Assembly: GCA_927441425.1 (NCBI GenBank)
Contig: CAKMKG010000016.1
Span: 1-59,892, forward strand
Length of the DNA stretch: 59,892 bases
Direction: 5' to 3'
Source: an uncultured Bacillota bacterium
Lineage (GTDB): Bacteria > Bacillota > Clostridia > Peptostreptococcales > Anaerovoracaceae
In this document: positions 1 to 59,892 of the stretch, one piece after another
Position numbering within the stretch: the first letter of the stretch is position 1
How the letters are laid out: every line of letters starts with the position of its first letter
Program-made: the position numbers and the translations under genes
The notes under the pieces: model-generated
The model's database searches: none
Seen by the model: only the letters and a program-made list of their open reading frames with translations
What the model was told of the DNA's origin: nothing

Positions 1-1
1 C

Positions 2-595
2 GAAACCATTTACTGTGAAGGGAAGACGCCGGAGCAGGTGGCTGCTATTATTCAAATCATGAAAGAAAATAATTCCAATGTTCTGGGAACCAGAGCCTCA
101 GTAGAGGTTTATGAGAAAGTAAGGGAGATTTCTCCCGAAGCAGTATATCATCCTCTTGCGCGCATCTTTGTCGTAAAGAAAAAAGAAGAGAGGCTTTCGG
201 AGAAGATGATCGCAGTGATTACAGCCGGTACCGCAGATATTCCTGTTGCAGAAGAAGCCGCCATTACTGCCGAGACCATGGGAAATCAAGTAGACCGCAT
301 TTTTGATGTCGGAGTGGCTGGAATCCATCGACTCTTTGCCAGACTGGACCGGATTCGAGCTGCCAATGTGATCATCGTCGTTGCAGGAATGGAGGGTGCG
401 CTTGCCAGTGTGGTCGGAGGACTTGTGGATAAGCCGGTTATCGCGGTTCCCACAAGCATAGGATACGGATCAAATTTTGGAGGAGTATCAGCGCTGCTGA
501 CCATGCTCAACAGCTGTGCTTCAGGAGTTGCGGTTGTGAATATCGATAACGGATTTGGTGCAGGGTATCTGGCATCGAATATTAATCAGCTATAA
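2..595 (+). CDS. larB: LarB, nickel-pincer cofactor biosynthesis (5' truncated by window edge)
   Basis: LarB is a carboxylase/hydrolase that acts on nicotinic acid adenine dinucleotide in the first step of nickel-pincer nucleotide synthesis. The frame is open from base 2 and 197 residues are visible; the family is about 245 residues, so the N-terminus lies outside the window. A GTG near base 38 is internal, because conserved-looking sequence continues upstream of it. The C-terminal two thirds resemble PurE-type carboxylases (glycine-rich [21 protein letters not shown]). The family's catalytic cysteine fits the Cys in LNSCASG near the end. larC starts 13 bases downstream. The cofactor serves LarA-type racemases; no larA is present in the window. 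Confidence 0.93.
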
Positions 596-608
596 GAGAG
601 GAGCTTTA

Positions 609-1928
609 ATGGAGAGAATCTTATACTTTGATTGCTTTGCAGGAATCAGCGGAGATATGACCATAGGGGCACTGATTGATTTGGGTCTTGATCCTTCTGC
701 TGTAATAGAAGAAATCAAAAAGCTCGGTGTCAAAGGGTATGATATAGAGATGAAAAAGGTAAGCCGCTTTTCCATCATAGGAACCGATGTGAGCGTTACT
801 CTGAACGGAGAGTCAGACTGCATTCATGCCCATGAGGAAGCTACGGAGCAGGAACAAGGCGCCCACAAACATGAGGGTAGCCACCCTCACAAAGGCCAGC
901 ATCACCATGATCATAAAGAAAGAAGCCTTGCGGACATCGTTCATATCATTCATTCCAGCCAGATCAGCGATAAGGCAAAGGAGCTTTCTATTGCAGTCTT
1001 TACGGAAATCGCAATCGCTGAAGCCGCCGTTCATGGGAAAAAGATCGAAGAAGTCCATTTCCACGAGGTGGGAGCAATTGACTCCATCGTAGATATCGTC
1101 GGTGCCGCAATCTGTATCGACATGCTGAAGGTGGACAGGGTCTGCTGTTCCCCTGTTCATGAGGGGCAGGGTTTTATTCGCTGCAAGCACGGAATCCTTC
1201 CTGTCCCTGTACCGGCTGTGATCAAGATGCTGGAGGGCAGTAGGATTTCTATCGTTACGGAGGATATCCAGGCGGAATTGGTTACGCCAACTGGCTTTGG
1301 CATCCTGAAGACGGTAACGGAGCACTGCGGAAAAATGCCTGAGATGCGCGTGGAAAAGGTCGGATATGGCTTTGGTAAGACAGATACGGGCAGGTTGAAT
1401 GCCCTTCGTGTGATACTGGGGACGAAAGACCACCGGCCGGAGGAACGGTTACCGGAGCGGGAGGAAGACAGGGTGCGTGACAGGATCACTCTGCTGGAGA
1501 CCAACATTGATAATACAACCGGTGAGATGCTGGGATACACCATGGAAAGACTTATGAAGGCAGGTGCACTGGATGTATACTTTACGCCGATTCAGATGAA
1601 GAAGAATCGTCCGGCGGTCATCCTGTCGGTGCTCAGTAAAACGGAAAATACGGAATTGCTTTCCGATATCATATTCAGGGAAACCGCTACGATAGGGATC
1701 CGGCTGCAGGAGCTGGAGCGGATTACCTTAAAAAGAGAGATCAGAACGTTGAGAACTGAGCTGGGAGAGGTCCGCGTGAAATTGGTTATCGTCCGAGGGC
1801 TGGAGCGAATCCAGCCGGAATACCAAGACTGCGCAAGATTAGCAGAGGAAAACAATCTCTCATTCAGTGAAGTTTATGAAATAGTAAAGAGGTGTTATTA
1901 TGGAAAAAAATTTAGCGAAAACCTATAG
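609..1928 (+). CDS. larC: LarC, nickel insertion enzyme for the pincer cofactor
   Basis: LarC inserts nickel into pyridinium-3,5-bisthiocarboxylic acid mononucleotide, the last step of pincer cofactor synthesis. I chose the ATG at 609, preceded by GAGGAG, over an upstream in-frame start inside larB; this gives 439 residues. The N-terminus ([17 protein letters not shown]) is typical. A histidine-rich stretch at about residues 71-104 is a likely nickel store or delivery loop. The motif [12 protein letters not shown] follows. In some lactobacilli larC is split in two and joined by ribosomal frameshifting; here it is one uninterrupted frame. The 3' end overlaps valS by 29 bases, which suggests translational coupling. 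Confidence 0.93.
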
Positions 1929-4596
1929 TCCAAAGGATTTTGAAGATAGGATCTATGAAAAATGGGAAAAGAGCGGAGCGTTCAAAGCCATCAGAGATCC
2001 GAACAAAAAACCGTTTACCATTGTCATGCCGCCGCCGAATATTACCGGTCAGCTTCACATGGGTCATGCCCTGGATCAGACCTTGCAGGATGTCCTGACA
2101 CGATGGAAGAGAATGCAGGGCTTCAGCGCGCTATGGCTTCCGGGAACGGATCATGCCAGTATCGCCACAGAGGTCAAAGTAGCGGATAAAATCAGAAATG
2201 AAGAAGGAATCACCAAGGAAGAACTGGGCAGAGAAGAATTCCTGAAACGAGCATGGGAATGGAAGCACCTTTATGGAAGCAGGATCACCGAGCAGGTAAG
2301 AAAACTGGGAAACTCCTGTGACTGGGAAAGAGAGCGCTTTACCATGGATGAGGGCTGCAATAAAGCGGTCATTGAAACCTTCGTCAAGCTCTATGAAAAG
2401 GGATTGATCTATCGGGGAAACCGCCTGATCAACTGGTGTCCGAGTTGCGGTACTTCTTTGTCCGATGCCGAGGTGGAGCACGAGGATAAAACCGGAAAAT
2501 ACTATTACTTCAGATATCCCGGTGCAGATGGAAGCGAAGGGATTTCCGTTGCGACTTCAAGACCGGAAACCATGTTCGGTGATGTAGCCATCGCGGTTCA
2601 TCCCGATGATGAAAGATACAAGCACCTGATCGGCAAGATGGTAGTGATTCCGCTTGTTGGCACAGAGATCCCTGTTATTGCGGATTCCTACCCGGATCCG
2701 GAAAAAGGAACCGGTGCGGTTAAAATCACGCCGGCCCACGACCCTAACGACTTTGAGGTGGGTGAGAGACACCAGCTTGACAGCCCGACCTGCATCAATG
2801 CTGATGCAACCATGGGCAAACTGGCAGGAAAGTATGAGGGCATGGACCGTTTTGACTGTAGAAAAGCATGGGTGAAGGATTTAGTGGATGCAGGCTATCT
2901 GGTAAAGATAGAAGAAAAGGTTATTCCGATTGGTGGCTGCTATCGCTGTGATACCGTCATCGAACCGAGACTCTCAGACCAGTGGTTTGTAAAAATGCAT
3001 GAATTGGCGCAGCCTGCTATTCAAGCGGCGAAGACGAAGGATCTGATTCATGTTCCGGAACGCTTTGAAAAGATCTATCTCCACTGGCTTGAGAATATAA
3101 GAGACTGGTGCATTTCCAGACAGCTCTGGTGGGGACACAGAATCCCGGCCTATTACTGTCAGGATTGCGGAGAAATGATTGTTTCTGCCACACCTCCGGA
3201 GAAGTGCGGCAAGTGTCAGAGTAGCAACTTCACGCAGGATGAAGATGTGCTTGATACCTGGTTTAGCTCCGCGTTATGGCCTTTCTCAACATTAGGTTGG
3301 CCGGAACAAACCGAGGATCTGAAATACTTCTTTCCGACGGATGTTCTGGTCACAGGCTATGATATTATCTTTTTCTGGGTTGTGAGAATGGTATTCTCCA
3401 GTCTGGAAATCATGGGAGAGGTTCCCTTTAAATATGTTTATGTTCATGGTCTGGTGAAAGATGCCGAAGGCCGCAAAATGAGTAAATCTCTGGGCAACGG
3501 TGTGGATCCATTGGAAATCATTGAGCAGTTCGGAGCGGATGCGCTGCGATTCATGTTAATGACCGGCATCACTTCGGGAAATGATATGAGATTCAAGGAG
3601 GATAAACTGGAAGCCAGCAGAAACTTTGCCAATAAGCTTTGGAATGCTTCCAGATTCGTCATCATGAATTTACAGGATGAAGATGGTGAGCTGAAAGCGA
3701 TGGCTGGAGATTCCAAAGGAATTGATCAGCTACCACTGAAGGATGAAGATAAATGGATCCTTGCCAAGGTGAATGAAGCGGTAAAAGAAGCTACTTCAAA
3801 TATGGATAAATTCGAACTATCTCTCGCCTCACAGAAGACCTATGAACTCATCTGGAATGAGTACTGCGACTGGTATATTGAGCTCGTCAAGGGCAGATTA
3901 TACGGAGACGACGAAGAGGACAAAAAGATTGCCAGATACGTGCTGGTACGTGCCTTAAAGGATATGCTGAAACTGCTTCATCCATTCATGCCCTTCATCA
4001 CGGAAGAAATCTGGGGCTTCCTGCCGAAGAATCAGGTGACGGAAGGGAACCCGGAAGGCTTTCTAATCAGAGAAGACTGGCCGATTTACGATAGCGCGCT
4101 GATCTATCAGGCGGAAGTAAAAAAGCTTGAGCTGTCCATGGAAGTCATCCGTAGCATCCGAAATATCCGTGCAGAAGCAGAAGCAGCTCCTTCCAGAAAG
4201 CTGAGCGCCGTCATTCTATCCTCTGGTAATGATTTGGAGGCGATCAAGGGCGGAGAAAGATATATCAAGAGCCTTGCCAACATAACAGATATCCAGTTTA
4301 TTACAGAGAAATCGCTGGTACCGGAGGAAGTGATGTCTGCGGTCATCGATACGGTGGAAATCTATATACCGCTGGATGACCTGCTGGACTACAAGGCGGA
4401 ATTCGAACGTCTCCAGAAAGAAAAAACCAGACTCTCCACCGAAGTGGAAAGGGTGAGGGCTAAGCTTGCCAACGAGGGCTTTGTAAGCAAGGCTCCTGAA
4501 AAGGTCATCTACGAGGAAAGAGAAAAAATGGCAAAGTATGAGGATATGCTGATCAAAATCTCAGACCGCCTTGCACTGGTTGAGAAAAAAATATGA
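1900..4596 (+). CDS. valS: Valyl-tRNA synthetase
   Basis: Class I aminoacyl-tRNA synthetase charging tRNA-Val, 898 residues, normal length. The HIGH signature appears as HMGH at residues 53-56 after PPPNITGQL, and KMSKS lies at about residue 526 ([13 protein letters not shown]). The CP1 editing domain lies between them and contains two zinc-type Cys pairs (CPSC near 172 and CQDC/CGKC near 424-444). The C-terminus has the coiled-coil arm usual in ValRS (residues ~835-898, rich in Lys and Glu). The ATG at 1900 follows an AAGAGGTG ribosome site within larC. The stop overlaps folC by 4 bases (ATGA). Confidence 0.98.
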
Positions 4597-5894
4597 CCTA
4601 TCAAGAGACACTTGACAGGATTCACAGCTTTCAAAAATACGGGAGCAGGCTTGGTCTGGAGCGTATGACAAATCTTATGGGACTGCTGGGCAATCCTCAG
4701 GAAACCATGCGCGTAATTCATGTTGCAGGAACCAACGGAAAAGGTTCGGTTTGCAGGTATCTTTATTCCGTACTTCAGGAAAACGGCTACAAAACGGGAC
4801 TGTATACCTCTCCATATCTGGAGAGGTTTACGGAGAGAATGGAGTATAATGGCTCGGAAATTTCGCAGGAGGATCTGATACGTTATACGGAACTGGTCTT
4901 GAAAAATGTTGATCTCATGCTTGCTGCAGGCCAGGAATCGCCTACGGAGTTTGAACTGATTACCGCCATCGCCTTTTTATATTTTTCAGAGAAGGACATA
5001 GACTATCTGATTTTAGAGGTTGGTCTTGGAGGTGCAGGAGACTCGACGAATATGGTAAGCAAGCCGGCGGCTTCAGTGATCACCTCTATCTCCTTTGATC
5101 ACATGGAATATTTAGGAGATACCTTGGAAAAAATAGCCATTGAGAAGGCCGGCATCATCAAACCCGGTGTTCCTGTGATCTTAAATGTGGAAGATAAAAA
5201 AGCCGCGGCAGTGATCCGAGAAATTGCAACTACAGCCGGCAGCAGAGTATACGAGGCCCCTGCCTCTACCTTTCAGTTGCGGGAAGTGACAGCGGACGGA
5301 TACACCTTTGATACGGAAATCGAGGGGAAGGAATATCGTAATCTTGCCATATCCATGATCGGCTTCCATCAGATCAGCAATGCAATCTGTGCCTTGACCG
5401 TTCTGGAGGTCTTAAAAAAAGATAAGAGCATTCGACTGGATCAAGACAAGCTGTATTCTGGTTTTCATAAGGCTCGGCAGGCTGGCCGGCTTGAAATCCT
5501 GCGGAAGGAGCCCTATCTAATCCTCGACGGAGCACATAACGAAGCCGGTGCCGAGGCATTAAGGATTGCACTTAAGGAGCGCTTTCCAAACTGTAGAATC
5601 CTTATGATCGTAGGCATGCTAACGGACAAAAAAATTGACAAGCTGCTGGATCAATTTTCATTGATCACAGACGATTTTATTGCAACGGAGCCGGACAATC
5701 CCAGAAAACATTCCGCTACCGATTTATGCGATAGGATTCTCAGCAGGGGAAAAAAGTGTTCTGCCATGGAAAATCCGGAGGATGTCTGCCGTTACATCAA
5801 TACGGTAACATTAGCCTATGACGTGATTGTTATTGCAGGATCGCTGTATTTGGTTGGAAAAGTAAGGGGGATATTGAATTATGAAAAAGAATAA
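4593..5894 (+). CDS. folC: Bifunctional folylpolyglutamate synthase / dihydrofolate synthase
   Basis: Mur-ligase-family enzyme that adds glutamate to dihydropteroate and folates, 433 residues, usual length. The ATP P-loop GTNGKGSV lies at about residues 45-52, and the conserved VGLGG and LILDGAHN segments follow. In Firmicutes folC commonly follows valS, as here, with ATGA overlap. Its end overlaps the lipid-kinase gene by 14 bases, so the operon continues without a break. Confidence 0.96.
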
Positions 5895-6795
5895 AGTGCT
5901 CTTGTTTTATAATCCAAATGCGGGCAATGGATTGTTTAAAAGCAATCTTGATTTAATTATTGAAAAATTTCAAAAGAAAAAAATGTTTTTGGTTCCGGTA
6001 CGAGCTGACCGGAAAGGGATTCTGAATGAAGTAATGCGGGATATGAACCCCGACGAATATAGAAAAGTAATCGTCGCCGGCGGTGATGGATCGATTAATA
6101 TCATGATCAATGCGATGATGCAGTACAACGTCGATCTTCCCATCGCAATTTTTCCCTCTGGAACGGCAAATGATTTTGCTTATTATTTTGATCTTCCACA
6201 TGATCTTGAGAACATGGTCAAGATTGCGCTGGAAGAGCATTATACGTATACCGATATCGGCAGGGTCAATGACAAATATTTTGTTAATGTCGCTGCCATG
6301 GGTTTCCTTGTGGATGTTAGCCAGAAAACAGATCCAAATATTAAAAATACCCTTGGAATCATCTCTTACTATTTAAAGGGTGTTTCGGAAATTCCGAATC
6401 TAAAGCCTATCCCTGTGAAAATAACCAGCGAAGAGTACAAATCAGAGGATAGAATCTATTTCATGCTTGTCATGAATGGCCGATCTGCCGGCGGATTCAA
6501 ACGAATCGCACCTTTGGCAGAGGTGAATGACGGACTGCTTGATGTGATGCTTTTTAAGGAAATGCCGATTTTAGAGCTGGCACCGCTGCTGTTTAATGTG
6601 ATGACAGGGCAGCATCAGGAGAATAAAAATGTTGCATTCTTCCGGACCAAGAAGCTTTATGTTGAGTCGGAGCAGCAGGTCGGAACGGATATTGACGGAG
6701 AAAAGGGGGTTGATCTCCCTCTTGAGATTGAAGTCCTCCCTAAAAAATTCAGAATCAATACGGCCATGAGCAACATGGAAGGTGCCAAATGGTGA
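5881..6795 (+). CDS. Diacylglycerol/lipid kinase, DagK (YegS) family
   Basis: 304-residue cytosolic lipid kinase with the DAGK catalytic fold. NPNAGNG lies at the N-terminus, the GGDGS nucleotide-binding motif at about residues 68-72, and FPSGTANDF at about 95. Members phosphorylate diacylglycerol (DgkB) or related lipids, and the exact substrate cannot be read from sequence. It starts inside folC and overlaps coaB by 7 bases. The link to the neighbouring coenzyme genes is positional only. Confidence 0.9.
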   Translation: MKKNKVLLFYNPNAGNGLFKSNLDLIIEKFQKKKMFLVPVRADRKGILNEVMRDMNPDEYRKVIVAGGDGSINIMINAMMQYNVDLPIAIFPSGTANDFAYYFDLPHDLENMVKIALEEHYTYTDIGRVNDKYFVNVAAMGFLVDVSQKTDPNIKNTLGIISYYLKGVSEIPNLKPIPVKITSEEYKSEDRIYFMLVMNGRSAGGFKRIAPLAEVNDGLLDVMLFKEMPILELAPLLFNVMTGQHQENKNVAFFRTKKLYVESEQQVGTDIDGEKGVDLPLEIEVLPKKFRINTAMSNMEGAKW

Positions 6796-7514
6796 GGAAT
6801 ATTATTATAACCGCAGGCGGAACTTCCGAGAAAATCGATGAAGTCAGAGTAATCTCAAACTTTTCTTCCGGCAGGCTGGGCTTGGCTATTGCAAAATCCT
6901 TTCTGGAATCTGAACGCGCCAAGGTAGGTAAAATCTATTACCTGTGTGATCGGACTACGAATGCTCCATCTGATGCACGGGTTGAGACGGTTCGAGTATC
7001 GGGAGTGCAGGGATTGCTGGAGGCCTTGGAAAACCTCCTGACCACGAAGAAAATTGATGCGGTGATTCATGCGATGGCAGTCAGCGATTACACTGTGAGA
7101 CAGGTGACCACGTTGGAAGCTATCCGGACAGGGGAGGAAGACCAACCTGATAAAAAATTGGCGGCAGGGAAGCTTAGCTCTGAGATCGACGACCTTGTCA
7201 TCGTTTTGAAAAAGACACCGAAGGTGATCGGGGAAATCAAAAAGCTGCAAAGGGATACAATATTGGTTGGTTTCAAATTACTAACAAATGTGGAAAAGGA
7301 TGTTCTGATCGAGACTGGATACCAGCTATTGCAGAAAAATGACTGTAATATGGTGCTGGCCAATGATCTGACTGAAATCACCGGTGATAAGCATGTCGGT
7401 TACTTGATCTCTCAGAATAGAGCCTATGAGAAGCTGACAACGAAAAAACAGATCGCAGATGCGATCGTCAGAAATGTGGAACTACAATTAGAAGAGAAGG
7501 AGCGTGTGAGATGA
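6789..7514 (+). CDS. coaB: Phosphopantothenate-cysteine ligase (stand-alone CoaB)
   Basis: Second step from pantothenate towards coenzyme A: joins cysteine to 4'-phosphopantothenate. At 241 residues it is a single-domain enzyme, as in streptococci and enterococci, rather than the C-terminal half of a fused CoaBC. Visible family features are ITAGGTSEKIDEVR at the N-terminus, NFSSGRLG, HAMAVSDYT near residue 95, and the KL-containing loop followed by a KKTPKVI segment. It overlaps coaC by 4 bases (ATGA). The order here is coaB before coaC, the reverse of the domain order in fused CoaBC. Confidence 0.92.
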   Translation: MVRNIIITAGGTSEKIDEVRVISNFSSGRLGLAIAKSFLESERAKVGKIYYLCDRTTNAPSDARVETVRVSGVQGLLEALENLLTTKKIDAVIHAMAVSDYTVRQVTTLEAIRTGEEDQPDKKLAAGKLSSEIDDLVIVLKKTPKVIGEIKKLQRDTILVGFKLLTNVEKDVLIETGYQLLQKNDCNMVLANDLTEITGDKHVGYLISQNRAYEKLTTKKQIADAIVRNVELQLEEKERVR

Positions 7515-8065
7515 TGAAGAATATTTTGCTGTGTGTCACAGGAAGCATTGCAGCATACAAGGCCGCTGAGCTTGCCAACCGGTTTGTCAAGGATGGATAT
7601 AACGTAGATGTAATCATGAGCGACAGCGCGCTGGAGTTCATCACTCCCTTAACCTTTCAGTCCCTGACCAAGAACAAGGTATATACCTCGATGTTCAACG
7701 AGTATGAGCCGGAGCAGGTAAAGCATATCTCTCTTGCGAAAAAGGCGGATTTATGCCTTGTAGCGCCGGCCACTGCCAATATCATCGGCAAGATTGCAAG
7801 CGGTATTGCTGATGATATGGCTACAACGGTTATCATGGCTTTAGCACATGCGCCTGTTTTTATCTGCCCTGCCATGAATACCAATATGTATGAAAACCCC
7901 ATCGTTCAGAGAAATATGAAAACGCTGGAGGAACTTGGATATCATTTTATCGAACCGAAGGAAAGCCGACTTGCCTGTGGAGATTTAGGAAAAGGTGCTT
8001 TGGCGGCTGTTGAAGATATCGTGGTAACGGTGGAAAGTCAGCTGGAAGGGAAGGAATCATCATGA
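7511..8065 (+). CDS. coaC: Phosphopantothenoylcysteine decarboxylase (stand-alone CoaC)
   Basis: FMN-dependent decarboxylase giving 4'-phosphopantetheine, 184 residues, HFCD flavoprotein fold. TGSIAAYKA lies at the N-terminus, APATANIIGKIA in the FMN region, and PAMNTNMYENP carries the conserved Asn. The late ESRLACGDLGKG segment fits the active-site cysteine flap. ATG-ATG at the start allows either codon. ATGA overlaps at both ends (with coaB and larE) indicate coupled translation. Confidence 0.94.
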   Translation: MMKNILLCVTGSIAAYKAAELANRFVKDGYNVDVIMSDSALEFITPLTFQSLTKNKVYTSMFNEYEPEQVKHISLAKKADLCLVAPATANIIGKIASGIADDMATTVIMALAHAPVFICPAMNTNMYENPIVQRNMKTLEELGYHFIEPKESRLACGDLGKGALAAVEDIVVTVESQLEGKESS

Positions 8066-8871
8066 GGGAGCTGCAAGAAAAATATCAAACGCTAAAAGAA
8101 TATTTGAAGAGTTTAGGTAGCGTAACCGTTGCTTTCTCAAGCGGTGTGGATTCTACATTTCTGCTGAAGGTGGCCCATGATGTTTTAGGGGATAAGGCAA
8201 TGGCGGTTACCGCCCGTTCATGCAGCTTTCCGGAAAGGGAATTGAAGGAAGCAATTTCTTTTGCAAAAGAGAACGGAATCCTACATAGGGTCGTTGATTC
8301 AGAGGAGCTGGAAATTGAAGGCTTCTCCGAAAATCCAGTGAACCGGTGCTATCTATGCAAGCATGAGCTATTTTCAAAAATGAAGGTCGTTGCTAAAAAT
8401 GAGGGATTTCATGAGGTGATAGAAGGCTCCAATATGGACGATCTGGGAGATTATCGGCCGGGACTCACCGCGATTGAGGAACTGGGTATCAAAAGTCCCT
8501 TACGGTATGCAGGGTTGACCAAAGAGGAAATCAGGCAACTGTCGAAGGAATTGGAGCTGCCCACATGGGACAAGCAGTCCTTTGCCTGCCTCTCCTCAAG
8601 ATTTCCTTACGGGCAGAGCATTACGCCGGAAAAGCTGAAGATGGTGGATGAAGCAGAGCAGCTACTGCTGGATTTAGGCTTTTCCCAAATGAGAGTCCGG
8701 CACCATGAAACTCTAGCAAGAATCGAAATCGTTGAGGAGCAATTCCCCAAACTTATGGAAAAGACAAACCGGGAACTAATTCATTCCCGACTGAAAGAGA
8801 TTGGCTTCATCTATGTTGCCCTTGATCTGATTGGATATCGTACCGGAAGTATGAATGAGACAATGAAATAA
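8062..8871 (+). CDS. larE: LarE, sulfur transferase for the nickel-pincer cofactor
   Basis: PP-loop ATP pyrophosphatase-type enzyme that adds sulfur to the pyridinium dicarboxylate precursor, 269 residues. The PP-loop SSGVDS lies at residues 26-31. Three cysteines are placed at 96 and 99 (RCYLCK) and 176 (FACLSSRFPYG). Lactobacillus plantarum LarE uses a single Cys176 as a sacrificial sulfur donor. A CxxC plus a third Cys is the pattern reported for [4Fe-4S]-dependent LarE such as that of Thermotoga maritima, so the cluster type is inferred here. It is the last gene of the operon and is followed by two hairpins. Confidence 0.94.
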   Translation: MRELQEKYQTLKEYLKSLGSVTVAFSSGVDSTFLLKVAHDVLGDKAMAVTARSCSFPERELKEAISFAKENGILHRVVDSEELEIEGFSENPVNRCYLCKHELFSKMKVVAKNEGFHEVIEGSNMDDLGDYRPGLTAIEELGIKSPLRYAGLTKEEIRQLSKELELPTWDKQSFACLSSRFPYGQSITPEKLKMVDEAEQLLLDLGFSQMRVRHHETLARIEIVEEQFPKLMEKTNRELIHSRLKEIGFIYVALDLIGYRTGSMNETMK

Positions 8872-8880
8872 AGAATTATT

Positions 8881-9033
8881 AAGCACCTGCCAGGTGTTCC
8901 AAAAGAGGCGCCTGCAGGGGGAATTCTCTTGGAAACCGCCGCCTTTGAATGCTTCGCATAAAGGCGGTGATAGGTTTCACGGTTTCTGTTGAGAATTCCC
9001 CCTGCAGGCGCTGGAGATACTTGGCAGGTGCTT
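8881..9033. repeat. Long composite hairpin, copy 1 of a conserved-core palindromic element
   Basis: Outer arms 8881-8892 and 9022-9033 pair over 12 bases. Inner arms 8908-8928 and 8991-9011 pair perfectly over 21 bases. The core 8929-8990 contains AATGCTTCGCAT and GTTTCACGGTTT, both shared exactly with the element at 31978-32074. It lies between convergent larE and oadB and is probably a bidirectional terminator or REP-like element. Confidence 0.75.
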
Positions 9034-9081
9034 TTATTTCAATTGTACGGAAATTGGGGGAGCTGCATAGATAAAAAGGTA

Positions 9082-9121
9082 GGGCCTGTGCTGATGAAGC
9101 ACAGGCCCAATATTTATTTTT
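9082..9121. terminator. Bidirectional rho-independent terminator between larE and oadB
   Basis: An 11-base perfect stem (GGGCCTGTGCT with AGCACAGGCCC, 9082-9092 and 9098-9108) is followed by a T-rich tract on the plus strand and preceded by an A-run that serves the minus strand. It can end both convergent transcripts. Confidence 0.85.
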
Positions 9122-9136
9122 GTATATTGATGAGTA

Positions 9137-10273
9137 TTAACCGAACAAGGATAACAGTATTCCTGCTGCAACGGCTGATCCGATGACGCCTGCTACATTT
9201 GGTCCCATGGCATGCATTAATAAGAAGTTTGAAGGATTAGCCTTTTGGCCTTCAACCTGGGATACGCGTGCAGCCATCGGAACTGCAGAGACGCCTGCCG
9301 AGCCGATCAAAGGATTGACTTTCCCGCCGGAGAGTACGTAAAACAGTTTGCCGAGCAGCAATCCGCCAACGGTACTGAACATGAAGGCCAATAGCCCCAA
9401 TGCGATGATTTTAATCGTCTCCGGTCTCAGGAAGGCTTCTGCGTTTGCAGTTGCGCCAACGGTAACACCGAGGAAAATGGTAACGATATTGATCATGGCA
9501 TTTTGTACGGTGCTGGATAATCTTTCCACTACTCCGGATTCCTTAAAGAGGTTCCCTAACATCAGCATACCGATGAGAGGTGCAACTGACGGCAGTAGCA
9601 GGACGCATAATACTGTTACCAGAATCGGAAAACATACTTTTTCCAGTTTGGAAACAGGCCTGAGCTGATCCATCTTCGTTTCTCTTTCCTTCTTTGTTGT
9701 AAGCAGACGCATCAACGGCGGCTGGATCAACGGGATCAATGCCATATAGGAGTATGCTGCGATTGCAATCGCCGGCAATAGATGGGGAGCAAGCTTGGCT
9801 GTCAGATAGATTGCCGTCGGACCATCCGCCCCACCGATAATTCCGATAGAAGCAGCTTCTGCCGGCGTAAATCCAAGTGTAACTGCGATGACAAATGCAA
9901 CGGCAACTCCGAATTGGGCCGCTGCGCCTAAAAACAGACTGGAAGGCCGTGCGATCAGCGGGCCGAAGTCCGTCATCGCGCCGATTCCAAGGAATATGAG
10001 TGAAGGATATACTCCCTTTTTTACTCCCAAATATAAATAATAAAGCAATCCACCGGCTTCATCAGGTGACGCTGGTGGTTCCATCAATCCGGATAAGGGT
10101 AGATTTGCCAATAATACTCCGAATGCAATGGGCAGCAATAGCAGTGGTTCAAACTTCTTTACGATTGCCATATAAATCAGCACACATGCGATTATAATCA
10201 TCGCCAGATATTGCCATGTCAATGCAGTAAAACCCGATTCTCCCCATAGTTTTATAATAGCTTCTGTGAACAT
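9137..10273 (-). CDS. oadB: Sodium-translocating decarboxylase beta subunit
   Basis: Polytopic membrane subunit (378 residues, about 9-11 hydrophobic segments) that exports Na+ using the free energy of decarboxylating a carboxybiotin, as in oxaloacetate, methylmalonyl-CoA and glutaconyl-CoA decarboxylases. The diagnostic [11 protein letters not shown] motif, with the Asp essential for Na+ coupling, is present, as is the C-terminal [26 protein letters not shown] region. I start at 10273 because AAGGAGG lies just upstream; a further in-frame ATG at 10297 would put that ribosome site inside the gene. No carboxyltransferase or biotin carrier gene is adjacent, so the substrate is unknown. Confidence 0.93.
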
Positions 10274-10317
10274 AGTATGAATTTCCTCCTTAATCATGAG
10301 TAAAAATAGTAATTAGA

Positions 10318-10464
10318 TTATTGCGTAGTTTTTCTTCTGCCTGCACTTTCAAAATTTCTGATCCCGAATGAAAAAATCAAAATCAGAAAATACAAGGATG
10401 CCAGCACAGTAAAAACCACTACCATACAGAAAAGTCCTGTAATGAAGCTTTCAAAAATACTCAT
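10318..10464 (-). CDS. Small membrane protein, OadG-like gamma subunit
   Basis: 48-residue ORF with a strong AAGGAGG site 7 bases before ATG, 44 bases upstream of oadB on the same strand. It has one long hydrophobic segment (about residues 8-34), then a short basic tail (GRRKTTQ). Gamma subunits of sodium-pump decarboxylases are small single-span proteins encoded next to the beta subunit, so OadG is the best reading. Similarity beyond topology and position cannot be shown here. Confidence 0.7.
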   Translation of the reverse strand: MSIFESFITGLFCMVVVFTVLASLYFLILIFSFGIRNFESAGRRKTTQ

Positions 10465-10607
10465 TGATTTACCTCCTTTTTTACCAATATACGACGGTTA
10501 ATGCTTATGAATAATTTTCTGCTCTTTCCATAGTATGAGACAGATTTATATATTGGATTATATAAAAGTTTGCCCCAATAGAAGAACCATATCAGAATTT
10601 ATTCATT

Positions 10608-10676
10608 AAAAAAAGGCGGGTACTTCAATGGAAGCTCTCCACCTTTAAGTATGAAACTTGCAAGCAGATACCTGCC
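10608..10676 (-). terminator. Structured terminator downstream of the pdaB 3' fragment
   Basis: On the minus strand, GGCAGGTA (10676-10669) pairs with TACCCGCC (10622-10615) in 7 of 8 positions and is followed by seven Ts. Inside lie two small hairpins (CTTC/GAAG and AAGT/ACTT). It most simply terminates the deacetylase transcript. The branched interior could also be a regulatory RNA ahead of oadG, but no known class is recognised. The rest of the stretch 10465-10758 shows no gene. Confidence 0.55.
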
Positions 10677-10758
10677 CAATTTGATAAACACTTTTGTTCG
10701 AGGTAATTATATGATATTCAACATAGAAAGTCAACAGATCGGAGCATGTATACAGGAT

Positions 10759-10992
10759 TCAATCTGCAGTTTGCTTGCCGGCATGATCCATATGATAATT
10801 TTCCTTCATTATAAGCTGACCGATAGGCACAATTTCGTATCCATCCGATCGCAGCTTATCCAGTATACCGGGCAAATATTCTTCCACATGTTCTGCATTA
10901 TTGTGAAACAAAACGATGGATCCGGGCTTCACATTTCTTGTCACCCTGTCTACAATCTGTTCTGCCGTGATCTCTTTCCAATCCAGACTATC
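10759..10992 (-). pseudogene. pdaB: 3' fragment of interrupted PdaB-like polysaccharide deacetylase
   Basis: The last 77 codons of a NodB-fold deacetylase. It begins with DSLDWKEITAEQ (catalytic motif 4, D-x-x-D-W) and continues to SIVLFHNNAEH (motif 5), ending with GYEIVPIGQLI, the usual family C-terminus. The missing N-terminal 179 codons are at 17211-17747, separated by the 6.2-kb element. Fused at the GA dinucleotide, the two parts read in frame as 256 residues, the normal PdaB length. Within the element an AAGGAG site and an in-frame ATG at 11016 sit directly after the recombinase gene, so this fragment could be translated as an 86-residue peptide, but it lacks motifs 1-3. Confidence 0.9.
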
Positions 10993-11011
10993 AATACTGG
11001 ATTGGAAATAC
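10972..11011. other. attR: right junction of the hydrogenase element
   Basis: The crossover dinucleotide (GA on the minus strand, TC on plus) is at 10991-10992. Bases up to 10990 are deacetylase sequence and those from 10993 belong to the element. The element half-site on the minus strand is GTATTTCCAATCCAGTATT, which is an inverted match (15 of 19) to the half-site at the other junction. A 12-base inverted repeat (TTTCCAATCCAG / CTGGATTGGAAA) spans this junction. Confidence 0.75.
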
Positions 11012-11026
11012 AACATGAAGTACTCC

Positions 11027-12526
11027 TTAAACGTTCCATTCAATATTTATTTCTGAATTTTTAACGGTTATTTGTTTTATCATGCTACTAGCCAGGATCT
11101 TTTTCTGTTCCACTGTACTATTATCCCAATCCTCCATACATTTTTTTAGATCGCCGTAATTTGTCATTCTGGTTTCACTGATCTCCTTTTCAAGCTCCTT
11201 CTGTAAGTATTTCTTTTCCGCTATGAGTGTTTCAGCTTTAGCGTTTAAAAGATTGGTTAGTGCTTCTCCGCCCATGCAGATTTGATTAATAATATGATCA
11301 ATTTGTTTTTCTACACCAATTAGCTTTATTTTAATAGCATTCATCCACATGGTATCCGTCTCTTTATAATTGCATATGGTATTGCTGATGTCATTTATTC
11401 TATCGAATATTTGGATTCTAACAATTTCTTCAATCTCTTCGACATTCGTGCCTTTTCCATATTCATCACAAGCATTGTAAGAACGATGTCCACTGCAGTA
11501 AAACTTTTTATACTTGCCTTTTGCAGTTACGACAACCAAACTGTAATTACAATGCCCGCACTTTATGATCCCGGATAACCAACTATTTTTTCCCTGTCCC
11601 AACTTGCCAATTTGTAAATTTTTGCTGAGCCTTTCCTGACATCTTAACCATGTTCCGGAATCAATGATGCCATCATGTAAAGCAACGGAAAGAGTATGGT
11701 TTTCCACATTCGTATATTTCCTTTCATTGCGGCGGCGCTTCCCATATAAAAAGCAGCCCTTTTCTCCAGTGAATTCCGATATGTCATTTTCTATCGTTAC
11801 TCCTCGACTTGTGTAATATGTGTATACGTCTGCATCAGCCTTCACATAGGAAGGATTATTCAGAAGCTTGCTTATCTTTGAAGATTCCCAATTCCCACCT
11901 TTGGCGGCCTTTACTCCTATTTTGTTAAGATATTTCGAGATATCGCTCAAGCTCATGTTCGCTGTATAAAGCTCATATATCTTAAGTAAGCTAGGCAGTT
12001 GATCCTCGTCAGGAGCATACTTGCAGGTTTTATACCCATCAACACGAATTGGTACCTTTTTAAACCCATATGGGGCTGGGCCACCCATATAATATCCTTT
12101 TTTTGCTCTTGCATAATAGTTATCGGTTATTCTTGTTTGTATGGTCTCTCTTTCTAGTTGGGCAAAAACCATAATAATATGTAGCATTGCTCTTCCAATG
12201 GGAGTTGACGTATCGAAGGTCTCTGTTGCTGATGCGAATTTAACCTTAAACTTCTCTAGCGTGCTTATAATATCTGAAAAATCTAATATCGAACGGCTGA
12301 TTCGGTCCACTTTGTAAACCACAAGCTTTGTGTAGAGACCACTTTCAAAATCTTTTATCATTTTTTCAAAAGCAGGTCTGTGTGTATTGCTGCCACTAAA
12401 TCCTTTATCTGTGTAAATTTGATATGACTCTCCATCCTCTAGCGTTTTTTTACAGAAATTTATTTGCGTCTCGATGGAGATGCTTTCTTTTTTGTCTACA
12501 GATTGACGACCATAAAGAGCAATCAT
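11027..12526 (-). CDS. Large serine recombinase (site-specific integrase/excisionase)
   Basis: 499-residue recombinase. The catalytic domain is N-terminal: nucleophile Ser9 in ALYGRQS, then the VDRISR arginine motif near residues 65-70 and the TSTPIGRAML helix region. The Recombinase domain follows (GGPAPYGFKK), then a zinc ribbon at about 318-355 (IKCGHC, FYCSG, CDEYG) and a C-terminal coiled coil with a Lys/Glu-rich stretch. This is the architecture of phage integrases, TnpX and the SpoIVCA recombinase that excises the sigK-interrupting skin element. It is encoded at the element edge and is the obvious enzyme for the att sites described. Its start codon overlaps the stop of the 51-codon ORF (ATGA). 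Confidence 0.96.
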   Translation of the reverse strand: MIALYGRQSVDKKESISIETQINFCKKTLEDGESYQIYTDKGFSGSNTHRPAFEKMIKDFESGLYTKLVVYKVDRISRSILDFSDIISTLEKFKVKFASATETFDTSTPIGRAMLHIIMVFAQLERETIQTRITDNYYARAKKGYYMGGPAPYGFKKVPIRVDGYKTCKYAPDEDQLPSLLKIYELYTANMSLSDISKYLNKIGVKAAKGGNWESSKISKLLNNPSYVKADADVYTYYTSRGVTIENDISEFTGEKGCFLYGKRRRNERKYTNVENHTLSVALHDGIIDSGTWLRCQERLSKNLQIGKLGQGKNSWLSGIIKCGHCNYSLVVVTAKGKYKKFYCSGHRSYNACDEYGKGTNVEEIEEIVRIQIFDRINDISNTICNYKETDTMWMNAIKIKLIGVEKQIDHIINQICMGGEALTNLLNAKAETLIAEKKYLQKELEKEISETRMTNYGDLKKCMEDWDNSTVEQKKILASSMIKQITVKNSEINIEWNV

Positions 12527-12678
12527 TTTACAATTTTCCTTACCATATTTAACTTGTTATAGTCTTGCAAAATGTGTTTGATTAAAGCCTGCTCGGATAT
12601 CGCTTTCTCTTTTTCCGAAGAGTAAACCGGCCACGAATTTTTTACCGTGTATCCAGACACTTTTTTTTCGTCATCCAT
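12523..12678 (-). CDS. 51-residue protein coupled to the recombinase; candidate directionality factor
   Basis: The ATG at 12678 has GAGGAGG 8 bases upstream; a longer frame reaching 12780 lacks such a site. The product is small and charged, with a central SSEKEKAISEQALIKHIL helix-like stretch, no membrane segment and no family I recognise. The ATGA overlap with the recombinase implies coupled expression. Recombination directionality factors of serine integrases are often small proteins encoded beside the integrase, so that role is plausible but unproven. Confidence 0.6.
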   Translation of the reverse strand: MDDEKKVSGYTVKNSWPVYSSEKEKAISEQALIKHILQDYNKLNMVRKIVK

Positions 12679-13067
12679 AATACAATCCTCCTCACTCTTT
12701 TTAGAACCATATGCCAAGTGAGGCTTGTTTATGTATGCAAGATAAGATTGTAGTACTACTTCCACATAAGAGTTAGACAATGTGAATTAATTAACTAAAT
12801 GAAATAAGCACTCGTTTTTAATGTTAAAAAACGTTTCAAAAATTGAATGAATTTCAACAAAATACAGGCATTCAGGTGCCTTGGCAAAACTCATAAGAAA
12901 CTCACAACCCGCACTAAAGATGGTGTTTATTGAATAATTAGAATATTATAACAGTAAATATTTAGAAATTAATTGTTGAAATTTGACGAGGAAAGCGGTA
13001 TGATAATAGTGTTAAAATAATAACAAAACGCTGTCGCATATTATTAATCTACGAGGAGGCATATTTT
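12679..13067. other. Divergent intergenic region inside the element
   Basis: 389 bases between the recombinase operon (minus) and the hydrogenase operon (plus). It is AT-rich, with one short hairpin (AGGCA/TGCCT near 12872-12886) and the hydrogenase promoter at its right end. No coding frame is convincing. Confidence 0.6.
12976..13004 (+). promoter_or_regulatory. Promoter of hydCBA
   Basis: TTGAAA (12976-12981), a 17-base spacer and TATGAT (12999-13004) make a good vegetative promoter about 55 bases upstream of the hydC ribosome site. TTGTTGAAATTTGACGA overlaps the -35 and has weak dyad symmetry reminiscent of a Rex redox operator, but the spacing is wrong for the consensus. Confidence 0.6.
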
Positions 13068-13562
13068 ATGGACAAAACGATATCATATGAAAAATTAGAC
13101 GAAATTTTATCCCAGTATCCATCGGAAAATCCTGCTATCGTTGCAATCTTACAAGATATTCAGGAGGAATATCGTTATCTTCCAAAGGAAATATTTGCAT
13201 ATTTAGCAGAGAAATTAAAGATTAGCATCGCTAAAATATATAGTGTTGCTACTTTCTATGAAAATTTCTCACTAACACCAAAGGGTGACTATATCATAAA
13301 AATCTGCGATGGCACTGCATGTCATGTTAGAAAATCGATTCCTATCCTAGAAGCATTGAGAAAAGAGCTAGGGCTTAGCGCTGCGAAGCATACAACCGAT
13401 GACTTAGGCTTTACTGTAGAAACAGTTTCTTGTTTAGGGGCTTGCGGTCTAGCACCGGTTATCACAGTAAATGAGAAAGTGTATGCTTCCATGACACCGG
13501 AAAAAACAGTGGCACTTCTTAATGAAATTAGAAAGGAGAGAGCAAATGAAAATAAAGAATAG
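13068..13562 (+). CDS. hydC: HydC, NuoE-like [2Fe-2S] subunit of NAD(H)-linked [FeFe]-hydrogenase
   Basis: 164-residue thioredoxin-like ferredoxin of the NuoE/24-kDa family. Ligands C80, C85 (CDGTAC), C122 and C126 (CLGAC) have the expected C-x4-C...C-x3-C spacing. It passes electrons within the HydABC complex. GAGGAGG lies 9 bases before ATG. It overlaps hydB by 17 bases. As first gene of the operon on the inserted element, it is cargo rather than an ancestral neighbour of the deacetylase. Confidence 0.95.
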   Translation: MDKTISYEKLDEILSQYPSENPAIVAILQDIQEEYRYLPKEIFAYLAEKLKISIAKIYSVATFYENFSLTPKGDYIIKICDGTACHVRKSIPILEALRKELGLSAAKHTTDDLGFTVETVSCLGACGLAPVITVNEKVYASMTPEKTVALLNEIRKERANENKE

Positions 13563-15423
13563 AAACGAACTGATCGCTCAAAGAGAAAACTTCTTAAAAG
13601 AACTAAAAAAACAAAAAAAGAAGATTTACGTTTGCGCAGGAACCGGATGTGTGGCGGGTGGTTCGTTAGAGATTTTTGAAAAATTAAAGGAAGTAATTGA
13701 AGCAAAGAATATTCATTGTGAAGTTGAGCTGAAGACGGAAGGGCAGGATAATAGTATCGGATTAAAGCAGAGCGGCTGTCACGGATTCTGCGAAATGGGC
13801 CCCCTACTTCGAATCGAGCCTATGAAGCTGTTGTATTTAAAGGTTTCGTTGGATGATTGTGAAGAAATCGTTGAAAAATCAATTATTCATGATGAATTGG
13901 TTGAACGGCTGGTATATAAAAAAGATGGCATATCCTACTCTGTGCAAGAAGAAATCCCATTCTATAAAAATCAAAATAGATTAGTTCTGGAAGACTGCGG
14001 GCAAATCGATGCGGAATCCATTGAGGAATATATTGCCTACGGAGGCTACCGTGCATTGGAAAAATGTCTGTTTGATATTTCCGGGGAAGAAATTATCAAG
14101 ATCATTTCTGACGCTGTACTTAGAGGTAGGGGAGGCGGAGGCTTCCCGGCAGGCAGAAAGTGGACACAAGTTAGAGCACAGAAAGAACCTGTTAAGTACA
14201 TCGTGTGTAACGGTGACGAAGGAGATCCTGGAGCATTCATGGATCGGAGCATCATGGAAGGTGATCCCCACAAAATGTTGGAAGGCATGATGATAGCAGC
14301 AATCTCTTCTGGTTCCCGTGAAGGATATATCTATGTTAGGGCAGAATATCCCCTTGCCATCAAAAGGCTAAGATTGGCCATTGAAAATGCAAAACAAGTG
14401 GGCCTTCTTGGAGAGAACATCCTAGGAACAGATTTTAGCTTTGATATTAAAATTGTAAAGGGTGCCGGTGCCTTCGTTTGTGGAGAAGGAAGTGCACTTA
14501 CTGTTTCCATTGAAGGAGATAGAGGCATGCCTAGAGTTAAGCCGCCAAGAACAGTTGAACAGGGACTTTATGGCAAGCCAACATTACTAAATAATGTTGA
14601 AACCTTTGCAAATGTACCCATGATTATAATGAACGGTGCAGACTGGTATAAATCCATCGGGCCTGAAAAAAGTCCGGGAACAAAGGCATTTGCCTTGACT
14701 GGGAATATCGTAAACACAGGTCTCATTGAGGTGCCAATGGGAACTACATTAAAGAAGATAATCTTTGACATTGGAGGGGGTATCAGAGATGGCAAGGGCT
14801 TTAAAGCAGTTCAAATTGGTGGGCCGTCAGGTGGTTGCTTAACAAAGGAGCATTTGGATTTACCCCTGGACTTTGATAGTCTGAAAAAGGTAGGAGCTAT
14901 GATCGGCTCTGGTGGACTTGTCGTAATGGATGATGATACTTGCATGGTTGAAGTCGCTCGTTTCTTTATGAATTTTACTCAGAACGAATCTTGCGGAAAA
15001 TGTGTACCTTGTAGAGAAGGCACCAGAAGAATGCTGGAAATTTTGGAAAGAATTGTTCAAGGCAAGGGAAAACTGGAAGATTTGGACTTACTGGAAGAAT
15101 TGGCGGCAACCATTTCTGAAACATCTCTATGCGGACTGGGAAAAACAGCGGCAAGCCCGGTTGTTTCCACTTTGAAATATTTTAAGGACGAATATATCGA
15201 ACATATCGTCAATAAAAAATGTCCGACTAAAACATGTCAAGCGTTGAAGACCATATCAATTGAAGCGGAACTTTGTAAGGGATGTACAAAATGTGCCAAA
15301 ATTTGCCCGGTAGCTGCCATACATGGGAAAGTGAAAGAGCCTTTTGTGATTGACCAAGAAAAATGCATCAAATGTGGCGCATGCATTGACAGTTGTAGCT
15401 TCAAGGCCATCAAGGAGGATTAA
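13546..15423 (+). CDS. hydB: HydB, NuoF-like NAD(H)/FMN subunit of [FeFe]-hydrogenase
   Basis: 625 residues from the ATG at 13546 (AAGGAGAG upstream). Order of domains: N-terminal thioredoxin-like [2Fe-2S] region (CAGTGC... CHGFCEMGP); the NuoF core with the NADH/FMN loops GRGGGGFPAGRKW and CNGDEGDPGAFMDR; the SLBB-like region; the [4Fe-4S] ligand set ESCGKCVPCREG; and a C-terminal two-cluster ferredoxin (CKGCTKCAKICP, CIKCGACIDSC). This architecture is that of HydB in trimeric hydrogenases, both electron-bifurcating (NADH plus ferredoxin) and non-bifurcating; the sequence cannot settle which. Confidence 0.96.
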   Translation: MKIKNRNELIAQRENFLKELKKQKKKIYVCAGTGCVAGGSLEIFEKLKEVIEAKNIHCEVELKTEGQDNSIGLKQSGCHGFCEMGPLLRIEPMKLLYLKVSLDDCEEIVEKSIIHDELVERLVYKKDGISYSVQEEIPFYKNQNRLVLEDCGQIDAESIEEYIAYGGYRALEKCLFDISGEEIIKIISDAVLRGRGGGGFPAGRKWTQVRAQKEPVKYIVCNGDEGDPGAFMDRSIMEGDPHKMLEGMMIAAISSGSREGYIYVRAEYPLAIKRLRLAIENAKQVGLLGENILGTDFSFDIKIVKGAGAFVCGEGSALTVSIEGDRGMPRVKPPRTVEQGLYGKPTLLNNVETFANVPMIIMNGADWYKSIGPEKSPGTKAFALTGNIVNTGLIEVPMGTTLKKIIFDIGGGIRDGKGFKAVQIGGPSGGCLTKEHLDLPLDFDSLKKVGAMIGSGGLVVMDDDTCMVEVARFFMNFTQNESCGKCVPCREGTRRMLEILERIVQGKGKLEDLDLLEELAATISETSLCGLGKTAASPVVSTLKYFKDEYIEHIVNKKCPTKTCQALKTISIEAELCKGCTKCAKICPVAAIHGKVKEPFVIDQEKCIKCGACIDSCSFKAIKED

Positions 15424-15425
15424 TT

Positions 15426-17117
15426 ATGAATAGAAAATATATGACAATAGATGGAATCCCTGCGCCAATCGATGGCGAGAAGAATATTTTAGATATTATC
15501 AGAAAAGTTGGCATTGAACTTCCAACATTCTGTTATTACTCCGAGCTTTCCGTCTATGGCGCTTGCAGAATGTGTGTGGTAGAGGATAAGCATGGAGAAA
15601 TTATGACATCTTGTTCTACTCCTCCGAGGTCAGGGATGGAGATTAAAACCAACACGCCCAAGCTACAGCAGCATAGAAAGATGATTCTGGAACTCATTTT
15701 AGCGGATCACTGTCGTGACTGTACGACTTGTGAAAAAAACTTCAAATGCAAACTGCAATCCATTGCTCAAAAATTTGGGTTAAGAGAAGTGAGGTTTGAA
15801 AACTATACTCCATTGGAGAAAGGGGACACTTCTTCAAAATCCATCGTTCGAGACAAGAACAAATGTATTCTTTGTGGGGACTGTGTAAGAATGTGCTCAG
15901 AAATCCAAAAGGTTGGAGCGATTGATTTTGCCTTTAGAGGCTCCAAGATGCAAATAACCCCTGCCTTCGATATGCCCATTGCAGAAACGAATTGCGTAAA
16001 TTGCGGACAGTGTTCAGCAATATGTCCCACAGGAGCCATCGGCGTGAAGGATGATACAAAGAAGGTCTGGCAGGATCTTTATGATGACAATACTATTATG
16101 GTTGCACAGATCGCTCCGGCGGTTAGAGTTGCCCTGGGAGATGAATTTGGTCTCCCTGTTGGAAGCAATGTCATGGGGAAAATGGTAAGCGCACTGAAAA
16201 GGATGGGCTTTGATAAGGTATATGATACTGCAACAGGAGCAGACCTTACGGTAATTGAAGAGGCAAATGAATTTTTAGACAGACTTAGAAAAGGTGAAAG
16301 ATTGCCATTGTTTACCTCTTGTTGTCCTGCTTGGTTTCAATATGCAGAAATTAACCATCAGGATATGATGGATCATCTTTCTAGTTGTAAATCTCCTATG
16401 CAGATGTTCGGATCGGTATTAAAAGAACATGCAAAGAATAATATGCCAAGGAAAAAGGCAAAGAAGACCAAGGTTGTTGCCATCATGCCCTGTACAGCAA
16501 AAAAATATGAAGTGGCGAGAGAAGAATTTCGATTTGAGGAAGAACAGACCATTGATTACGCCATAACAACACAGGAGCTTGCAAACATGATCAGAGAATC
16601 TGGGATTGTTTTTTCCGAAATCTTACCTGAAGCAGTTGATATGCCATTTGGTATTGCCAGTGGTTCAGGCATTATCTTTGGTGTGACAGGTGGTGTAACG
16701 GAAGCCGTAATTCGCTATATTATGGGTGAGGAAGCAAAGAATTACTTAAAAGCAATTGCATTTACCGGAGTTCGTGGATTTGATGGCGTCAAGGAAGCGA
16801 TTATTCCTTACAATGGAAGGGAGTTAAAGTTAGCAATCGTAAGCGGTTTAGCCAATGCGAATACATTGGTTGAAAAAATAAAGGCAGGAGAATGCCACTA
16901 TGACTTTGTAGAGGTTATGGCATGCCCAGGAGGATGTATTTGCGGCGCAGGTCAGCCATATGCTGAAAACAGAGCCAAGAATGAAAGGGCCAACGAAATG
17001 TATGAAGCTGACAGAATGTCAAATGTTAAGATCTCTAGCGAAAATCCAACAACAACAGCGCTATATAACGGGATTCTTAAGGGACACAAAGCACATGATT
17101 TATTGCACTATAAGTAA
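15426..17117 (+). CDS. hydA: HydA, catalytic [FeFe]-hydrogenase subunit
   Basis: 563 residues. N-terminal [2Fe-2S] domain (CYYSELSVYGACRMC), His-ligated [4Fe-4S] region (HCRDCTTC), two [4Fe-4S] clusters (CILCGDCVRMC; CVNCGQCSAICP), then the H-cluster domain with all three signatures: TSCCPAW (about residue 298), MPCTAKKYE (about 355) and ACPGGCICGAGQP (about 498). It lacks the extra C-terminal [2Fe-2S] domain of Thermotoga maritima HydA. Maturation needs HydE, HydF and HydG, none of which is on the element, so host maturases must supply the H-cluster. Confidence 0.97.
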   Translation: MNRKYMTIDGIPAPIDGEKNILDIIRKVGIELPTFCYYSELSVYGACRMCVVEDKHGEIMTSCSTPPRSGMEIKTNTPKLQQHRKMILELILADHCRDCTTCEKNFKCKLQSIAQKFGLREVRFENYTPLEKGDTSSKSIVRDKNKCILCGDCVRMCSEIQKVGAIDFAFRGSKMQITPAFDMPIAETNCVNCGQCSAICPTGAIGVKDDTKKVWQDLYDDNTIMVAQIAPAVRVALGDEFGLPVGSNVMGKMVSALKRMGFDKVYDTATGADLTVIEEANEFLDRLRKGERLPLFTSCCPAWFQYAEINHQDMMDHLSSCKSPMQMFGSVLKEHAKNNMPRKKAKKTKVVAIMPCTAKKYEVAREEFRFEEEQTIDYAITTQELANMIRESGIVFSEILPEAVDMPFGIASGSGIIFGVTGGVTEAVIRYIMGEEAKNYLKAIAFTGVRGFDGVKEAIIPYNGRELKLAIVSGLANANTLVEKIKAGECHYDFVEVMACPGGCICGAGQPYAENRAKNERANEMYEADRMSNVKISSENPTTTALYNGILKGHKAHDLLHYK

Positions 17118-17160
17118 AACCATTTACTATAACAATGATCAAATTCATGATTGTTTTTAT

Positions 17161-17196
17161 GCGGACAGTCCTTTTGGTCTGTCCGCGTTGTATTTT
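17161..17196 (+). terminator. Terminator of hydCBA at the element edge
   Basis: The 8-base perfect stem GCGGACAG / CTGTCCGC (17161-17168, 17179-17186) is followed by a T-rich GTTGTATTTT. It ends 13 bases before the crossover dinucleotide, so the element closes its own transcription unit. Confidence 0.8.
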
Positions 17197-17229
17197 AAAT
17201 CCAATGTTTCCACATCCCATTGAATGACA
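17190..17229. other. attL: left junction of the hydrogenase element
   Basis: The crossover dinucleotide (TC on plus, GA on minus) is at 17209-17210, with deacetylase sequence from 17211 upward. The element half-site is AACATTGGATTTAAAATAC on the minus strand. Its reverse complement matches the attR half-site at 15 of 19 positions. The deacetylase frame runs 17 codons into the element before a stop at 17157. Confidence 0.75.
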
Positions 17230-17772
17230 TAATACCCATTGGTCTCGCAGACCTCGATAAGGCTGTTGTTATAAGCGCCAAAGGGAGGCCGGAAAACGGT
17301 TGGTTTCTGTCCCGTTATTTTTTCAATTGCTTCCTCTGCACCCTTCAGTTCCTTCGTCATATCTTCTATCGAAAGTTTTGCCATATTCGGATGGGTTGAG
17401 GAATGATTCCCGATCTCGTGACCTCTGTTATAGATCTCAAGTACATCATCGGGGAACTTTTCCGCCCAGAATTGGACCATAAAGAAGGTGGTCTTGACTT
17501 GATACTGATCAAGAATATCAAGAATTTCCTTTGTGTGTTCATTTCCCCACGCACAGTCGAAGCTGATTGCTATTTTTTTCTCCTTCATATCAACCGAATA
17601 GATGGGCAGCTTTTTATCCTGACCGAAAACGGAATCAAACCCCCACTCAGTCGTACCATAAAGCCCAGCAGTAACGATCAAAACAGCAATAACACAGATT
17701 GCCAGCGTCATCTTTATAATAGAACGGTTCCTTATAGATCTCCTCACTTTTCAATCCCTCCATCCCAAAGAA

Positions 17773-17801
17773 CACAATGTTTTCCTCGCTACATTTTATT
17801 C
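17773..17801 (-). promoter_or_regulatory. Possible sporulation (sigma F/G-like) promoter of pdaB
   Basis: On the minus strand GAATA (17801-17797), a 17-base spacer and CATTGTG (17779-17773) resemble forespore sigma promoters and lie 26 bases before the GTG. The last base of the -10 differs from the usual A. Tentative. Confidence 0.3.
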
Positions 17802-17879
17802 GTAGGGCCGGTTTGCCATGCATGTTTTATCGGTACATTGACTTGTTAAACATCCTTTTGCGAAACCTTTCGGACAGCT

Positions 17880-17908
17880 TTGACATGGGAATGCTTTCGG
17901 AGTATGAT
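17880..17908 (+). promoter_or_regulatory. Vegetative promoter upstream of the HD-domain gene
   Basis: TTGACA (17880-17885), a 17-base spacer and TATGAT (17903-17908), 82 bases before the ATG. Confidence 0.75.
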
Positions 17909-17990
17909 TATGGTATGATACTTTAACTTGTCAAAACAACTGAGCTGACAGGAGGTTCGCAGAAAAAGAAGGGATGGTTTACGAAGACAT

Positions 17991-18575
17991 ATGTTAGTAG
18001 AAGATTATACTGAAAAAGAAACAAATGCACTAACGAGAGCACAGGCATGGGCGCTTTTAAACGAGTATAACAAGGATCCGTTTCAGCTGAAGCATGCCCT
18101 CATCATGGAAGGTACAATGAAGTACTTTTCCAAGTTGCTTGGATATGGAGGTGATGAGGATTTCTGGGGAATCGTCGGACTGCTGCACGATCTGGATTTT
18201 GGGATGTATCCGGAGCAGCATTGTATCAAACAGCGGGAAATTATGGAGGAGCATGGAATAGATGAACGAATCATCCGTGCAACAGTGTGTCATGGATATG
18301 GACTAACCGCTGTCGAGATTAAACCGGAGCATGAGATGGAGAAGGTGCTGTTTGCAACGGATGAATTGACCGGTTTGATCGGTGCGGTGGCATTGATGCG
18401 CCCATCAAAAAGCGTGTCGGACCTGGAACTGAAATCTGTAAAAAAGAAATATAAAACCTTGAATTTTGCAGCGGGATGTTCCCGAGAGGTTATCGAGCAG
18501 GGAGCTGAAATGCTTGGTTGGGAGCTGGATGATCTGATAGAAAAGACGATTTTGGCAATGAGAACCTGCGAATAA
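17991..18575 (+). CDS. HD-domain (HDIG-type) metal-dependent phosphohydrolase
   Basis: 194-residue cytosolic protein. The HD motif is in GLLHDLDFG (about residues 64-72), with an upstream histidine (KHALIMEG) and downstream H (CHGYG) completing a metal-binding HD fold, then FATDELTGLI. The family hydrolyses nucleotides or phosphoesters, and the substrate is unknown. The ribosome site before the first in-frame ATG is weak. A clear promoter lies upstream and the ABM gene 42 bases downstream, probably cotranscribed. Confidence 0.8.
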   Translation: MLVEDYTEKETNALTRAQAWALLNEYNKDPFQLKHALIMEGTMKYFSKLLGYGGDEDFWGIVGLLHDLDFGMYPEQHCIKQREIMEEHGIDERIIRATVCHGYGLTAVEIKPEHEMEKVLFATDELTGLIGAVALMRPSKSVSDLELKSVKKKYKTLNFAAGCSREVIEQGAEMLGWELDDLIEKTILAMRTCE

Positions 18576-18617
18576 AGGTTGAGAAAAAAGGTGAAAGAAA
18601 TCAAGGAGAATGAAAGA

Positions 18618-18908
18618 ATGATTAAAGTTGTTGCAACAAATAAGGTGAAAAAAGAGAAGATCGATGAATTTATCGCGTTGGCTGAAAAGCTGGTGGAAGC
18701 AACCAACATGTATGATGAAGGCTGCATCCATTATGATATATACCAGGATATCAATGATCCACAGGTATTGACCTTTATTGAGGAATGGGAAAGCATGGAG
18801 ACGCTGAACAAGCATATGGCAGCAGCCCATTTTGAAGAATTCGTGCCGCAGCTTGGGGCCTTTGCAGATGGGCCTGAAGATGTGCATATTTATCAAAAAG
18901 CTTTGTAA
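18618..18908 (+). CDS. Antibiotic biosynthesis monooxygenase (ABM/YgiN-like) domain protein
   Basis: 96 residues from the ATG at 18618, chosen because AGGAGA sits 9 bases upstream; an earlier in-frame start lacks a site. It is a dimeric alpha-beta barrel of the ABM type (IKVVATNKVK..., EGCIHYDIYQD, FIEEWESMETLNKHMAAAHF). Members are cofactor-free quinol monooxygenases or heme-linked enzymes, and the activity cannot be assigned. It converges on patB with only 14 bases between stops. Confidence 0.8.
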   Translation: MIKVVATNKVKKEKIDEFIALAEKLVEATNMYDEGCIHYDIYQDINDPQVLTFIEEWESMETLNKHMAAAHFEEFVPQLGAFADGPEDVHIYQKAL

Positions 18909-18922
18909 AAATCATAGCGTTT

Positions 18923-20107
18923 TCAGAACACTTCAATCCGTTCTATCGCATGCTTCAGTTGAGTGAAAGCCTGTTCCAGGGTCGCTCTCGGGCATGCTAT
19001 ATTTATGCGCTGGAAGCCTTCCCCCTCAGGACCGAACATACTGCCTTTATCGAGCCAAAGTCCGGCCTCTTCCAAGATGAAACAATCGAGCTGTTCCTCC
19101 GCCATTCCCAGAGAGCGAAAATCCAGCCATACAAGATAGGTTCCTTCCGGTTCCACCATTGAAATCTGAGGAAGTTCCTCTCGCAAGAACGATCTGATAT
19201 AAGTCAGATTTCCGGACAAATAAGCTCTCAGTTCATCCAGCCAATCCTCCCCTCTCTCATAAGCTGCCTGACAGGCAACAAGACCAAAGGTATTCAATTG
19301 CATATACCCGGTACGGCACATCGCCTTCCGGAACATGTGCCGAAGCCCTTTGTTGCTGATAAAAATATTGGAAACCTGTAAGCCGGCAAGGTTGAAGGTC
19401 TTGCTTGGCGCTGTGCAAGTAATGGTGATATCTGCATATTCCGGCTTAAGACTTGCAAAAATAGTATGACGGTAGCCTGGATAGATAAAGTCCCCATGGA
19501 TCTCATCAGAAATAACTGTAACGTTATACTTCAGGCAAATCTCTCCCATACCAATCAATTCATCCTTTGACCAAACTCTGCCCACCGGATTATGTGGATT
19601 ACAGAGGATAAAAAGCTTGACGGCATTTTCGCTGATTTTTGTTTCAAAATCTACAAGATCAATGGTATAGCGTCCATCCCGATAGATCAGTGGGTTATTC
19701 ACCAAAACACGATTGTTATCAAGGATGGCATCGGTAAATGGATAGTAAACAGGACGTTGGATCAAGACGCCGTCACCGGGATCGGTGAGGGCACGGATTG
19801 CAGTACAGATGGCAAAAACAACACCCGGCGTTTTCACGAGCCATGAGGCTTCCGTACTCCATTGAAAATGGTCTCGATACCAGTCATGCAGCGTCTGAAA
19901 ATAAGGAAGCTTCACGTCACTATATCCAAAGATTCCATGCCTGCTGGCCTCTATTAGAGCCTCGATCACAGCAGGAGGCGTCCGAAAGTCCATGTCAGCA
20001 ACCCATAAGGGCATGACATCCCCAGGCTTGCCCCTTTCCTCCGCAAAGTCATATTTTAAGGAATTGGTTCCCCTTCTATCGATTACTTCATTAAAATCAT
20101 ATGTCAT
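18923..20107 (-). CDS. patB: MalY/PatB-type PLP-dependent C-S lyase / aminotransferase
   Basis: 394 residues, fold-type I PLP enzyme (cystathionine beta-lyase-like). Features: MPLWVADMDFRTPP near the N-terminus, NPHNPVGRVW with the PLP-contacting Asn, SDEIHGDF with the Asp, and SKTFNLAGLQ with the Schiff-base Lys. The start at 20107 (MTYDFNEV) gives the usual family length; an in-frame extension of 53 codons upstream overlaps the promoter and is rejected. It is divergent from cysK, and both act on sulfur amino acids. Confidence 0.9.
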   Translation of the reverse strand: MTYDFNEVIDRRGTNSLKYDFAEERGKPGDVMPLWVADMDFRTPPAVIEALIEASRHGIFGYSDVKLPYFQTLHDWYRDHFQWSTEASWLVKTPGVVFAICTAIRALTDPGDGVLIQRPVYYPFTDAILDNNRVLVNNPLIYRDGRYTIDLVDFETKISENAVKLFILCNPHNPVGRVWSKDELIGMGEICLKYNVTVISDEIHGDFIYPGYRHTIFASLKPEYADITITCTAPSKTFNLAGLQVSNIFISNKGLRHMFRKAMCRTGYMQLNTFGLVACQAAYERGEDWLDELRAYLSGNLTYIRSFLREELPQISMVEPEGTYLVWLDFRSLGMAEEQLDCFILEEAGLWLDKGSMFGPEGEGFQRINIACPRATLEQAFTQLKHAIERIEVF

Positions 20108-20141
20108 GGTCCCATTCTCCAATCCAAAATTCTCTTTCTTT

Positions 20142-20247
20142 ATAGTAATGAAAAAAGGGGGAAATGTCAATACACCTAATATCATATAGGAATGATATGA
20201 AATATTTTTAAAAACGGATTGACAAACATGAAATAGATGGATATAAT
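20142..20247. promoter_or_regulatory. Divergent patB / cysK promoters with a shared dyad
   Basis: Minus: TTGACA (20170-20165), 17-base spacer, TACTAT (20147-20142). Plus: TTGACA (20219-20224), 17 bases, TATAAT (20242-20247), a perfect consensus. Between them lies the inverted repeat ATATCAT / ATGATAT (20179-20198), placed to affect both promoters. It is a candidate operator for a sulfur regulator such as CymR; that assignment is inference. Confidence 0.65.
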
Positions 20248-20319
20248 AAAAACATAAATAAAACATAGTAAAACTGTATGAATAGTATGATTAAAAATAT
20301 AAAGAAGGAGAACGAGAAA

Positions 20320-21252
20320 ATGGCCAAAGTATATAAGAGTTTAACAGACCTAATCGGAAGGACACCGTTGTTAGAGCTAACAAACTATGAAAAAAAGAAT
20401 GGATTAAAAGCAAGATTGATCGCAAAGCTGGAATACTTCAATCCGGCAGGGAGTGTGAAGGATAGAATTGCCAAGGCAATGCTGGACGACGCTGAAGAAA
20501 AGGGCCTGATCAAAGCAGGCGCAACCATCATTGAGCCGACAAGCGGCAATACAGGAATCGGTTTGGCTTCTGTAGCGGCTGCAAGGGGGTATAAGACGAT
20601 TTTAACCATGCCGGAAACGATGAGCATCGAGAGAAGAAATCTTCTAAAGGCATACGGTGCAGAACTGATTCTTACCGAGGGGGCAAAGGGGATGAAGGGT
20701 GCAATCGCAAAAGCAAAAGAGATTGCCGATGTGACACCAAACTCATTTATCCCAGGTCAATTTGTAAACCCTGCTAATCCTGCAATTCACAAAGCAACGA
20801 CTGGACCTGAAATTTGGGAGGATACCGACGGCGAAGTGGATATCTTTGTTTCGGGAATCGGAACAGGAGGAACCATAACCGGCGTAGGGGAATATTTGAA
20901 ATCCAAAAACCCTAATGTGAAAATCATTGCAGTAGAACCCGCAGCATCGCCGGTACTATCTAAGGGTAATCCGGGACCACATAAGATTCAGGGAATCGGC
21001 GCAGGATTTGTTCCAGATGTATTAGATACATCAATCTATGATGAAATTATTACCGTTGAAAATGAAGCTGCTTTTGAAGCGGGAAGAGAACTTTCAAAAA
21101 CGGAAGGACTTTTGATCGGAATCTCCTCCGGTGCTGCTGTATATGCGGCAGCCGAGGTGGCGAAGAGGCCGGAAAATGCCGGGAAAACAATAGTCGTGCT
21201 TCTTCCGGATACAGGGGAACGATATCTTTCCACAGCATTATTTTCCGATTAG
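20320..21252 (+). CDS. cysK: Cysteine synthase (O-acetylserine sulfhydrylase)
   Basis: 310 residues from the ATG at 20320, after AAGGAG; an earlier in-frame ATG at 20278 lies downstream of the -10 but has no ribosome site. PLP Lys in [11 protein letters not shown], phosphate-binding [13 protein letters not shown] loop, and the C-terminal SSGAAV. It makes cysteine from O-acetylserine and sulfide in the cytosol. No cysE is adjacent. Confidence 0.96.
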
Positions 21253-21362
21253 AACAGGGATAGAATACTCAATTCGATGCCGATTAAGTTTCATTTCCAT
21301 GAGATCCTTTTAGTCCTGAACATCCTAAAAAGTAGTAATATCAAAGACACTGATGAATAAAC

Positions 21363-21431
21363 TATATTGATTCAACATTTTTAATGCGGCAGAGCCTCTA
21401 TGCGGCTTTCCCGTAAGGTTGAATCAATATA
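21363..21431. repeat. Palindromic hairpin between cysK and the SSB-like gene
   Basis: 14-base perfect arms (21363-21376 and 21418-21431) enclose a 41-base GC-richer core (AATGCGGCAGAGCC...). There is no T-run, so it is a weak terminator at best. It resembles other interspersed palindromes in this window in size but not in core sequence. The rest of 21253-21537 shows no gene. Confidence 0.6.
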
Positions 21432-21537
21432 TCATGCTTACAAAGCCAAGTTGCATGATACAGGAACTGATTATACCTGATCAGTAGAGTGTGGATACAC
21501 TGCCAGGAAACATGGAAGGATAAAAGGGGGAAAAGCA

Positions 21538-22182
21538 ATGGAGGGCATGGAAGAAAAGGGGTTGGAAACGAATTGCACAGTACTGATCGGAGTTGTTCTG
21601 TCGCCGCCAACAATTAGCCATAAATCCTATGGCGAAACATTTTACAGCTTTTCGATAGGGGTGGACAGAAAAAGTGGTTATCGTGATGTCATTCAAATCA
21701 TCGTATCGGAAAGGCTCATTTGGAATCTGGAATTCGAAACAGGAGATTATGTTGAGATCTTAGGTCAGATCAGAACTTATAATGAGGAGCAGGAGGGGCG
21801 AAACAAGCTCAACGTCGTCGTTTTTGCCAGAGAATTCAAACAATGTGATGAGGATTCCAGAATGGAACATGAGAATAAAATCCATCTGGAGGGTTTTATC
21901 TGCAAAAAACCAATTGGAAGGATTTCTCCTCTTGGTAGGGAAATCTGCGATATTATGCTTGCTGTGAATCGAATGTATAACAAGTCTGATTACATACCCT
22001 GTATTGCCTGGGGTAGGAATGCAGGCTATGCGAGCAATCTTTCCGTGGGTACCAAAATTTCAATCACAGGCAGAATCCAGAGCAGGGAGTATCGAAAACG
22101 CGACCTTGAGGGAAACATCACCGTAAAAACTGCATATGAAGTTTCTATTTTAAAGCTGGAATCGTTGGAAAGCGAACCATGA
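21538..22182 (+). CDS. SSB-like protein with two OB folds
   Basis: 214 residues with two OB-fold halves: roughly 12-105 (TVLIGVVLSPPT... FSIGVDRKSGYRDVIQIIVSE... LGQIRTYN) and 113-205 (IHLEGFICKKP... MLAVNRMYNKSDYIPCIAWGRNA... ITGRIQSREY). The second half has the standard SSB pattern (GRI, AVNR, IPCIAWG). It lacks the acidic C-terminal tail of the canonical SSB that binds partners, so it is probably an accessory single-strand DNA-binding protein. Start ATG follows AAAGGGGGAAAAGC. Confidence 0.75.
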   Translation: MEGMEEKGLETNCTVLIGVVLSPPTISHKSYGETFYSFSIGVDRKSGYRDVIQIIVSERLIWNLEFETGDYVEILGQIRTYNEEQEGRNKLNVVVFAREFKQCDEDSRMEHENKIHLEGFICKKPIGRISPLGREICDIMLAVNRMYNKSDYIPCIAWGRNAGYASNLSVGTKISITGRIQSREYRKRDLEGNITVKTAYEVSILKLESLESEP

Positions 22183-22216
22183 ACTCATTCAATCCACAGC
22201 TTCGGAAAAAGATCAC

Positions 22217-22243
22217 AGACTGTCGTTGCCGGCAGTCTTTTTG
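22217..22243 (+). terminator. Terminator after the SSB-like gene
   Basis: AGACTG / CAGTCT stem (22217-22222, 22233-22238) with a T-rich tail. The loop TCGTTGCCGG is 10 bases long. Confidence 0.65.
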
Positions 22244-22269
22244 ATTTCTTTTCGCCCCTTGGGTAAGAA

Positions 22270-22298
22270 TTGCATTTACAGGTAGAATGTGTTATATT
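22270..22298 (+). promoter_or_regulatory. Promoter of plsX operon
   Basis: TTGCAT (22270-22275), 17 bases, TATATT (22293-22298). Just downstream lies a small dyad (ATGAT...ATCAT, about 22310-22328) that could be an operator; no FapR consensus is evident. Confidence 0.55.
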
Positions 22299-22360
22299 TT
22301 AAGATACATGATGATTTGACAGACATCATATTACATGAATAAACTAAGGAGGTTTATCCT

Positions 22361-23377
22361 ATGAAAATTGTTGTGGATGGCATGGGAGGCGATCACGCAC
22401 CTTTGGAACTTGTAAAGGGTGCGGTGGAAGCGTCAGCTTTGACTGAACACCAAATCATTCTCGTGGGAGATGAATCCAAGATAAACAGCGAGCTGGAAAA
22501 ATATAAATATAACAAAGAGAAAATCACCGTGGTGCATGCTAGTGAAGTGATCAGTAACGAGGATGCACCGGTCAAGGCAGTTAGAACAAAATTGGATTCC
22601 TCCATGGTAAAGGGAATCAACATGGTGAAGAACGGGGAAGCAGATTTGTTCGTCTCGGCAGGCAATACAGGGGCTATCATGGCTGCGGGCCTTTTTATTT
22701 TGGGAAGAATCCAAGGGATTGACAGACCGGCCATCGCAAGCACATACCCGATATTGGGCAACGGAGGCGTATCCTTACTGGTGGATTCCGGCGCCAATTC
22801 AGAATGCAAACCGAATAATCTCCTTGAGTTTGCTACCATGGGAAGCATTTACATGGAAAAGGTTTTAAATATTAAAGAACCAACAGTAGGGTTAGTGAAC
22901 ATCGGGACGGAAGAAACGAAGGGGACAACCGTTCTAAAAGCGACGTATGAGCTGCTTTCCAAGAGCAAGCTTCGATTTGTCGGCAATGTGGAAGCACGAG
23001 AAATACCCAAGGGTGCCTGTGACGTTCTTGTATGTGATGGTTTTGTTGGAAACATCATATTGAAGCTGACTGAAGGTCTTGCCATGAGTATTCTCAAACT
23101 TCTTAAAAATAAATTTACTTCAGGGATGATTCCTAAAATGGGAGCCCTCCTTCTGGCGGGCAAACTGAAGGAATTGAAATCGGAATTTGATTATTCGGAG
23201 TATGGCGGCGCTCCTATTCTGGGCGTTAAGGGTGCACTTGTAAAAATGCATGGCTCATCAAACGCTACGGCCGTTAAGAATACCATATTAAAGGGGATAC
23301 CATATGCGGAAACCAATGTCGTGCAGATGATACAGAATTCCGTACTTGAATTGGAGGAAATAATAATCAGTGAATGA
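22361..23377 (+). CDS. plsX: Phosphate acyltransferase PlsX
   Basis: Converts acyl-ACP to acyl-phosphate for phospholipid synthesis, 338 residues, usual length. VDGMGGDHAP lies at residues 4-13, SAGNTGA near 108 and NIGTEETKGT near 184. It works with PlsY, which is encoded 8 kb downstream in this window. The strong AAGGAGG site lies 9 bases before ATG. The acpP gene usually found between plsX and rnc is absent: the stop overlaps the GTG of rnc by 8 bases. Confidence 0.97.
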   Translation: MKIVVDGMGGDHAPLELVKGAVEASALTEHQIILVGDESKINSELEKYKYNKEKITVVHASEVISNEDAPVKAVRTKLDSSMVKGINMVKNGEADLFVSAGNTGAIMAAGLFILGRIQGIDRPAIASTYPILGNGGVSLLVDSGANSECKPNNLLEFATMGSIYMEKVLNIKEPTVGLVNIGTEETKGTTVLKATYELLSKSKLRFVGNVEAREIPKGACDVLVCDGFVGNIILKLTEGLAMSILKLLKNKFTSGMIPKMGALLLAGKLKELKSEFDYSEYGGAPILGVKGALVKMHGSSNATAVKNTILKGIPYAETNVVQMIQNSVLELEEIIISE

Positions 23378-24065
23378 GCTTGATTTTCAAAAGATAATTC
23401 AATATGATTTCCAAAATATAAACTTATTGCGAAATGCTTTGACCCATAGTTCCTATATCAATGAGGGCAAGTCCACACAAACAGGAAACAATGAGAGACT
23501 CGAATTCCTTGGTGATGCGATCTTGGATGCAGTGATCAGCGATTACCTCTACGAAAGGCTTGATCATGTAGAGGAGGGGGAACTGACAAAGCTGAGAGCG
23601 GTCATCGTTTGTGAGCGCTCACTAGCAGCCTGCGGAACGGAGGTTTCCATCGGAGACTATCTGTATCTGGGCAAGGGAGAAGAAAACAGCGGCGGAAGGA
23701 AGCGAAGCTCAATTATTGCGGATGCAATGGAGGCTGTCATCGGTGCTATTTATCTTGACAATGGCTGGGACGCGGCACATCATTATGTAATCAACATCTT
23801 TTCTGAGACAATTGAGGATGCCGTTTCCGGCAAGCTCCATATGGACTATAAGACTGAGATCCAGGAAAGACTGCAATCCCATGGTGAGACAGAAATATGC
23901 TATGTGATAGAACGGGAAGAAGGACCTGATCATGACAAGACGTTTTATGCCAATCTTGTTTTCCTGGGCAATGTCATTGGAAGCGGATCGGGACGAAGCA
24001 AGAAAGAAGCTGAACAGCAAGCAGCAAAACAAGCATTAGAGCGAGGTGGCACATTTGTATTTTAA
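23370..24065 (+). CDS. rnc: Ribonuclease III
   Basis: Double-strand-specific endoribonuclease, 231 residues. Signature NERLEFLGDAILD near residue 42 supplies catalytic acidic residues, a second acidic cluster is ADAMEAVIGAIYLD near 117, and the C-terminal dsRNA-binding domain lies at about 158-226 (KTEIQERLQ... GSGRSKKEAEQQAAKQAL). GTG start. The plsX and smc overlaps place it in the classical rnc-smc-ftsY operon. Confidence 0.97.
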   Translation: MNELDFQKIIQYDFQNINLLRNALTHSSYINEGKSTQTGNNERLEFLGDAILDAVISDYLYERLDHVEEGELTKLRAVIVCERSLAACGTEVSIGDYLYLGKGEENSGGRKRSSIIADAMEAVIGAIYLDNGWDAAHHYVINIFSETIEDAVSGKLHMDYKTEIQERLQSHGETEICYVIEREEGPDHDKTFYANLVFLGNVIGSGSGRSKKEAEQQAAKQALERGGTFVF

Positions 24066-27000
24066 AAGAATCGATATGCATGGATTTAAATCCTTTGCTG
24101 AGCCTGTCAGCATAGAGTTTCATGAAGGAATCACTTGTATTGTAGGCCCAAATGGAAGCGGAAAAAGTAATATCTCCGATGCCATCCGATGGGTGCTGGG
24201 AGAGCAAAGCCCAAAGATGCTGCGCGGTGGCAAAATGGAAGAAGTCATCTTTGCGGGAACAGCAAGCAGAAAATCAAGAGGTATGGCCGAGGTCACTTTG
24301 GTGATCGATAACAGCACCGGAATTTTGCCCATCGATTATTCGGAGGTTGCGATCACAAGAAGAATGTATCGCTCCGGAGAAAGCGAGTATTCAATCAACA
24401 ATAATCAGTGCAGGCTGAGGGATATCAGGGAACTTATCATGGATACCGGAATTGGCGTCGATGGCTACTCTTTGATAGGACAAGGGAAAATCGCAGACAT
24501 TGTAAGCAACAAGCCGGAAAGCAGAAGAGAAATCTTCGAAGAGGCGGCCGGTATTGTAAAATACAGAACAAAGAAGGCGGAATCGGAACGAAAGCTGGAA
24601 GCCTCCAATGCAAATCTGGAACGCGTGAACGATATTGTCGTTGAGATCGAATCAAGAATCGACGGGTTAAAGGAAGACAGCAAAAAAGCAACCGAATACC
24701 TGGGATTGCGGGACCGATATCAAGAGCTCGAAATTAACGTTACCCTCAAAAATATCGAAAATATTGAACTCAAGAACGAATACATAAAGGATGATCTGGC
24801 GGAGCTGGCCAGTCAAATCGACGAAATAAAGGAAGATAAAACTTCCACCGATTCGGATATTGTTGAGAATAGAAACCGTAATGAGGAGCTTGGAATCCTG
24901 GGGAATGAAACAAGGGATAGGCTTCTTCTTAGTGTTGAAGAAATTAATTCCCTGGTCAATCAAAACCAGCTGAACAAAGAAAAATTGTTAACCATTGAAA
25001 AAGATACAGAAAGACTAAAAGAAGAGCTTGCCATCCTTGAAGGGAAACTGGACAAAGAAACGGAAAACACGAAAGAACAATATATCAGTAAACGAAAGAT
25101 CGACGAAGAATTGGCCGCCCTTGAGGCCGATTTGGCGGATAAGATCAAGAACTATACAGAGATTACTGCAGCTCTCAGCGCAGATGCTGAGGAAATCGAC
25201 GGTCAGAAGAATAGGATCTATACACTCCACAGCACCATCAGCAATAAAAATAGTGAGATCAACAGCCTTCTCAGCTTGCAGGGCACGCTGGATAGACGAA
25301 GGAATCAGATCCTTTCTGAGAAGGAAACGGAAGATGGATCAGTCCGAGAATTGTCAGCGCGACATGAGAATGCCCTGAGGGAACAGACTACCCTGAAAAG
25401 CCAATTTGCAAAAATGGAGGCAGAAGGGCAGGCACTGAAGCATAAGTACAATGAAGATGTTTTCACAGAGAAAAAGTTAGCGCGAGAGCTTGAGGAACTG
25501 AAGATTTCAATCGGTCAAATTTCCACCAGAAAAAAAATGATTGAGGAAATGGAAAGCTCCTATGAAGGATATAATAATGCAGTAAAGTTTATTATGAAAT
25601 CAAATCTTCCCGGAATCAACGGAGTAATTGCGGAGCTGATCGAAGTTCCAAGAGGATTTGAAACTGCCATAGAGACAGCCCTCGGTGCTGCCTTGCAGAA
25701 CATCGTCTGCGAGGATGACGCGAGCGCGCAAGCTGCGATTGGGGCATTGAAATCAAATAAGGCCGGAAGACTGACCTTCTTGCCGATCAAGAGTATGAGG
25801 GATTCAAACCCCAATTATGACCAGAGATTAAAAAATGCGGAAGGCTTTCAGGGATTTGGTGTTCAATGCATCAAATTCGATCCTAAATATCAGAAGGTTA
25901 TGGAATATTTGCTTGGCAGGGTAATCATTGTGGATTCTCTCGACCATGCGGTGAAGCTTTCTAAAAATTCACCGGTTGGCGGCTTGCGATATGTTACGCT
26001 GGAGGGTGAGGTAATCAATTCCGGCGGAGCCATTACAGGTGGTACCTTCCGTAACAATACGTCCAATCTTCTGGAACGGAAAACAGAAGTGAAACAGCTG
26101 GGCGAAAAGTTGGTGTCCATGGAACAGGCCAAGGTTTCCGGAGACCGTCAGGTGGAAGAGTTAAGAGCAGCGATTCTCCAGGGCCAGAACCAGATCCAGA
26201 TAGCGGATCGGGAGCACCGAGAGAAAGAACTGGAGCTTCTGTCAAAGGAAAATGCCATTGGCACCATGTCACGGCAGCTTTCCGACCTGAAGCAGAGTGA
26301 TGAAAAACACCAGAAAGAGCTTGATAATATCACGGCAGAGAAGAAATCCTCCGAAGGGATGATTGATGAGATCAAAGTGGTTGTTCAAAGAGCAAGTGCT
26401 GAGATTGAAGAAATTGAACGCAAGGCAGACACGGGGCTAATCAAATATGAAGAAAGAAAGCTTCAGTTGGAAGCCATTAATGAGAAAATCACGAAAGCCA
26501 GAGTCGCCGTTGGAACAGCAGAGAGCCAGAAAAATCATGTCGACCAGCTTCTGACGAGAATTGAAGATTATAAAAAAGAACTCACTGAAGAAAAGAGCAG
26601 CAAAGAACAGTTACTACTTGTGCTGGATGGCCAAAAGCGGAACCTGCTCAATGGTGATAACAGTCTGGAGAGTGAAATCAAAACAAAGGAAGAAGAAAAA
26701 GAAGCGATTGAACGATATCTTGAAGAAATTCAAGAGGAGAAGAACGCAGTATCCAAATATCTGAATGAAATCACCCGGAAAAAAGATGAGATGGATGAGA
26801 TTCTCAACGGATTTCAGACCCAGAAATATGAGCTGGAAATCAAGCAGGCAAAATTCGAAACACAGCTTGATTCGTACAAGGACAAGCTGTGGGAGGAATT
26901 CGAGATATCCTATCTGCAAGCGATTGAGTTCAAAAAGAAAGAATTCAACCTTGGAGCGGCAGTCAAGGAAAGCAAAGAAATCAAAAATCGAATCAAAGAG

Positions 27001-27606
27001 CTCGGTGAAGTCAATGTGGGTGCCATCAAGGAATATGAATCTGTCAGTGAGCGATATGAATTCCTTAACGAGCAGAGAAATGACATTCTCAGCGCGATGA
27101 ATTCCTTGAGACAGATTATTGAGGATATGGATAAAACCATTAGGCAAAGCTTTAAAGAGAGCTTTGACAAGATCGTATTAAATTTCGAAGGCGCTTTCAC
27201 AGAGTTATTTGGCGGCGGTGCTGCCGAATTAAGGCTGGAAGATGAGAATAATCCGCTGGAATGTGGAATAGAAATTGTAGCACAACCACCTGGAAAGAAG
27301 CTGCAGAACATCAATCTCATGTCCGGCGGTGAGAAAACCATGACCGCCATTGCTCTTATGTTTGCAGTATTGAAGGCAAAACCAACTCCATTCTGCATTC
27401 TGGATGAAGTGGAAGCTGCCTTAGATGATTCGAATATTGACCGCTTTGCAAGATATTTGACCAATTTTAATGAGATTCAGTTTGCGTTGGTTACCCATCA
27501 GAAGGCAACCATGGAATATGCTGATGTACTCTACGGTGTGACAATGCCGGAACAGGGTATTTCCAAGATTATTTCACTGAAGCTGGGGGATGCCTTCGAA
27601 TTGTAA
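24055..27606 (+). CDS. smc: Chromosome segregation protein SMC
   Basis: Condensin ATPase, 1183 residues. I chose TTG at 24055 (product begins MYFKRIDMHGFKSF, the family norm), with GAGGTGG five bases upstream, over a GTG at 24046 that overlaps that site. Walker A GPNGSGKSN at about residues 32-40, coiled coils ~170-500 and ~680-1010, hinge ~515-670 (NGVIAELIEVP... GGAITGG), ABC signature LMSGGEKT and Walker B CILDEVEAALDD near the C-terminus. It overlaps rnc by 11 bases. ftsY follows only after a 496-base gap. Confidence 0.97.
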   Translation: MYFKRIDMHGFKSFAEPVSIEFHEGITCIVGPNGSGKSNISDAIRWVLGEQSPKMLRGGKMEEVIFAGTASRKSRGMAEVTLVIDNSTGILPIDYSEVAITRRMYRSGESEYSINNNQCRLRDIRELIMDTGIGVDGYSLIGQGKIADIVSNKPESRREIFEEAAGIVKYRTKKAESERKLEASNANLERVNDIVVEIESRIDGLKEDSKKATEYLGLRDRYQELEINVTLKNIENIELKNEYIKDDLAELASQIDEIKEDKTSTDSDIVENRNRNEELGILGNETRDRLLLSVEEINSLVNQNQLNKEKLLTIEKDTERLKEELAILEGKLDKETENTKEQYISKRKIDEELAALEADLADKIKNYTEITAALSADAEEIDGQKNRIYTLHSTISNKNSEINSLLSLQGTLDRRRNQILSEKETEDGSVRELSARHENALREQTTLKSQFAKMEAEGQALKHKYNEDVFTEKKLARELEELKISIGQISTRKKMIEEMESSYEGYNNAVKFIMKSNLPGINGVIAELIEVPRGFETAIETALGAALQNIVCEDDASAQAAIGALKSNKAGRLTFLPIKSMRDSNPNYDQRLKNAEGFQGFGVQCIKFDPKYQKVMEYLLGRVIIVDSLDHAVKLSKNSPVGGLRYVTLEGEVINSGGAITGGTFRNNTSNLLERKTEVKQLGEKLVSMEQAKVSGDRQVEELRAAILQGQNQIQIADREHREKELELLSKENAIGTMSRQLSDLKQSDEKHQKELDNITAEKKSSEGMIDEIKVVVQRASAEIEEIERKADTGLIKYEERKLQLEAINEKITKARVAVGTAESQKNHVDQLLTRIEDYKKELTEEKSSKEQLLLVLDGQKRNLLNGDNSLESEIKTKEEEKEAIERYLEEIQEEKNAVSKYLNEITRKKDEMDEILNGFQTQKYELEIKQAKFETQLDSYKDKLWEEFEISYLQAIEFKKKEFNLGAAVKESKEIKNRIKELGEVNVGAIKEYESVSERYEFLNEQRNDILSAMNSLRQIIEDMDKTIRQSFKESFDKIVLNFEGAFTELFGGGAAELRLEDENNPLECGIEIVAQPPGKKLQNINLMSGGEKTMTAIALMFAVLKAKPTPFCILDEVEAALDDSNIDRFARYLTNFNEIQFALVTHQKATMEYADVLYGVTMPEQGISKIISLKLGDAFEL

Positions 27607-27836
27607 GGGTTTATTTAACGAAAATTAGTCGCAGTTTTGGTTTTCGCACTCTCTCAGTCGCAGTCTTTGGAATGACATAGTTCCTTCAAGAGGAGAAAAC
27701 TGCAAAACTGCTCCGATGTTTTTCTTGTAAATCAACCCTTCCAATCGGTTAATCGACTTGATGGACGGATTAACTCAGACCATACAGTATGGATTGAGAA
27801 TGTTTGGGATAAAAGTTGTTAATTAAACTTCGTCGG
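27607..27836. other. Non-coding stretch after smc
   Basis: There is no convincing ORF. GCAGTTTT (27631-27638) can pair with either of two tandem AAAACTGC copies (27696-27703, 27704-27711), a possible weak terminator or attenuator. The remainder shows nothing recognised. Confidence 0.5.
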
Positions 27837-28050
27837 CTGTGCTTGCCTCTGGGTAAAAGAAAATATTCGAACGGTTTTCTACTATTATCCGATGCAGGTG
27901 AGCAATATTTTTAACAAGGGGAATCATGATATTGCCCTTGCCCAAAAACACCGATAACGGAAGACGTTTGTTTTTGGGGTTAAAAATAGTGAACCGAATC
28001 GTGATAATAGAAAAAGTGTGAGTATTTTTGTTACACAGAGGCAAGCACAG
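27837..28050. repeat. 214-bp palindromic (MITE-like) element between smc and ftsY
   Basis: Terminal arms 27837-27856 and 28031-28050 pair over about 20 bases with one mismatch (core GTGCTTGCCTCTG / CAGAGGCAAGCAC). Further pairing continues inward: TTTTCTACTATTATCC with GATAATAGAAAA, AATATTTTTAAC with GTTAAAAATA, and CTTGCCCAAAAAC with GTTTTTGGGG. The whole unit can therefore fold into one long stem. No ORF is inside. It is either a non-autonomous inverted-repeat element or a long structured leader for ftsY. Confidence 0.7.
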
Positions 28051-28102
28051 GCAATTAGATTAATTACAGAAGATACGAAAGATTGAAAGAAAGGAAGATA
28101 GT

Positions 28103-28996
28103 ATGGCTTTTGGAGTTAAGAAATCCTTCTTTGGAAAACTGCAGGAAAAGATTGAAGATGTCATCTTCATGCGACCTGAAATAGATGAGGAAATGCTGGA
28201 GGAATTGGAGGAGGTTTTAATCATCTCCGATATCGGCATGGAAACAACCATGAAAATCATCGGGAGGCTGAGAGAAGACATTAAAAAACAGAACATCAGG
28301 GATCCGGAAGGTGTTAAGAGACAGATTAAAAATATAGTGAAAGAACTGATTGATAAGGGCGAGGCTCATAAGCTGAGCACCGAGATCCCCATGATCATTT
28401 TAGTGATCGGAGTTAACGGAGGTGGGAAGACCACTTCCATTGCGAAAATCGCCAATCAATGCAAAAAAGAAGGAAAAACGGTACTTCTGGCAGCGGCGGA
28501 CACCTTTCGTGCTGCTGCAAGCGAGCAGCTTGAAGTTTGGGGAAACCGAATTGGGGTAAATGTTATTCGTCATCAGGAAGGAGCAGACCCCTCTGCTGTC
28601 ATTTTTGACGCCATTCAGTCTGCGAAAGCAAAAAAGATTGACGTGTTGATTTGTGACACGGCAGGAAGACTCCAGACGAAAAAGAATCTGATGGCGGAAC
28701 TCGAAAAGATGAATAAAGTGATCGAACGAGAATACCCTGAGGCATACAGGGAAACACTTTTAGTATTGGATGCAGCAACGGGGAAAAATGCGATTTCCCA
28801 GGCTAAGGAATTCGGTGAAATCACCGACATTACCGGAATCGTACTGACAAAGCTGGACGGAACGGCCAAGGGAGGAATCGTTATCACCATATCTGACGAA
28901 TTCCAGATGCCGGTCAAGTTTATCGGTGTTGGTGAAGGTATGGACGATCTGAGGGAATTTGAACCTGCCGAATTCGCTGAAGCAATTTTTGAATGA
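28103..28996 (+). CDS. ftsY: Signal recognition particle receptor FtsY
   Basis: SRP-GTPase that receives SRP-ribosome complexes at the membrane, 297 residues. It has the NG domain only, without the long acidic A domain of E. coli. G1 is GVNGGGKTTS (about residues 103-112), DTFRAAASEQL near 134, DTAGR near 187, TKLDGTAKGG near 247. Ribosome site AAAGGAAG. Confidence 0.97.
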   Translation: MAFGVKKSFFGKLQEKIEDVIFMRPEIDEEMLEELEEVLIISDIGMETTMKIIGRLREDIKKQNIRDPEGVKRQIKNIVKELIDKGEAHKLSTEIPMIILVIGVNGGGKTTSIAKIANQCKKEGKTVLLAAADTFRAAASEQLEVWGNRIGVNVIRHQEGADPSAVIFDAIQSAKAKKIDVLICDTAGRLQTKKNLMAELEKMNKVIEREYPEAYRETLLVLDAATGKNAISQAKEFGEITDITGIVLTKLDGTAKGGIVITISDEFQMPVKFIGVGEGMDDLREFEPAEFAEAIFE

Positions 28997-29049
28997 GGTT
29001 CCAGCCATTTGTTGGACCAATTAATCGATTTGAATAGGAGATATAGTAA

Positions 29050-30375
29050 ATGTCAATGCCAATTGTAGCCGTCGTTGGAAGACCCAACGTTGGCAAATCA
29101 ACATTTTTTAATAAGGTGGTAGGGAGAAGAGTCTCGATCGTTGAGGATACGCCGGGAGTAACTCGAGATAGGATTTATGCCGAGGCAGAATGGAGCGGAC
29201 ATCATTTCGCACTAATTGATACAGGCGGAATCGAGCCTGATACAACCGATGTCATTCTTTCACAGATGAGATTACAGGCTGAACTCGCCATGGAAATGGC
29301 TGATGTCATTTTATTTCTCGTAGATGGAAAGGATGGCCTTACTTCGTCTGACAGAGAAGTCGCTGGCATGCTGATGCGGACTGGGAAAGAAGTTATCCTG
29401 GTCGTGAACAAAGTTGATTCTGCGAGAATGCCTGCTGATTTTTATGACTTTTATGAACTGGGATTAGGTGAACCGATTCCCATCTCAGCTGTCAATATGT
29501 TTAACCTAGGTGATCTCTTGGATTTAATCGTAGAAAAATTACCTCATAACGATGAATCAGAAGAGGATGACACCACGAAGATTGCAGTGATCGGTAAGCC
29601 GAATGTGGGGAAATCCTCACTAATCAATGCGCTGCTGGGAGAAGAACGAGTCATTGTCAGTGAAATCGCCGGAACGACAAGGGATTCCATCGATACGCCC
29701 TTTACAAGAGGCGAGGATAAATATGTCCTCATTGATACGGCCGGAATCAGAAGGAAAAGCAAAGTTACAGGAGATATTGAAAAATACAGTGTGATCCGGG
29801 CGATTGCTGCCATCGAACGCTGCGATGTCTGTCTGCTGATGGTAGATGCTGTTGAAGGGGTTACAGATCAAGATAAGAAGATAGCCGGGATTGCCCATGA
29901 GGCAGGGAAGGGTATCGTTGTTGTTGTAAACAAATGGGATCTGATCGAGAAAGAAACCAACACGATGAAGGAGTATCAGAAAAATATTGCCCAGGAGCTG
30001 GTATTTATGTCCTATGCGCCATCCGTATTTATCTCAGTCTTGAAGAAGCAAAGACTGGACAATGTCATAGATATGGTTAAGTATGTGTCTGAAAAACGTA
30101 GTTTAAGGGTGCCTACCGGACAGCTCAACAGTTTGATTGCAGATGCAACTATGATGGTTTCGCCTCCTTCCGATAAGGGAAAGAGACTCAAGATCTACTA
30201 TGCAACTCAGGTAGGAGTAAAGCCGCCGTTATTCTCATTTAAAATTAACAGTAGAGAATTAATGCATTTCTCCTATGCAAGATATTTAGAAAATAAGATC
30301 AGAGAGGGCTTCGGTTTTGAAGGCACATCAATAAAATTTGTGTTTAGAGAAAAAGGAGAAGAAAGTCATGAATAA
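29050..30375 (+). CDS. der: Ribosome assembly GTPase Der (EngA)
   Basis: 441 residues with the diagnostic tandem GTPase domains: GRPNVGKST (residues ~11-19) with DTPGVTRD, and GKPNVGKSS (about 181-189) with DTAGIRRKSK, then a KH-like C-terminal domain from ~355. It is needed for 50S subunit maturation. ATG at 29050 or 29056 is possible; GGAG is 9 bases before the first. It overlaps plsY by 8 bases. Confidence 0.98.
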   Translation: MSMPIVAVVGRPNVGKSTFFNKVVGRRVSIVEDTPGVTRDRIYAEAEWSGHHFALIDTGGIEPDTTDVILSQMRLQAELAMEMADVILFLVDGKDGLTSSDREVAGMLMRTGKEVILVVNKVDSARMPADFYDFYELGLGEPIPISAVNMFNLGDLLDLIVEKLPHNDESEEDDTTKIAVIGKPNVGKSSLINALLGEERVIVSEIAGTTRDSIDTPFTRGEDKYVLIDTAGIRRKSKVTGDIEKYSVIRAIAAIERCDVCLLMVDAVEGVTDQDKKIAGIAHEAGKGIVVVVNKWDLIEKETNTMKEYQKNIAQELVFMSYAPSVFISVLKKQRLDNVIDMVKYVSEKRSLRVPTGQLNSLIADATMMVSPPSDKGKRLKIYYATQVGVKPPLFSFKINSRELMHFSYARYLENKIREGFGFEGTSIKFVFREKGEESHE

Positions 30376-30970
30376 CATACTTCCTATCGTTGCGATTGTA
30401 ATATCCTATTTTATAGGCAACATCTCGCCGGCCATTCTTATCGGCAGAGCAATGGGCATTGAAATCCGAAAGGAGGGCAGTGGAAATGCAGGAACAACCA
30501 ACGTTCTGCGGGTACTCGGCAAGAAGGCGGCAGCTGCAACTTTAATCATCGATATTTTAAAAGGTGTTGCTGCTGTATTAATAGGCAAATACATAGGGGG
30601 TCAGGGTCTTGCAATGGCTTGTGGAATGGCCGCCTTTTTAGGACACATTTGGCCGATGGTATTTGGATTTCGTGGAGGAAAAGGAATTGCGACAGCCTTT
30701 GGCGTTATTGGTGCAATTGAGCCGATATTGGGTCTGATTGAAGCGGCAGTTGCTTTCACCTTTCTTATTATTTCCCGAAGAGTTTCAGTAGGATCGTTGG
30801 TAGCAGCAATTCTACTACCTTTCGCTGCGTATTACTTTGACCATGGTTATGTGCTTTGGGCATCAGCTATGGCAGCCATAGTTCTCTTCAAGCACCGAAA
30901 GAATATTAATCGCTTGATAAAAGGAGAAGAACCAAAGGTTAATTTTAAGAAACAGGAGGATAAGAAATGA
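30368..30970 (+). CDS. plsY: Acyl-phosphate:glycerol-3-phosphate acyltransferase PlsY
   Basis: Integral membrane enzyme using the acyl-phosphate made by PlsX to acylate glycerol-3-phosphate, 200 residues from ATG 30368 (AAGGAG upstream; an earlier in-frame codon is inside der). Motif GSGNAGTTNVLR near residue 36 and FGFRGGKGIATAFG near 100. Multiple membrane segments. ATGA overlap with gpsA, which makes its glycerol-3-phosphate substrate. Confidence 0.97.
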   Translation: MNNILPIVAIVISYFIGNISPAILIGRAMGIEIRKEGSGNAGTTNVLRVLGKKAAAATLIIDILKGVAAVLIGKYIGGQGLAMACGMAAFLGHIWPMVFGFRGGKGIATAFGVIGAIEPILGLIEAAVAFTFLIISRRVSVGSLVAAILLPFAAYYFDHGYVLWASAMAAIVLFKHRKNINRLIKGEEPKVNFKKQEDKK

Positions 30971-31977
30971 ATAAGAAGATTGCCGTAATCGGTGCGGGAA
31001 GCTGGGGCACTGCTCTTTCCGTCAGTCTGAGCGGCAACGGTCATACCGTAAAGATTTGGGATTTGGATAAAGTACACCTAAAAGAGCTTTTTGAAAATAG
31101 AGAAAATATCAGATACTTACCTGAAGTAAAATTTCCGGATACCTTGCAGATTTCCTACGAAGTGAGAGAAGCCATCGAGGGAGCGGACATCGTTCTGTTT
31201 TCCGTGCCGGCTCAGCATTTCAGAAGCGCTCTGGATGGAGCGATGTCATATTTGAAACCGGAAATGGTTCTGGTCAACGTTGCAAAAGGAATTGAGCAGA
31301 AAAGTCTGAAGAGGCTGTCAGAGATCGCTTACGAAAAACTGCCGAATGCAAGGTATGTTGTCCTTTCAGGTCCATCCCACGCGGAAGAGGTGGGTAGAGC
31401 AATGCCAACAACTTTGGTGGCGGCATCAGATGAAAAGGAGCTTGCTGAATATATTCAGGATGTTTTTATGACAGAATGTCTGAGAATTTATACAAATTCT
31501 GATGTGATCGGCGTTGAACTGGGCGGAGCATTAAAGAATATCATTGCACTGGGCGCCGGAATTTCTGATGGAATGGGATACGGAGACAATGCAAAGGCCG
31601 CATTGATGACGAGGGGAATTACTGAAATCGCGAGGCTCGGAGATAAGCTGGGGGCAGACCTGAGCACATTTTCCGGACTGACAGGGATTGGGGATCTGAT
31701 CGTAACCTGTACCAGTATGCATAGTCGGAACCGACGCTGCGGCATCATGATCGGGGAAGGAATGAATCCATCGGAAGCGACCCAGAAGGTCGGTATGGTA
31801 GTGGAAGGAATGTACACGACAGATGCTGCCTATGAGCTGGCAAAGCAGGTTGGTGTTGAGATGCCCATAACGGAGCAGATCTACCAAGTGATCAACCAGA
31901 AAATCGATGCCAGAGAAGCAGTCAAAAGGCTGATGTCCAGACAGAAGAAGCACGAAACAGAAGAACTCTTTAAATAA
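30967..31977 (+). CDS. gpsA: Glycerol-3-phosphate dehydrogenase [NAD(P)+]
   Basis: 336 residues. Rossmann GAGSWGTALS at residues 8-17, VAKGIE near 106, the catalytic Lys in GGALKNIIALGAG near 190, and the GLTGIGDLIVTC block. It reduces dihydroxyacetone phosphate for phospholipid synthesis. It is the last gene of der-plsY-gpsA. In Bacillus subtilis gpsA lies near spoIVA, whereas here spoIVA is 11 kb further on. Confidence 0.98.
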   Translation: MNKKIAVIGAGSWGTALSVSLSGNGHTVKIWDLDKVHLKELFENRENIRYLPEVKFPDTLQISYEVREAIEGADIVLFSVPAQHFRSALDGAMSYLKPEMVLVNVAKGIEQKSLKRLSEIAYEKLPNARYVVLSGPSHAEEVGRAMPTTLVAASDEKELAEYIQDVFMTECLRIYTNSDVIGVELGGALKNIIALGAGISDGMGYGDNAKAALMTRGITEIARLGDKLGADLSTFSGLTGIGDLIVTCTSMHSRNRRCGIMIGEGMNPSEATQKVGMVVEGMYTTDAAYELAKQVGVEMPITEQIYQVINQKIDAREAVKRLMSRQKKHETEELFK

Positions 31978-32074
31978 CTGAAAAAGTATTTCCACGAAAA
32001 CCGCCGTTTTTTACAATGCTTCGCATTAAAAACGGTAATATGTTTCACGGTTTTCTTAGAAAATACTTTTCCAG
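31978..32074. repeat. Composite hairpin, copy 2 of the conserved-core palindromic element
   Basis: Arms 31978-31993 and 32059-32074 pair at 14 of 16 positions. The core 31994-32058 shares AATGCTTCGCAT and GTTTCACGGTTT with copy 1 at 8929-8990. The stem around the loop differs in sequence but keeps pairing (CCG-TTTTT...AAAAA-CGG here, CCG-CCTTT...AAAGG-CGG in copy 1). It starts right at the gpsA stop, between convergent gpsA and ilvA. Confidence 0.75.
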
Positions 32075-32087
32075 CCCGATAATCAAC

Positions 32088-32120
32088 AAAACGGACATGT
32101 TTTTCATGTCCGTTTTATTA
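32088..32120. terminator. Bidirectional terminator between gpsA and ilvA
   Basis: AAAACGGACATG / CATGTCCGTTTT (12-base perfect stem, 32088-32099 and 32105-32116) with A/T runs on both sides. It serves both convergent genes. Confidence 0.85.
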
Positions 32121-32131
32121 TGCAGCTACGT

Positions 32132-33370
32132 TTAGTAAACTCTCCTCACTTCGAAGCCGTTATCTTCAAGTTCTTCAAGGATTTGCTTGATATGAGCCTG
32201 GCCGTTGGTTTCAACTGTAACCTCCAACGCTACCGTATTGGAGTATCGGTCGAGGGCTTTAAACTGGTTGTGTACAAGCTCAATGACGTTGGCACCGAGT
32301 TCTGATAGAATTTGCGCTACCTTTACCAGCTGGCCTGGTTTGTCAGGCAGTTCAACGGAGAAGCACATGATTCTCCCGCGGCTAATCAAACCTTGATTGA
32401 TAATGGAGGAAATGGTCACCACATCGATATTGCCACCGCTGATTAAACAAACGATGTTTTTCCCGGGTTTTGCCCTTTTTTTGACTCCTGCAAGCGGTAC
32501 TACGCCAGCTGTTTCAGCGATCATTTTATGCTTTTCCAGAAGAAGAAGCACTGCTTCCATAATATCTTTTTCCGAAACGGTAATGATCTCATCCACGTAA
32601 TCCTTTGTGATGGCAAATGACAGATCACCCGGCTGTCTGACCGCAACACCTTCCGCACTGGTTTTCACAGATGCGAGTCTTGTTACTTGTCCTTCGTCAA
32701 CGGAAATCTTCATTGACATGGCGCCTGCGGGAACAACGCCAATGACCTTGACTTCTGGTTTTATAGCCTTCACTGCTAGTGCGATACCGCTGATCAATCC
32801 GCCGCCACCGATAGGCACGAGAATTTCATCTACGTGTTCAAGCTCATCCAGAATTTCCAGACCGATGGTACCTTGTCCGCAGATTACATCATAATCATCA
32901 AAAGGGTGGACGAAGTGATAACCGTATTCCTTTGCAAGTTCCAATGCTTTAGAATAGGCTTCATCGTACACATCGCCATGAATCACTACATCGGAGCCGT
33001 ATTGCTTTGTCGCATCGATCTTTAAGAGTGGGGTTACATTGGGCATGACAATGGTTGACTTCACACCGCGACGCTGTGCGGAGAATGCCACACCCTGAGC
33101 ATGATTGCCTGCGGACGAGCAGATTATTCCGCTTTTACATTCCTCATCACTCAGGTTCACAATTTTATTATAAGCGCCTCTTATTTTAAATGAACCAGTC
33201 GTCTGAAAATTTTCCGGCTTGAGATAGACATTACATTTGTTTTCCTTGCTGTAAAAATCGCTATAAATCAGAGGTGTTGCTTTAATAACACCTTTTAAAT
33301 TTTCCTGCGCTTTTCTTATGTTTTCTTCATGGTTGAGTCCAAGATTATGCTTCACCTGTTCAGCGTTCAT
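32132..33370 (-). CDS. ilvA: Threonine ammonia-lyase with C-terminal ACT domain
   Basis: PLP enzyme deaminating threonine to 2-oxobutyrate, 412 residues from ATG 33370 (AAGGAGGG 5 bases upstream; an earlier in-frame codon is rejected). PLP Lys in TTGSFKIRGA (about residue 58), SSAGNHAQGVA, and the glycine loop GGGGLISG. The ACT domain at about 335-412 (VELPDKPGQLVKVAQIL) suggests allosteric control. Length fits the short IlvA/TdcB class with one ACT domain. It is monocistronic. Confidence 0.93.
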   Translation of the reverse strand: MNAEQVKHNLGLNHEENIRKAQENLKGVIKATPLIYSDFYSKENKCNVYLKPENFQTTGSFKIRGAYNKIVNLSDEECKSGIICSSAGNHAQGVAFSAQRRGVKSTIVMPNVTPLLKIDATKQYGSDVVIHGDVYDEAYSKALELAKEYGYHFVHPFDDYDVICGQGTIGLEILDELEHVDEILVPIGGGGLISGIALAVKAIKPEVKVIGVVPAGAMSMKISVDEGQVTRLASVKTSAEGVAVRQPGDLSFAITKDYVDEIITVSEKDIMEAVLLLLEKHKMIAETAGVVPLAGVKKRAKPGKNIVCLISGGNIDVVTISSIINQGLISRGRIMCFSVELPDKPGQLVKVAQILSELGANVIELVHNQFKALDRYSNTVALEVTVETNGQAHIKQILEELEDNGFEVRRVY

Positions 33371-33588
33371 GAAATCCCTCCTTCGTTCGGATATTGTCAT
33401 ACTAATATGGTTCAGAACTTAACTGGTGTTGAGCCAGTAAATGACTAGTAACAGTTTAAAACTTTAATCGGTTTCCGTCAATCATATTGTTGATATTCTA
33501 TAGCCTCATTTCAGTTTTTCATGTATAATCACATAGTAAAAGTAGAATAAAAACGAGCATAGTTAGAGAAGAAATAAAAGAGGACGCC

Positions 33589-34929
33589 ATGGAAAAACAT
33601 TCAAATATCAATAAAAGTTTTCATATCCAAACCTTTGGCTGCCAGATGAACGAACATGATTCGGAAACCTTGGCCGGGATGCTGGAGGAGATTGGATATG
33701 TTGAAAATAAGGATAAGAAAGAGGCCGGCGTAGCGATCATCAATACCTGCAGTGTACGAGAAAATGCGGACAAGCGTTTTTTCGGTATTCTGGGGCAGTT
33801 GAAAAAGGTCAAGGAAGACAGGCCGGATGTGGTTGTTGCGGTCTGCGGCTGTATGATGCAGCAGCAGCACATCATCGATACGTTGAAAGAAAAGTACCCT
33901 TGGGTGGATTTGATCTTCGGTACCCATAATATTCACGAGTTCCCCAGACTCTTAAACAATGTTCTCAATGAACGGAGCAAGGTTGTGGACATCTGGGAAA
34001 ACGGCGGTGATATTATTGAGGGACTTCCGGCCAAAAGAATGTACCCGTTCAAGGCCTTTGTAAATATAATGTACGGCTGCAATAATTTCTGTACCTATTG
34101 TATCGTGCCTTTTACAAGAGGAAGAGAGAGAAGCAGACATCCGAATGAAATCGTCAATGAGGTAACCGAACTGGTCGCTTCCGGCGTGAAGGAAATCACA
34201 CTCCTGGGACAGAATGTGAATTCCTACGGAAACGGCAGTGATTTTCCCGTTGATTTTGCCGACCTGATCTATCTTCTCAATGATGTGGAAGGTCTTGAGC
34301 GAATCCGATTCATGACCTCCCATCCCAAGGACCTGTCGGATAAGTTAATTCAGGCTTATCGGGACTGTGTCAAGCTGTGCAACTATATCCATTTGCCGGT
34401 ACAGTCAGGAAGTTCGGAGATACTTAAGCGTATGAACCGCAAATATACGAAGGAAGACTATCTGCTTTTGATCAAAAAGCTTAAAGAAACCGTTCCCGCA
34501 ATCGCAATCTCGACAGATATCATCGTTGGCTTCCCCGGTGAAACAGAAGTGGATTTTGGAGAGACGCTGGATTTAGTGAATCTGGTACAATTCGACTCGG
34601 CGTTTACCTTCCTTTATTCCATACGGAAGGGGACACCAGCGGAAAAGTATACGGAACAGGTTCCAGAGGCTGTGAAACATGAGAGATTCAATCGACTCGT
34701 GGATCTGCTCAACGAGATTTCCGCAAAGAAGAATAAGGCCTGTGAAGGGCTGGTTCTTCCGGTATTGGTGGAGGGATCAAGCAAGACCAATGCGAAGACC
34801 TTAACAGGACGGACAGAATCTGGAAAAGTTACTAATTTTAAAGGGACCCCGGATTTGGTTGGACAGATTGTTCCTGTGAAAATCACTGAGGGGAAGACCT
34901 TCAACCTTTTTGGAGAGGTATTGCCTTAA
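33589..34929 (+). CDS. miaB: tRNA-2-methylthio-N6-dimethylallyladenosine synthase MiaB
   Basis: Radical-SAM methylthiotransferase modifying A37 of tRNAs, 446 residues. N-terminal UPF0004 domain with three cluster cysteines (FGCQMNEHDSE, NTCSVRE, CGCM), radical-SAM motif CNNFCTYC (about residues 164-171), and a C-terminal TRAM domain (~375-446). The downstream partner mutL/mutS or miaA is not adjacent. Confidence 0.97.
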   Translation: MEKHSNINKSFHIQTFGCQMNEHDSETLAGMLEEIGYVENKDKKEAGVAIINTCSVRENADKRFFGILGQLKKVKEDRPDVVVAVCGCMMQQQHIIDTLKEKYPWVDLIFGTHNIHEFPRLLNNVLNERSKVVDIWENGGDIIEGLPAKRMYPFKAFVNIMYGCNNFCTYCIVPFTRGRERSRHPNEIVNEVTELVASGVKEITLLGQNVNSYGNGSDFPVDFADLIYLLNDVEGLERIRFMTSHPKDLSDKLIQAYRDCVKLCNYIHLPVQSGSSEILKRMNRKYTKEDYLLLIKKLKETVPAIAISTDIIVGFPGETEVDFGETLDLVNLVQFDSAFTFLYSIRKGTPAEKYTEQVPEAVKHERFNRLVDLLNEISAKKNKACEGLVLPVLVEGSSKTNAKTLTGRTESGKVTNFKGTPDLVGQIVPVKITEGKTFNLFGEVLP

Positions 34930-35153
34930 TCTATCGAGAAAAAATTAGCATATAATTCGACTTTTTGTTGAGTTATCTTGAAAAACATCGCAAATAATGG
35001 TAATATGGAAACGATACTTTAATTGGAATTTGTACCTCTGGCAGTTTTATTCCTGTTTCTACTAAACAATACATTGTAGGTTGCAACTTTTCGACTAAGT
35101 ATTACACTTAAAAAGTCTAAATTTATATAATTTTATTATGTAAGGGGGAGCCA

Positions 35154-38100
35154 ATGTCGAAGCAATTGAGTGGTAGCCGTATGCTAGCTGAGGAAAACGA
35201 GATTCTTTCTGAAAAAAGCACTGAATCCACTGGTCAACGGTATCCGCTGACCCAGCAACAAAAGGGCATATGGTATATGGAGAAGCTGTTCCCGGATACC
35301 AGCATCGGAGTGATTGCTGCAACCCTGCGGGTACAGGGAGCGATTAATATTGATCAGATTGAATCAGCGATGAACTCCTTTGTCGAGAAAAACGAAGCAA
35401 TCCGCTTTCGAATAACAGAGGAAAACGGTAAACCTGTCCAGTATATCGCACCCTATGAGCCGATGCGTTTTGACCGATATGAATTTTCTTCCAACGAGGA
35501 ACTTTATAAATGGGACGAGACTCAGTCCGCTCTACCATTTCAGATAATAGATGCTCCACTTTTCTCGTTTGCTTTAATCCGCATCGGTGAAAACGACGGC
35601 GGTTTTTATATGCGTTTTCACCATCTGATCTCTGACGCATGGACGATGAGTTTGCTTGTGAATCAGTTCTTTGAATACTATGCTACATTACAGGCAGGTC
35701 GCTCTGTTGACCCATCTCTTCTGCCATCCTATACCACTTACATAGATAGTCAGAATAAATATCTGGCCTCCAAACGATTTGAAATCGACAAATGTTATTG
35801 GGAAGAAAAGTTTAAAGACAAGCAGGAGATCTGCACGCTTAAAAATCGGAAAAAGAGTGGGATTTCATCGCTGGCCCGACGCAGAACACTGGTTTTGCCC
35901 CAGAAGCTTTCCACCAAAATTCACGAATACTGCCAGGGAAAAAAAGTGTCAGAGTTCAGCCTTTTCATTGCTGCCGTATCAATGTATCTGAACAGAGTGG
36001 CAGGCAAGGAAAATGTAATTCTTGGCACCACGCTTCTGAACCGTACCAATGTGGCTGAAAAAAACACTGCAGGCATGTTCGCCAGTCTCGGGGTTCCACT
36101 TTGCATCCCGATTCGGTACGATATGAATTTTGACAACTTCGTGGAGCTCGTCTCAAAAGAGGTTGTCTCAGTCCTCCGCCATCAGAAATACCCTTACGAT
36201 ATGCTGTTGCGCTACGTAAGAGAAAAGCATAAGACTTCAGATAACCTGTTTGACATTGTCGTGACCTATCAAAATTCCAAATTTGAAAATGAGCTGTTCG
36301 CGGATAACTACATCTCGCGATGGCATTTTAACGGCCATCAGGTTGAATCCCTCATCATCAATTTGAACGACAGGGAACATGACGGAAAGCTTATTGTAGA
36401 CTACGATTATCTAACGGATCTTTTCTGCGCTACTGAGATCGATTTCATCCACCAGCACGTTATAAACCTGCTCTGGCATGCGCTGGACAATCCCCTGAAA
36501 GAAATCGAGTATCTTAATATGCTCTCAGAGCAGGAACGTAAGAAAATCCTCTACCGTTTTAACGAAACACAGGCCGAGTATCCCTCGGATAAAACAATGC
36601 CTCAGTTGCTGGACGAGCAAGCTGAAAAAACACCGGATAGCATCGCAGTATCCTCCAGTATAGGGTCCATCACCTATCGGGAACTTTCTGACCGGTCCGA
36701 CCGGCTTGCTGTTCGGCTAAAAGAGCTTGGCGTTGGCAGGGACAGTATTGTTGGCCTAGTATTCTACCGCTGCATAGAGATGGTTGTGGCTGTCTGGGGT
36801 GTGATGAAGGCCGGCGGGGCCTATCTTCCCATCGACCCTGACAATCCGCCCGAGCGGACGGAACATATGCTGACCGAGTGCGGAACAAATATCGTTTTGA
36901 CCCATCATGCAGCCCATTTTACTTCGATTCATCCCTGTAAAGTGCTAAACCTTGATGAACGGTCGAGTTACGCCGAAAAAGGTGATCGTCAGAAGAATTA
37001 TCCAAATCCCAGCGATTTGGCTTACGTTATCTACACATCCGGCTCTACAGGAATGCCAAAAGGTGCTATGCTTGAACATAGGGGACTGGTCAATCGGCTT
37101 TGGTGGATGCAGCGGCGCTATCCGATGAAACAGGAGAGCGTGATTCTCCAGAAAACGCCTTACACCTTCGACGTCTCCGTTTGGGAGCTGATGTGGTGGG
37201 CATTAACCGGGGCACGGGTTTACATGTTAACGCCCGGTGCCGAGAAGGATCCCGCTGCAATCATTGATGCAATCAGAGACCAGCGGATTACGACCATGCA
37301 TTTTGTCCCGTCCATGCTGAACGCTTTTTTACAGTACCTAGAGAGCAGCGGCCGCGCAGAGGAGCTGGCCGGTCTCCGGCAGGTCTTTGCCAGTGGTGAA
37401 GCCCTTGGGCTGGAACAGGTCCGTCGTTTCAATCAACTGCTTAACCGTCCTTACGGCACGGAATTATATAACCTATACGGACCAACTGAAGCCACAGTGG
37501 ATGTCTCTTATTTTGATTGCTCTCCGGAGATCACGCTCAGCTGCGTTCCCATTGGGCGGCCTATCGACAATACACGGCTTTATATCTTGGACCCTCACCT
37601 GAATCTTTTGCCCATCGGGGTTCCCGGCGAGCTATACATCGGCGGGGTGGGACTTGCCAGAGGATACATCGGTCAGCCTGAGCTGACGAATGAACGATTT
37701 TTATCAGACCCGTATCTGCCAGGAGAACGCATCTACAAAACCGGAGATCTTACCCGATGGTTTGCGCATGGTGACATTGAATATCTAGGAAGACTGGATC
37801 ATCAGCTTAAAATCCGTGGCTACCGCGTAGAACTGGGTGAGATCGAAAACCGGTTGATACAGCACAAAGCAGTTCGTGAAGCTGTGGTGACCGGAATCGA
37901 ATATGCAGGGCAAAAGCATCTGTGTGCATATTATGTAGCGGACCGTGAAGTCTCAACTCGTGATTTGCGTGCGCATATTCAAAGGAAACTGCCGGAATAT
38001 ATGGTTCCTTCATTTTTTCTTCGGATGCAGGCGCTTCCAATCTCTGCAAACGGGAAAATCGATCGGAAAGCGTTGCCTCAGCCTTTGATTACCGATGAAA

Positions 38101-39533
38101 AGCGCAGTTACATTCCGCCAAGCAATCAAATCGAGTCTAGGCTCTGTCAGGTGGCTGAGGATGTTCTGAAGCTAGAGCGGATTGGGATAGAAGACAATTT
38201 GTTCGAGCTGGGTGCCGACTCCCTCTCGATTATTGCGATTCTTTCACAAATATATAATGATGGCTGGGGTCTTACAGCTGCAGATTTCTATGGCTGTGCC
38301 AATATACGCGAGCTGGCTACAGTCGCCTCCGGATTGAGAAGTTCCGATGAAGACCTTATTCAAATCGAAATGCCGGTTATCCCTTTCGAAGATGACGAAA
38401 CCGATATAACCTCTGGCTCCTTGATAGAAGCTGTGTCTAAATCCTTAGGGGATGTATTGCTGACCGGTTCCACAGGTTTTCTTGGGGCGCATTTGCTCCA
38501 TGAGCTTCTGACCCAAACAGATTCGACCGTTCATTGTCTGGTGCGGGCCAAGGATGATCAGGAGGCTGCCGCTCGTCTTGAAGAGACGATGAGATTCTAC
38601 TTTAATGAAGATGTAAAGCTGCTTGACCGTCGTGTTAGCGCGCTCAGCGGGGATGTTTCCCTTCCGGAATTTGGTCTGACCAAGGAGAACTATGAGCTTC
38701 TGGGCAAGACTGTAGACACCGTGATTCACAGCGCTGCCCTAGTAAAATATTTCGGACATTATGATCAGATCCGTCAGGTCAATGTGGAGGGGACTCAGGA
38801 AGTCATTAACTTTTGTAAACGCTTCAATTGTTTCCTCGGGCATGTGTCTACCGTTTCCATCACCGGTAATTATCTGGTGGAGCAGGATACGACCGGTCAT
38901 TTTACTGAGCGTGATTTTTATATCGGTCAGAACTATAAAGGAAATATCTATGTAAGAAGCAAATTTGAAGGTGAAAACCGAGTGCTGAGGTCGATCCGAG
39001 AAGACAAGCTCAGAGCTATGATTTTCCGCATGGGTAATCTAACTGGACGGCATTTAGACGGTAAGTTCCAGCCAAATATGGCTGAAAATGCATTTTACTC
39101 TGCGTTGAAGGCAATTGTGACCTCAGGGATGGTATCCGACAAAATTCTGTCAGAAGAGCTGGAATTTACCCCCGTGGACAGTGCAGCTCGGGCAATTTCA
39201 CTGCTCATGTGCAATTCGAGAAGTGAAGGTCGAATCTATCATCTGATGAATCCCAAAACCCTACCAGTGATGAAACTGATAGCTGAGTTCAATACTCTTG
39301 GCATTGCCATCCGTTCTCAGACTTCCAGAAGAACAGGAAAGGATGACGCACCGCTTATGGGAGCTTCTGTTTATCTGAAGCCGGAGGGTGAACTAGCCTA
39401 TGGCGCTCCCATCGTAATCACAGCTGATTATACCGTTGGAGCGCTGGAAAAGCTTGGATTTTTCTGGCCTGATATTGATCATAGCTATTTTGAGCGGATG
39501 CTTGAGTATATGCGGAAAAACCAATTTTTGTAA
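35154..39533 (+). CDS. Single-module NRPS: condensation - adenylation (Ser) - PCP - thioester reductase
   Basis: 1459 residues. Condensation domain ~25-470: RYPLTQQQKGIWYMEK, catalytic HHLISDAW near 155. Adenylation domain ~480-975: YTSGSTGMPKG, NLYGPTEATVD, YKTGDLTRW, NGKIDRKALP. Specificity residues, aligned by eye to GrsA/EntF, read D-V-W-H-F-S-L-V-D-K, the EntF serine code. PCP ~985-1060 with LGADS carrying the phosphopantetheine Ser. Terminal reductase ~1095-1459: NAD(P)H loop TGSTGFLG and catalytic Tyr/Lys in YVRSK near 1266. The expected chemistry is acylation of seryl-PCP by an upstream acyl or aminoacyl donor, then reductive release as an aldehyde or alcohol (N-acyl serinal/serinol). 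No other NRPS or PPTase is nearby. The kinase gene follows after 49 bases. Confidence 0.93.
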   Translation: MSKQLSGSRMLAEENEILSEKSTESTGQRYPLTQQQKGIWYMEKLFPDTSIGVIAATLRVQGAINIDQIESAMNSFVEKNEAIRFRITEENGKPVQYIAPYEPMRFDRYEFSSNEELYKWDETQSALPFQIIDAPLFSFALIRIGENDGGFYMRFHHLISDAWTMSLLVNQFFEYYATLQAGRSVDPSLLPSYTTYIDSQNKYLASKRFEIDKCYWEEKFKDKQEICTLKNRKKSGISSLARRRTLVLPQKLSTKIHEYCQGKKVSEFSLFIAAVSMYLNRVAGKENVILGTTLLNRTNVAEKNTAGMFASLGVPLCIPIRYDMNFDNFVELVSKEVVSVLRHQKYPYDMLLRYVREKHKTSDNLFDIVVTYQNSKFENELFADNYISRWHFNGHQVESLIINLNDREHDGKLIVDYDYLTDLFCATEIDFIHQHVINLLWHALDNPLKEIEYLNMLSEQERKKILYRFNETQAEYPSDKTMPQLLDEQAEKTPDSIAVSSSIGSITYRELSDRSDRLAVRLKELGVGRDSIVGLVFYRCIEMVVAVWGVMKAGGAYLPIDPDNPPERTEHMLTECGTNIVLTHHAAHFTSIHPCKVLNLDERSSYAEKGDRQKNYPNPSDLAYVIYTSGSTGMPKGAMLEHRGLVNRLWWMQRRYPMKQESVILQKTPYTFDVSVWELMWWALTGARVYMLTPGAEKDPAAIIDAIRDQRITTMHFVPSMLNAFLQYLESSGRAEELAGLRQVFASGEALGLEQVRRFNQLLNRPYGTELYNLYGPTEATVDVSYFDCSPEITLSCVPIGRPIDNTRLYILDPHLNLLPIGVPGELYIGGVGLARGYIGQPELTNERFLSDPYLPGERIYKTGDLTRWFAHGDIEYLGRLDHQLKIRGYRVELGEIENRLIQHKAVREAVVTGIEYAGQKHLCAYYVADREVSTRDLRAHIQRKLPEYMVPSFFLRMQALPISANGKIDRKALPQPLITDEKRSYIPPSNQIESRLCQVAEDVLKLERIGIEDNLFELGADSLSIIAILSQIYNDGWGLTAADFYGCANIRELATVASGLRSSDEDLIQIEMPVIPFEDDETDITSGSLIEAVSKSLGDVLLTGSTGFLGAHLLHELLTQTDSTVHCLVRAKDDQEAAARLEETMRFYFNEDVKLLDRRVSALSGDVSLPEFGLTKENYELLGKTVDTVIHSAALVKYFGHYDQIRQVNVEGTQEVINFCKRFNCFLGHVSTVSITGNYLVEQDTTGHFTERDFYIGQNYKGNIYVRSKFEGENRVLRSIREDKLRAMIFRMGNLTGRHLDGKFQPNMAENAFYSALKAIVTSGMVSDKILSEELEFTPVDSAARAISLLMCNSRSEGRIYHLMNPKTLPVMKLIAEFNTLGIAIRSQTSRRTGKDDAPLMGASVYLKPEGELAYGAPIVITADYTVGALEKLGFFWPDIDHSYFERMLEYMRKNQFL

Positions 39534-39582
39534 TATCGTATTTGTATTTCTATCATAATATGGACCAAGAGGAGACCGTATC

Positions 39583-41433
39583 GTGCTGATTAATCAAAAT
39601 GGATTTTTGTATAGCATGCTGATAATCTCATTGCTAATGTTGCTGTTCATTACGAGTATCGTTGCACGAATAAAGCGAAAACAGCAAATTCATTATGCAT
39701 TTCTTTTGACAAACGCCTGCTTGCTGTTATGGTCAACCATCCGGCTGATTCAGAAGATTCTGTATGATATGCGAGGCGTTTTTTACCCGACGCTGGAACA
39801 CTTAATGTACATTGGAATCTGTCTGCTTCCGGTGTTTTTGATGATGTTTGGGGTTGTTTTTGCGAAAACCCGTATCCAATGGAACTGGAAATACCTTCTT
39901 GTATTGGTAATCCCCTTAATTTCGATTATTGTAGCACTAACAGATACTGCAAACCAGATGTTTATTGTCAAGTTCGCTTTTGTCAGCACAGAGTTTGTTT
40001 ACGGACCTTATTATCCAATTCACGAATTCTATTCCTATGGCTGCATTCTGGTGGGACTTTGGTTTTTACTTTCATTTTCCATAAAGAATTCCGGGTTTTT
40101 CTCAAAGCAATCGCTGTTGATCTTAGTTGGCTTTGCGGTACCTCTGTTGGTTGTAATCCTTAGCACCCAAAAGATCGTGGCTATGCAAGTATTCTATGAG
40201 AACATCTCGTTTTCTGTGACGATGCTGTGTTTTGCAATCGCTATTTTTAAATTTAAGCTGATGAATGTGATCCCGATTGCACTGCAAAAGATTGTAGACC
40301 TCATCTCTGACAGTTACATTGTAGTCAATGAAGAACTAGAGATCATCGACTACAATCGCACGTTCTTTGAAACCTTTGGAGACCTGGTAGCCATAAGAAG
40401 AAAGGAAACATTACTTCACGTGCTAACCTCTGCTTCTATCTCCTTAAATCAGGAGAAAATCATGGAGGGACTCGAGCTTGCAAAGACACAACGAAGTCAT
40501 ATTCCTTTTGAGGAACACATTTGCGGTCCAAATTTTGATAAGCACTTTGAAATTGAAATTATCCCCATATACTCCGATAAAAAACATCTGGGATACATCC
40601 TTCTCTTCAAGGATGTAACCGAATATAAACGACATATTGAGATCATCAAGCGCAATCAGGAGATACTTATGGAGCAGGAACGCATGGCCTCCCTGGGACA
40701 TATGATCGGCGGGATTGCGCATAACCTGAAAACCCCCATCATGTCCTTATCCGGCGGAATTGAAGCCCTGCATGATCTGGTAACAGAATATCGAGAATCC
40801 GTTTCCGATCCTCAGGTTACTCTGCAGGACCACATGGAAATCGCCAAGGAGATGGAAGAATGGCTGGACAAGATGAAGCCCTACTGCAGATACATGTCCG
40901 ATGTCATCAGCGCAGTCAAGGGACAGGCAATCCAAATGAACGACTCGAGCACAGACAAATTTACCGTAGATGAGCTATTAAAGCGCATTGAGGTTCTAAT
41001 GAATCATGAGCTTAAAATATCACATTGCAATCTAAACATTCAATCCACCATCGACAACAATACAGAGATTAAAGGAGAGCTGAACAATCTGGTGCAGATT
41101 TTTGACAACATCATCAGCAACTCTATTCAGTCCTATGAAGGGCGGCCTGGCAAGATTGACCTACTTGTCAGCAAAGATGACGAGGAAATCAATTTTATAT
41201 TTCAAGATTTCGGCAAGGGGATTCCCGACGACATCCAGCCGCGGCTTTTCAAAGAGATGGTAACCACGAAAGGTAAGGATGGGACAGGTCTTGGACTGTA
41301 CATGTCCTCTTCCACTATCAAAGGCAGATTCAGCGGCAATATGTGGTTTACATCCAAGGAGGGGGAAGGGACAAAATTTTATATTACAATTCCAAGTCTT
41401 AAGAGTCAAATCGCACAAGGAGGGTATTCTTGA
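39583..41433 (+). CDS. Membrane histidine kinase with N-terminal 7TM sensor
   Basis: 616 residues, GTG start with GAGGAG 9 bases upstream. N-terminal block of about 7-8 membrane helices (1-215) matches the histidine-kinase 7TM sensor type. A PAS-like domain (~235-345, ISDSYIVVNEELEIIDYN) follows, then the phospho-acceptor His in GGIAHNLKTP near 378 and an ATPase domain (N-box NIISNSIQSYEG, DFGKGIP, GTGLGLYMS). It is likely cotranscribed with the NRPS upstream and the HD-GYP regulator downstream. The ligand is unknown; a hydrophobic NRPS product is a reasonable guess. Confidence 0.88.
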   Translation: MLINQNGFLYSMLIISLLMLLFITSIVARIKRKQQIHYAFLLTNACLLLWSTIRLIQKILYDMRGVFYPTLEHLMYIGICLLPVFLMMFGVVFAKTRIQWNWKYLLVLVIPLISIIVALTDTANQMFIVKFAFVSTEFVYGPYYPIHEFYSYGCILVGLWFLLSFSIKNSGFFSKQSLLILVGFAVPLLVVILSTQKIVAMQVFYENISFSVTMLCFAIAIFKFKLMNVIPIALQKIVDLISDSYIVVNEELEIIDYNRTFFETFGDLVAIRRKETLLHVLTSASISLNQEKIMEGLELAKTQRSHIPFEEHICGPNFDKHFEIEIIPIYSDKKHLGYILLFKDVTEYKRHIEIIKRNQEILMEQERMASLGHMIGGIAHNLKTPIMSLSGGIEALHDLVTEYRESVSDPQVTLQDHMEIAKEMEEWLDKMKPYCRYMSDVISAVKGQAIQMNDSSTDKFTVDELLKRIEVLMNHELKISHCNLNIQSTIDNNTEIKGELNNLVQIFDNIISNSIQSYEGRPGKIDLLVSKDDEEINFIFQDFGKGIPDDIQPRLFKEMVTTKGKDGTGLGLYMSSSTIKGRFSGNMWFTSKEGEGTKFYITIPSLKSQIAQGGYS

Positions 41434-41529
41434 AGTACGAATTACTTATACGAGAGAAATTATTGCTAGAAACGGGTGCACTGGCTAGTCGATCGCGCAG
41501 TTCCTTCGTTCTGAAAGGATGGTTATGAT

Positions 41530-43065
41530 ATGAGACGAGAGAAGTTTCAGGTATCCACAAATTATAAAATTCTCCTGGTGGATGATGAACCGGGCATTGT
41601 AGACTCCCTGTCAGTGGTACTGAAAAGAAGCGGGTATCATTATACCGGTCTGACCAATCCTTTAGAGGCGATTGAACGCGTTCGAAATGAACACTTCGAC
41701 TTGCTGATTCTCGATTACCTAATGAGCCCCATTCATGGAGACGAAGTGGTACGTCAAATCAGGGAATTTAACAGAGAGATTTATATCCTTCTGCTGACCG
41801 GGCACAAGGATCTGGCTCCGCCCTTGGAAACCATCAAAGCACTGGACATCCAGGGGTACTGTGAGAAGAGCGACCGATTCGACCAGCTTTTGCTGCTGGT
41901 AGAATCGGGAATAAAATCCATTACTCAGATGCGGCTGATCAAGAAATTTCAGGAAGGGCTTAACAGGATACTGCAAGCTGTCCCGAAAATCTATCAGCTT
42001 CAGCCAATTGGCAGCATACTAGAGGAAATATTGGTAGAGATACTGCCCCTTGTGAACAGCGAGAATGCTTTTATTCTGGTGGACGACAACATTACCCAGT
42101 TCAATTCAAGGAATAACAGCATATTTAAAGGCATTGGATCTTATCACGCTGACATCCATGACTTTATGGAAATGCTGAATCCTTCGCTGATGGAACATAT
42201 CGGCCATGCCCGGCTTAATAAAAGTGCCGTAAAGCTGGATGGCGGAGTGGTTATTCCGCTGATTAACGAATATCATCAAGATATCGGCATCATTTATGTG
42301 GAGAGCGACGATCTTGAGGATGGGTTGAAGCTCCTTGAAATCTATTCAAGCCAGGCAGCTTCCTCCATCAACAATGCCTTTCTTCACTCCCTTGTTAATA
42401 TAAAGAACGACGAGCTGAATAAAACCTATGATCAACTTCGAGAGAGATATATGGATACCATTGAGGCACTCAGAATGGTAGTGGATGCGAAGGATACCTA
42501 TACCCGGGGGCACTCAGACCGGGTGGCATATTACACAGTTAAGATCGGTGAGTCCTTTGGCATGAGCAAGGAGGAATTGGATCTGCTCCGTGTCAGTGGA
42601 CTCTTTCATGATGTTGGAAAAATTGGAACATCAGACGATATCCTTTCCAAAAGCGAAAAGCTTACCGAATGGGAGTTAATCGAAATAAGGAAGCATCCGC
42701 TCAAGGGCGCACATATCCTTTCCGCAATCTCTATGTTCAAGGAAGTAGCTCCCATCGTGAAATGCCACCATGAGAGGATGGATGGAAGCGGATATCCAGA
42801 AGGTCTGACGGGAGAATCAATTCCTTTCATGTCTCGGATTATCGCAGTAGCTGATGCCTTCGATGCCATGATGTCTGATCGGCGTTATCGTTCCAAGCTT
42901 CCATTTGAGGAAGCGCGAAATCAGCTGATTAACGGTGCCGGTTCCCAGTTTGACCAAGTGGTGGTTGATCATTTTAATCGTGTGCTTGGGAATTTTCCGG
43001 ATATGATCAGAGAGATTGCAGAGACTTACCCTTGCTCTTCTGCAGATCTACTACTCTATGAATAG
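41530..43065 (+). CDS. Response regulator with HD-GYP output (c-di-GMP phosphodiesterase)
   Basis: 511 residues: receiver domain 12-130 with phospho-acceptor D62 (LLILDYLMSP), a GAF-like middle region ~150-300 (SENAFILVDD... IIYVES), and HD-GYP ~315-505. The HD pair lies in GLFHDVGKIG near residue 360, followed by HHERMDGSGYPEGL and DAFDAMMSDRRY, so all metal and GYP positions are present and activity is expected. The natural partner is the kinase immediately upstream. A terminator follows. Confidence 0.92.
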   Translation: MRREKFQVSTNYKILLVDDEPGIVDSLSVVLKRSGYHYTGLTNPLEAIERVRNEHFDLLILDYLMSPIHGDEVVRQIREFNREIYILLLTGHKDLAPPLETIKALDIQGYCEKSDRFDQLLLLVESGIKSITQMRLIKKFQEGLNRILQAVPKIYQLQPIGSILEEILVEILPLVNSENAFILVDDNITQFNSRNNSIFKGIGSYHADIHDFMEMLNPSLMEHIGHARLNKSAVKLDGGVVIPLINEYHQDIGIIYVESDDLEDGLKLLEIYSSQAASSINNAFLHSLVNIKNDELNKTYDQLRERYMDTIEALRMVVDAKDTYTRGHSDRVAYYTVKIGESFGMSKEELDLLRVSGLFHDVGKIGTSDDILSKSEKLTEWELIEIRKHPLKGAHILSAISMFKEVAPIVKCHHERMDGSGYPEGLTGESIPFMSRIIAVADAFDAMMSDRRYRSKLPFEEARNQLINGAGSQFDQVVVDHFNRVLGNFPDMIREIAETYPCSSADLLLYE

Positions 43066-43075
43066 TTTGACAAAG

Positions 43076-43109
43076 ATGAAGCTTAGAAATAAGCTTCATT
43101 TTATTTTCT
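43076..43109 (+). terminator. Terminator of the NRPS-kinase-regulator operon
   Basis: ATGAAGCTTA-gaaa-TAAGCTTCAT (43076-43099) followed by TTTATTTTC. Confidence 0.85.
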
Positions 43110-43176
43110 CTGTAGGCTAGTATGAAAAAATATGAATAAAGAAAAGCTTCTTCTAATATATTGTACAAATAATAGC

Positions 43177-43241
43177 CCGCCCAATCTGCGAAGCAGATTG
43201 ATGGCGGACTCATGCAAGGAAATCACAAATCAACGATTTGT
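43177..43241. repeat. Pair of hairpins upstream of spoIVA
   Basis: First: CCGCC..AATCTGC-gaa-GCAGATT..GGCGG (43177-43207). Its loop strand read on minus gives TGCTTCGCA, resembling the loop of the conserved-core elements at 8929 and 31994. Second: ACAAATC-aac-GATTTGT (43225-43241). There is no T-run. It may be a degenerate relative of the same repeat family. Confidence 0.5.
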
Positions 43242-43290
43242 AGAATTCGACTGCCAATGAGTGGAACAAAAATTGGAGGAGGTTAAAGAA

Positions 43291-44769
43291 TTGGAAAACC
43301 TAAATATATATGAAAGCATAGCTGAGAGAACTCAGGGTGACATTTATGTAGGGGTCGTAGGACCGGTAAGGACCGGAAAATCAACCTTCATTAAGCGGTT
43401 TATGGATCTGCTCGTTATTCCAAATGTCACAAATACATATGTAAAGGAAAGAGTCATAGATGAGCTTCCGCAAAGCGGGGCCGGCAGAACCATAACGACG
43501 ACTGAGCCAAAATTTGTGCCGGCGGAAGCAGTATCACTTGAACTTCCGGGTAACATCAATTTCAAAGTACGAATGGTGGATTGCGTAGGGTATATGGTAA
43601 AAAGCGCGCTTGGCCATCAGGAAGATGGAAAAGCAAGAATGGTAAATACGCCCTGGCAGGAACATAGAATACCTTTTGAAGAGGCAGCCGAAATCGGAAC
43701 AAGAAAAGTGATCGCAGACCATTCCACGATAGGAATCGTCGTTACAACAGATGGATCGATTGGAGAGATCGACAGGGAAAGCTTTCTACCCGCCGAGGAA
43801 AGAGTCGTCGAGGAATTAAGGGAACTGAATAAACCCTTTGTTGTTGTTCTAAACTCCATGACCCCAGAAGGAGAAGAAGCGCAAGAAATAAGAAGTCTGA
43901 TGGAAGAAAAATATAGAGTTCCGGTGATTGCAGCGAATTGTGCAAGGATGAACTATCAGGTTCTCACCCATATCCTTAGTGAAACGCTGTATGAGTTCCC
44001 TGCAGCACAGATTAAATTTAATCTTCCCGGCTTTATTGAAGGTCTGCCCAACGATCACTGGATCAAGGCCACGATCATCGACAATATTAAGGAATGGAGC
44101 AAGACCTTTGAGAATGTCAGAGATATCAGAAATACCATAAACTCGCTGGAGGATGGAAACGTAGTGCAGGCTATCGAAGTCAGCAATATGGATTTGGGCA
44201 CCGGTGATATCGAGGTAATCGTTACACCTGTAGCCGGATTGTTCTACAAGGTGATAGAGGAAATTATGGGAAGGGAAGTTAACAATGATTATCAGTTCTT
44301 TAACTTAATCAAGGAATTTTCCCAAGATAAAAGGTCATATGATAAGATCAAGAGCGCTATGGCGCAGGTTGAGGAAACCGGATATGGCATTGTGCAGCCG
44401 AAGCTCTCGGAAATGGTTCTCGAGGAGCCGGAGATCTTCAAGCAGGGAAACAAATTCGGTGTCAGGCTGAAGGCCAAAGCACCATCCCTCCATCTGATTC
44501 AAACAAACATCACAACGGAAGTCTCTCCTGTTGTCGGCAGCGAAAAGCAAAGTGAAGATCTCATCCGATATCTTCTGACGGAATTTGAAAACAATCCTTC
44601 GAAGATTTGGGAAACAAACCTCTTCGGAAAGTCGCTCTATGAGATGGTAACTGAGCAAATGGAAAATAAATTAACAAATGTTCCGGATCATGCACGATTT
44701 AAAATACAGCGGGCGCTACAGAAAATTTCTGACGAAGGCAAAGAGTATTTGATCTGTATTGTGCTGTAA
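43291..44769 (+). CDS. spoIVA: Stage IV sporulation protein A
   Basis: Spore-coat morphogenetic ATPase that forms the basement layer around the forespore. TTG at 43291 is chosen: GGAGGAGG lies 8 bases upstream and it gives 492 residues, the length of the B. subtilis protein. An in-frame GTG at 43261 would place that ribosome site inside the gene. P-loop GPVRTGKST at residues 24-32. It is expressed in the mother cell in Bacillus. Its presence marks the organism as an endospore former. Confidence 0.97.
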   Translation: MENLNIYESIAERTQGDIYVGVVGPVRTGKSTFIKRFMDLLVIPNVTNTYVKERVIDELPQSGAGRTITTTEPKFVPAEAVSLELPGNINFKVRMVDCVGYMVKSALGHQEDGKARMVNTPWQEHRIPFEEAAEIGTRKVIADHSTIGIVVTTDGSIGEIDRESFLPAEERVVEELRELNKPFVVVLNSMTPEGEEAQEIRSLMEEKYRVPVIAANCARMNYQVLTHILSETLYEFPAAQIKFNLPGFIEGLPNDHWIKATIIDNIKEWSKTFENVRDIRNTINSLEDGNVVQAIEVSNMDLGTGDIEVIVTPVAGLFYKVIEEIMGREVNNDYQFFNLIKEFSQDKRSYDKIKSAMAQVEETGYGIVQPKLSEMVLEEPEIFKQGNKFGVRLKAKAPSLHLIQTNITTEVSPVVGSEKQSEDLIRYLLTEFENNPSKIWETNLFGKSLYEMVTEQMENKLTNVPDHARFKIQRALQKISDEGKEYLICIVL

Positions 44770-44788
44770 GAGGAGCATAGGAATAAAT

Positions 44789-44838
44789 AAAGTGTAAAGG
44801 ATTGCTATTGTTATCATAGCTGTCATTTACACTTTTTT
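44789..44838 (+). terminator. Terminator of spoIVA
   Basis: AAAGTGTAAA and TTTACACTTT arms (44789-44798, 44826-44835) enclose an inner GCTAT/ATAGC stem, then a T-run. A second hairpin, CCTCCTAT / ATAGGAGG (44875-44882, 44895-44902), lies beyond it and may serve the minus-strand small gene. Confidence 0.8.
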
Positions 44839-44926
44839 CTGATTGCATTCAACAGAATGGTAGTATGTATGAAACCTCCTATTGATAGCGTCTTATAGGA
44901 GGTTACCCTTTCATAGAAATTGAACC

Positions 44927-45106
44927 TTATCTCCAATGCTTTGTATGATGTACCAAGTCAATCGCTCCAAGCACGATATGAGCGGCACCAAAGCCAACTA
45001 CACCTGCTGCCACCATCGGTGCTACACGCTTTGCTACCAAGGTTGCACCAACACCAGTCACCACTGTACCTAATGCAGTAGGGATTGTGCCTTCACGAAC
45101 GTTCAT
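44927..45106 (-). CDS. 59-residue conserved-type small hydrophobic protein
   Basis: ATG at 45106 with GGAGGG 6 bases upstream. It opens MNVREGTIPTALGTVVTG and then has a glycine/alanine/valine-rich hydrophobic centre (about residues 10-50) and the polar tail DLVHHTKHWR. It looks like one or two short membrane helices. Similar tiny proteins with a GFGxAHIVLGxID pattern are, to my recollection, common in Clostridia and of unknown function. Location beside spoIVA does not assign a role. Confidence 0.75.
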   Translation of the reverse strand: MNVREGTIPTALGTVVTGVGATLVAKRVAPMVAAGVVGFGAAHIVLGAIDLVHHTKHWR

Positions 45107-45305
45107 AATAGCCCTCCATTCTAAACTTATTTCATATTACACTTTGAATTTCTTTATTATTTTCTCCATGTCAATATCTTTTATACTGCTACATTTATAC
45201 AGTGTAGTATCAAGCATTCTTCCAATATAAAAGATAATCAATCATGTAATGACAAAAAACATGATTTTTTATTCATGCTAAAAACAAATTTCGACAAATT
45301 TCGTC
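45107..45305. other. Non-coding region upstream of the agr-like locus
   Basis: AT-rich and without an ORF. Contains AACATGATTTTTTATTCATG (45258-45277) and TTTCGACAAATT (45289-45300), both with partial counterparts upstream of agrD near 48049-48080. Confidence 0.5.
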
Positions 45306-45334
45306 TTGTGATATCTTGAATTACAGTGTATATT
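45306..45334 (+). promoter_or_regulatory. Promoter of agrA-agrC
   Basis: TTGTGA (45306-45311), 17-base spacer, TATATT (45329-45334). Predicted start near 45341 leaves a leader of about 130 bases. Confidence 0.55.
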
Positions 45335-45340
45335 CGAGTA

Positions 45341-45472
45341 AGGTAATAAAAAATGCTTATTGCAGTGAGCCTTACCGGCGACACAAGACTCAGGTTGGGT
45401 TAGAGCCTGAAAGTTGGTAGGGGTTACGATAGGGTTTTCTTTAGATTACGGTTAGATGAGAGGAGTGATTGC
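45341..45472 (+). ncRNA. Possible structured leader of agrA
   Basis: CCTTACC (45370-45376) can pair with GGTAGGG (45416-45422), enclosing a TCAGG/CCTGA hairpin (45390-45410). The same CCTTAC can alternatively pair with GTAAGG at 45338-45343, so two mutually exclusive folds exist. No known riboswitch class is recognised. Evidence is pairing only. Confidence 0.3.
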
Positions 45473-46195
45473 ATGTTTAGAATTGCGATATGTGATGATG
45501 AACAAGTGATCTGTTCGCAGATTGAAAACATAATTACAAATTATGCGGCGGAGAACAACGAAAAAATTGATACCCAGGTGTTTTATACAGGGGAAGAGCT
45601 GAACAGGTTTCTAGAGTCGGGTCAGAACTTCGATTTGATTTTTCTGGACATTGAACTGAAATTAATCAATGGCATCGAAGTTGGAAAGAAAATTCGTGAG
45701 GAGCTGGACAACCAGATTCTGCAGATCGTTTATATCTCGGGGAAAGATAATTATTTGAGAGATATGTTCGAAGTGAGGCCAATGCATTTCCTGCAGAAGC
45801 CCATTGATGATGAGGATATTATCAAGGATGTGCGGCTTGCCATCAAGCTAATGGAAAAGATCGGAGGCGTCTTTATCTATAAAAAGGGCCACGAAATCTA
45901 TCGGAAGCCGATCAAGAATATCCTATACTTTGAAAGCAGCAACAGAGAAGTTAAAATGGTAACCAATGATGGAGAAGAGGTTTTTTACGGAAAGCTTGAT
46001 GATGTGTACGACCAGGTTGGGAAGCATCATTTTATGTACATCCATAAGTCTTATATCGTGAACTATTTTTACGTCACGAAGTTCAGGTATGAAGAGGTTA
46101 CCATGTCAAATGATGAGATCCTGCCGATCAGTCAGGCCAGAAGAAAGGCAACAAGGGAATTGCAGGTCAAATATGAGAAGGAAGGTTTTAAATAA
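45473..46195 (+). CDS. agrA: AgrA-like response regulator with LytTR DNA-binding domain
   Basis: 240 residues: receiver domain with D59 (LIFLDIEL) and acidic CDDE at 8-10, then a LytTR domain from ~140 (KKGHEIYRKPIKNILYFESSNREV... YIHKSYIVNYFYV). LytTR regulators bind paired 9-bp direct repeats. AGGAG site upstream. Its stop overlaps the kinase start by one base (TAATG). With agrC, agrD and agrB nearby it forms a peptide quorum-sensing circuit. Confidence 0.9.
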   Translation: MFRIAICDDEQVICSQIENIITNYAAENNEKIDTQVFYTGEELNRFLESGQNFDLIFLDIELKLINGIEVGKKIREELDNQILQIVYISGKDNYLRDMFEVRPMHFLQKPIDDEDIIKDVRLAIKLMEKIGGVFIYKKGHEIYRKPIKNILYFESSNREVKMVTNDGEEVFYGKLDDVYDQVGKHHFMYIHKSYIVNYFYVTKFRYEEVTMSNDEILPISQARRKATRELQVKYEKEGFK

Positions 46196-47475
46196 TGCAG
46201 TTTGGAATGTATGAATGGGTTTATATCATTACTGGTATCTTGGGGGCCTATACAGTTTATTTGTTTCTGGAAGTATTTTTTGATGTAAAAAAGACCAAAA
46301 GGCTGGTAGAAATATTGTCGTATACGTCATACTATTTATTTATAACGATAACCTATCTATTCGTCAATATACCAATCGTACTTTTACTCACTAACCTTGC
46401 GGCATTTTTTGTACTGACTTATAATTATGAATCAACTTTAAAAAAACGAATCCTATCTACCGTATTTACATATTTAATTTTAATGATGATAGAATTAATT
46501 GCAGGTCTTCTTACCGGTTATTTAAATTTCTATCTTTTCATAGAGAATAGTTTCTCGTCTGTGTATGGCCTGATTGTATGCCGAATCCTCTCCTATTTAG
46601 CGGTACTTATTCTATGCAACTTTAAAAACATTAGAAAAGGTGAATCCGTACCCAATTCATATTGGTTATGTATTGTACTAATTCCAGTAACATCGCTATA
46701 TCTTATTTTACTGCTTTTTCAAGCGGGAGGGCTAATAATCGGACAGGTTTTTGCAGGTATCGTTTTACTGTTTCTTATTAATTTTGCGACATTCTATCTA
46801 TACGATACTATTACAGCTGCCCTGTCGGAAAAGATGAAAAGCCTTTTAGTTTTAGAACAGAACAAATATTATGAAAAACAATTTGAACTGATTAAAACTT
46901 CTTTGCTGACAACTAAAGCAATAAAACATGATTTAAAAAATCATATGTTCTCTATACGGACTTTAGTTGAAAAAGGATTAAATAAAGAATCGCTGGATTA
47001 TATTTCTAATATTATGGAGAACATTGGTGCTCAGAGTGATTGTTCGACCTCAGGAAATACCGTCATTGACAGTATCATCAATTTTAAATTTCAGGAAGCG
47101 GAACAAAGGGGGATCAAGACCAATTTGGACCTGAAGATTCCTGAGAGGCTTGATATTCCTTCTTTTGACATAACGATTATACTGGGCAATTTGCTGGACA
47201 ATGCTATTAAGGCGGCATATAAAGTGAAAGAAAACCGATATATCGGCTTTAAAATGAAATATGACAAAGGTCGATTGGTGATTCAAACCGATAATCCTTA
47301 CGTAGATGTAATTAATGAAGAAAACGGGAAAATACTCACAACGAATAAAGATAAGGAAAATCACGGGATAGGTTTGGAAACGATTAGAAAAGTAATACAA
47401 AAGTATAATGGAACAATGATGATTGATCACAGCGATAATATCTTTTCGGTTACTTTGCTGATGTATGTGGATTGA
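46195..47475 (+). CDS. agrC: AgrC-like sensor histidine kinase (GHKL ATPase)
   Basis: 426 residues. About six N-terminal membrane helices (1-200), then the phospho-acceptor region TTKAIKHDLKNHM near residue 245, and a GHKL-type ATPase (GNLLDNAIKAAY; NHGIGLETIR). The H-D-L-K-N-H box is the AgrC/ComD-family pattern. Predicted ligand is the cyclic peptide from the agrD gene 660 bases downstream. Confidence 0.9.
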   Translation: MQFGMYEWVYIITGILGAYTVYLFLEVFFDVKKTKRLVEILSYTSYYLFITITYLFVNIPIVLLLTNLAAFFVLTYNYESTLKKRILSTVFTYLILMMIELIAGLLTGYLNFYLFIENSFSSVYGLIVCRILSYLAVLILCNFKNIRKGESVPNSYWLCIVLIPVTSLYLILLLFQAGGLIIGQVFAGIVLLFLINFATFYLYDTITAALSEKMKSLLVLEQNKYYEKQFELIKTSLLTTKAIKHDLKNHMFSIRTLVEKGLNKESLDYISNIMENIGAQSDCSTSGNTVIDSIINFKFQEAEQRGIKTNLDLKIPERLDIPSFDITIILGNLLDNAIKAAYKVKENRYIGFKMKYDKGRLVIQTDNPYVDVINEENGKILTTNKDKENHGIGLETIRKVIQKYNGTMMIDHSDNIFSVTLLMYVD

Positions 47476-47516
47476 TGAAATCATAGATCATTTGAAATGA
47501 ATGAGACTTAGTAGAT

Positions 47517-47544
47517 AGCAGATATTTCGGTATCTGCTTTTGTT
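47517..47544 (+). terminator. Terminator of agrA-agrC
   Basis: AGCAGATA-tttcgg-TATCTGCT followed by TTTGTT (47517-47544). Confidence 0.8.
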
Positions 47545-47867
47545 ACCTTCTGCTTTAGTTGTTTTGTTCCTTAATTGTAAAATGAAAATCTATAGCCGAC
47601 AAATCATTCTACACTAAAACATACAATAACGGATATACATGAGAGTATGGAACCCCATGTTACAAACAGAAGACTAACAAAAGAAAATGGTTGGTCTTTT
47701 TGTTTGACTGAAGCATCTCGCAGTTGATATTATCCTTATCCTGCCGCAGGGGTGGATTTTCCGATTACTAAAGAATCGAGCGAAAACTGACCTCTGGTTT
47801 TTGTACGCTTCTTTTCGTATCCGTAACGCCATTATATCAAAAATTCTCCAGGAAACAATAGTTTAGT
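47545..47867. other. Non-coding stretch between agrC and the repeat region
   Basis: No ORF of substance. An imperfect hairpin AAGACTAAC / GTTGGTCTT (47670-47678, 47690-47698) ends in Ts and could be a second terminator. The rest is unassigned. Confidence 0.5.
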
Positions 47868-47985
47868 GGGACTTTTGATTACAAATCGGGATTGATATTT
47901 TCAAAAGGGGATTTCTGTTTACAAGATTACATTTGTTAATTTCAAAATGAGACTTTTGATTTACAAATGGGGATCTTGAGTTTCA
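47868..47985. repeat. Degenerate GGGACTTTTGATTACAAAT direct repeats (possible IS end relic)
   Basis: Related units begin at 47868 (GGGACTTTTGATTACAAAT), 47888 (GGGATTGATATTTTCAAAA), 47908 (GGGATTTCTGTTTACAAG) and 47949 (GAGACTTTTGATTTACAAAT), then GGGGATCTTGAG. IS21-family elements carry such repeated GGGA-C-ATTTT-type units at their ends, so this may be a remnant. It also sits where an AgrA operator for agrD would be expected. Confidence 0.45.
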
Positions 47986-48137
47986 ATTCACCTAGTTGCT
48001 TTATTTAAATTAAAAATAACTTTAGTTTACTACAGGAAACCATATTATTTTCGACAGAATCTGGCACAACATGATTTTCATGTTACACTGATAATACAAA
48101 TAATTAATTTTGAAAAATAGGAAAGGAGAAAATTATT

Positions 48138-48281
48138 ATGAAGAATTTGATCGCAAAGTACGGAGGAGTTATTGCCGCATTAGCTTTGATGATTACCGCA
48201 GCAAACGTAAACAGGGTATGCATGATCATAATGCATCAGCCTGAACTTCCTGAAGGAGCAGAAAAACTAAGAAAACTGTAA
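48138..48281 (+). CDS. agrD: AgrD-like cyclic autoinducer peptide precursor
   Basis: 47 residues, AAAGGAG 11 bases before ATG. The amphipathic N-terminal leader (MKNLIAKYGGVIAALALM) precedes a core with C28 in NVNRVCMIIM, then the conserved acidic tail HQPELPEGAEKLRKL. This is the layout of clostridial cyclic lactone autoinducers: the mature peptide is expected to be a thiolactone linking C28 to M32, with some residues before the Cys. The stop overlaps agrB by one base (TAATG). Confidence 0.93.
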   Translation: MKNLIAKYGGVIAALALMITAANVNRVCMIIMHQPELPEGAEKLRKL

Positions 48282-48868
48282 TGATAAGCAATATTTCAGA
48301 AAGAATTATTGGCTCGCTTGTTGATGCGGGCACCGTACCATCAGAAGAAAAGTCCTTATATGAGTATGGGATTAGAATGGGGATATTGGTGGTTATAAAC
48401 GTTGCGACAACAGTGCTGATTGGATTTGTTTTAGGGATGGTTTGGCAAAGTATCATTTTCTTGCTTGCTTATAATCCGATCAGGTCTTATGCAGGGGGAT
48501 ACCACTCACGTACACAATTAACTTGTTATTTAATGTCAATTCCAATAATCGTAGCAGCGCTTCTGGGTATTAAATTGATACCTTGGAATGGTTATGTATG
48601 TATGACGGCCTTAATTTCTGTAGCCACTATCATAGCAATTCTTGCACCGGTGGAGGACTCAAACAAACCTTTAAATGAACGGGAGAAGGCAGTCTATAAA
48701 GGGAGAGCCCGCGCATATTCAGCCGTTTTCTTCGGTGCAGCAATGATGTTATGGTTTGCAGGGTTTGAACAGATTTCACTTAGTATCATCATGGCACTCT
48801 TAGTAGCTGCGGTTATGCTTGTGATTGGGGCTATTAAGAATCGGAATCTTATAAAAGAAAAGGCGTAA
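48281..48868 (+). CDS. agrB: AgrB-like accessory gene regulator protease
   Basis: 195-residue polytopic membrane cysteine endopeptidase that removes the AgrD tail and cyclises the peptide. Catalytic H75 and C82 lie in RSYAGGYHSRTQLTC, the family signature. Four to six membrane segments. One-base overlap with agrD and a short gap to the HD-GYP gene mark a three-gene operon. Confidence 0.95.
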   Translation: MISNISERIIGSLVDAGTVPSEEKSLYEYGIRMGILVVINVATTVLIGFVLGMVWQSIIFLLAYNPIRSYAGGYHSRTQLTCYLMSIPIIVAALLGIKLIPWNGYVCMTALISVATIIAILAPVEDSNKPLNEREKAVYKGRARAYSAVFFGAAMMLWFAGFEQISLSIIMALLVAAVMLVIGAIKNRNLIKEKA

Positions 48869-48873
48869 CAGAT

Positions 48874-49470
48874 ATGTATGAACATAAGGCTATTGAAAGA
48901 CATAGCATGCTGGCTAATATAATTGAAACAACGTTATACAAACATGTTGAAAAGAATGCAAAAGCGGGGACTCACTCCAATAGGGTCAGCCGGCTATGTA
49001 GATATTTGGGAATTGCAATGGAATTGCCTGAAATCGAAATTTACAAGCTGGAGATCAGCGGATTGTTCCATGATATCGGAAAGATCGCGATTCAGGACTA
49101 TATCCTGAACAAACCAGGACAACTCACGGAGCAGGAATGGAAAGAGGTCATGACACACCCGGAAATTGGGTACCGGATATTAAGAACTTCTCTGGAGATG
49201 TCGGATATCGCAAACTATGTCTTGTACCATCATGAGAGGTATGACGGCTCCGGCTACCCGGAAGGGTTGAAGGGAGAAGAAATTCCGCTTTTGTCAAGAA
49301 TCATTTCGATAGTCGATTCTTATGACGCGATGACCAATCACAGATCTTACAAAGAAACCTTAAATCAGGATAGGGCAATAAACGAGTTGATCAACAATAA
49401 AGGAAAGCAATTTGATCCCGATATTGTAGAAATCTTTATTGAAAAGGTCCTGAAATCTAATAGTAATTAA
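48874..49470 (+). CDS. Stand-alone HD-GYP domain protein
   Basis: 198 residues consisting almost only of an HD-GYP domain: HSNRVSR (about 39), FHDIGKIA (66), HPEIGY (101), HHERYDGSGYPEGL (127) and DSYDAMTNHRSY (151). All catalytic positions are present, so it is a probable c-di-GMP phosphodiesterase. The gene lies 5 bases after agrB with a weak ribosome site, suggesting reinitiation. A terminator follows, so it belongs to the agrDB unit. Confidence 0.9.
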   Translation: MYEHKAIERHSMLANIIETTLYKHVEKNAKAGTHSNRVSRLCRYLGIAMELPEIEIYKLEISGLFHDIGKIAIQDYILNKPGQLTEQEWKEVMTHPEIGYRILRTSLEMSDIANYVLYHHERYDGSGYPEGLKGEEIPLLSRIISIVDSYDAMTNHRSYKETLNQDRAINELINNKGKQFDPDIVEIFIEKVLKSNSN

Positions 49471-49541
49471 ACGAGATAGTCGATGCATAATAGCAAATTT
49501 GGGATTTGATTATTTTCGAAGATCTATTTTTTAGTCAACAG

Positions 49542-49571
49542 GGCGATACTTGAAGAAGTATTGCCTTTTTT
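49542..49571 (+). terminator. Terminator of agrD-agrB-HD-GYP
   Basis: GGCGATACTT-gaag-AAGTATTGCC followed by TTTTTT. Confidence 0.9.
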
Positions 49572-49616
49572 CATCTACTGATATGATTCGATATTTTTCT
49601 TGGAGGGATTGGTTCG

Positions 49617-51146
49617 ATGGGAAACAATTTTGAGCCTGCTGAATTAGATTACGTTACTTATTTAATGGTGACCAACGGATTGGTCGAAGATATTGGAAGG
49701 GCTTTTACTTCGTTGACTGGATATACAAAAGCTGATTTTTGCAGTAAACGAATATCGGAAGTGATGCATCAATTATTTGGGATTTATTTTGATCTGGAAA
49801 ATTGTGAAGCATCTCCGAAATTTTTATTTAAAAAATCATACGAAGTAATCGAGGTTCAAATTACCGTATGTCAAATGGAAAGAGACGACTGTAAGCTTTA
49901 TCTCTTTCAGAAGCTTCACAATTTTATTCTGGACTCCGAATTATCACTAGTGAATACCCTGGTGAAAGACAACGATAAGGGAGTTGGCCTATACAACTGC
50001 TCTGGTTTTCAGTTGCTGAAAGCGAATCAAAAATATTTAGAATATATGCAGGAAGTCTTTCACTCGAAGGGAAACATGATAAGCCTTTGCTTGGATGCAA
50101 TGGTTCCCGATTATTACGGTAGCAAAACGGAATGCCTATGGCTGAATAGCTCCGTAACCGGCGATGCGTTCTGTGTAAAAGAACAGCGAGCTGCAACCGA
50201 AAATGGGGAGGCCAGATACTGGAATGAAAGCATTATTCCCATCTCTGAAAACGGCAAGGTAAAATATATGATCGCGATTCAGGAGGATGTAACGGAGATT
50301 ACAAGGAAAAGAATGAACTTGGAAGAGAAAAACGCAGAATTAAAAAAGTCGATAGAAATGAAGGACGAAATGCTGATGTTAGTTTCCCATGAATTGAAAA
50401 CACCGCTGTCCATAATCACTTCTTCTATTCAGACTGTTGAGCTTACTTGTAAAAATGAGTTGACTGACAAGGTTCGGAAATATCTCAATAAAATTAAACA
50501 AAACGCCTACCGCCAATTAAAGCTGGTCAATAATATTTTGGATAACACACGTGTAAATGCGGGACTTTTTAAGATGAATCGGACCAGTGTAGATATTGTT
50601 CCCCTGACAAAGACTATCATTGAATCGATCTCAGTTTTTGCCGAACGAAAGAATATTAAAATATCATTTTCATCCATGATGCCTAAGGCAATCATACAGG
50701 CGGATGTGGATATTTATGAGAGAATCCTACTCAATCTTCTTTCCAATGCCGTGAAGTTCACACCGGAAGGAAAATCGGTTGAGGTCAATATATATCGAAT
50801 GGTTTTAAAAGGAAATCCCCAAATATGCATTCAGGTAAAGGATTACGGGATTGGCATACCCAATGACCAGAAAGAATTCATTTTCGAGAGATTCGGACGC
50901 GCTGATCAGCTTGTTGCTAGACATTCGGAAGGAACAGGAATTGGATTATATCTTGTCAAGATGCTCGTTTCTCTTTTAGAGGGTGAAATTCAAGTTGAAA
51001 GCAAAGAAGGAATTGGCAGCACCTTTACTTTGATCTTCCCGTTCGTCAAGACGAACTCTGTGGAATCGACCAGAATCGAGCAGCCAAATGAACATCTGAT
51101 CACTGCATCTGCCATTGAATTCTCAGATATCTATTACGGTACATAA
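49617..51146 (+). CDS. Soluble PAS-containing sensor histidine kinase
   Basis: 509 residues, no membrane segment. The N-terminal half has PAS-like modules (~15-110 and ~130-235, the second ending IAIQEDVTEITRKR, a PAC-type boundary). Then a short coiled coil, the phospho-acceptor His in LVSHELKTPLSII near residue 260, and a complete ATPase domain (NLLSNAVKFTP, DYGIGIP, FERFGRAD, GTGIGLYLVK). GGAGG lies 10 bases before ATG. No regulator is adjacent as an obvious partner, so it is probably an orphan kinase; in clostridia several orphan kinases feed the sporulation phosphorelay. Confidence 0.85.
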   Translation: MGNNFEPAELDYVTYLMVTNGLVEDIGRAFTSLTGYTKADFCSKRISEVMHQLFGIYFDLENCEASPKFLFKKSYEVIEVQITVCQMERDDCKLYLFQKLHNFILDSELSLVNTLVKDNDKGVGLYNCSGFQLLKANQKYLEYMQEVFHSKGNMISLCLDAMVPDYYGSKTECLWLNSSVTGDAFCVKEQRAATENGEARYWNESIIPISENGKVKYMIAIQEDVTEITRKRMNLEEKNAELKKSIEMKDEMLMLVSHELKTPLSIITSSIQTVELTCKNELTDKVRKYLNKIKQNAYRQLKLVNNILDNTRVNAGLFKMNRTSVDIVPLTKTIIESISVFAERKNIKISFSSMMPKAIIQADVDIYERILLNLLSNAVKFTPEGKSVEVNIYRMVLKGNPQICIQVKDYGIGIPNDQKEFIFERFGRADQLVARHSEGTGIGLYLVKMLVSLLEGEIQVESKEGIGSTFTLIFPFVKTNSVESTRIEQPNEHLITASAIEFSDIYYGT

Positions 51147-51300
51147 AAAACATTTTCGTCATTCTAATCTATCGTTCGAGAATTACCGAATTGATGAAAC
51201 AATTGCCTCGTGCTTTACGTTGATGCGAATATTCGCTCAAACAAAAACAGGAGGCTTTTTGTATGTACAAATTTAGAGTGATGGAATACTTCATCAAAAT

Positions 51301-51318
51301 TTCAGAAAAACTACAGAT
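51301..51318 (+). promoter_or_regulatory. Candidate operator of the OmpR-type regulator (autoregulation)
   Basis: TTCAGAAAAACTACAGAT occurs here and, base for base, at 53612-53629 ahead of the ABC operon. The two half-motifs (TTCAGAA, TACAGAT) are 11 bp apart. A TATGAT at 51322-51327 could be the -10. Confidence 0.6.
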
Positions 51319-51351
51319 TTCTATGATACGATGATGAACAGAGGTGATTGA

Positions 51352-52014
51352 ATGGATATTCAAATTTTAGTGGTTGAAGATGATGAACATATTTGCAATA
51401 CAGTGAGAACTTTTCTCCAGCATGAAGGTTATCACGTAGATATATCCTATCATGGGGATAAGGCTTTGGAGATGTTTTATGATAAAGCTTATCATCTTGT
51501 TATTTTAGATATTTTACTCCCGGGTCTCAGCGGACAGGAGCTATTAAAGGAATTTCGAAAAATCAGCAATGCTCCGGTTCTGATGATGACCGCCTTGACC
51601 GATGATGCAAGCCAGCTTACTGCCTTCCAGTATGAGGCGGATGATTACGTGATCAAGCCTTTTTCAATGAAGATACTCATTAAGAGGGTAGAAGCCTTGC
51701 TGAGACGGAGCGGTGTACTCCAGAAAGTAGTCTATGTAGGGAAATTGTCGCTCAATATGGAGGCTTATAAAGCGGTTTACGATACCCAGGAAATATCCCT
51801 GACCCTGCGGGAGTTTGAGATACTGCTGCTCCTGGCACAAAACAAAGGCCGAGTGATTTCCCATGAAACGTTGCTGACAAAGATATGGGGATATGATTTT
51901 AACGGAGATGAAGGCACCGTGCATACCCATATCAAAAATCTAAGAAGTAAGCTGCCGGTCAATTTGATAAAAACTGTCAGAGGAATCGGATACAGCCTGG
52001 AGGTGGAAATATGA
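51352..52014 (+). CDS. OmpR/PhoB-family response regulator
   Basis: 220 residues. Receiver 1-118 with D53 (LVILDILLPG) and acidic pair EDD at 9-11, Lys in DDYVIKPFS; winged-helix DNA-binding domain ~130-220 (SLTLREFEILLLLAQNKGRVIS... GTVHTHIKNLRSKL... VRGIGYSLE). AGAGGTGATTG site. ATGA overlap with the kinase gene defines a two-component pair. Confidence 0.95.
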   Translation: MDIQILVVEDDEHICNTVRTFLQHEGYHVDISYHGDKALEMFYDKAYHLVILDILLPGLSGQELLKEFRKISNAPVLMMTALTDDASQLTAFQYEADDYVIKPFSMKILIKRVEALLRRSGVLQKVVYVGKLSLNMEAYKAVYDTQEISLTLREFEILLLLAQNKGRVISHETLLTKIWGYDFNGDEGTVHTHIKNLRSKLPVNLIKTVRGIGYSLEVEI

Positions 52015-53441
52015 TCAATCAAAGATTCGGGATATTCGGCAAGGTTTTTCTTTATACATTGTTATTTTTGCTGCTGTCGATCTGTGCCACAGTCGCTGTA
52101 TTTGCGCAGCAATTCAAAGACTTTTATGATTACCTCCAGCTGCAGCAATATGCAACTTTGTTTGAACCGTTAAAATTGAAAATGGTGGGAGATGGAGACC
52201 TCGAAGAAGTTATAGAGATAGCGGAGGAATTCCACAATAAAAATCAATCCTTTGCATTCAATCTTGAAACAAAGGAAGGAAACATTGTTTATAAAACGGT
52301 TGGGGCATCTGCATATAAAATCGGAACAACCAGACCGGCGGAACGGATAGAGCCCGATTCAGCCATAGGTTCAAGAATAGATATTGTGAGACGGAGCACC
52401 GAGCTAACGAAAGAAGGAATATTAGTATCTATGAACAACGGTTTCGTAGTTCGTGCAGTATCAGCAAGCGACAGTACGGATCTTTTCAAGGAATTTTCAA
52501 ATAAAGCGTTCTTTTTCGCTTTTCTATTGCTGTGCGCCAGCATAGGAGGTGCGTTGCTATTTGCCAGAGGAATCACAAAACCAATTAAAAAACTGGCCGA
52601 TGATACCAGAAAAATGGCCAGCCTTGAACCAATATCCATACCAACAGTCAGAAAGGATGAGGTTGGTCAATTGGCGGCAGATGTTCATCATATGTACGAA
52701 AAGCTGAAACAGACAATTTCGAAACTGGAGGTTGAGATTACGAGGGGAAAAGAGATGGAAGAAAACCAGAGATATTTCTTTTCAGCCGCGTCCCATGAGC
52801 TGAAAACACCGATCGCTGCAACCTCGGCTTTACTGGAAGGCATGATTGCCGATATTGGAGACTATAAAAACCACCCGAAATATCTGCGGGAATGCCTCAA
52901 CATGATGACTGCCCAGAACAGAACGATTACCGAGATACTAGAGATTGTAAGCCTGTCCGATAAAAGGATGATCCCGCACAAAGAGAATGTAAATCTTCGG
53001 AGCATCATAAATGAACTACTGCTGGAGTACAATACGCTTGCAGAAAAAAAGGGCCAGAGTATCCTTGTTGATGTTCCGGATACAACGTTTGGGTATATCG
53101 ATAAAAGCATGTTTAGAACTGTTTTGTCAAATATAATCATGAATGCGATACAAAATTCGGCTGAACAAGAAGAAATACGTATTTGGTGTGAACAAAGAGA
53201 TACCGGTATCATTCGGATTAATGTCCTCAATACCAATGCCATTATCGATGAGGAAAAAAAGGCAAAGCTGTTTGAACCATTTTATCGTGTGGCGAAAGCC
53301 AGAAGCAGAAAAGAGGAGCGAAGTGGTCTTGGTCTTACGATCGTAAAAAAAATCCTTGATTCGATGAATGTTCCTTTTGACCTGGCCATGATCGATACTG
53401 ACGTAGTATTTTGGCTTGAGATTCCGGTGAAGGAAATGTAG
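52011..53441 (+). CDS. Membrane sensor histidine kinase, partner of the OmpR regulator
   Basis: 476 residues. Membrane helix ~11-32, extracytoplasmic sensor ~33-165, second helix ~166-186, HAMP, His in ASHELKTPIAA near residue 262, ATPase domain with N-box NIIMNAIQNSAEQ and GLGLTIVKKIL. Translationally coupled to its regulator. The extracellular stimulus is unknown; the likely target is the ABC gene set immediately downstream. Confidence 0.93.
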   Translation: MINQRFGIFGKVFLYTLLFLLLSICATVAVFAQQFKDFYDYLQLQQYATLFEPLKLKMVGDGDLEEVIEIAEEFHNKNQSFAFNLETKEGNIVYKTVGASAYKIGTTRPAERIEPDSAIGSRIDIVRRSTELTKEGILVSMNNGFVVRAVSASDSTDLFKEFSNKAFFFAFLLLCASIGGALLFARGITKPIKKLADDTRKMASLEPISIPTVRKDEVGQLAADVHHMYEKLKQTISKLEVEITRGKEMEENQRYFFSAASHELKTPIAATSALLEGMIADIGDYKNHPKYLRECLNMMTAQNRTITEILEIVSLSDKRMIPHKENVNLRSIINELLLEYNTLAEKKGQSILVDVPDTTFGYIDKSMFRTVLSNIIMNAIQNSAEQEEIRIWCEQRDTGIIRINVLNTNAIIDEEKKAKLFEPFYRVAKARSRKEERSGLGLTIVKKILDSMNVPFDLAMIDTDVVFWLEIPVKEM

Positions 53442-53456
53442 AAAAAGGAGTAAAGG

Positions 53457-53480
53457 AAGTGGTGTTAGCCACTTTTTTTA
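53457..53480 (+). terminator. Terminator after the two-component pair
   Basis: AAGTGG-tgttag-CCACTT followed by TTTTTA. Confidence 0.75.
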
Positions 53481-53486
53481 TTATGT

Positions 53487-53526
53487 AGGAAATAACGCTG
53501 AAAGCGATATTGACGGAATAACAAAG
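53487..53526 (+). repeat. Short dispersed repeat, copy A
   Basis: AGGAAATAACGCTGAAA ... GACGGAATAA. It matches 59300-59345 in both blocks, with different spacing between them. Confidence 0.45.
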
Positions 53527-53543
53527 AAAGCACCTAAAGCGTT

Positions 53544-53604
53544 GTCGCCCTTGAGGCGACATGTGGAAATAGGAATCTCTGATTCCGTTATTTCCACTTT
53601 TTTT
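53544..53604 (+). terminator. Second terminator (double hairpin) before the ABC operon
   Basis: GTCGCC/GGCGAC hairpin (53544-53560), then GTGGAAATA-GGAATC-tct-GATTCC-gt-TATTTCCAC and seven Ts (53563-53604). A strong barrier between the regulator and transporter units. Confidence 0.85.
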
Positions 53605-53611
53605 ATTATAC

Positions 53612-53651
53612 TTCAGAAAAACTACAGATAATTTACAGATAGGATACAGAT
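53612..53651 (+). promoter_or_regulatory. Four 11-bp-phased regulator repeats ahead of the ABC operon
   Basis: TTCAGAA (53612), TACAGAT (53623), TACAGAT (53634) and TACAGAT (53645) recur with exact 11-bp period, the pattern of OmpR-family binding sites on one DNA face. TATAAA (53677-53682) or TAATAT (53660-53665) would be the -10. Confidence 0.7.
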
Positions 53652-53702
53652 AGAGAGAGTAATATTCCTATTGGACTATAAATGAATCAAGGGAGGTATT
53701 TT

Positions 53703-55283
53703 ATGAATAAACTTATTTCAATGTTATGTATTGCAGCTCTGCTGCTGACAGCCACAGGCTGCGGAAGGACGTCAGAGAGCTCGGTGGAGCAGCTGTTGGG
53801 GGAAGAACTATCAGGGGAGATCACGGTATCCTGCTATGATACCATGATGTATAAGGCTTCACTCGATACAGCAGCAAAGTCCTTTGAGGAGAAAAATCCC
53901 GGTACAAAAATAAACATCGAAACCTATTCGCCTATGCCGGAAATCAAAACCTCGGAGAGTAAAGGTTCCAGTATGGCAGTCGTGGCAATTAAGGAGGATT
54001 CTCAAGACGATACGGAGTATATCAGCAAAATCAATACGGAACTGATGAGCGGAGAAGGAGCAGATATTCTGGCAATGGACATCCTGCCGTATTACAAATA
54101 CGCAGACGGCGGACAGCTGGAGGATCTTCAAAAATATATGGATGCGGACGACAGCTTCCAATTGGACGAGTACCGCAAAAATATAATTGAAGCATTAAAG
54201 TATAATGGCGGACAATATGTCATGCCAATGGATTATATCTTTGATTATATCGCATATGACAGTTCGCTTTTTACTGAAGATGAGCAGCAGAAATTTGTGA
54301 ATGATAACACCTTTACCTATGATCAACTGATCAAATCGGCTGAAGGGCCGTTTCACAGAGCAAATGCGGAAACCACCACGCCGAAACGAATGTTCGGAGG
54401 ATCTGCATTTTCTACCATGCAGCCCGGCATGTTCAATGAAATGATGCAGCTGGATATCGGAACCTTTCTAGACATGGAAAGCAGAACAGCGAATCTAACG
54501 GACGGCCGCTTTGCAGAATTGCTGGAATCTCTGAGCACGTATGACCAAAATGGTTATTTCCTGCCGAGTACAGAATCATCCAAATCAAGGGAGCTCAGCA
54601 TGGAGGATTTCGCCAAGCAGAGAGAAGAGCAGCTCTTTTATAAACTCAAGAGTCATTTTAGCCTTCTAATGGAGGCTTTAGAGAAAGGCGGCGCTACGAA
54701 GGTTATGGTTTCCATCGGGAGTATGTCGAACGGAAATGAAGATCACGATAAAACACTGGGTCTTCTGAACAATGAAAACCAGGAGGTTCCCTTCACCTAT
54801 ACACAAGCGTACGGGATCAATGCAAACTCGGACAATAAGGCTCTGGCTTGGGCGTTTCTGAAATATCTTATGAGTGAAGAGATGCAGACCAGCGTTGATG
54901 TCGGTAGGTTTGGCTTGCCAGTCAATAATGCTGCACGTTTGGAAAAAGCCAAAATGGATATTACAGGAGTTTCCTTTCAGAAGGGGATGACCTCTGCAGC
55001 GAAGAGTCAAAATGGGAAGAAGGATGCAGCGCCAAATCAGGATAAAGAGCAAAATCAGAATGTTGAAAGCACCGAATTGACCGAATCGCAGCAGGCAGCT
55101 CTGGATCAATATGTGAAAACAATTGAGGACTTTTCGGATTTATTGAATTACTGTCCAATTCAGGATGAAATCGTAAAACGGATGATCATTGAAGAGGTTG
55201 CCTACTATTTCGACGGATCTAAAAACGCAGAAGAAGTGGCAGAAAATTTAGAGAATAAGATAGAACTATACTTGAACGAATAG
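53703..55283 (+). CDS. Extracellular solute-binding lipoprotein (ABC importer)
   Basis: 526 residues from the ATG at 53703 (GGGAGG upstream). Lipoprotein signal: basic/hydrophobic leader ending LTATGC, with Cys about residue 20 as lipid anchor. The body is a sugar-type (family 1) binding protein (ITVSCYDTMMYKASLDTAAKSFEEKNPGTKINIETYS; late AWAFLKYLMSEEMQ). A polar insert rich in Gln/Asn/Lys lies at ~440-465, and the protein is longer than the usual ~430. It heads the operon and is preceded by the phased repeats. Confidence 0.9.
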   Translation: MNKLISMLCIAALLLTATGCGRTSESSVEQLLGEELSGEITVSCYDTMMYKASLDTAAKSFEEKNPGTKINIETYSPMPEIKTSESKGSSMAVVAIKEDSQDDTEYISKINTELMSGEGADILAMDILPYYKYADGGQLEDLQKYMDADDSFQLDEYRKNIIEALKYNGGQYVMPMDYIFDYIAYDSSLFTEDEQQKFVNDNTFTYDQLIKSAEGPFHRANAETTTPKRMFGGSAFSTMQPGMFNEMMQLDIGTFLDMESRTANLTDGRFAELLESLSTYDQNGYFLPSTESSKSRELSMEDFAKQREEQLFYKLKSHFSLLMEALEKGGATKVMVSIGSMSNGNEDHDKTLGLLNNENQEVPFTYTQAYGINANSDNKALAWAFLKYLMSEEMQTSVDVGRFGLPVNNAARLEKAKMDITGVSFQKGMTSAAKSQNGKKDAAPNQDKEQNQNVESTELTESQQAALDQYVKTIEDFSDLLNYCPIQDEIVKRMIIEEVAYYFDGSKNAEEVAENLENKIELYLNE

Positions 55284-55322
55284 AGAGAAATCGATCATAC
55301 TGAGAATGGGCAGAGTGAAATA

Positions 55323-56177
55323 ATGAATGACAAAAAACTGCATATTGACCCCGCGGCGCTGTTTCTCATGCTGGGATTGATAGGGCTGGTACTATTTTAC
55401 ATATGGCCGTTTACCCTGTCCCTTTGGTACTCCCTTCTGGATAAACCGGTTAAGGGCTCCTTCGTGGGATTGAATAATTTCATCGAGTTATTCCATAACA
55501 AGTCGTACCTTATGGGACTAAAAAATACCTTGCTCTTTATTGGCGTCAGTGTGCCGCTGGGTATGATCCTGTCACTGCTCGTAGCGCTGCTGATCCATCG
55601 TGTGAAAAGGCACAAGAAGCTGTTTACGCTGGTCTTTCTGATTCCGCTGGTGATTCCCTCAGGATCGATGGTTTTCTTCTGGAAAGCTTTATTTCTTAAT
55701 GAAGGATATGTAAATGCTCTTCTGAATTTCATCGGTCTTAATGGGGTCAATTGGCTTGAGACCTCAGCGGCGCTCTATATCATCTTATTGATATTTCTTT
55801 GGAAAAATCTCGGTTACAACATGGTCTTATTCATGGCGGGGATCCACAATATTCCGAAAGAGTATTATGAAGCCGCTGCTGTGGACGGAGCCAATGCATT
55901 CCAGACGTTTTTCCGGATCACGCTGCATTGTCTGACACCGATGACCGTCCTGGTGGTGATCATGTCAATCATCAATTCCTTCAAGGTATTCAAAGAGATC
56001 TATCTCATCACGGGGAGCTATCCCCATGAGAGCATCTACATGCTGCAGCATTTTATGAACAACATGTTCTATTCTCTGAATTATCAAAAGCTGACCACAG
56101 CGACCTGTATTCTGGTATTGATCATAACTCTGATGGTCCAGTTTTTGTTCCGGTTTGAAAGGAGGGCTGTGGAATGA
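55323..56177 (+). CDS. ABC transporter permease, MalF/UgpA type
   Basis: 284 residues, six membrane segments. The EAA loop that docks the ATPase appears as EYYEAAAVDGANAFQTFFRITLP-like (here ...ITLHCLTP) near residue 180. Binding-protein-dependent sugar permease family. ATGA overlap with the second permease. Confidence 0.92.
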   Translation: MNDKKLHIDPAALFLMLGLIGLVLFYIWPFTLSLWYSLLDKPVKGSFVGLNNFIELFHNKSYLMGLKNTLLFIGVSVPLGMILSLLVALLIHRVKRHKKLFTLVFLIPLVIPSGSMVFFWKALFLNEGYVNALLNFIGLNGVNWLETSAALYIILLIFLWKNLGYNMVLFMAGIHNIPKEYYEAAAVDGANAFQTFFRITLHCLTPMTVLVVIMSIINSFKVFKEIYLITGSYPHESIYMLQHFMNNMFYSLNYQKLTTATCILVLIITLMVQFLFRFERRAVE

Positions 56178-57043
56178 GCCGTAGATATGCAGACAGTTGG
56201 ATCATGGTCTCCTTGATTTTCCTCGGAGTGCTGTTTATGCTGCCTCTTGTAGTAACCCTGACCAATTCATTGATGCCTGCAAACGATATCCTATCCCATT
56301 ACACGACACGGCTTTCCGTTTTTGATATCGTCAACGGCGTGAAGGAGAGATATATACAGATTCCGCTGATCCCAAGTCAGATTTCTCTTTCTCAATATGC
56401 AGATGTTCTGGTCAATCAGCCTTCATTTTTGATCCTATTGACCAATTCATTGAAAATCACAGTACCGGTTGTCCTGGGAAACGTTATTGTCTCCATGCTC
56501 GCAGCCTATGGCTTTTCGATATGGAAGTGGAAGCATAAAGAGAAGATATTTTTTATTTATATTGTGGTGATGCTTATGCCACTGCAGGCCGTTCTGGTAC
56601 CAAATTATATTGTGGCGGATCAATTGGGTCTGACCACAAGCTATCTGGCAATCATTCTGCCTGGGATTTTCTCTCCCTTCGGTACGTTCCTGCTTCGGCA
56701 GAATATGAAAAGCCTTCCGAAGGAATATTTCGAGGCGGCGCAGGTGGACGGGGCGAATTCCCTCTATATGTTTCTGCATATCGCACTGCCGCAAATGAAG
56801 TCAGGGATTGCCGCACTGGCGATGCTGGTATTCATAGAATACTGGAATATTGTGGAGCAGGTGATTATATTTATCAAAGAGTATTACAGAGAGCCTCTTT
56901 CCGTGTTCCTATCGCATATCCCGTCAGAGAATATCAGCATGATTTTTGCCGCCTCGGTCGTTTATATGCTCCTTCCGCTCTGGTTCCTCATGCTTGGACA
57001 GAAGGATCTGGAAAAGGGAATCGAACTATCGGGGATCAAATAA
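56174..57043 (+). CDS. ABC transporter permease, MalG/UgpE type
   Basis: 289 residues, six membrane segments. EAA loop EYFEAAQVDGANSLYMFLHI near residue 180. Forms the heterodimeric channel with the preceding permease. No ATPase gene follows in the window, as is common for family-1 importers that share one MsmK-type ATPase. Confidence 0.92.
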   Translation: MSRRYADSWIMVSLIFLGVLFMLPLVVTLTNSLMPANDILSHYTTRLSVFDIVNGVKERYIQIPLIPSQISLSQYADVLVNQPSFLILLTNSLKITVPVVLGNVIVSMLAAYGFSIWKWKHKEKIFFIYIVVMLMPLQAVLVPNYIVADQLGLTTSYLAIILPGIFSPFGTFLLRQNMKSLPKEYFEAAQVDGANSLYMFLHIALPQMKSGIAALAMLVFIEYWNIVEQVIIFIKEYYREPLSVFLSHIPSENISMIFAASVVYMLLPLWFLMLGQKDLEKGIELSGIK

Positions 57044-57105
57044 GCTACGCATAAGGCCGTCGGTAATTTATTTAATAATTGGGCGAGCCGGTAAAGGAAG
57101 ATCAT

Positions 57106-58218
57106 ATGAACAAGAATGGACTCACGAAAATAACAGAACGAATCAACATTAAAACAATCGGTATTTTGCTTTTCGCAACGCTTATGATTTTAACCTTCTT
57201 CTCAAAAACCATTTATAACCATAACCTTCCGGTGGTGGTGGCAACAACCCCTTTGAACGGTACTCTGGAGAAAACAGAGACAGTCAAAGGAATTGCTGAA
57301 TGGGCGGATACGGTAGAGGTGTATGCGGATACGGGAGGGTACGTTGAAGAGATATTTGCAGAGGAGGGCGATGCGGTTAAAAAGGGACAGGCTTTGGCCA
57401 GGTTGTCTCTGACGGACGAGAAGCGTTCCGCAAACAGAGAGAAAGAATTTGAACTGGAGCAACTGGAAGCGGATATCAGGAACGCTGAGGAGGACTGCAG
57501 CAAGCTGAAAACACTTTATCAAGAAGGCGCGATTGCGGAAAAAGAATATAGAGAGAAAGAACGGAATCTCCAGTCTCTATATACGAAAAGGGAAAAACTT
57601 CGTCTGAATTATCAGGACACATTGGATTCCAGTTCTCTGATGATCTATGCCCCTGAAGATTCAATTCTTTCAGAGATTTCCATAGATAAGGGACAGAAGG
57701 TGGGTGATGGTGAACTCATTGCGGTTTGTGGGCTATCACTGCAATATGAAATTAATTGTAGCGTTTCTCTGGACAATAATTTCGTTATGGAAGGGGATTT
57801 TTGCGCGCTTGAGAATACTTCTCATTCTCTGGACGGAATCGTTACAGAGGTAACGCCCGGAGAAGAGGGCAAAATGGTATCAGTCCTGATCCAGTCGGAG
57901 GATGTCAAAGCCGGTGAGACCTTTGATGTGAAATTCGAGAAGGAAAGTTCCGAATCCTTTATCCTTGTGCCGAACGGAGCCTTAAACATGGATAGCGATG
58001 GTTACTTTCTGTATCAGGTAAAACAAAGGAAGGGTATGCTGGGGAAAGAGTTTTTTGTGGAAAAGATGAACGTTTATATCGGAGATAATGATGCCAAGAA
58101 TACGGTCATTTCCGACGGGATTACATTTTTTGAGCCCATCGTTCTGATCAGCGACAAGGAAATAAAAGAAGGAGATATCGTAATTCTTGATAATGAAGGT
58201 GATTTCTTTGCGGAGTAA
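57106..58218 (+). CDS. HlyD/MacA-like periplasmic adaptor subunit
   Basis: 370 residues from the ATG at 57106 (AAGGAAG upstream). One N-terminal membrane helix (~17-36), then a split lipoyl/barrel-sandwich domain (VEVYADTGGYVEEIFAEEGDAVKKG... about 70-105) with a helical hairpin (~110-175) and a beta-barrel (~190-270). In Gram-positive bacteria such adaptors pair with MacB-type ABC exporters, and the next gene encodes a MacB-like permease. It is unusual next to a sugar-type importer. Confidence 0.87.
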   Translation: MNKNGLTKITERINIKTIGILLFATLMILTFFSKTIYNHNLPVVVATTPLNGTLEKTETVKGIAEWADTVEVYADTGGYVEEIFAEEGDAVKKGQALARLSLTDEKRSANREKEFELEQLEADIRNAEEDCSKLKTLYQEGAIAEKEYREKERNLQSLYTKREKLRLNYQDTLDSSSLMIYAPEDSILSEISIDKGQKVGDGELIAVCGLSLQYEINCSVSLDNNFVMEGDFCALENTSHSLDGIVTEVTPGEEGKMVSVLIQSEDVKAGETFDVKFEKESSESFILVPNGALNMDSDGYFLYQVKQRKGMLGKEFFVEKMNVYIGDNDAKNTVISDGITFFEPIVLISDKEIKEGDIVILDNEGDFFAE

Positions 58219-59299
58219 AACGAGGATCCTATTGTGGATATTGGCGGCGGCTTTTCTGGTCGGACTTCTGGTGGAAGCGCTGTCCGTTAGAATGCTTGAT
58301 CGTGAGGATATTTTACTGATCACACCGATTTCGTCGAATTCATCAAGCATCAATGCGGAACGATTGGAAGAAATCAACGGGGATCATTTTCTCCTGTCCT
58401 ATGAAATTCTTACCAGGGAAAACCTGAGGGCTTTGAATGCAAACTCTGAGGTTACACTGAGAAAAACCAATTATGTCTATCATCATATGATGGGTTTTAA
58501 AATGCTTACAGGTTCGTTTTTTACCGAAGAAGACCAAAAAAGGAAACAGAAGGCTGCTGTCTTGAATGAAGCGGCTGCATATGCCATGTTCGGAAGCATT
58601 GATGTGTGCGGCCGGAAGGTTATTCTAGATCAGGGGGAATACATCGTTGTGGGGGTGATAGACGACAGGAAGGATGCGGAGGGAAGAGACAGTGAACAAG
58701 ATCAGGTTTACAATGTTTACATCCCTGCTTCCGTATCGGATCAAGCCCCATATTCTTTTGCCGTTCAATTAAACAATACCATGACCGTAGCGCAGGTGAA
58801 AAACGAATGCAAGGAGTTGACTGTGCCTGAAAGCGGTTATCAATATATCCATTTTGGTAACTTGGCAGGCCTCGTTTATGGAATGTTGTTTATTGCACTC
58901 AAGACTGCACTCATCGGTTATCTGTTAAGTTTTTTCAGGAAAAGTCATGATGAATTTAAAGCGTATACAGGCCAAATCAGAAGCCTACATGAACGTTTCT
59001 ATTATAAAGAGATATTTCACCGTGATCCAAATGCGATAATGAAAGCGACAGTCTCGGGGGCAGCCATGACATTGACCATCCTGCTGATTCTGAGTATTAC
59101 ATTTAGCTTTATCGAGTACTACCTGCTTTGGGAGGAGTCCGCATCGGCTTTGAAAAGTGCTGATTTCTCGGCATTTGGAGAAATTGCTTCTGCATTGCAG
59201 AGGGCTGTTTATCTATCTGCTTTTTTACTGACCGGATTTATTCTTGATATCGTCTTGCTCCTGTCACAATCCCGCCGGAAGATACATACTCTAATATGA
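58187..59299 (+). CDS. MacB/FtsX-like ABC permease
   Basis: 370 residues if the TTG at 58187 is used; ATG 58193 and GTG 58199 are alternatives and none has an ideal ribosome site. Membrane helix ~12-30, a large extracytoplasmic MacB-periplasmic-core-like domain (~31-220; LTGSFFTEEDQ... AVLNEAAAYAMFGS... GEYIVVGVIDD), then about three C-terminal helices (LAGLVYGMLFIALKTALIGYLL onward). The conserved FtsX tail is poorly matched. It overlaps the adaptor gene by 32 bases. No ATPase is seen. Confidence 0.75.
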   Translation: MIMKVISLRSKTRILLWILAAAFLVGLLVEALSVRMLDREDILLITPISSNSSSINAERLEEINGDHFLLSYEILTRENLRALNANSEVTLRKTNYVYHHMMGFKMLTGSFFTEEDQKRKQKAAVLNEAAAYAMFGSIDVCGRKVILDQGEYIVVGVIDDRKDAEGRDSEQDQVYNVYIPASVSDQAPYSFAVQLNNTMTVAQVKNECKELTVPESGYQYIHFGNLAGLVYGMLFIALKTALIGYLLSFFRKSHDEFKAYTGQIRSLHERFYYKEIFHRDPNAIMKATVSGAAMTLTILLILSITFSFIEYYLLWEESASALKSADFSAFGEIASALQRAVYLSAFLLTGFILDIVLLLSQSRRKIHTLI

Positions 59300-59345
59300 A
59301 GGAAATATCGCTGAAATAGAAAAGCGCTAAGACGGAATAAAAAAG
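59300..59345 (+). repeat. Short dispersed repeat, copy B
   Basis: AGGAAATATCGCTGAAA ... GACGGAATAA, counterpart of 53487-53526. The pair brackets the ABC gene set. Confidence 0.45.
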
Positions 59346-59373
59346 ATGATCGACAAAGAGAAGGAGGAGTAAG

Positions 59374-59892
59374 ATGGAGGGTATTGTGACAGACGAGAAG
59401 GGTACAAAGGTAAAAGCAGCTATCGTGGTACTGTTAAAAGTAAAGGAACCGGAGGATATTTCTGACGCCGAGACTGCTACATATATCGAAACCGACGAGG
59501 AAGGGCGATTTATGATTCAAGATCTCAATCCAGATGATAAATATTTCATCGAAATCCATGTAGAACGTTCAGAAGCCGGAATACAGGACAAAGGGATCGA
59601 AGAAAAAGAAGTCTCGGAACCGGAACACTTGGAACTGAAACCGGATGAGCCGGAAGAGTTATGGCAGGAAGAGCTGGATGCGGATGAACCGGAAGAGTTA
59701 TGGCAGAAAGAGCATGACCCTGATGATGAAATAGGAGATCCAATTGAAGAAAACAAGATTATTGACAGCCTTATGAGGCATCGCCAGATGCCTGAAGCAA
59801 CAATCAGTAATCCATCTGTTAACAATCTATATTTCATCACTGATGTTGAGCTGAAAGATAAATTATATCTTTATAGAAATAATTTCTGGTAG
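59374..59892 (+). CDS. Small acidic protein with carboxypeptidase-regulatory-like (Ig) domain
   Basis: 172 residues, complete: the TAG is the last codon of the window. AAGGAGGAG lies upstream. The N-terminal ~65 residues fit a transthyretin/CarboxypepD_reg-like beta-sandwich (GIVTDEKGTKVKAAIVVLLK... YIETDEEGRFMIQDLNPDDKYFIEIH). An acidic middle has a 13-residue tandem repeat. No signal peptide is seen. Function is unknown; it may continue the ABC operon. Confidence 0.75.
   Translation: MEGIVTDEKGTKVKAAIVVLLKVKEPEDISDAETATYIETDEEGRFMIQDLNPDDKYFIEIHVERSEAGIQDKGIEEKEVSEPEHLELKPDEPEELWQEELDADEPEELWQKEHDPDDEIGDPIEENKIIDSLMRHRQMPEATISNPSVNNLYFITDVELKDKLYLYRNNFW
59644..59721 (+). repeat. 39-bp tandem duplication within the last gene
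   Basis: Two units, 59644-59682 and 59683-59721, encode DEPEELWQEELDA and DEPEELWQKEHDP. The sequences differ at a few positions, so this is a fairly recent in-frame duplication. Confidence 0.8.

Follow-up and report, generated by a model that had tools for sequence, protein, structure and literature searches.

The window (the whole 59,892-nt stretch of DNA analysed) contains a pdaB gene whose two minus-strand halves are separated by an element with its own recombinase gene and a hydrogenase operon. The features of interest, given by position in the window, are as follows.

10759..10992, minus strand: pdaB C-terminal 77 codons and stop (the ORF holding this half scores 65.8 bits with TIGR02764)
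10993..17210: intervening element, 6,218 bp (GA core at 17209-17210, repeated at 10991-10992)
10993..11014: element end adjoining the C half, putatively one attP arm (inverted repeat I7; dyad 18/22)
11027..12526, minus strand: large serine recombinase, 499 aa (Pfam Resolvase, Recombinase, Zn_ribbon_recom)
12523..12678, minus strand: 51-aa ORF sharing 4 bp with the start of the recombinase gene (A. odorimutans has a homologue in the same position)
12706..12734, minus strand: candidate sigma-E-like promoter for the small ORF and recombinase, ACATAAA-14-CATATGGT (blocks conserved with A. odorimutans)
12976..13004, plus strand: candidate sigma-70-type promoter, TTGAAA-17-TATGAT, for the hydrogenase operon (motif scan)
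13068..13562, plus strand: NuoE/HndA-type subunit (PF01257, 1.7e-50)
13522..15423, plus strand: NuoF/HndC-type subunit (PF01512, PF10589)
15426..17117, plus strand: [FeFe] hydrogenase catalytic subunit, group A (PF02906, 3.9e-95; TIGR02512, 463.5 bits, cut-off 405.95)
17187..17208: element end adjoining the N half, putatively the other attP arm (inverted repeat I7; dyad 18/22)
17211..17747, minus strand: pdaB N-terminal 179 codons with a GTG start (the ORF holding this half scores 162.5 bits with TIGR02764)
43291..44766, plus strand: spoIVA, a spore-former marker outside the element (TIGR02836, 693.6 bits, cut-off 459.9)

The coordinates, strands and codon numbers that a first-pass annotation of this DNA had assigned to the two halves were all reproduced, as were the GA dinucleotide that they share and the 256-codon frame obtained by joining them there, and the cut indeed falls within the first Asp codon of D-S-L-D-W (motif 4). 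Its statement that the join carries all five catalytic motifs was generous, because motif 1 reads SFDCAW, whereas the canonical form is TFDD. The joined protein scores 234.5 bits with TIGR02764, slightly below the curated cut-off of 237.4, and the runner-up model reaches 157 bits. Given that the join outscores either half and that the element ends form a dyad of 18/22, the split is beyond chance; the gain in score likewise rules out two unrelated deacetylase pieces, a possibility also contradicted by same-genus genes that are colinear over the join. The gene is likely one of spore formation, and pdaB of B. subtilis is a member of the sigma-E regulon (PMC4703394, in part). One might suppose that the halves are made as two polypeptides, acting together or separately, and that the element stays for good, all the more as both halves remain open in most genomes examined. 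We give this very little credence, since the enzyme has a single domain and the cut severs its motif 4, solved relatives align uninterrupted across that position, and the tails after the N half and before the C half vary between genomes in length and sequence.

The ends of the element resemble the attP of large serine recombinases in forming an imperfect inverted repeat round a core dinucleotide; the dyad is centred on GA, and shifted positions give 5.7 ± 2.1 matches, none as high. The large serine recombinase that had been claimed for one edge is there, encoded by an open gene with three recombinase Pfam domains. Residues of its catalytic region, degradation of which had been named as a sign against the original proposal, are retained, and its nucleophile is presumably Ser9, judged by its place in the R-Q-S motif. 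Its best NCBIfam model is XisF (of the fdxN element), at only 119 bits (cut-off 375). The hydrogenase genes reported inside the element were recovered with Pfam, and the catalytic subunit passes the TIGR02512 cut-off; with the narrower A6 model NF040763 it scores 695.3 bits, below the cut-off of 765. The candidate sigma-70-type promoter is weak evidence alone, as 35 such sites occur in the scanned stretch against 20.8 expected. We dismissed a prophage identity: no phage structural gene, and in the window's element no transfer or phage gene, was recognised among the ORFs scanned with Pfam. Further weight against it comes from relatives of the recombinase in 1,077 phage records, none of which is more than 60% identical (the best row 32.8%). 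No recombinase relative was confirmed in the viral_contigs collection.

The two halves abut, with zero bases between them, in six of eight same-genus genomes (five whole genes plus G002, whose contig terminates within the gene). Uninterrupted homologues that fail to align over the join had been put forward as evidence that would speak against the reconstruction, and all six readable genes abut exactly. Owing to these empty sites, the insertion in the window's lineage looks recent, and the element has probably entered this genus only lately. The best relative of the hydrogenase, from A. odorimutans, is 85% identical while the joined PdaB frames of the two are 66% identical, which suggests transfer. 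Both observations fit an ordinary site-specific mobile island that knocked out pdaB in this lineage, with the conserved catalytic codon chosen because integrases favour conserved sites, and with no restoration of the gene. It may also be that the insertion is too young here for selection to have acted as a test.

Relatives of the window's recombinase occupy split pdaB genes in many genera of Clostridia, a pattern that is a new finding. Anaerovorax odorimutans DSM 5092 carries a sister element of 5.3 kb in its pdaB. The break lies at the same GA, in the first Asp codon of D-S-L-D-W, in 38 of 38 genomes (the window's and 37 others), a count that takes in only genomes with both pdaB halves recovered; 19 of 36 followed genomes fall outside it, and, as the search for fragments stopped at its weak end, small fragments in those 19 may be missed. 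The dyad at the break ranges from 12 to 20 of 22 across the 38. Because the motif-based join test is anchored to W-[DN]-V and D-S-L-D-W, it necessarily yields an in-phase frame, and the Asp codon dictates the C-side GA; its free tests are the N-side GA, the dyad score and the gene breaking there. G109, with WSR in place of WDV, and G522 were read with a looser pattern, and a C-fragment match in G546 was rejected as spurious. As an internal control, the second C fragment of G071 joined to the N half gives a dyad of 5/22. When the in-phase search was left unrestricted, the expected GA ranked first in 17 of 25 pairings. The remaining eight are a wrong pairing (G071b), one with GA elsewhere (G072) and six (G062, G068, G071, G075, G084 and G087) where another dinucleotide, judged by eye to lie inside the same dyad, ranks equal to GA or higher. 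Patterns for motifs 1, 2, 3 and 5 match 31, 25, 17 and 33 of 37 joined proteins, but are too narrow to judge by, excluding variants such as R-L-P-Y-G.

Recombinase and PdaB distances are correlated (Mantel r 0.78, or 0.57 minus the three most distant genomes), and the recombinase family specific to pdaB is probably an old one. The single close pair, G081/G085, has a dN/dS of 0.030 for the N half and 0.063 for the C half; most pairs are near saturation, and among the 22 closest the values are only moderately low (0.2-1.05). Some relatives look decayed or incomplete: the N half of G076 is frameshifted, and the joined frames of G076, G073 and G083 have only 170, 222 and 227 codons. Cargo differs among the related elements, comprising hydrogenase, nitrogenase-like genes or NADH oxidase, and in a sister clade it is an asparagine synthase gene that is split instead (four genomes). 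The retention of both halves of a split pdaB in 38 genomes, their co-divergence with the recombinase and the low dN/dS of the close pair all speak against a mobile island that simply disrupts the gene, as do the coupled small ORF and the sigma-E-like motifs described below, and we regard that explanation as unlikely.

The 51-aa ORF is a candidate recombination directionality factor. Of 42 cases, 38 have a tiny ORF with a ribosome-binding-like sequence ahead of the recombinase, whereas 100 shuffles gave 3.8 on average and never more than 9; among the 42 examined, none was found in G109, G505 and G510, and that of G623 is doubtful. A motif common to 29 of the 42 cases is missing from the small ORFs of the window and A. 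odorimutans, and a protein search with the small ORF gave two matches, one of them the window's own. Upstream of the small ORF and recombinase, a sigma-E-type motif occurs at p <= 0.05 in 18 of 42 regions, against 0-3 of 42 for each of eight permuted motifs, and is thus enriched. The window's own site is weak, other matches in the region scoring higher, and upstream of pdaB itself nothing significant was found in eight regions.

Excision might instead occur at low frequency regardless of growth phase, from the element's own mobility, with repair of pdaB a by-product untimed by sporulation. The attachment sites and recombinase do look functional from their sequences, and a 99-bp contig fork in G002, one base ahead of the core, could mirror a mixed population, although we retain the fork only as a hint of excision. 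We nevertheless hold such untimed excision to be improbable in view of the enrichment of the sigma-E-like motif, the long association with one gene and the lack of any recognised transfer or phage gene in the window's element. Neither the circle junction nor the joined pdaB site had a match in viral_contigs, a collection poorly suited to show either. An unsplit pdaB in G063 was rejected as proof of excision, because it is only 70-77% identical to the split copy of that genome and hence represents another gene or strain.

The first-pass annotation had likened the locus to skin-type elements, and this is supported by the same break in 37 more genomes, the recombinase-coupled small ORF and the upstream sigma-E-like motifs, with excision and its timing as predictions. 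The skin element in sigK of Clostridioides difficile employs the recombinase CD1231 and the directionality factor CD1234, which is 72 aa long and controlled by sigma-E and SpoIIID (PMC5025042, in part). The two systems share a large serine recombinase, a small partner protein, whose control by sigma-E is shown for skin and predicted for the pdaB element, and a reconstituted sporulation gene (again a prediction here); they differ in the target, in the small ORF lying directly ahead of the recombinase, and in the 6.2 kb of metabolic cargo in which no phage gene was recognised. In Bacillus cereus ATCC10987, gerE contains the gin element (28.6 kb, three recombinases and a restriction system; PMC5595907, in part), which has no phage genes, so that prophage-like content is non-essential for skin-type membership. 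Gin resembles the pdaB element further in having an imperfect inverted repeat centred on a dinucleotide and in relying on a recombinase plus an extra factor (here the candidate), whereas the pdaB element has one recombinase and a hydrogenase and resides in another gene and another bacterial order. Prophage-like genes are present in skin, SPbeta and yin, yet the Pfam scan recognised none here. Like yin in yabG (C. botulinum), vfbin in spoVFB and SPbeta in spsM (PMC10747680, in part), the element is integrative DNA inside a sporulation gene, but those elements are prophage-like and their names each derive from one strain or a few, whereas in pdaB a single codon is affected in 38 genomes from many genera. 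The heterocyst elements that interrupt nifD, hupL and fdxN (PMC4874684, in part) are excised during development by an element-borne recombinase, as we propose here; there nitrogenase and hydrogenase genes are interrupted, while in the pdaB elements such genes are carried inside.

Taken together, it is likely, on the strength of sequence comparisons, that this is a skin-type element, one of a new and widespread family specific to pdaB, which its own recombinase and the probable 51-aa partner excise in the mother cell during sporulation, restoring the 256-codon pdaB. The halves, GA, ends, open recombinase, empty sites and other genomes are read from sequence, and to them we would add sigma-E control, the directionality role, excision and forespore retention by inference. 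In the mother cell, sigma-E would activate the small ORF together with the recombinase, and the small protein, as a recombination directionality factor, would turn the recombinase towards attL x attR, yielding a whole pdaB and a circle. The forespore chromosome would retain the element and so pass it through the spore, and the hydrogenase operon would be vegetative cargo, lost by the mother cell.

Within the literature covered, from which subscription journals are mostly absent, we found no interrupted pdaB described; if our reading is true, pdaB joins the short list of interrupted sporulation genes. The same codon cut in the 38 genomes examined, with co-diverging recombinases, takes the case beyond a single-strain curiosity and makes it testable whether programmed DNA excision regularly accompanies spore formation in anaerobes. 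It also carries a warning for annotation, as a split pdaB is easily taken for a pseudogene and its host for a poor sporulator. We suggest, only tentatively, that in many Clostridia a dedicated, anciently inherited recombinase family keeps a mother-cell gene (pdaB or, in the sister clade, the asparagine synthase gene) split until sporulation, and that the same event sheds vegetative redox or nitrogen genes, be it the [FeFe]-hydrogenase operon, nitrogenase-like genes or NADH oxidase. The metabolic cargo poses the question of whether its loss benefits the mother cell; if the proposal is true, the mother cell would be rewired through programmed DNA loss.

The pdaB gene of the window is present as two minus-strand pieces separated by an intervening element:

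17747-17211, minus strand: N-terminal piece of pdaB (PdaB-type NodB-fold deacetylase), first 179 codons
10992-10759, minus strand: C-terminal piece of pdaB, last 77 codons
10993-17210: intervening element, 6,218 bp

The dinucleotide GA (the core) stands both directly after the N-terminal piece and at the start of the C-terminal piece, and joining the two yields a frame of 256 codons. The joined protein scores 234.5 bits against TIGR02764 (cut-off 237.4), the ORFs containing the N-terminal and C-terminal halves scoring 162.5 and 65.8 bits, respectively, and its alignment with the best solved relative, 7y51, is gap-free over the join. Read inwards from GA, the element ends form an inverted repeat (dyad) with 18 matches of 22, found blindly as I7, compared with 5.7 ± 2.1 at shifted positions, none of which reaches 18. 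According to the section of PMC5595907 bearing on it, the attP of a large serine recombinase is expected to be an inverted repeat of such form, and the repeat at the element ends has this expected form. A 499-aa recombinase gene adjoins the C-terminal half of pdaB; its product has all residues invariant in a 13-member alignment (the window's own sequence included), and a 51-aa ORF preceding the gene overlaps its start by 4 bp. The operon divergent to the recombinase side encodes NuoE-, NuoF- and [FeFe]-hydrogenase-type subunits, and no phage structural genes were found among the element ORFs scanned with Pfam.

The first-pass annotation had suggested looking for an uninterrupted pdaB in related genomes. 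In six of the eight other genomes of the genus, the tblastn end points of the halves abut with 0 bases between them (G001, G004, G005, G007, G008 and also G002, in which a contig ends inside the gene); the remaining two (G003 and G006) yielded no readable copy over the site. The order OadB, pdaB, 194-aa ORF (17991) and 109-aa ORF (18579) is the same in G005, without the element. The empty sites thus imply that the element was gained in the window's lineage or lost in the other genomes. The block of pdaB and the 194-aa ORF (10759-18575) is inverted in the window and G005 relative to G001, G002, G004, G007 and G008. In G002, the contigs C241 and C196 (ends of loci L034 and L035) share an overlap of exactly 99 bp, with one of the two starting a single base ahead of the pdaB GA core. 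This arrangement resembles an assembly fork at the empty site and perhaps reflects a mixed population; a search for a third contig at the fork found none.

Searching one genome per species (84,980 species) with the window recombinase yielded 32 loci, most of which belong to records labelled Clostridiales or Oscillospiraceae, the closest recombinase being that of Anaerovorax odorimutans DSM 5092 (73%; the rest 33–44%). PdaB pieces were found by plain tblastn in 22 of these loci, and when the 32 whole genomes were searched with TIGR02764, most showed a pdaB broken near profile position 125–130: both halves occur in 24 (G063 among these), one half ending at the core in four (G067, G069, G074 and G077) and no half in four (G070, G086, G088 and G090). 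In all 24 genomes, as in the window, the break has GA on both sides and falls in the first Asp codon of D-S-L-D-W, with dyads of 12–20 of 22 (lowest in G084 and G091, 12 each). The G071 assembly contains two different C-terminal pdaB fragments (L131, L132), one of which does not fit the end at the N-terminal half (5/22), so a second strain or a second pdaB copy may be present.

A profile (A1) built from 13 recombinases matched, at E ≤ 1e-90, nine of 296 genomes of the family, including the window's and G111 (with the contig coordinates of A. odorimutans), and 52 of 391 genomes of the class, again including the window's. TIGR02764 was then applied to 36 of these (seven of the eight others of the family and 29 of the 51 others of the class). 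A split pdaB was present in 13, among the matches listed, always with the same GA break and with dyads of 13–20, and a split asparagine synthase gene in four. The other 19 were assigned to neither gene, and several have an unsplit PdaB-like gene; the wider recombinase clade is therefore not tied to pdaB alone. In total, both pdaB halves occur in 38 genomes, window included, with the same GA break in all 38; they lie on one contig in 24, where element sizes range from 3.6 kb in G116 and G183 up to about 59 kb in G092, and on two contigs, with presumed pairing, in 14. Our literature searches, which covered few subscription journals, retrieved no paper on an interrupted pdaB.

Recombinase and joined PdaB distances correlate (Mantel r 0.78, p about 0.0002, 24 genomes), also with G000, G061 and G062 omitted (r 0.57, p about 0.0002). 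Median pN/pS over 276 pairs is 0.43 and 0.49 for the two pdaB halves. The only close pair, G081/G085, has a dN/dS of 0.030 for the N-terminal and 0.063 for the C-terminal half, and values among the 22 closest pairs are 0.2–1.05, pairs other than G081/G085 being near saturation. Short joined frames occur in G076, G073 and G083 (170, 222 and 227 codons, respectively).

The element hydrogenase shares 85% identity with an A. odorimutans hydrogenase that is encoded in an ordinary operon on a contig other than that of pdaB; the best matches in the same-genus genomes and elsewhere in its own genome reach 57–60%. Cargo could be named for a few further pdaB elements: threonine ammonia-lyase and a Rid protein in G183 (L195), an H2O-forming NADH oxidase in G510 (L197; 753 bits, cut-off 600), with such an ORF also visible in G623 (L196), and NifH in G408 (454 bits, cut-off 394), located as follows:

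L213:3736-8522: NifH gene of G408 with NifB-, NifE/D- and NifK-like genes, between the recombinase and the C-terminal half

The smallest pdaB elements (G623, G510, G183; 3.6–3.9 kb) comprise the recombinase, one metabolic unit and little else.

In a sister clade from one other genus, all four genomes (G482, G546, G585 and G704; loci L226, L216, L227 and L215, respectively) have an asparagine synthase gene interrupted after codon 468, and their recombinases score about 540 bits against the recombinase profile. The G704 pieces align with TIGR01536 as far as position 456 and again from 458. Best dyads are 16–18 of 22 in the three genomes scored; considering in-phase joins only, G482 and G704 have a GA core, and in G546 CG is tied with another candidate. 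The asparagine synthase gene is a candidate second mother-cell gene.

The recombinase start was placed in 42 of the 44 loci tried. In 38 of the 42, a small ORF with a ribosome-binding-like sequence (ORF length 37–114 aa as called) terminates −17 to +4 bp from this start; when this DNA was shuffled 100 times, the mean was 3.8 and the maximum 9. A short I-K-H-T-H-P-type motif is common to 29 of the 42 (shuffled mean 0.06); the small ORFs of the window and A. odorimutans lack it and are alike each other. With KMATATT-13..15-CATACAWT, which we take to be a sigma-E-type consensus, 18 of the 42 upstream regions (many from related genomes and hence not independent) contain a motif at p ≤ 0.05, compared with 0–3 for eight permuted motifs, and the match is exact in G116 and G183. 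ACATAAACAAGCCT and CATAT-GTT, at matching spacing, are conserved between the window and A. odorimutans in the DNA upstream of the small ORF; this site is distinct from the top-scoring sigma-E-type site in the window.

We assume ybaN of Bacillus subtilis to be pdaB. SpoIIID binding upstream of ybaN has been described in this species, whose sigma-E regulon, as presented in the relevant part of PMC4703394, lists pdaB. The directionality factor of the Clostridioides difficile skin element has 72 aa and is under sigma-E and SpoIIID, according to the pertinent passage of PMC5025042. Predicted control of the present element fits that scheme, with the difference that here the small ORF and recombinase genes lie side by side. 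A spore-forming host is supported at the sequence level, because spoIVA lies in the same window. The element has the structure of a skin-type intervening element, and its predicted excision in sporulation is the best explanation.
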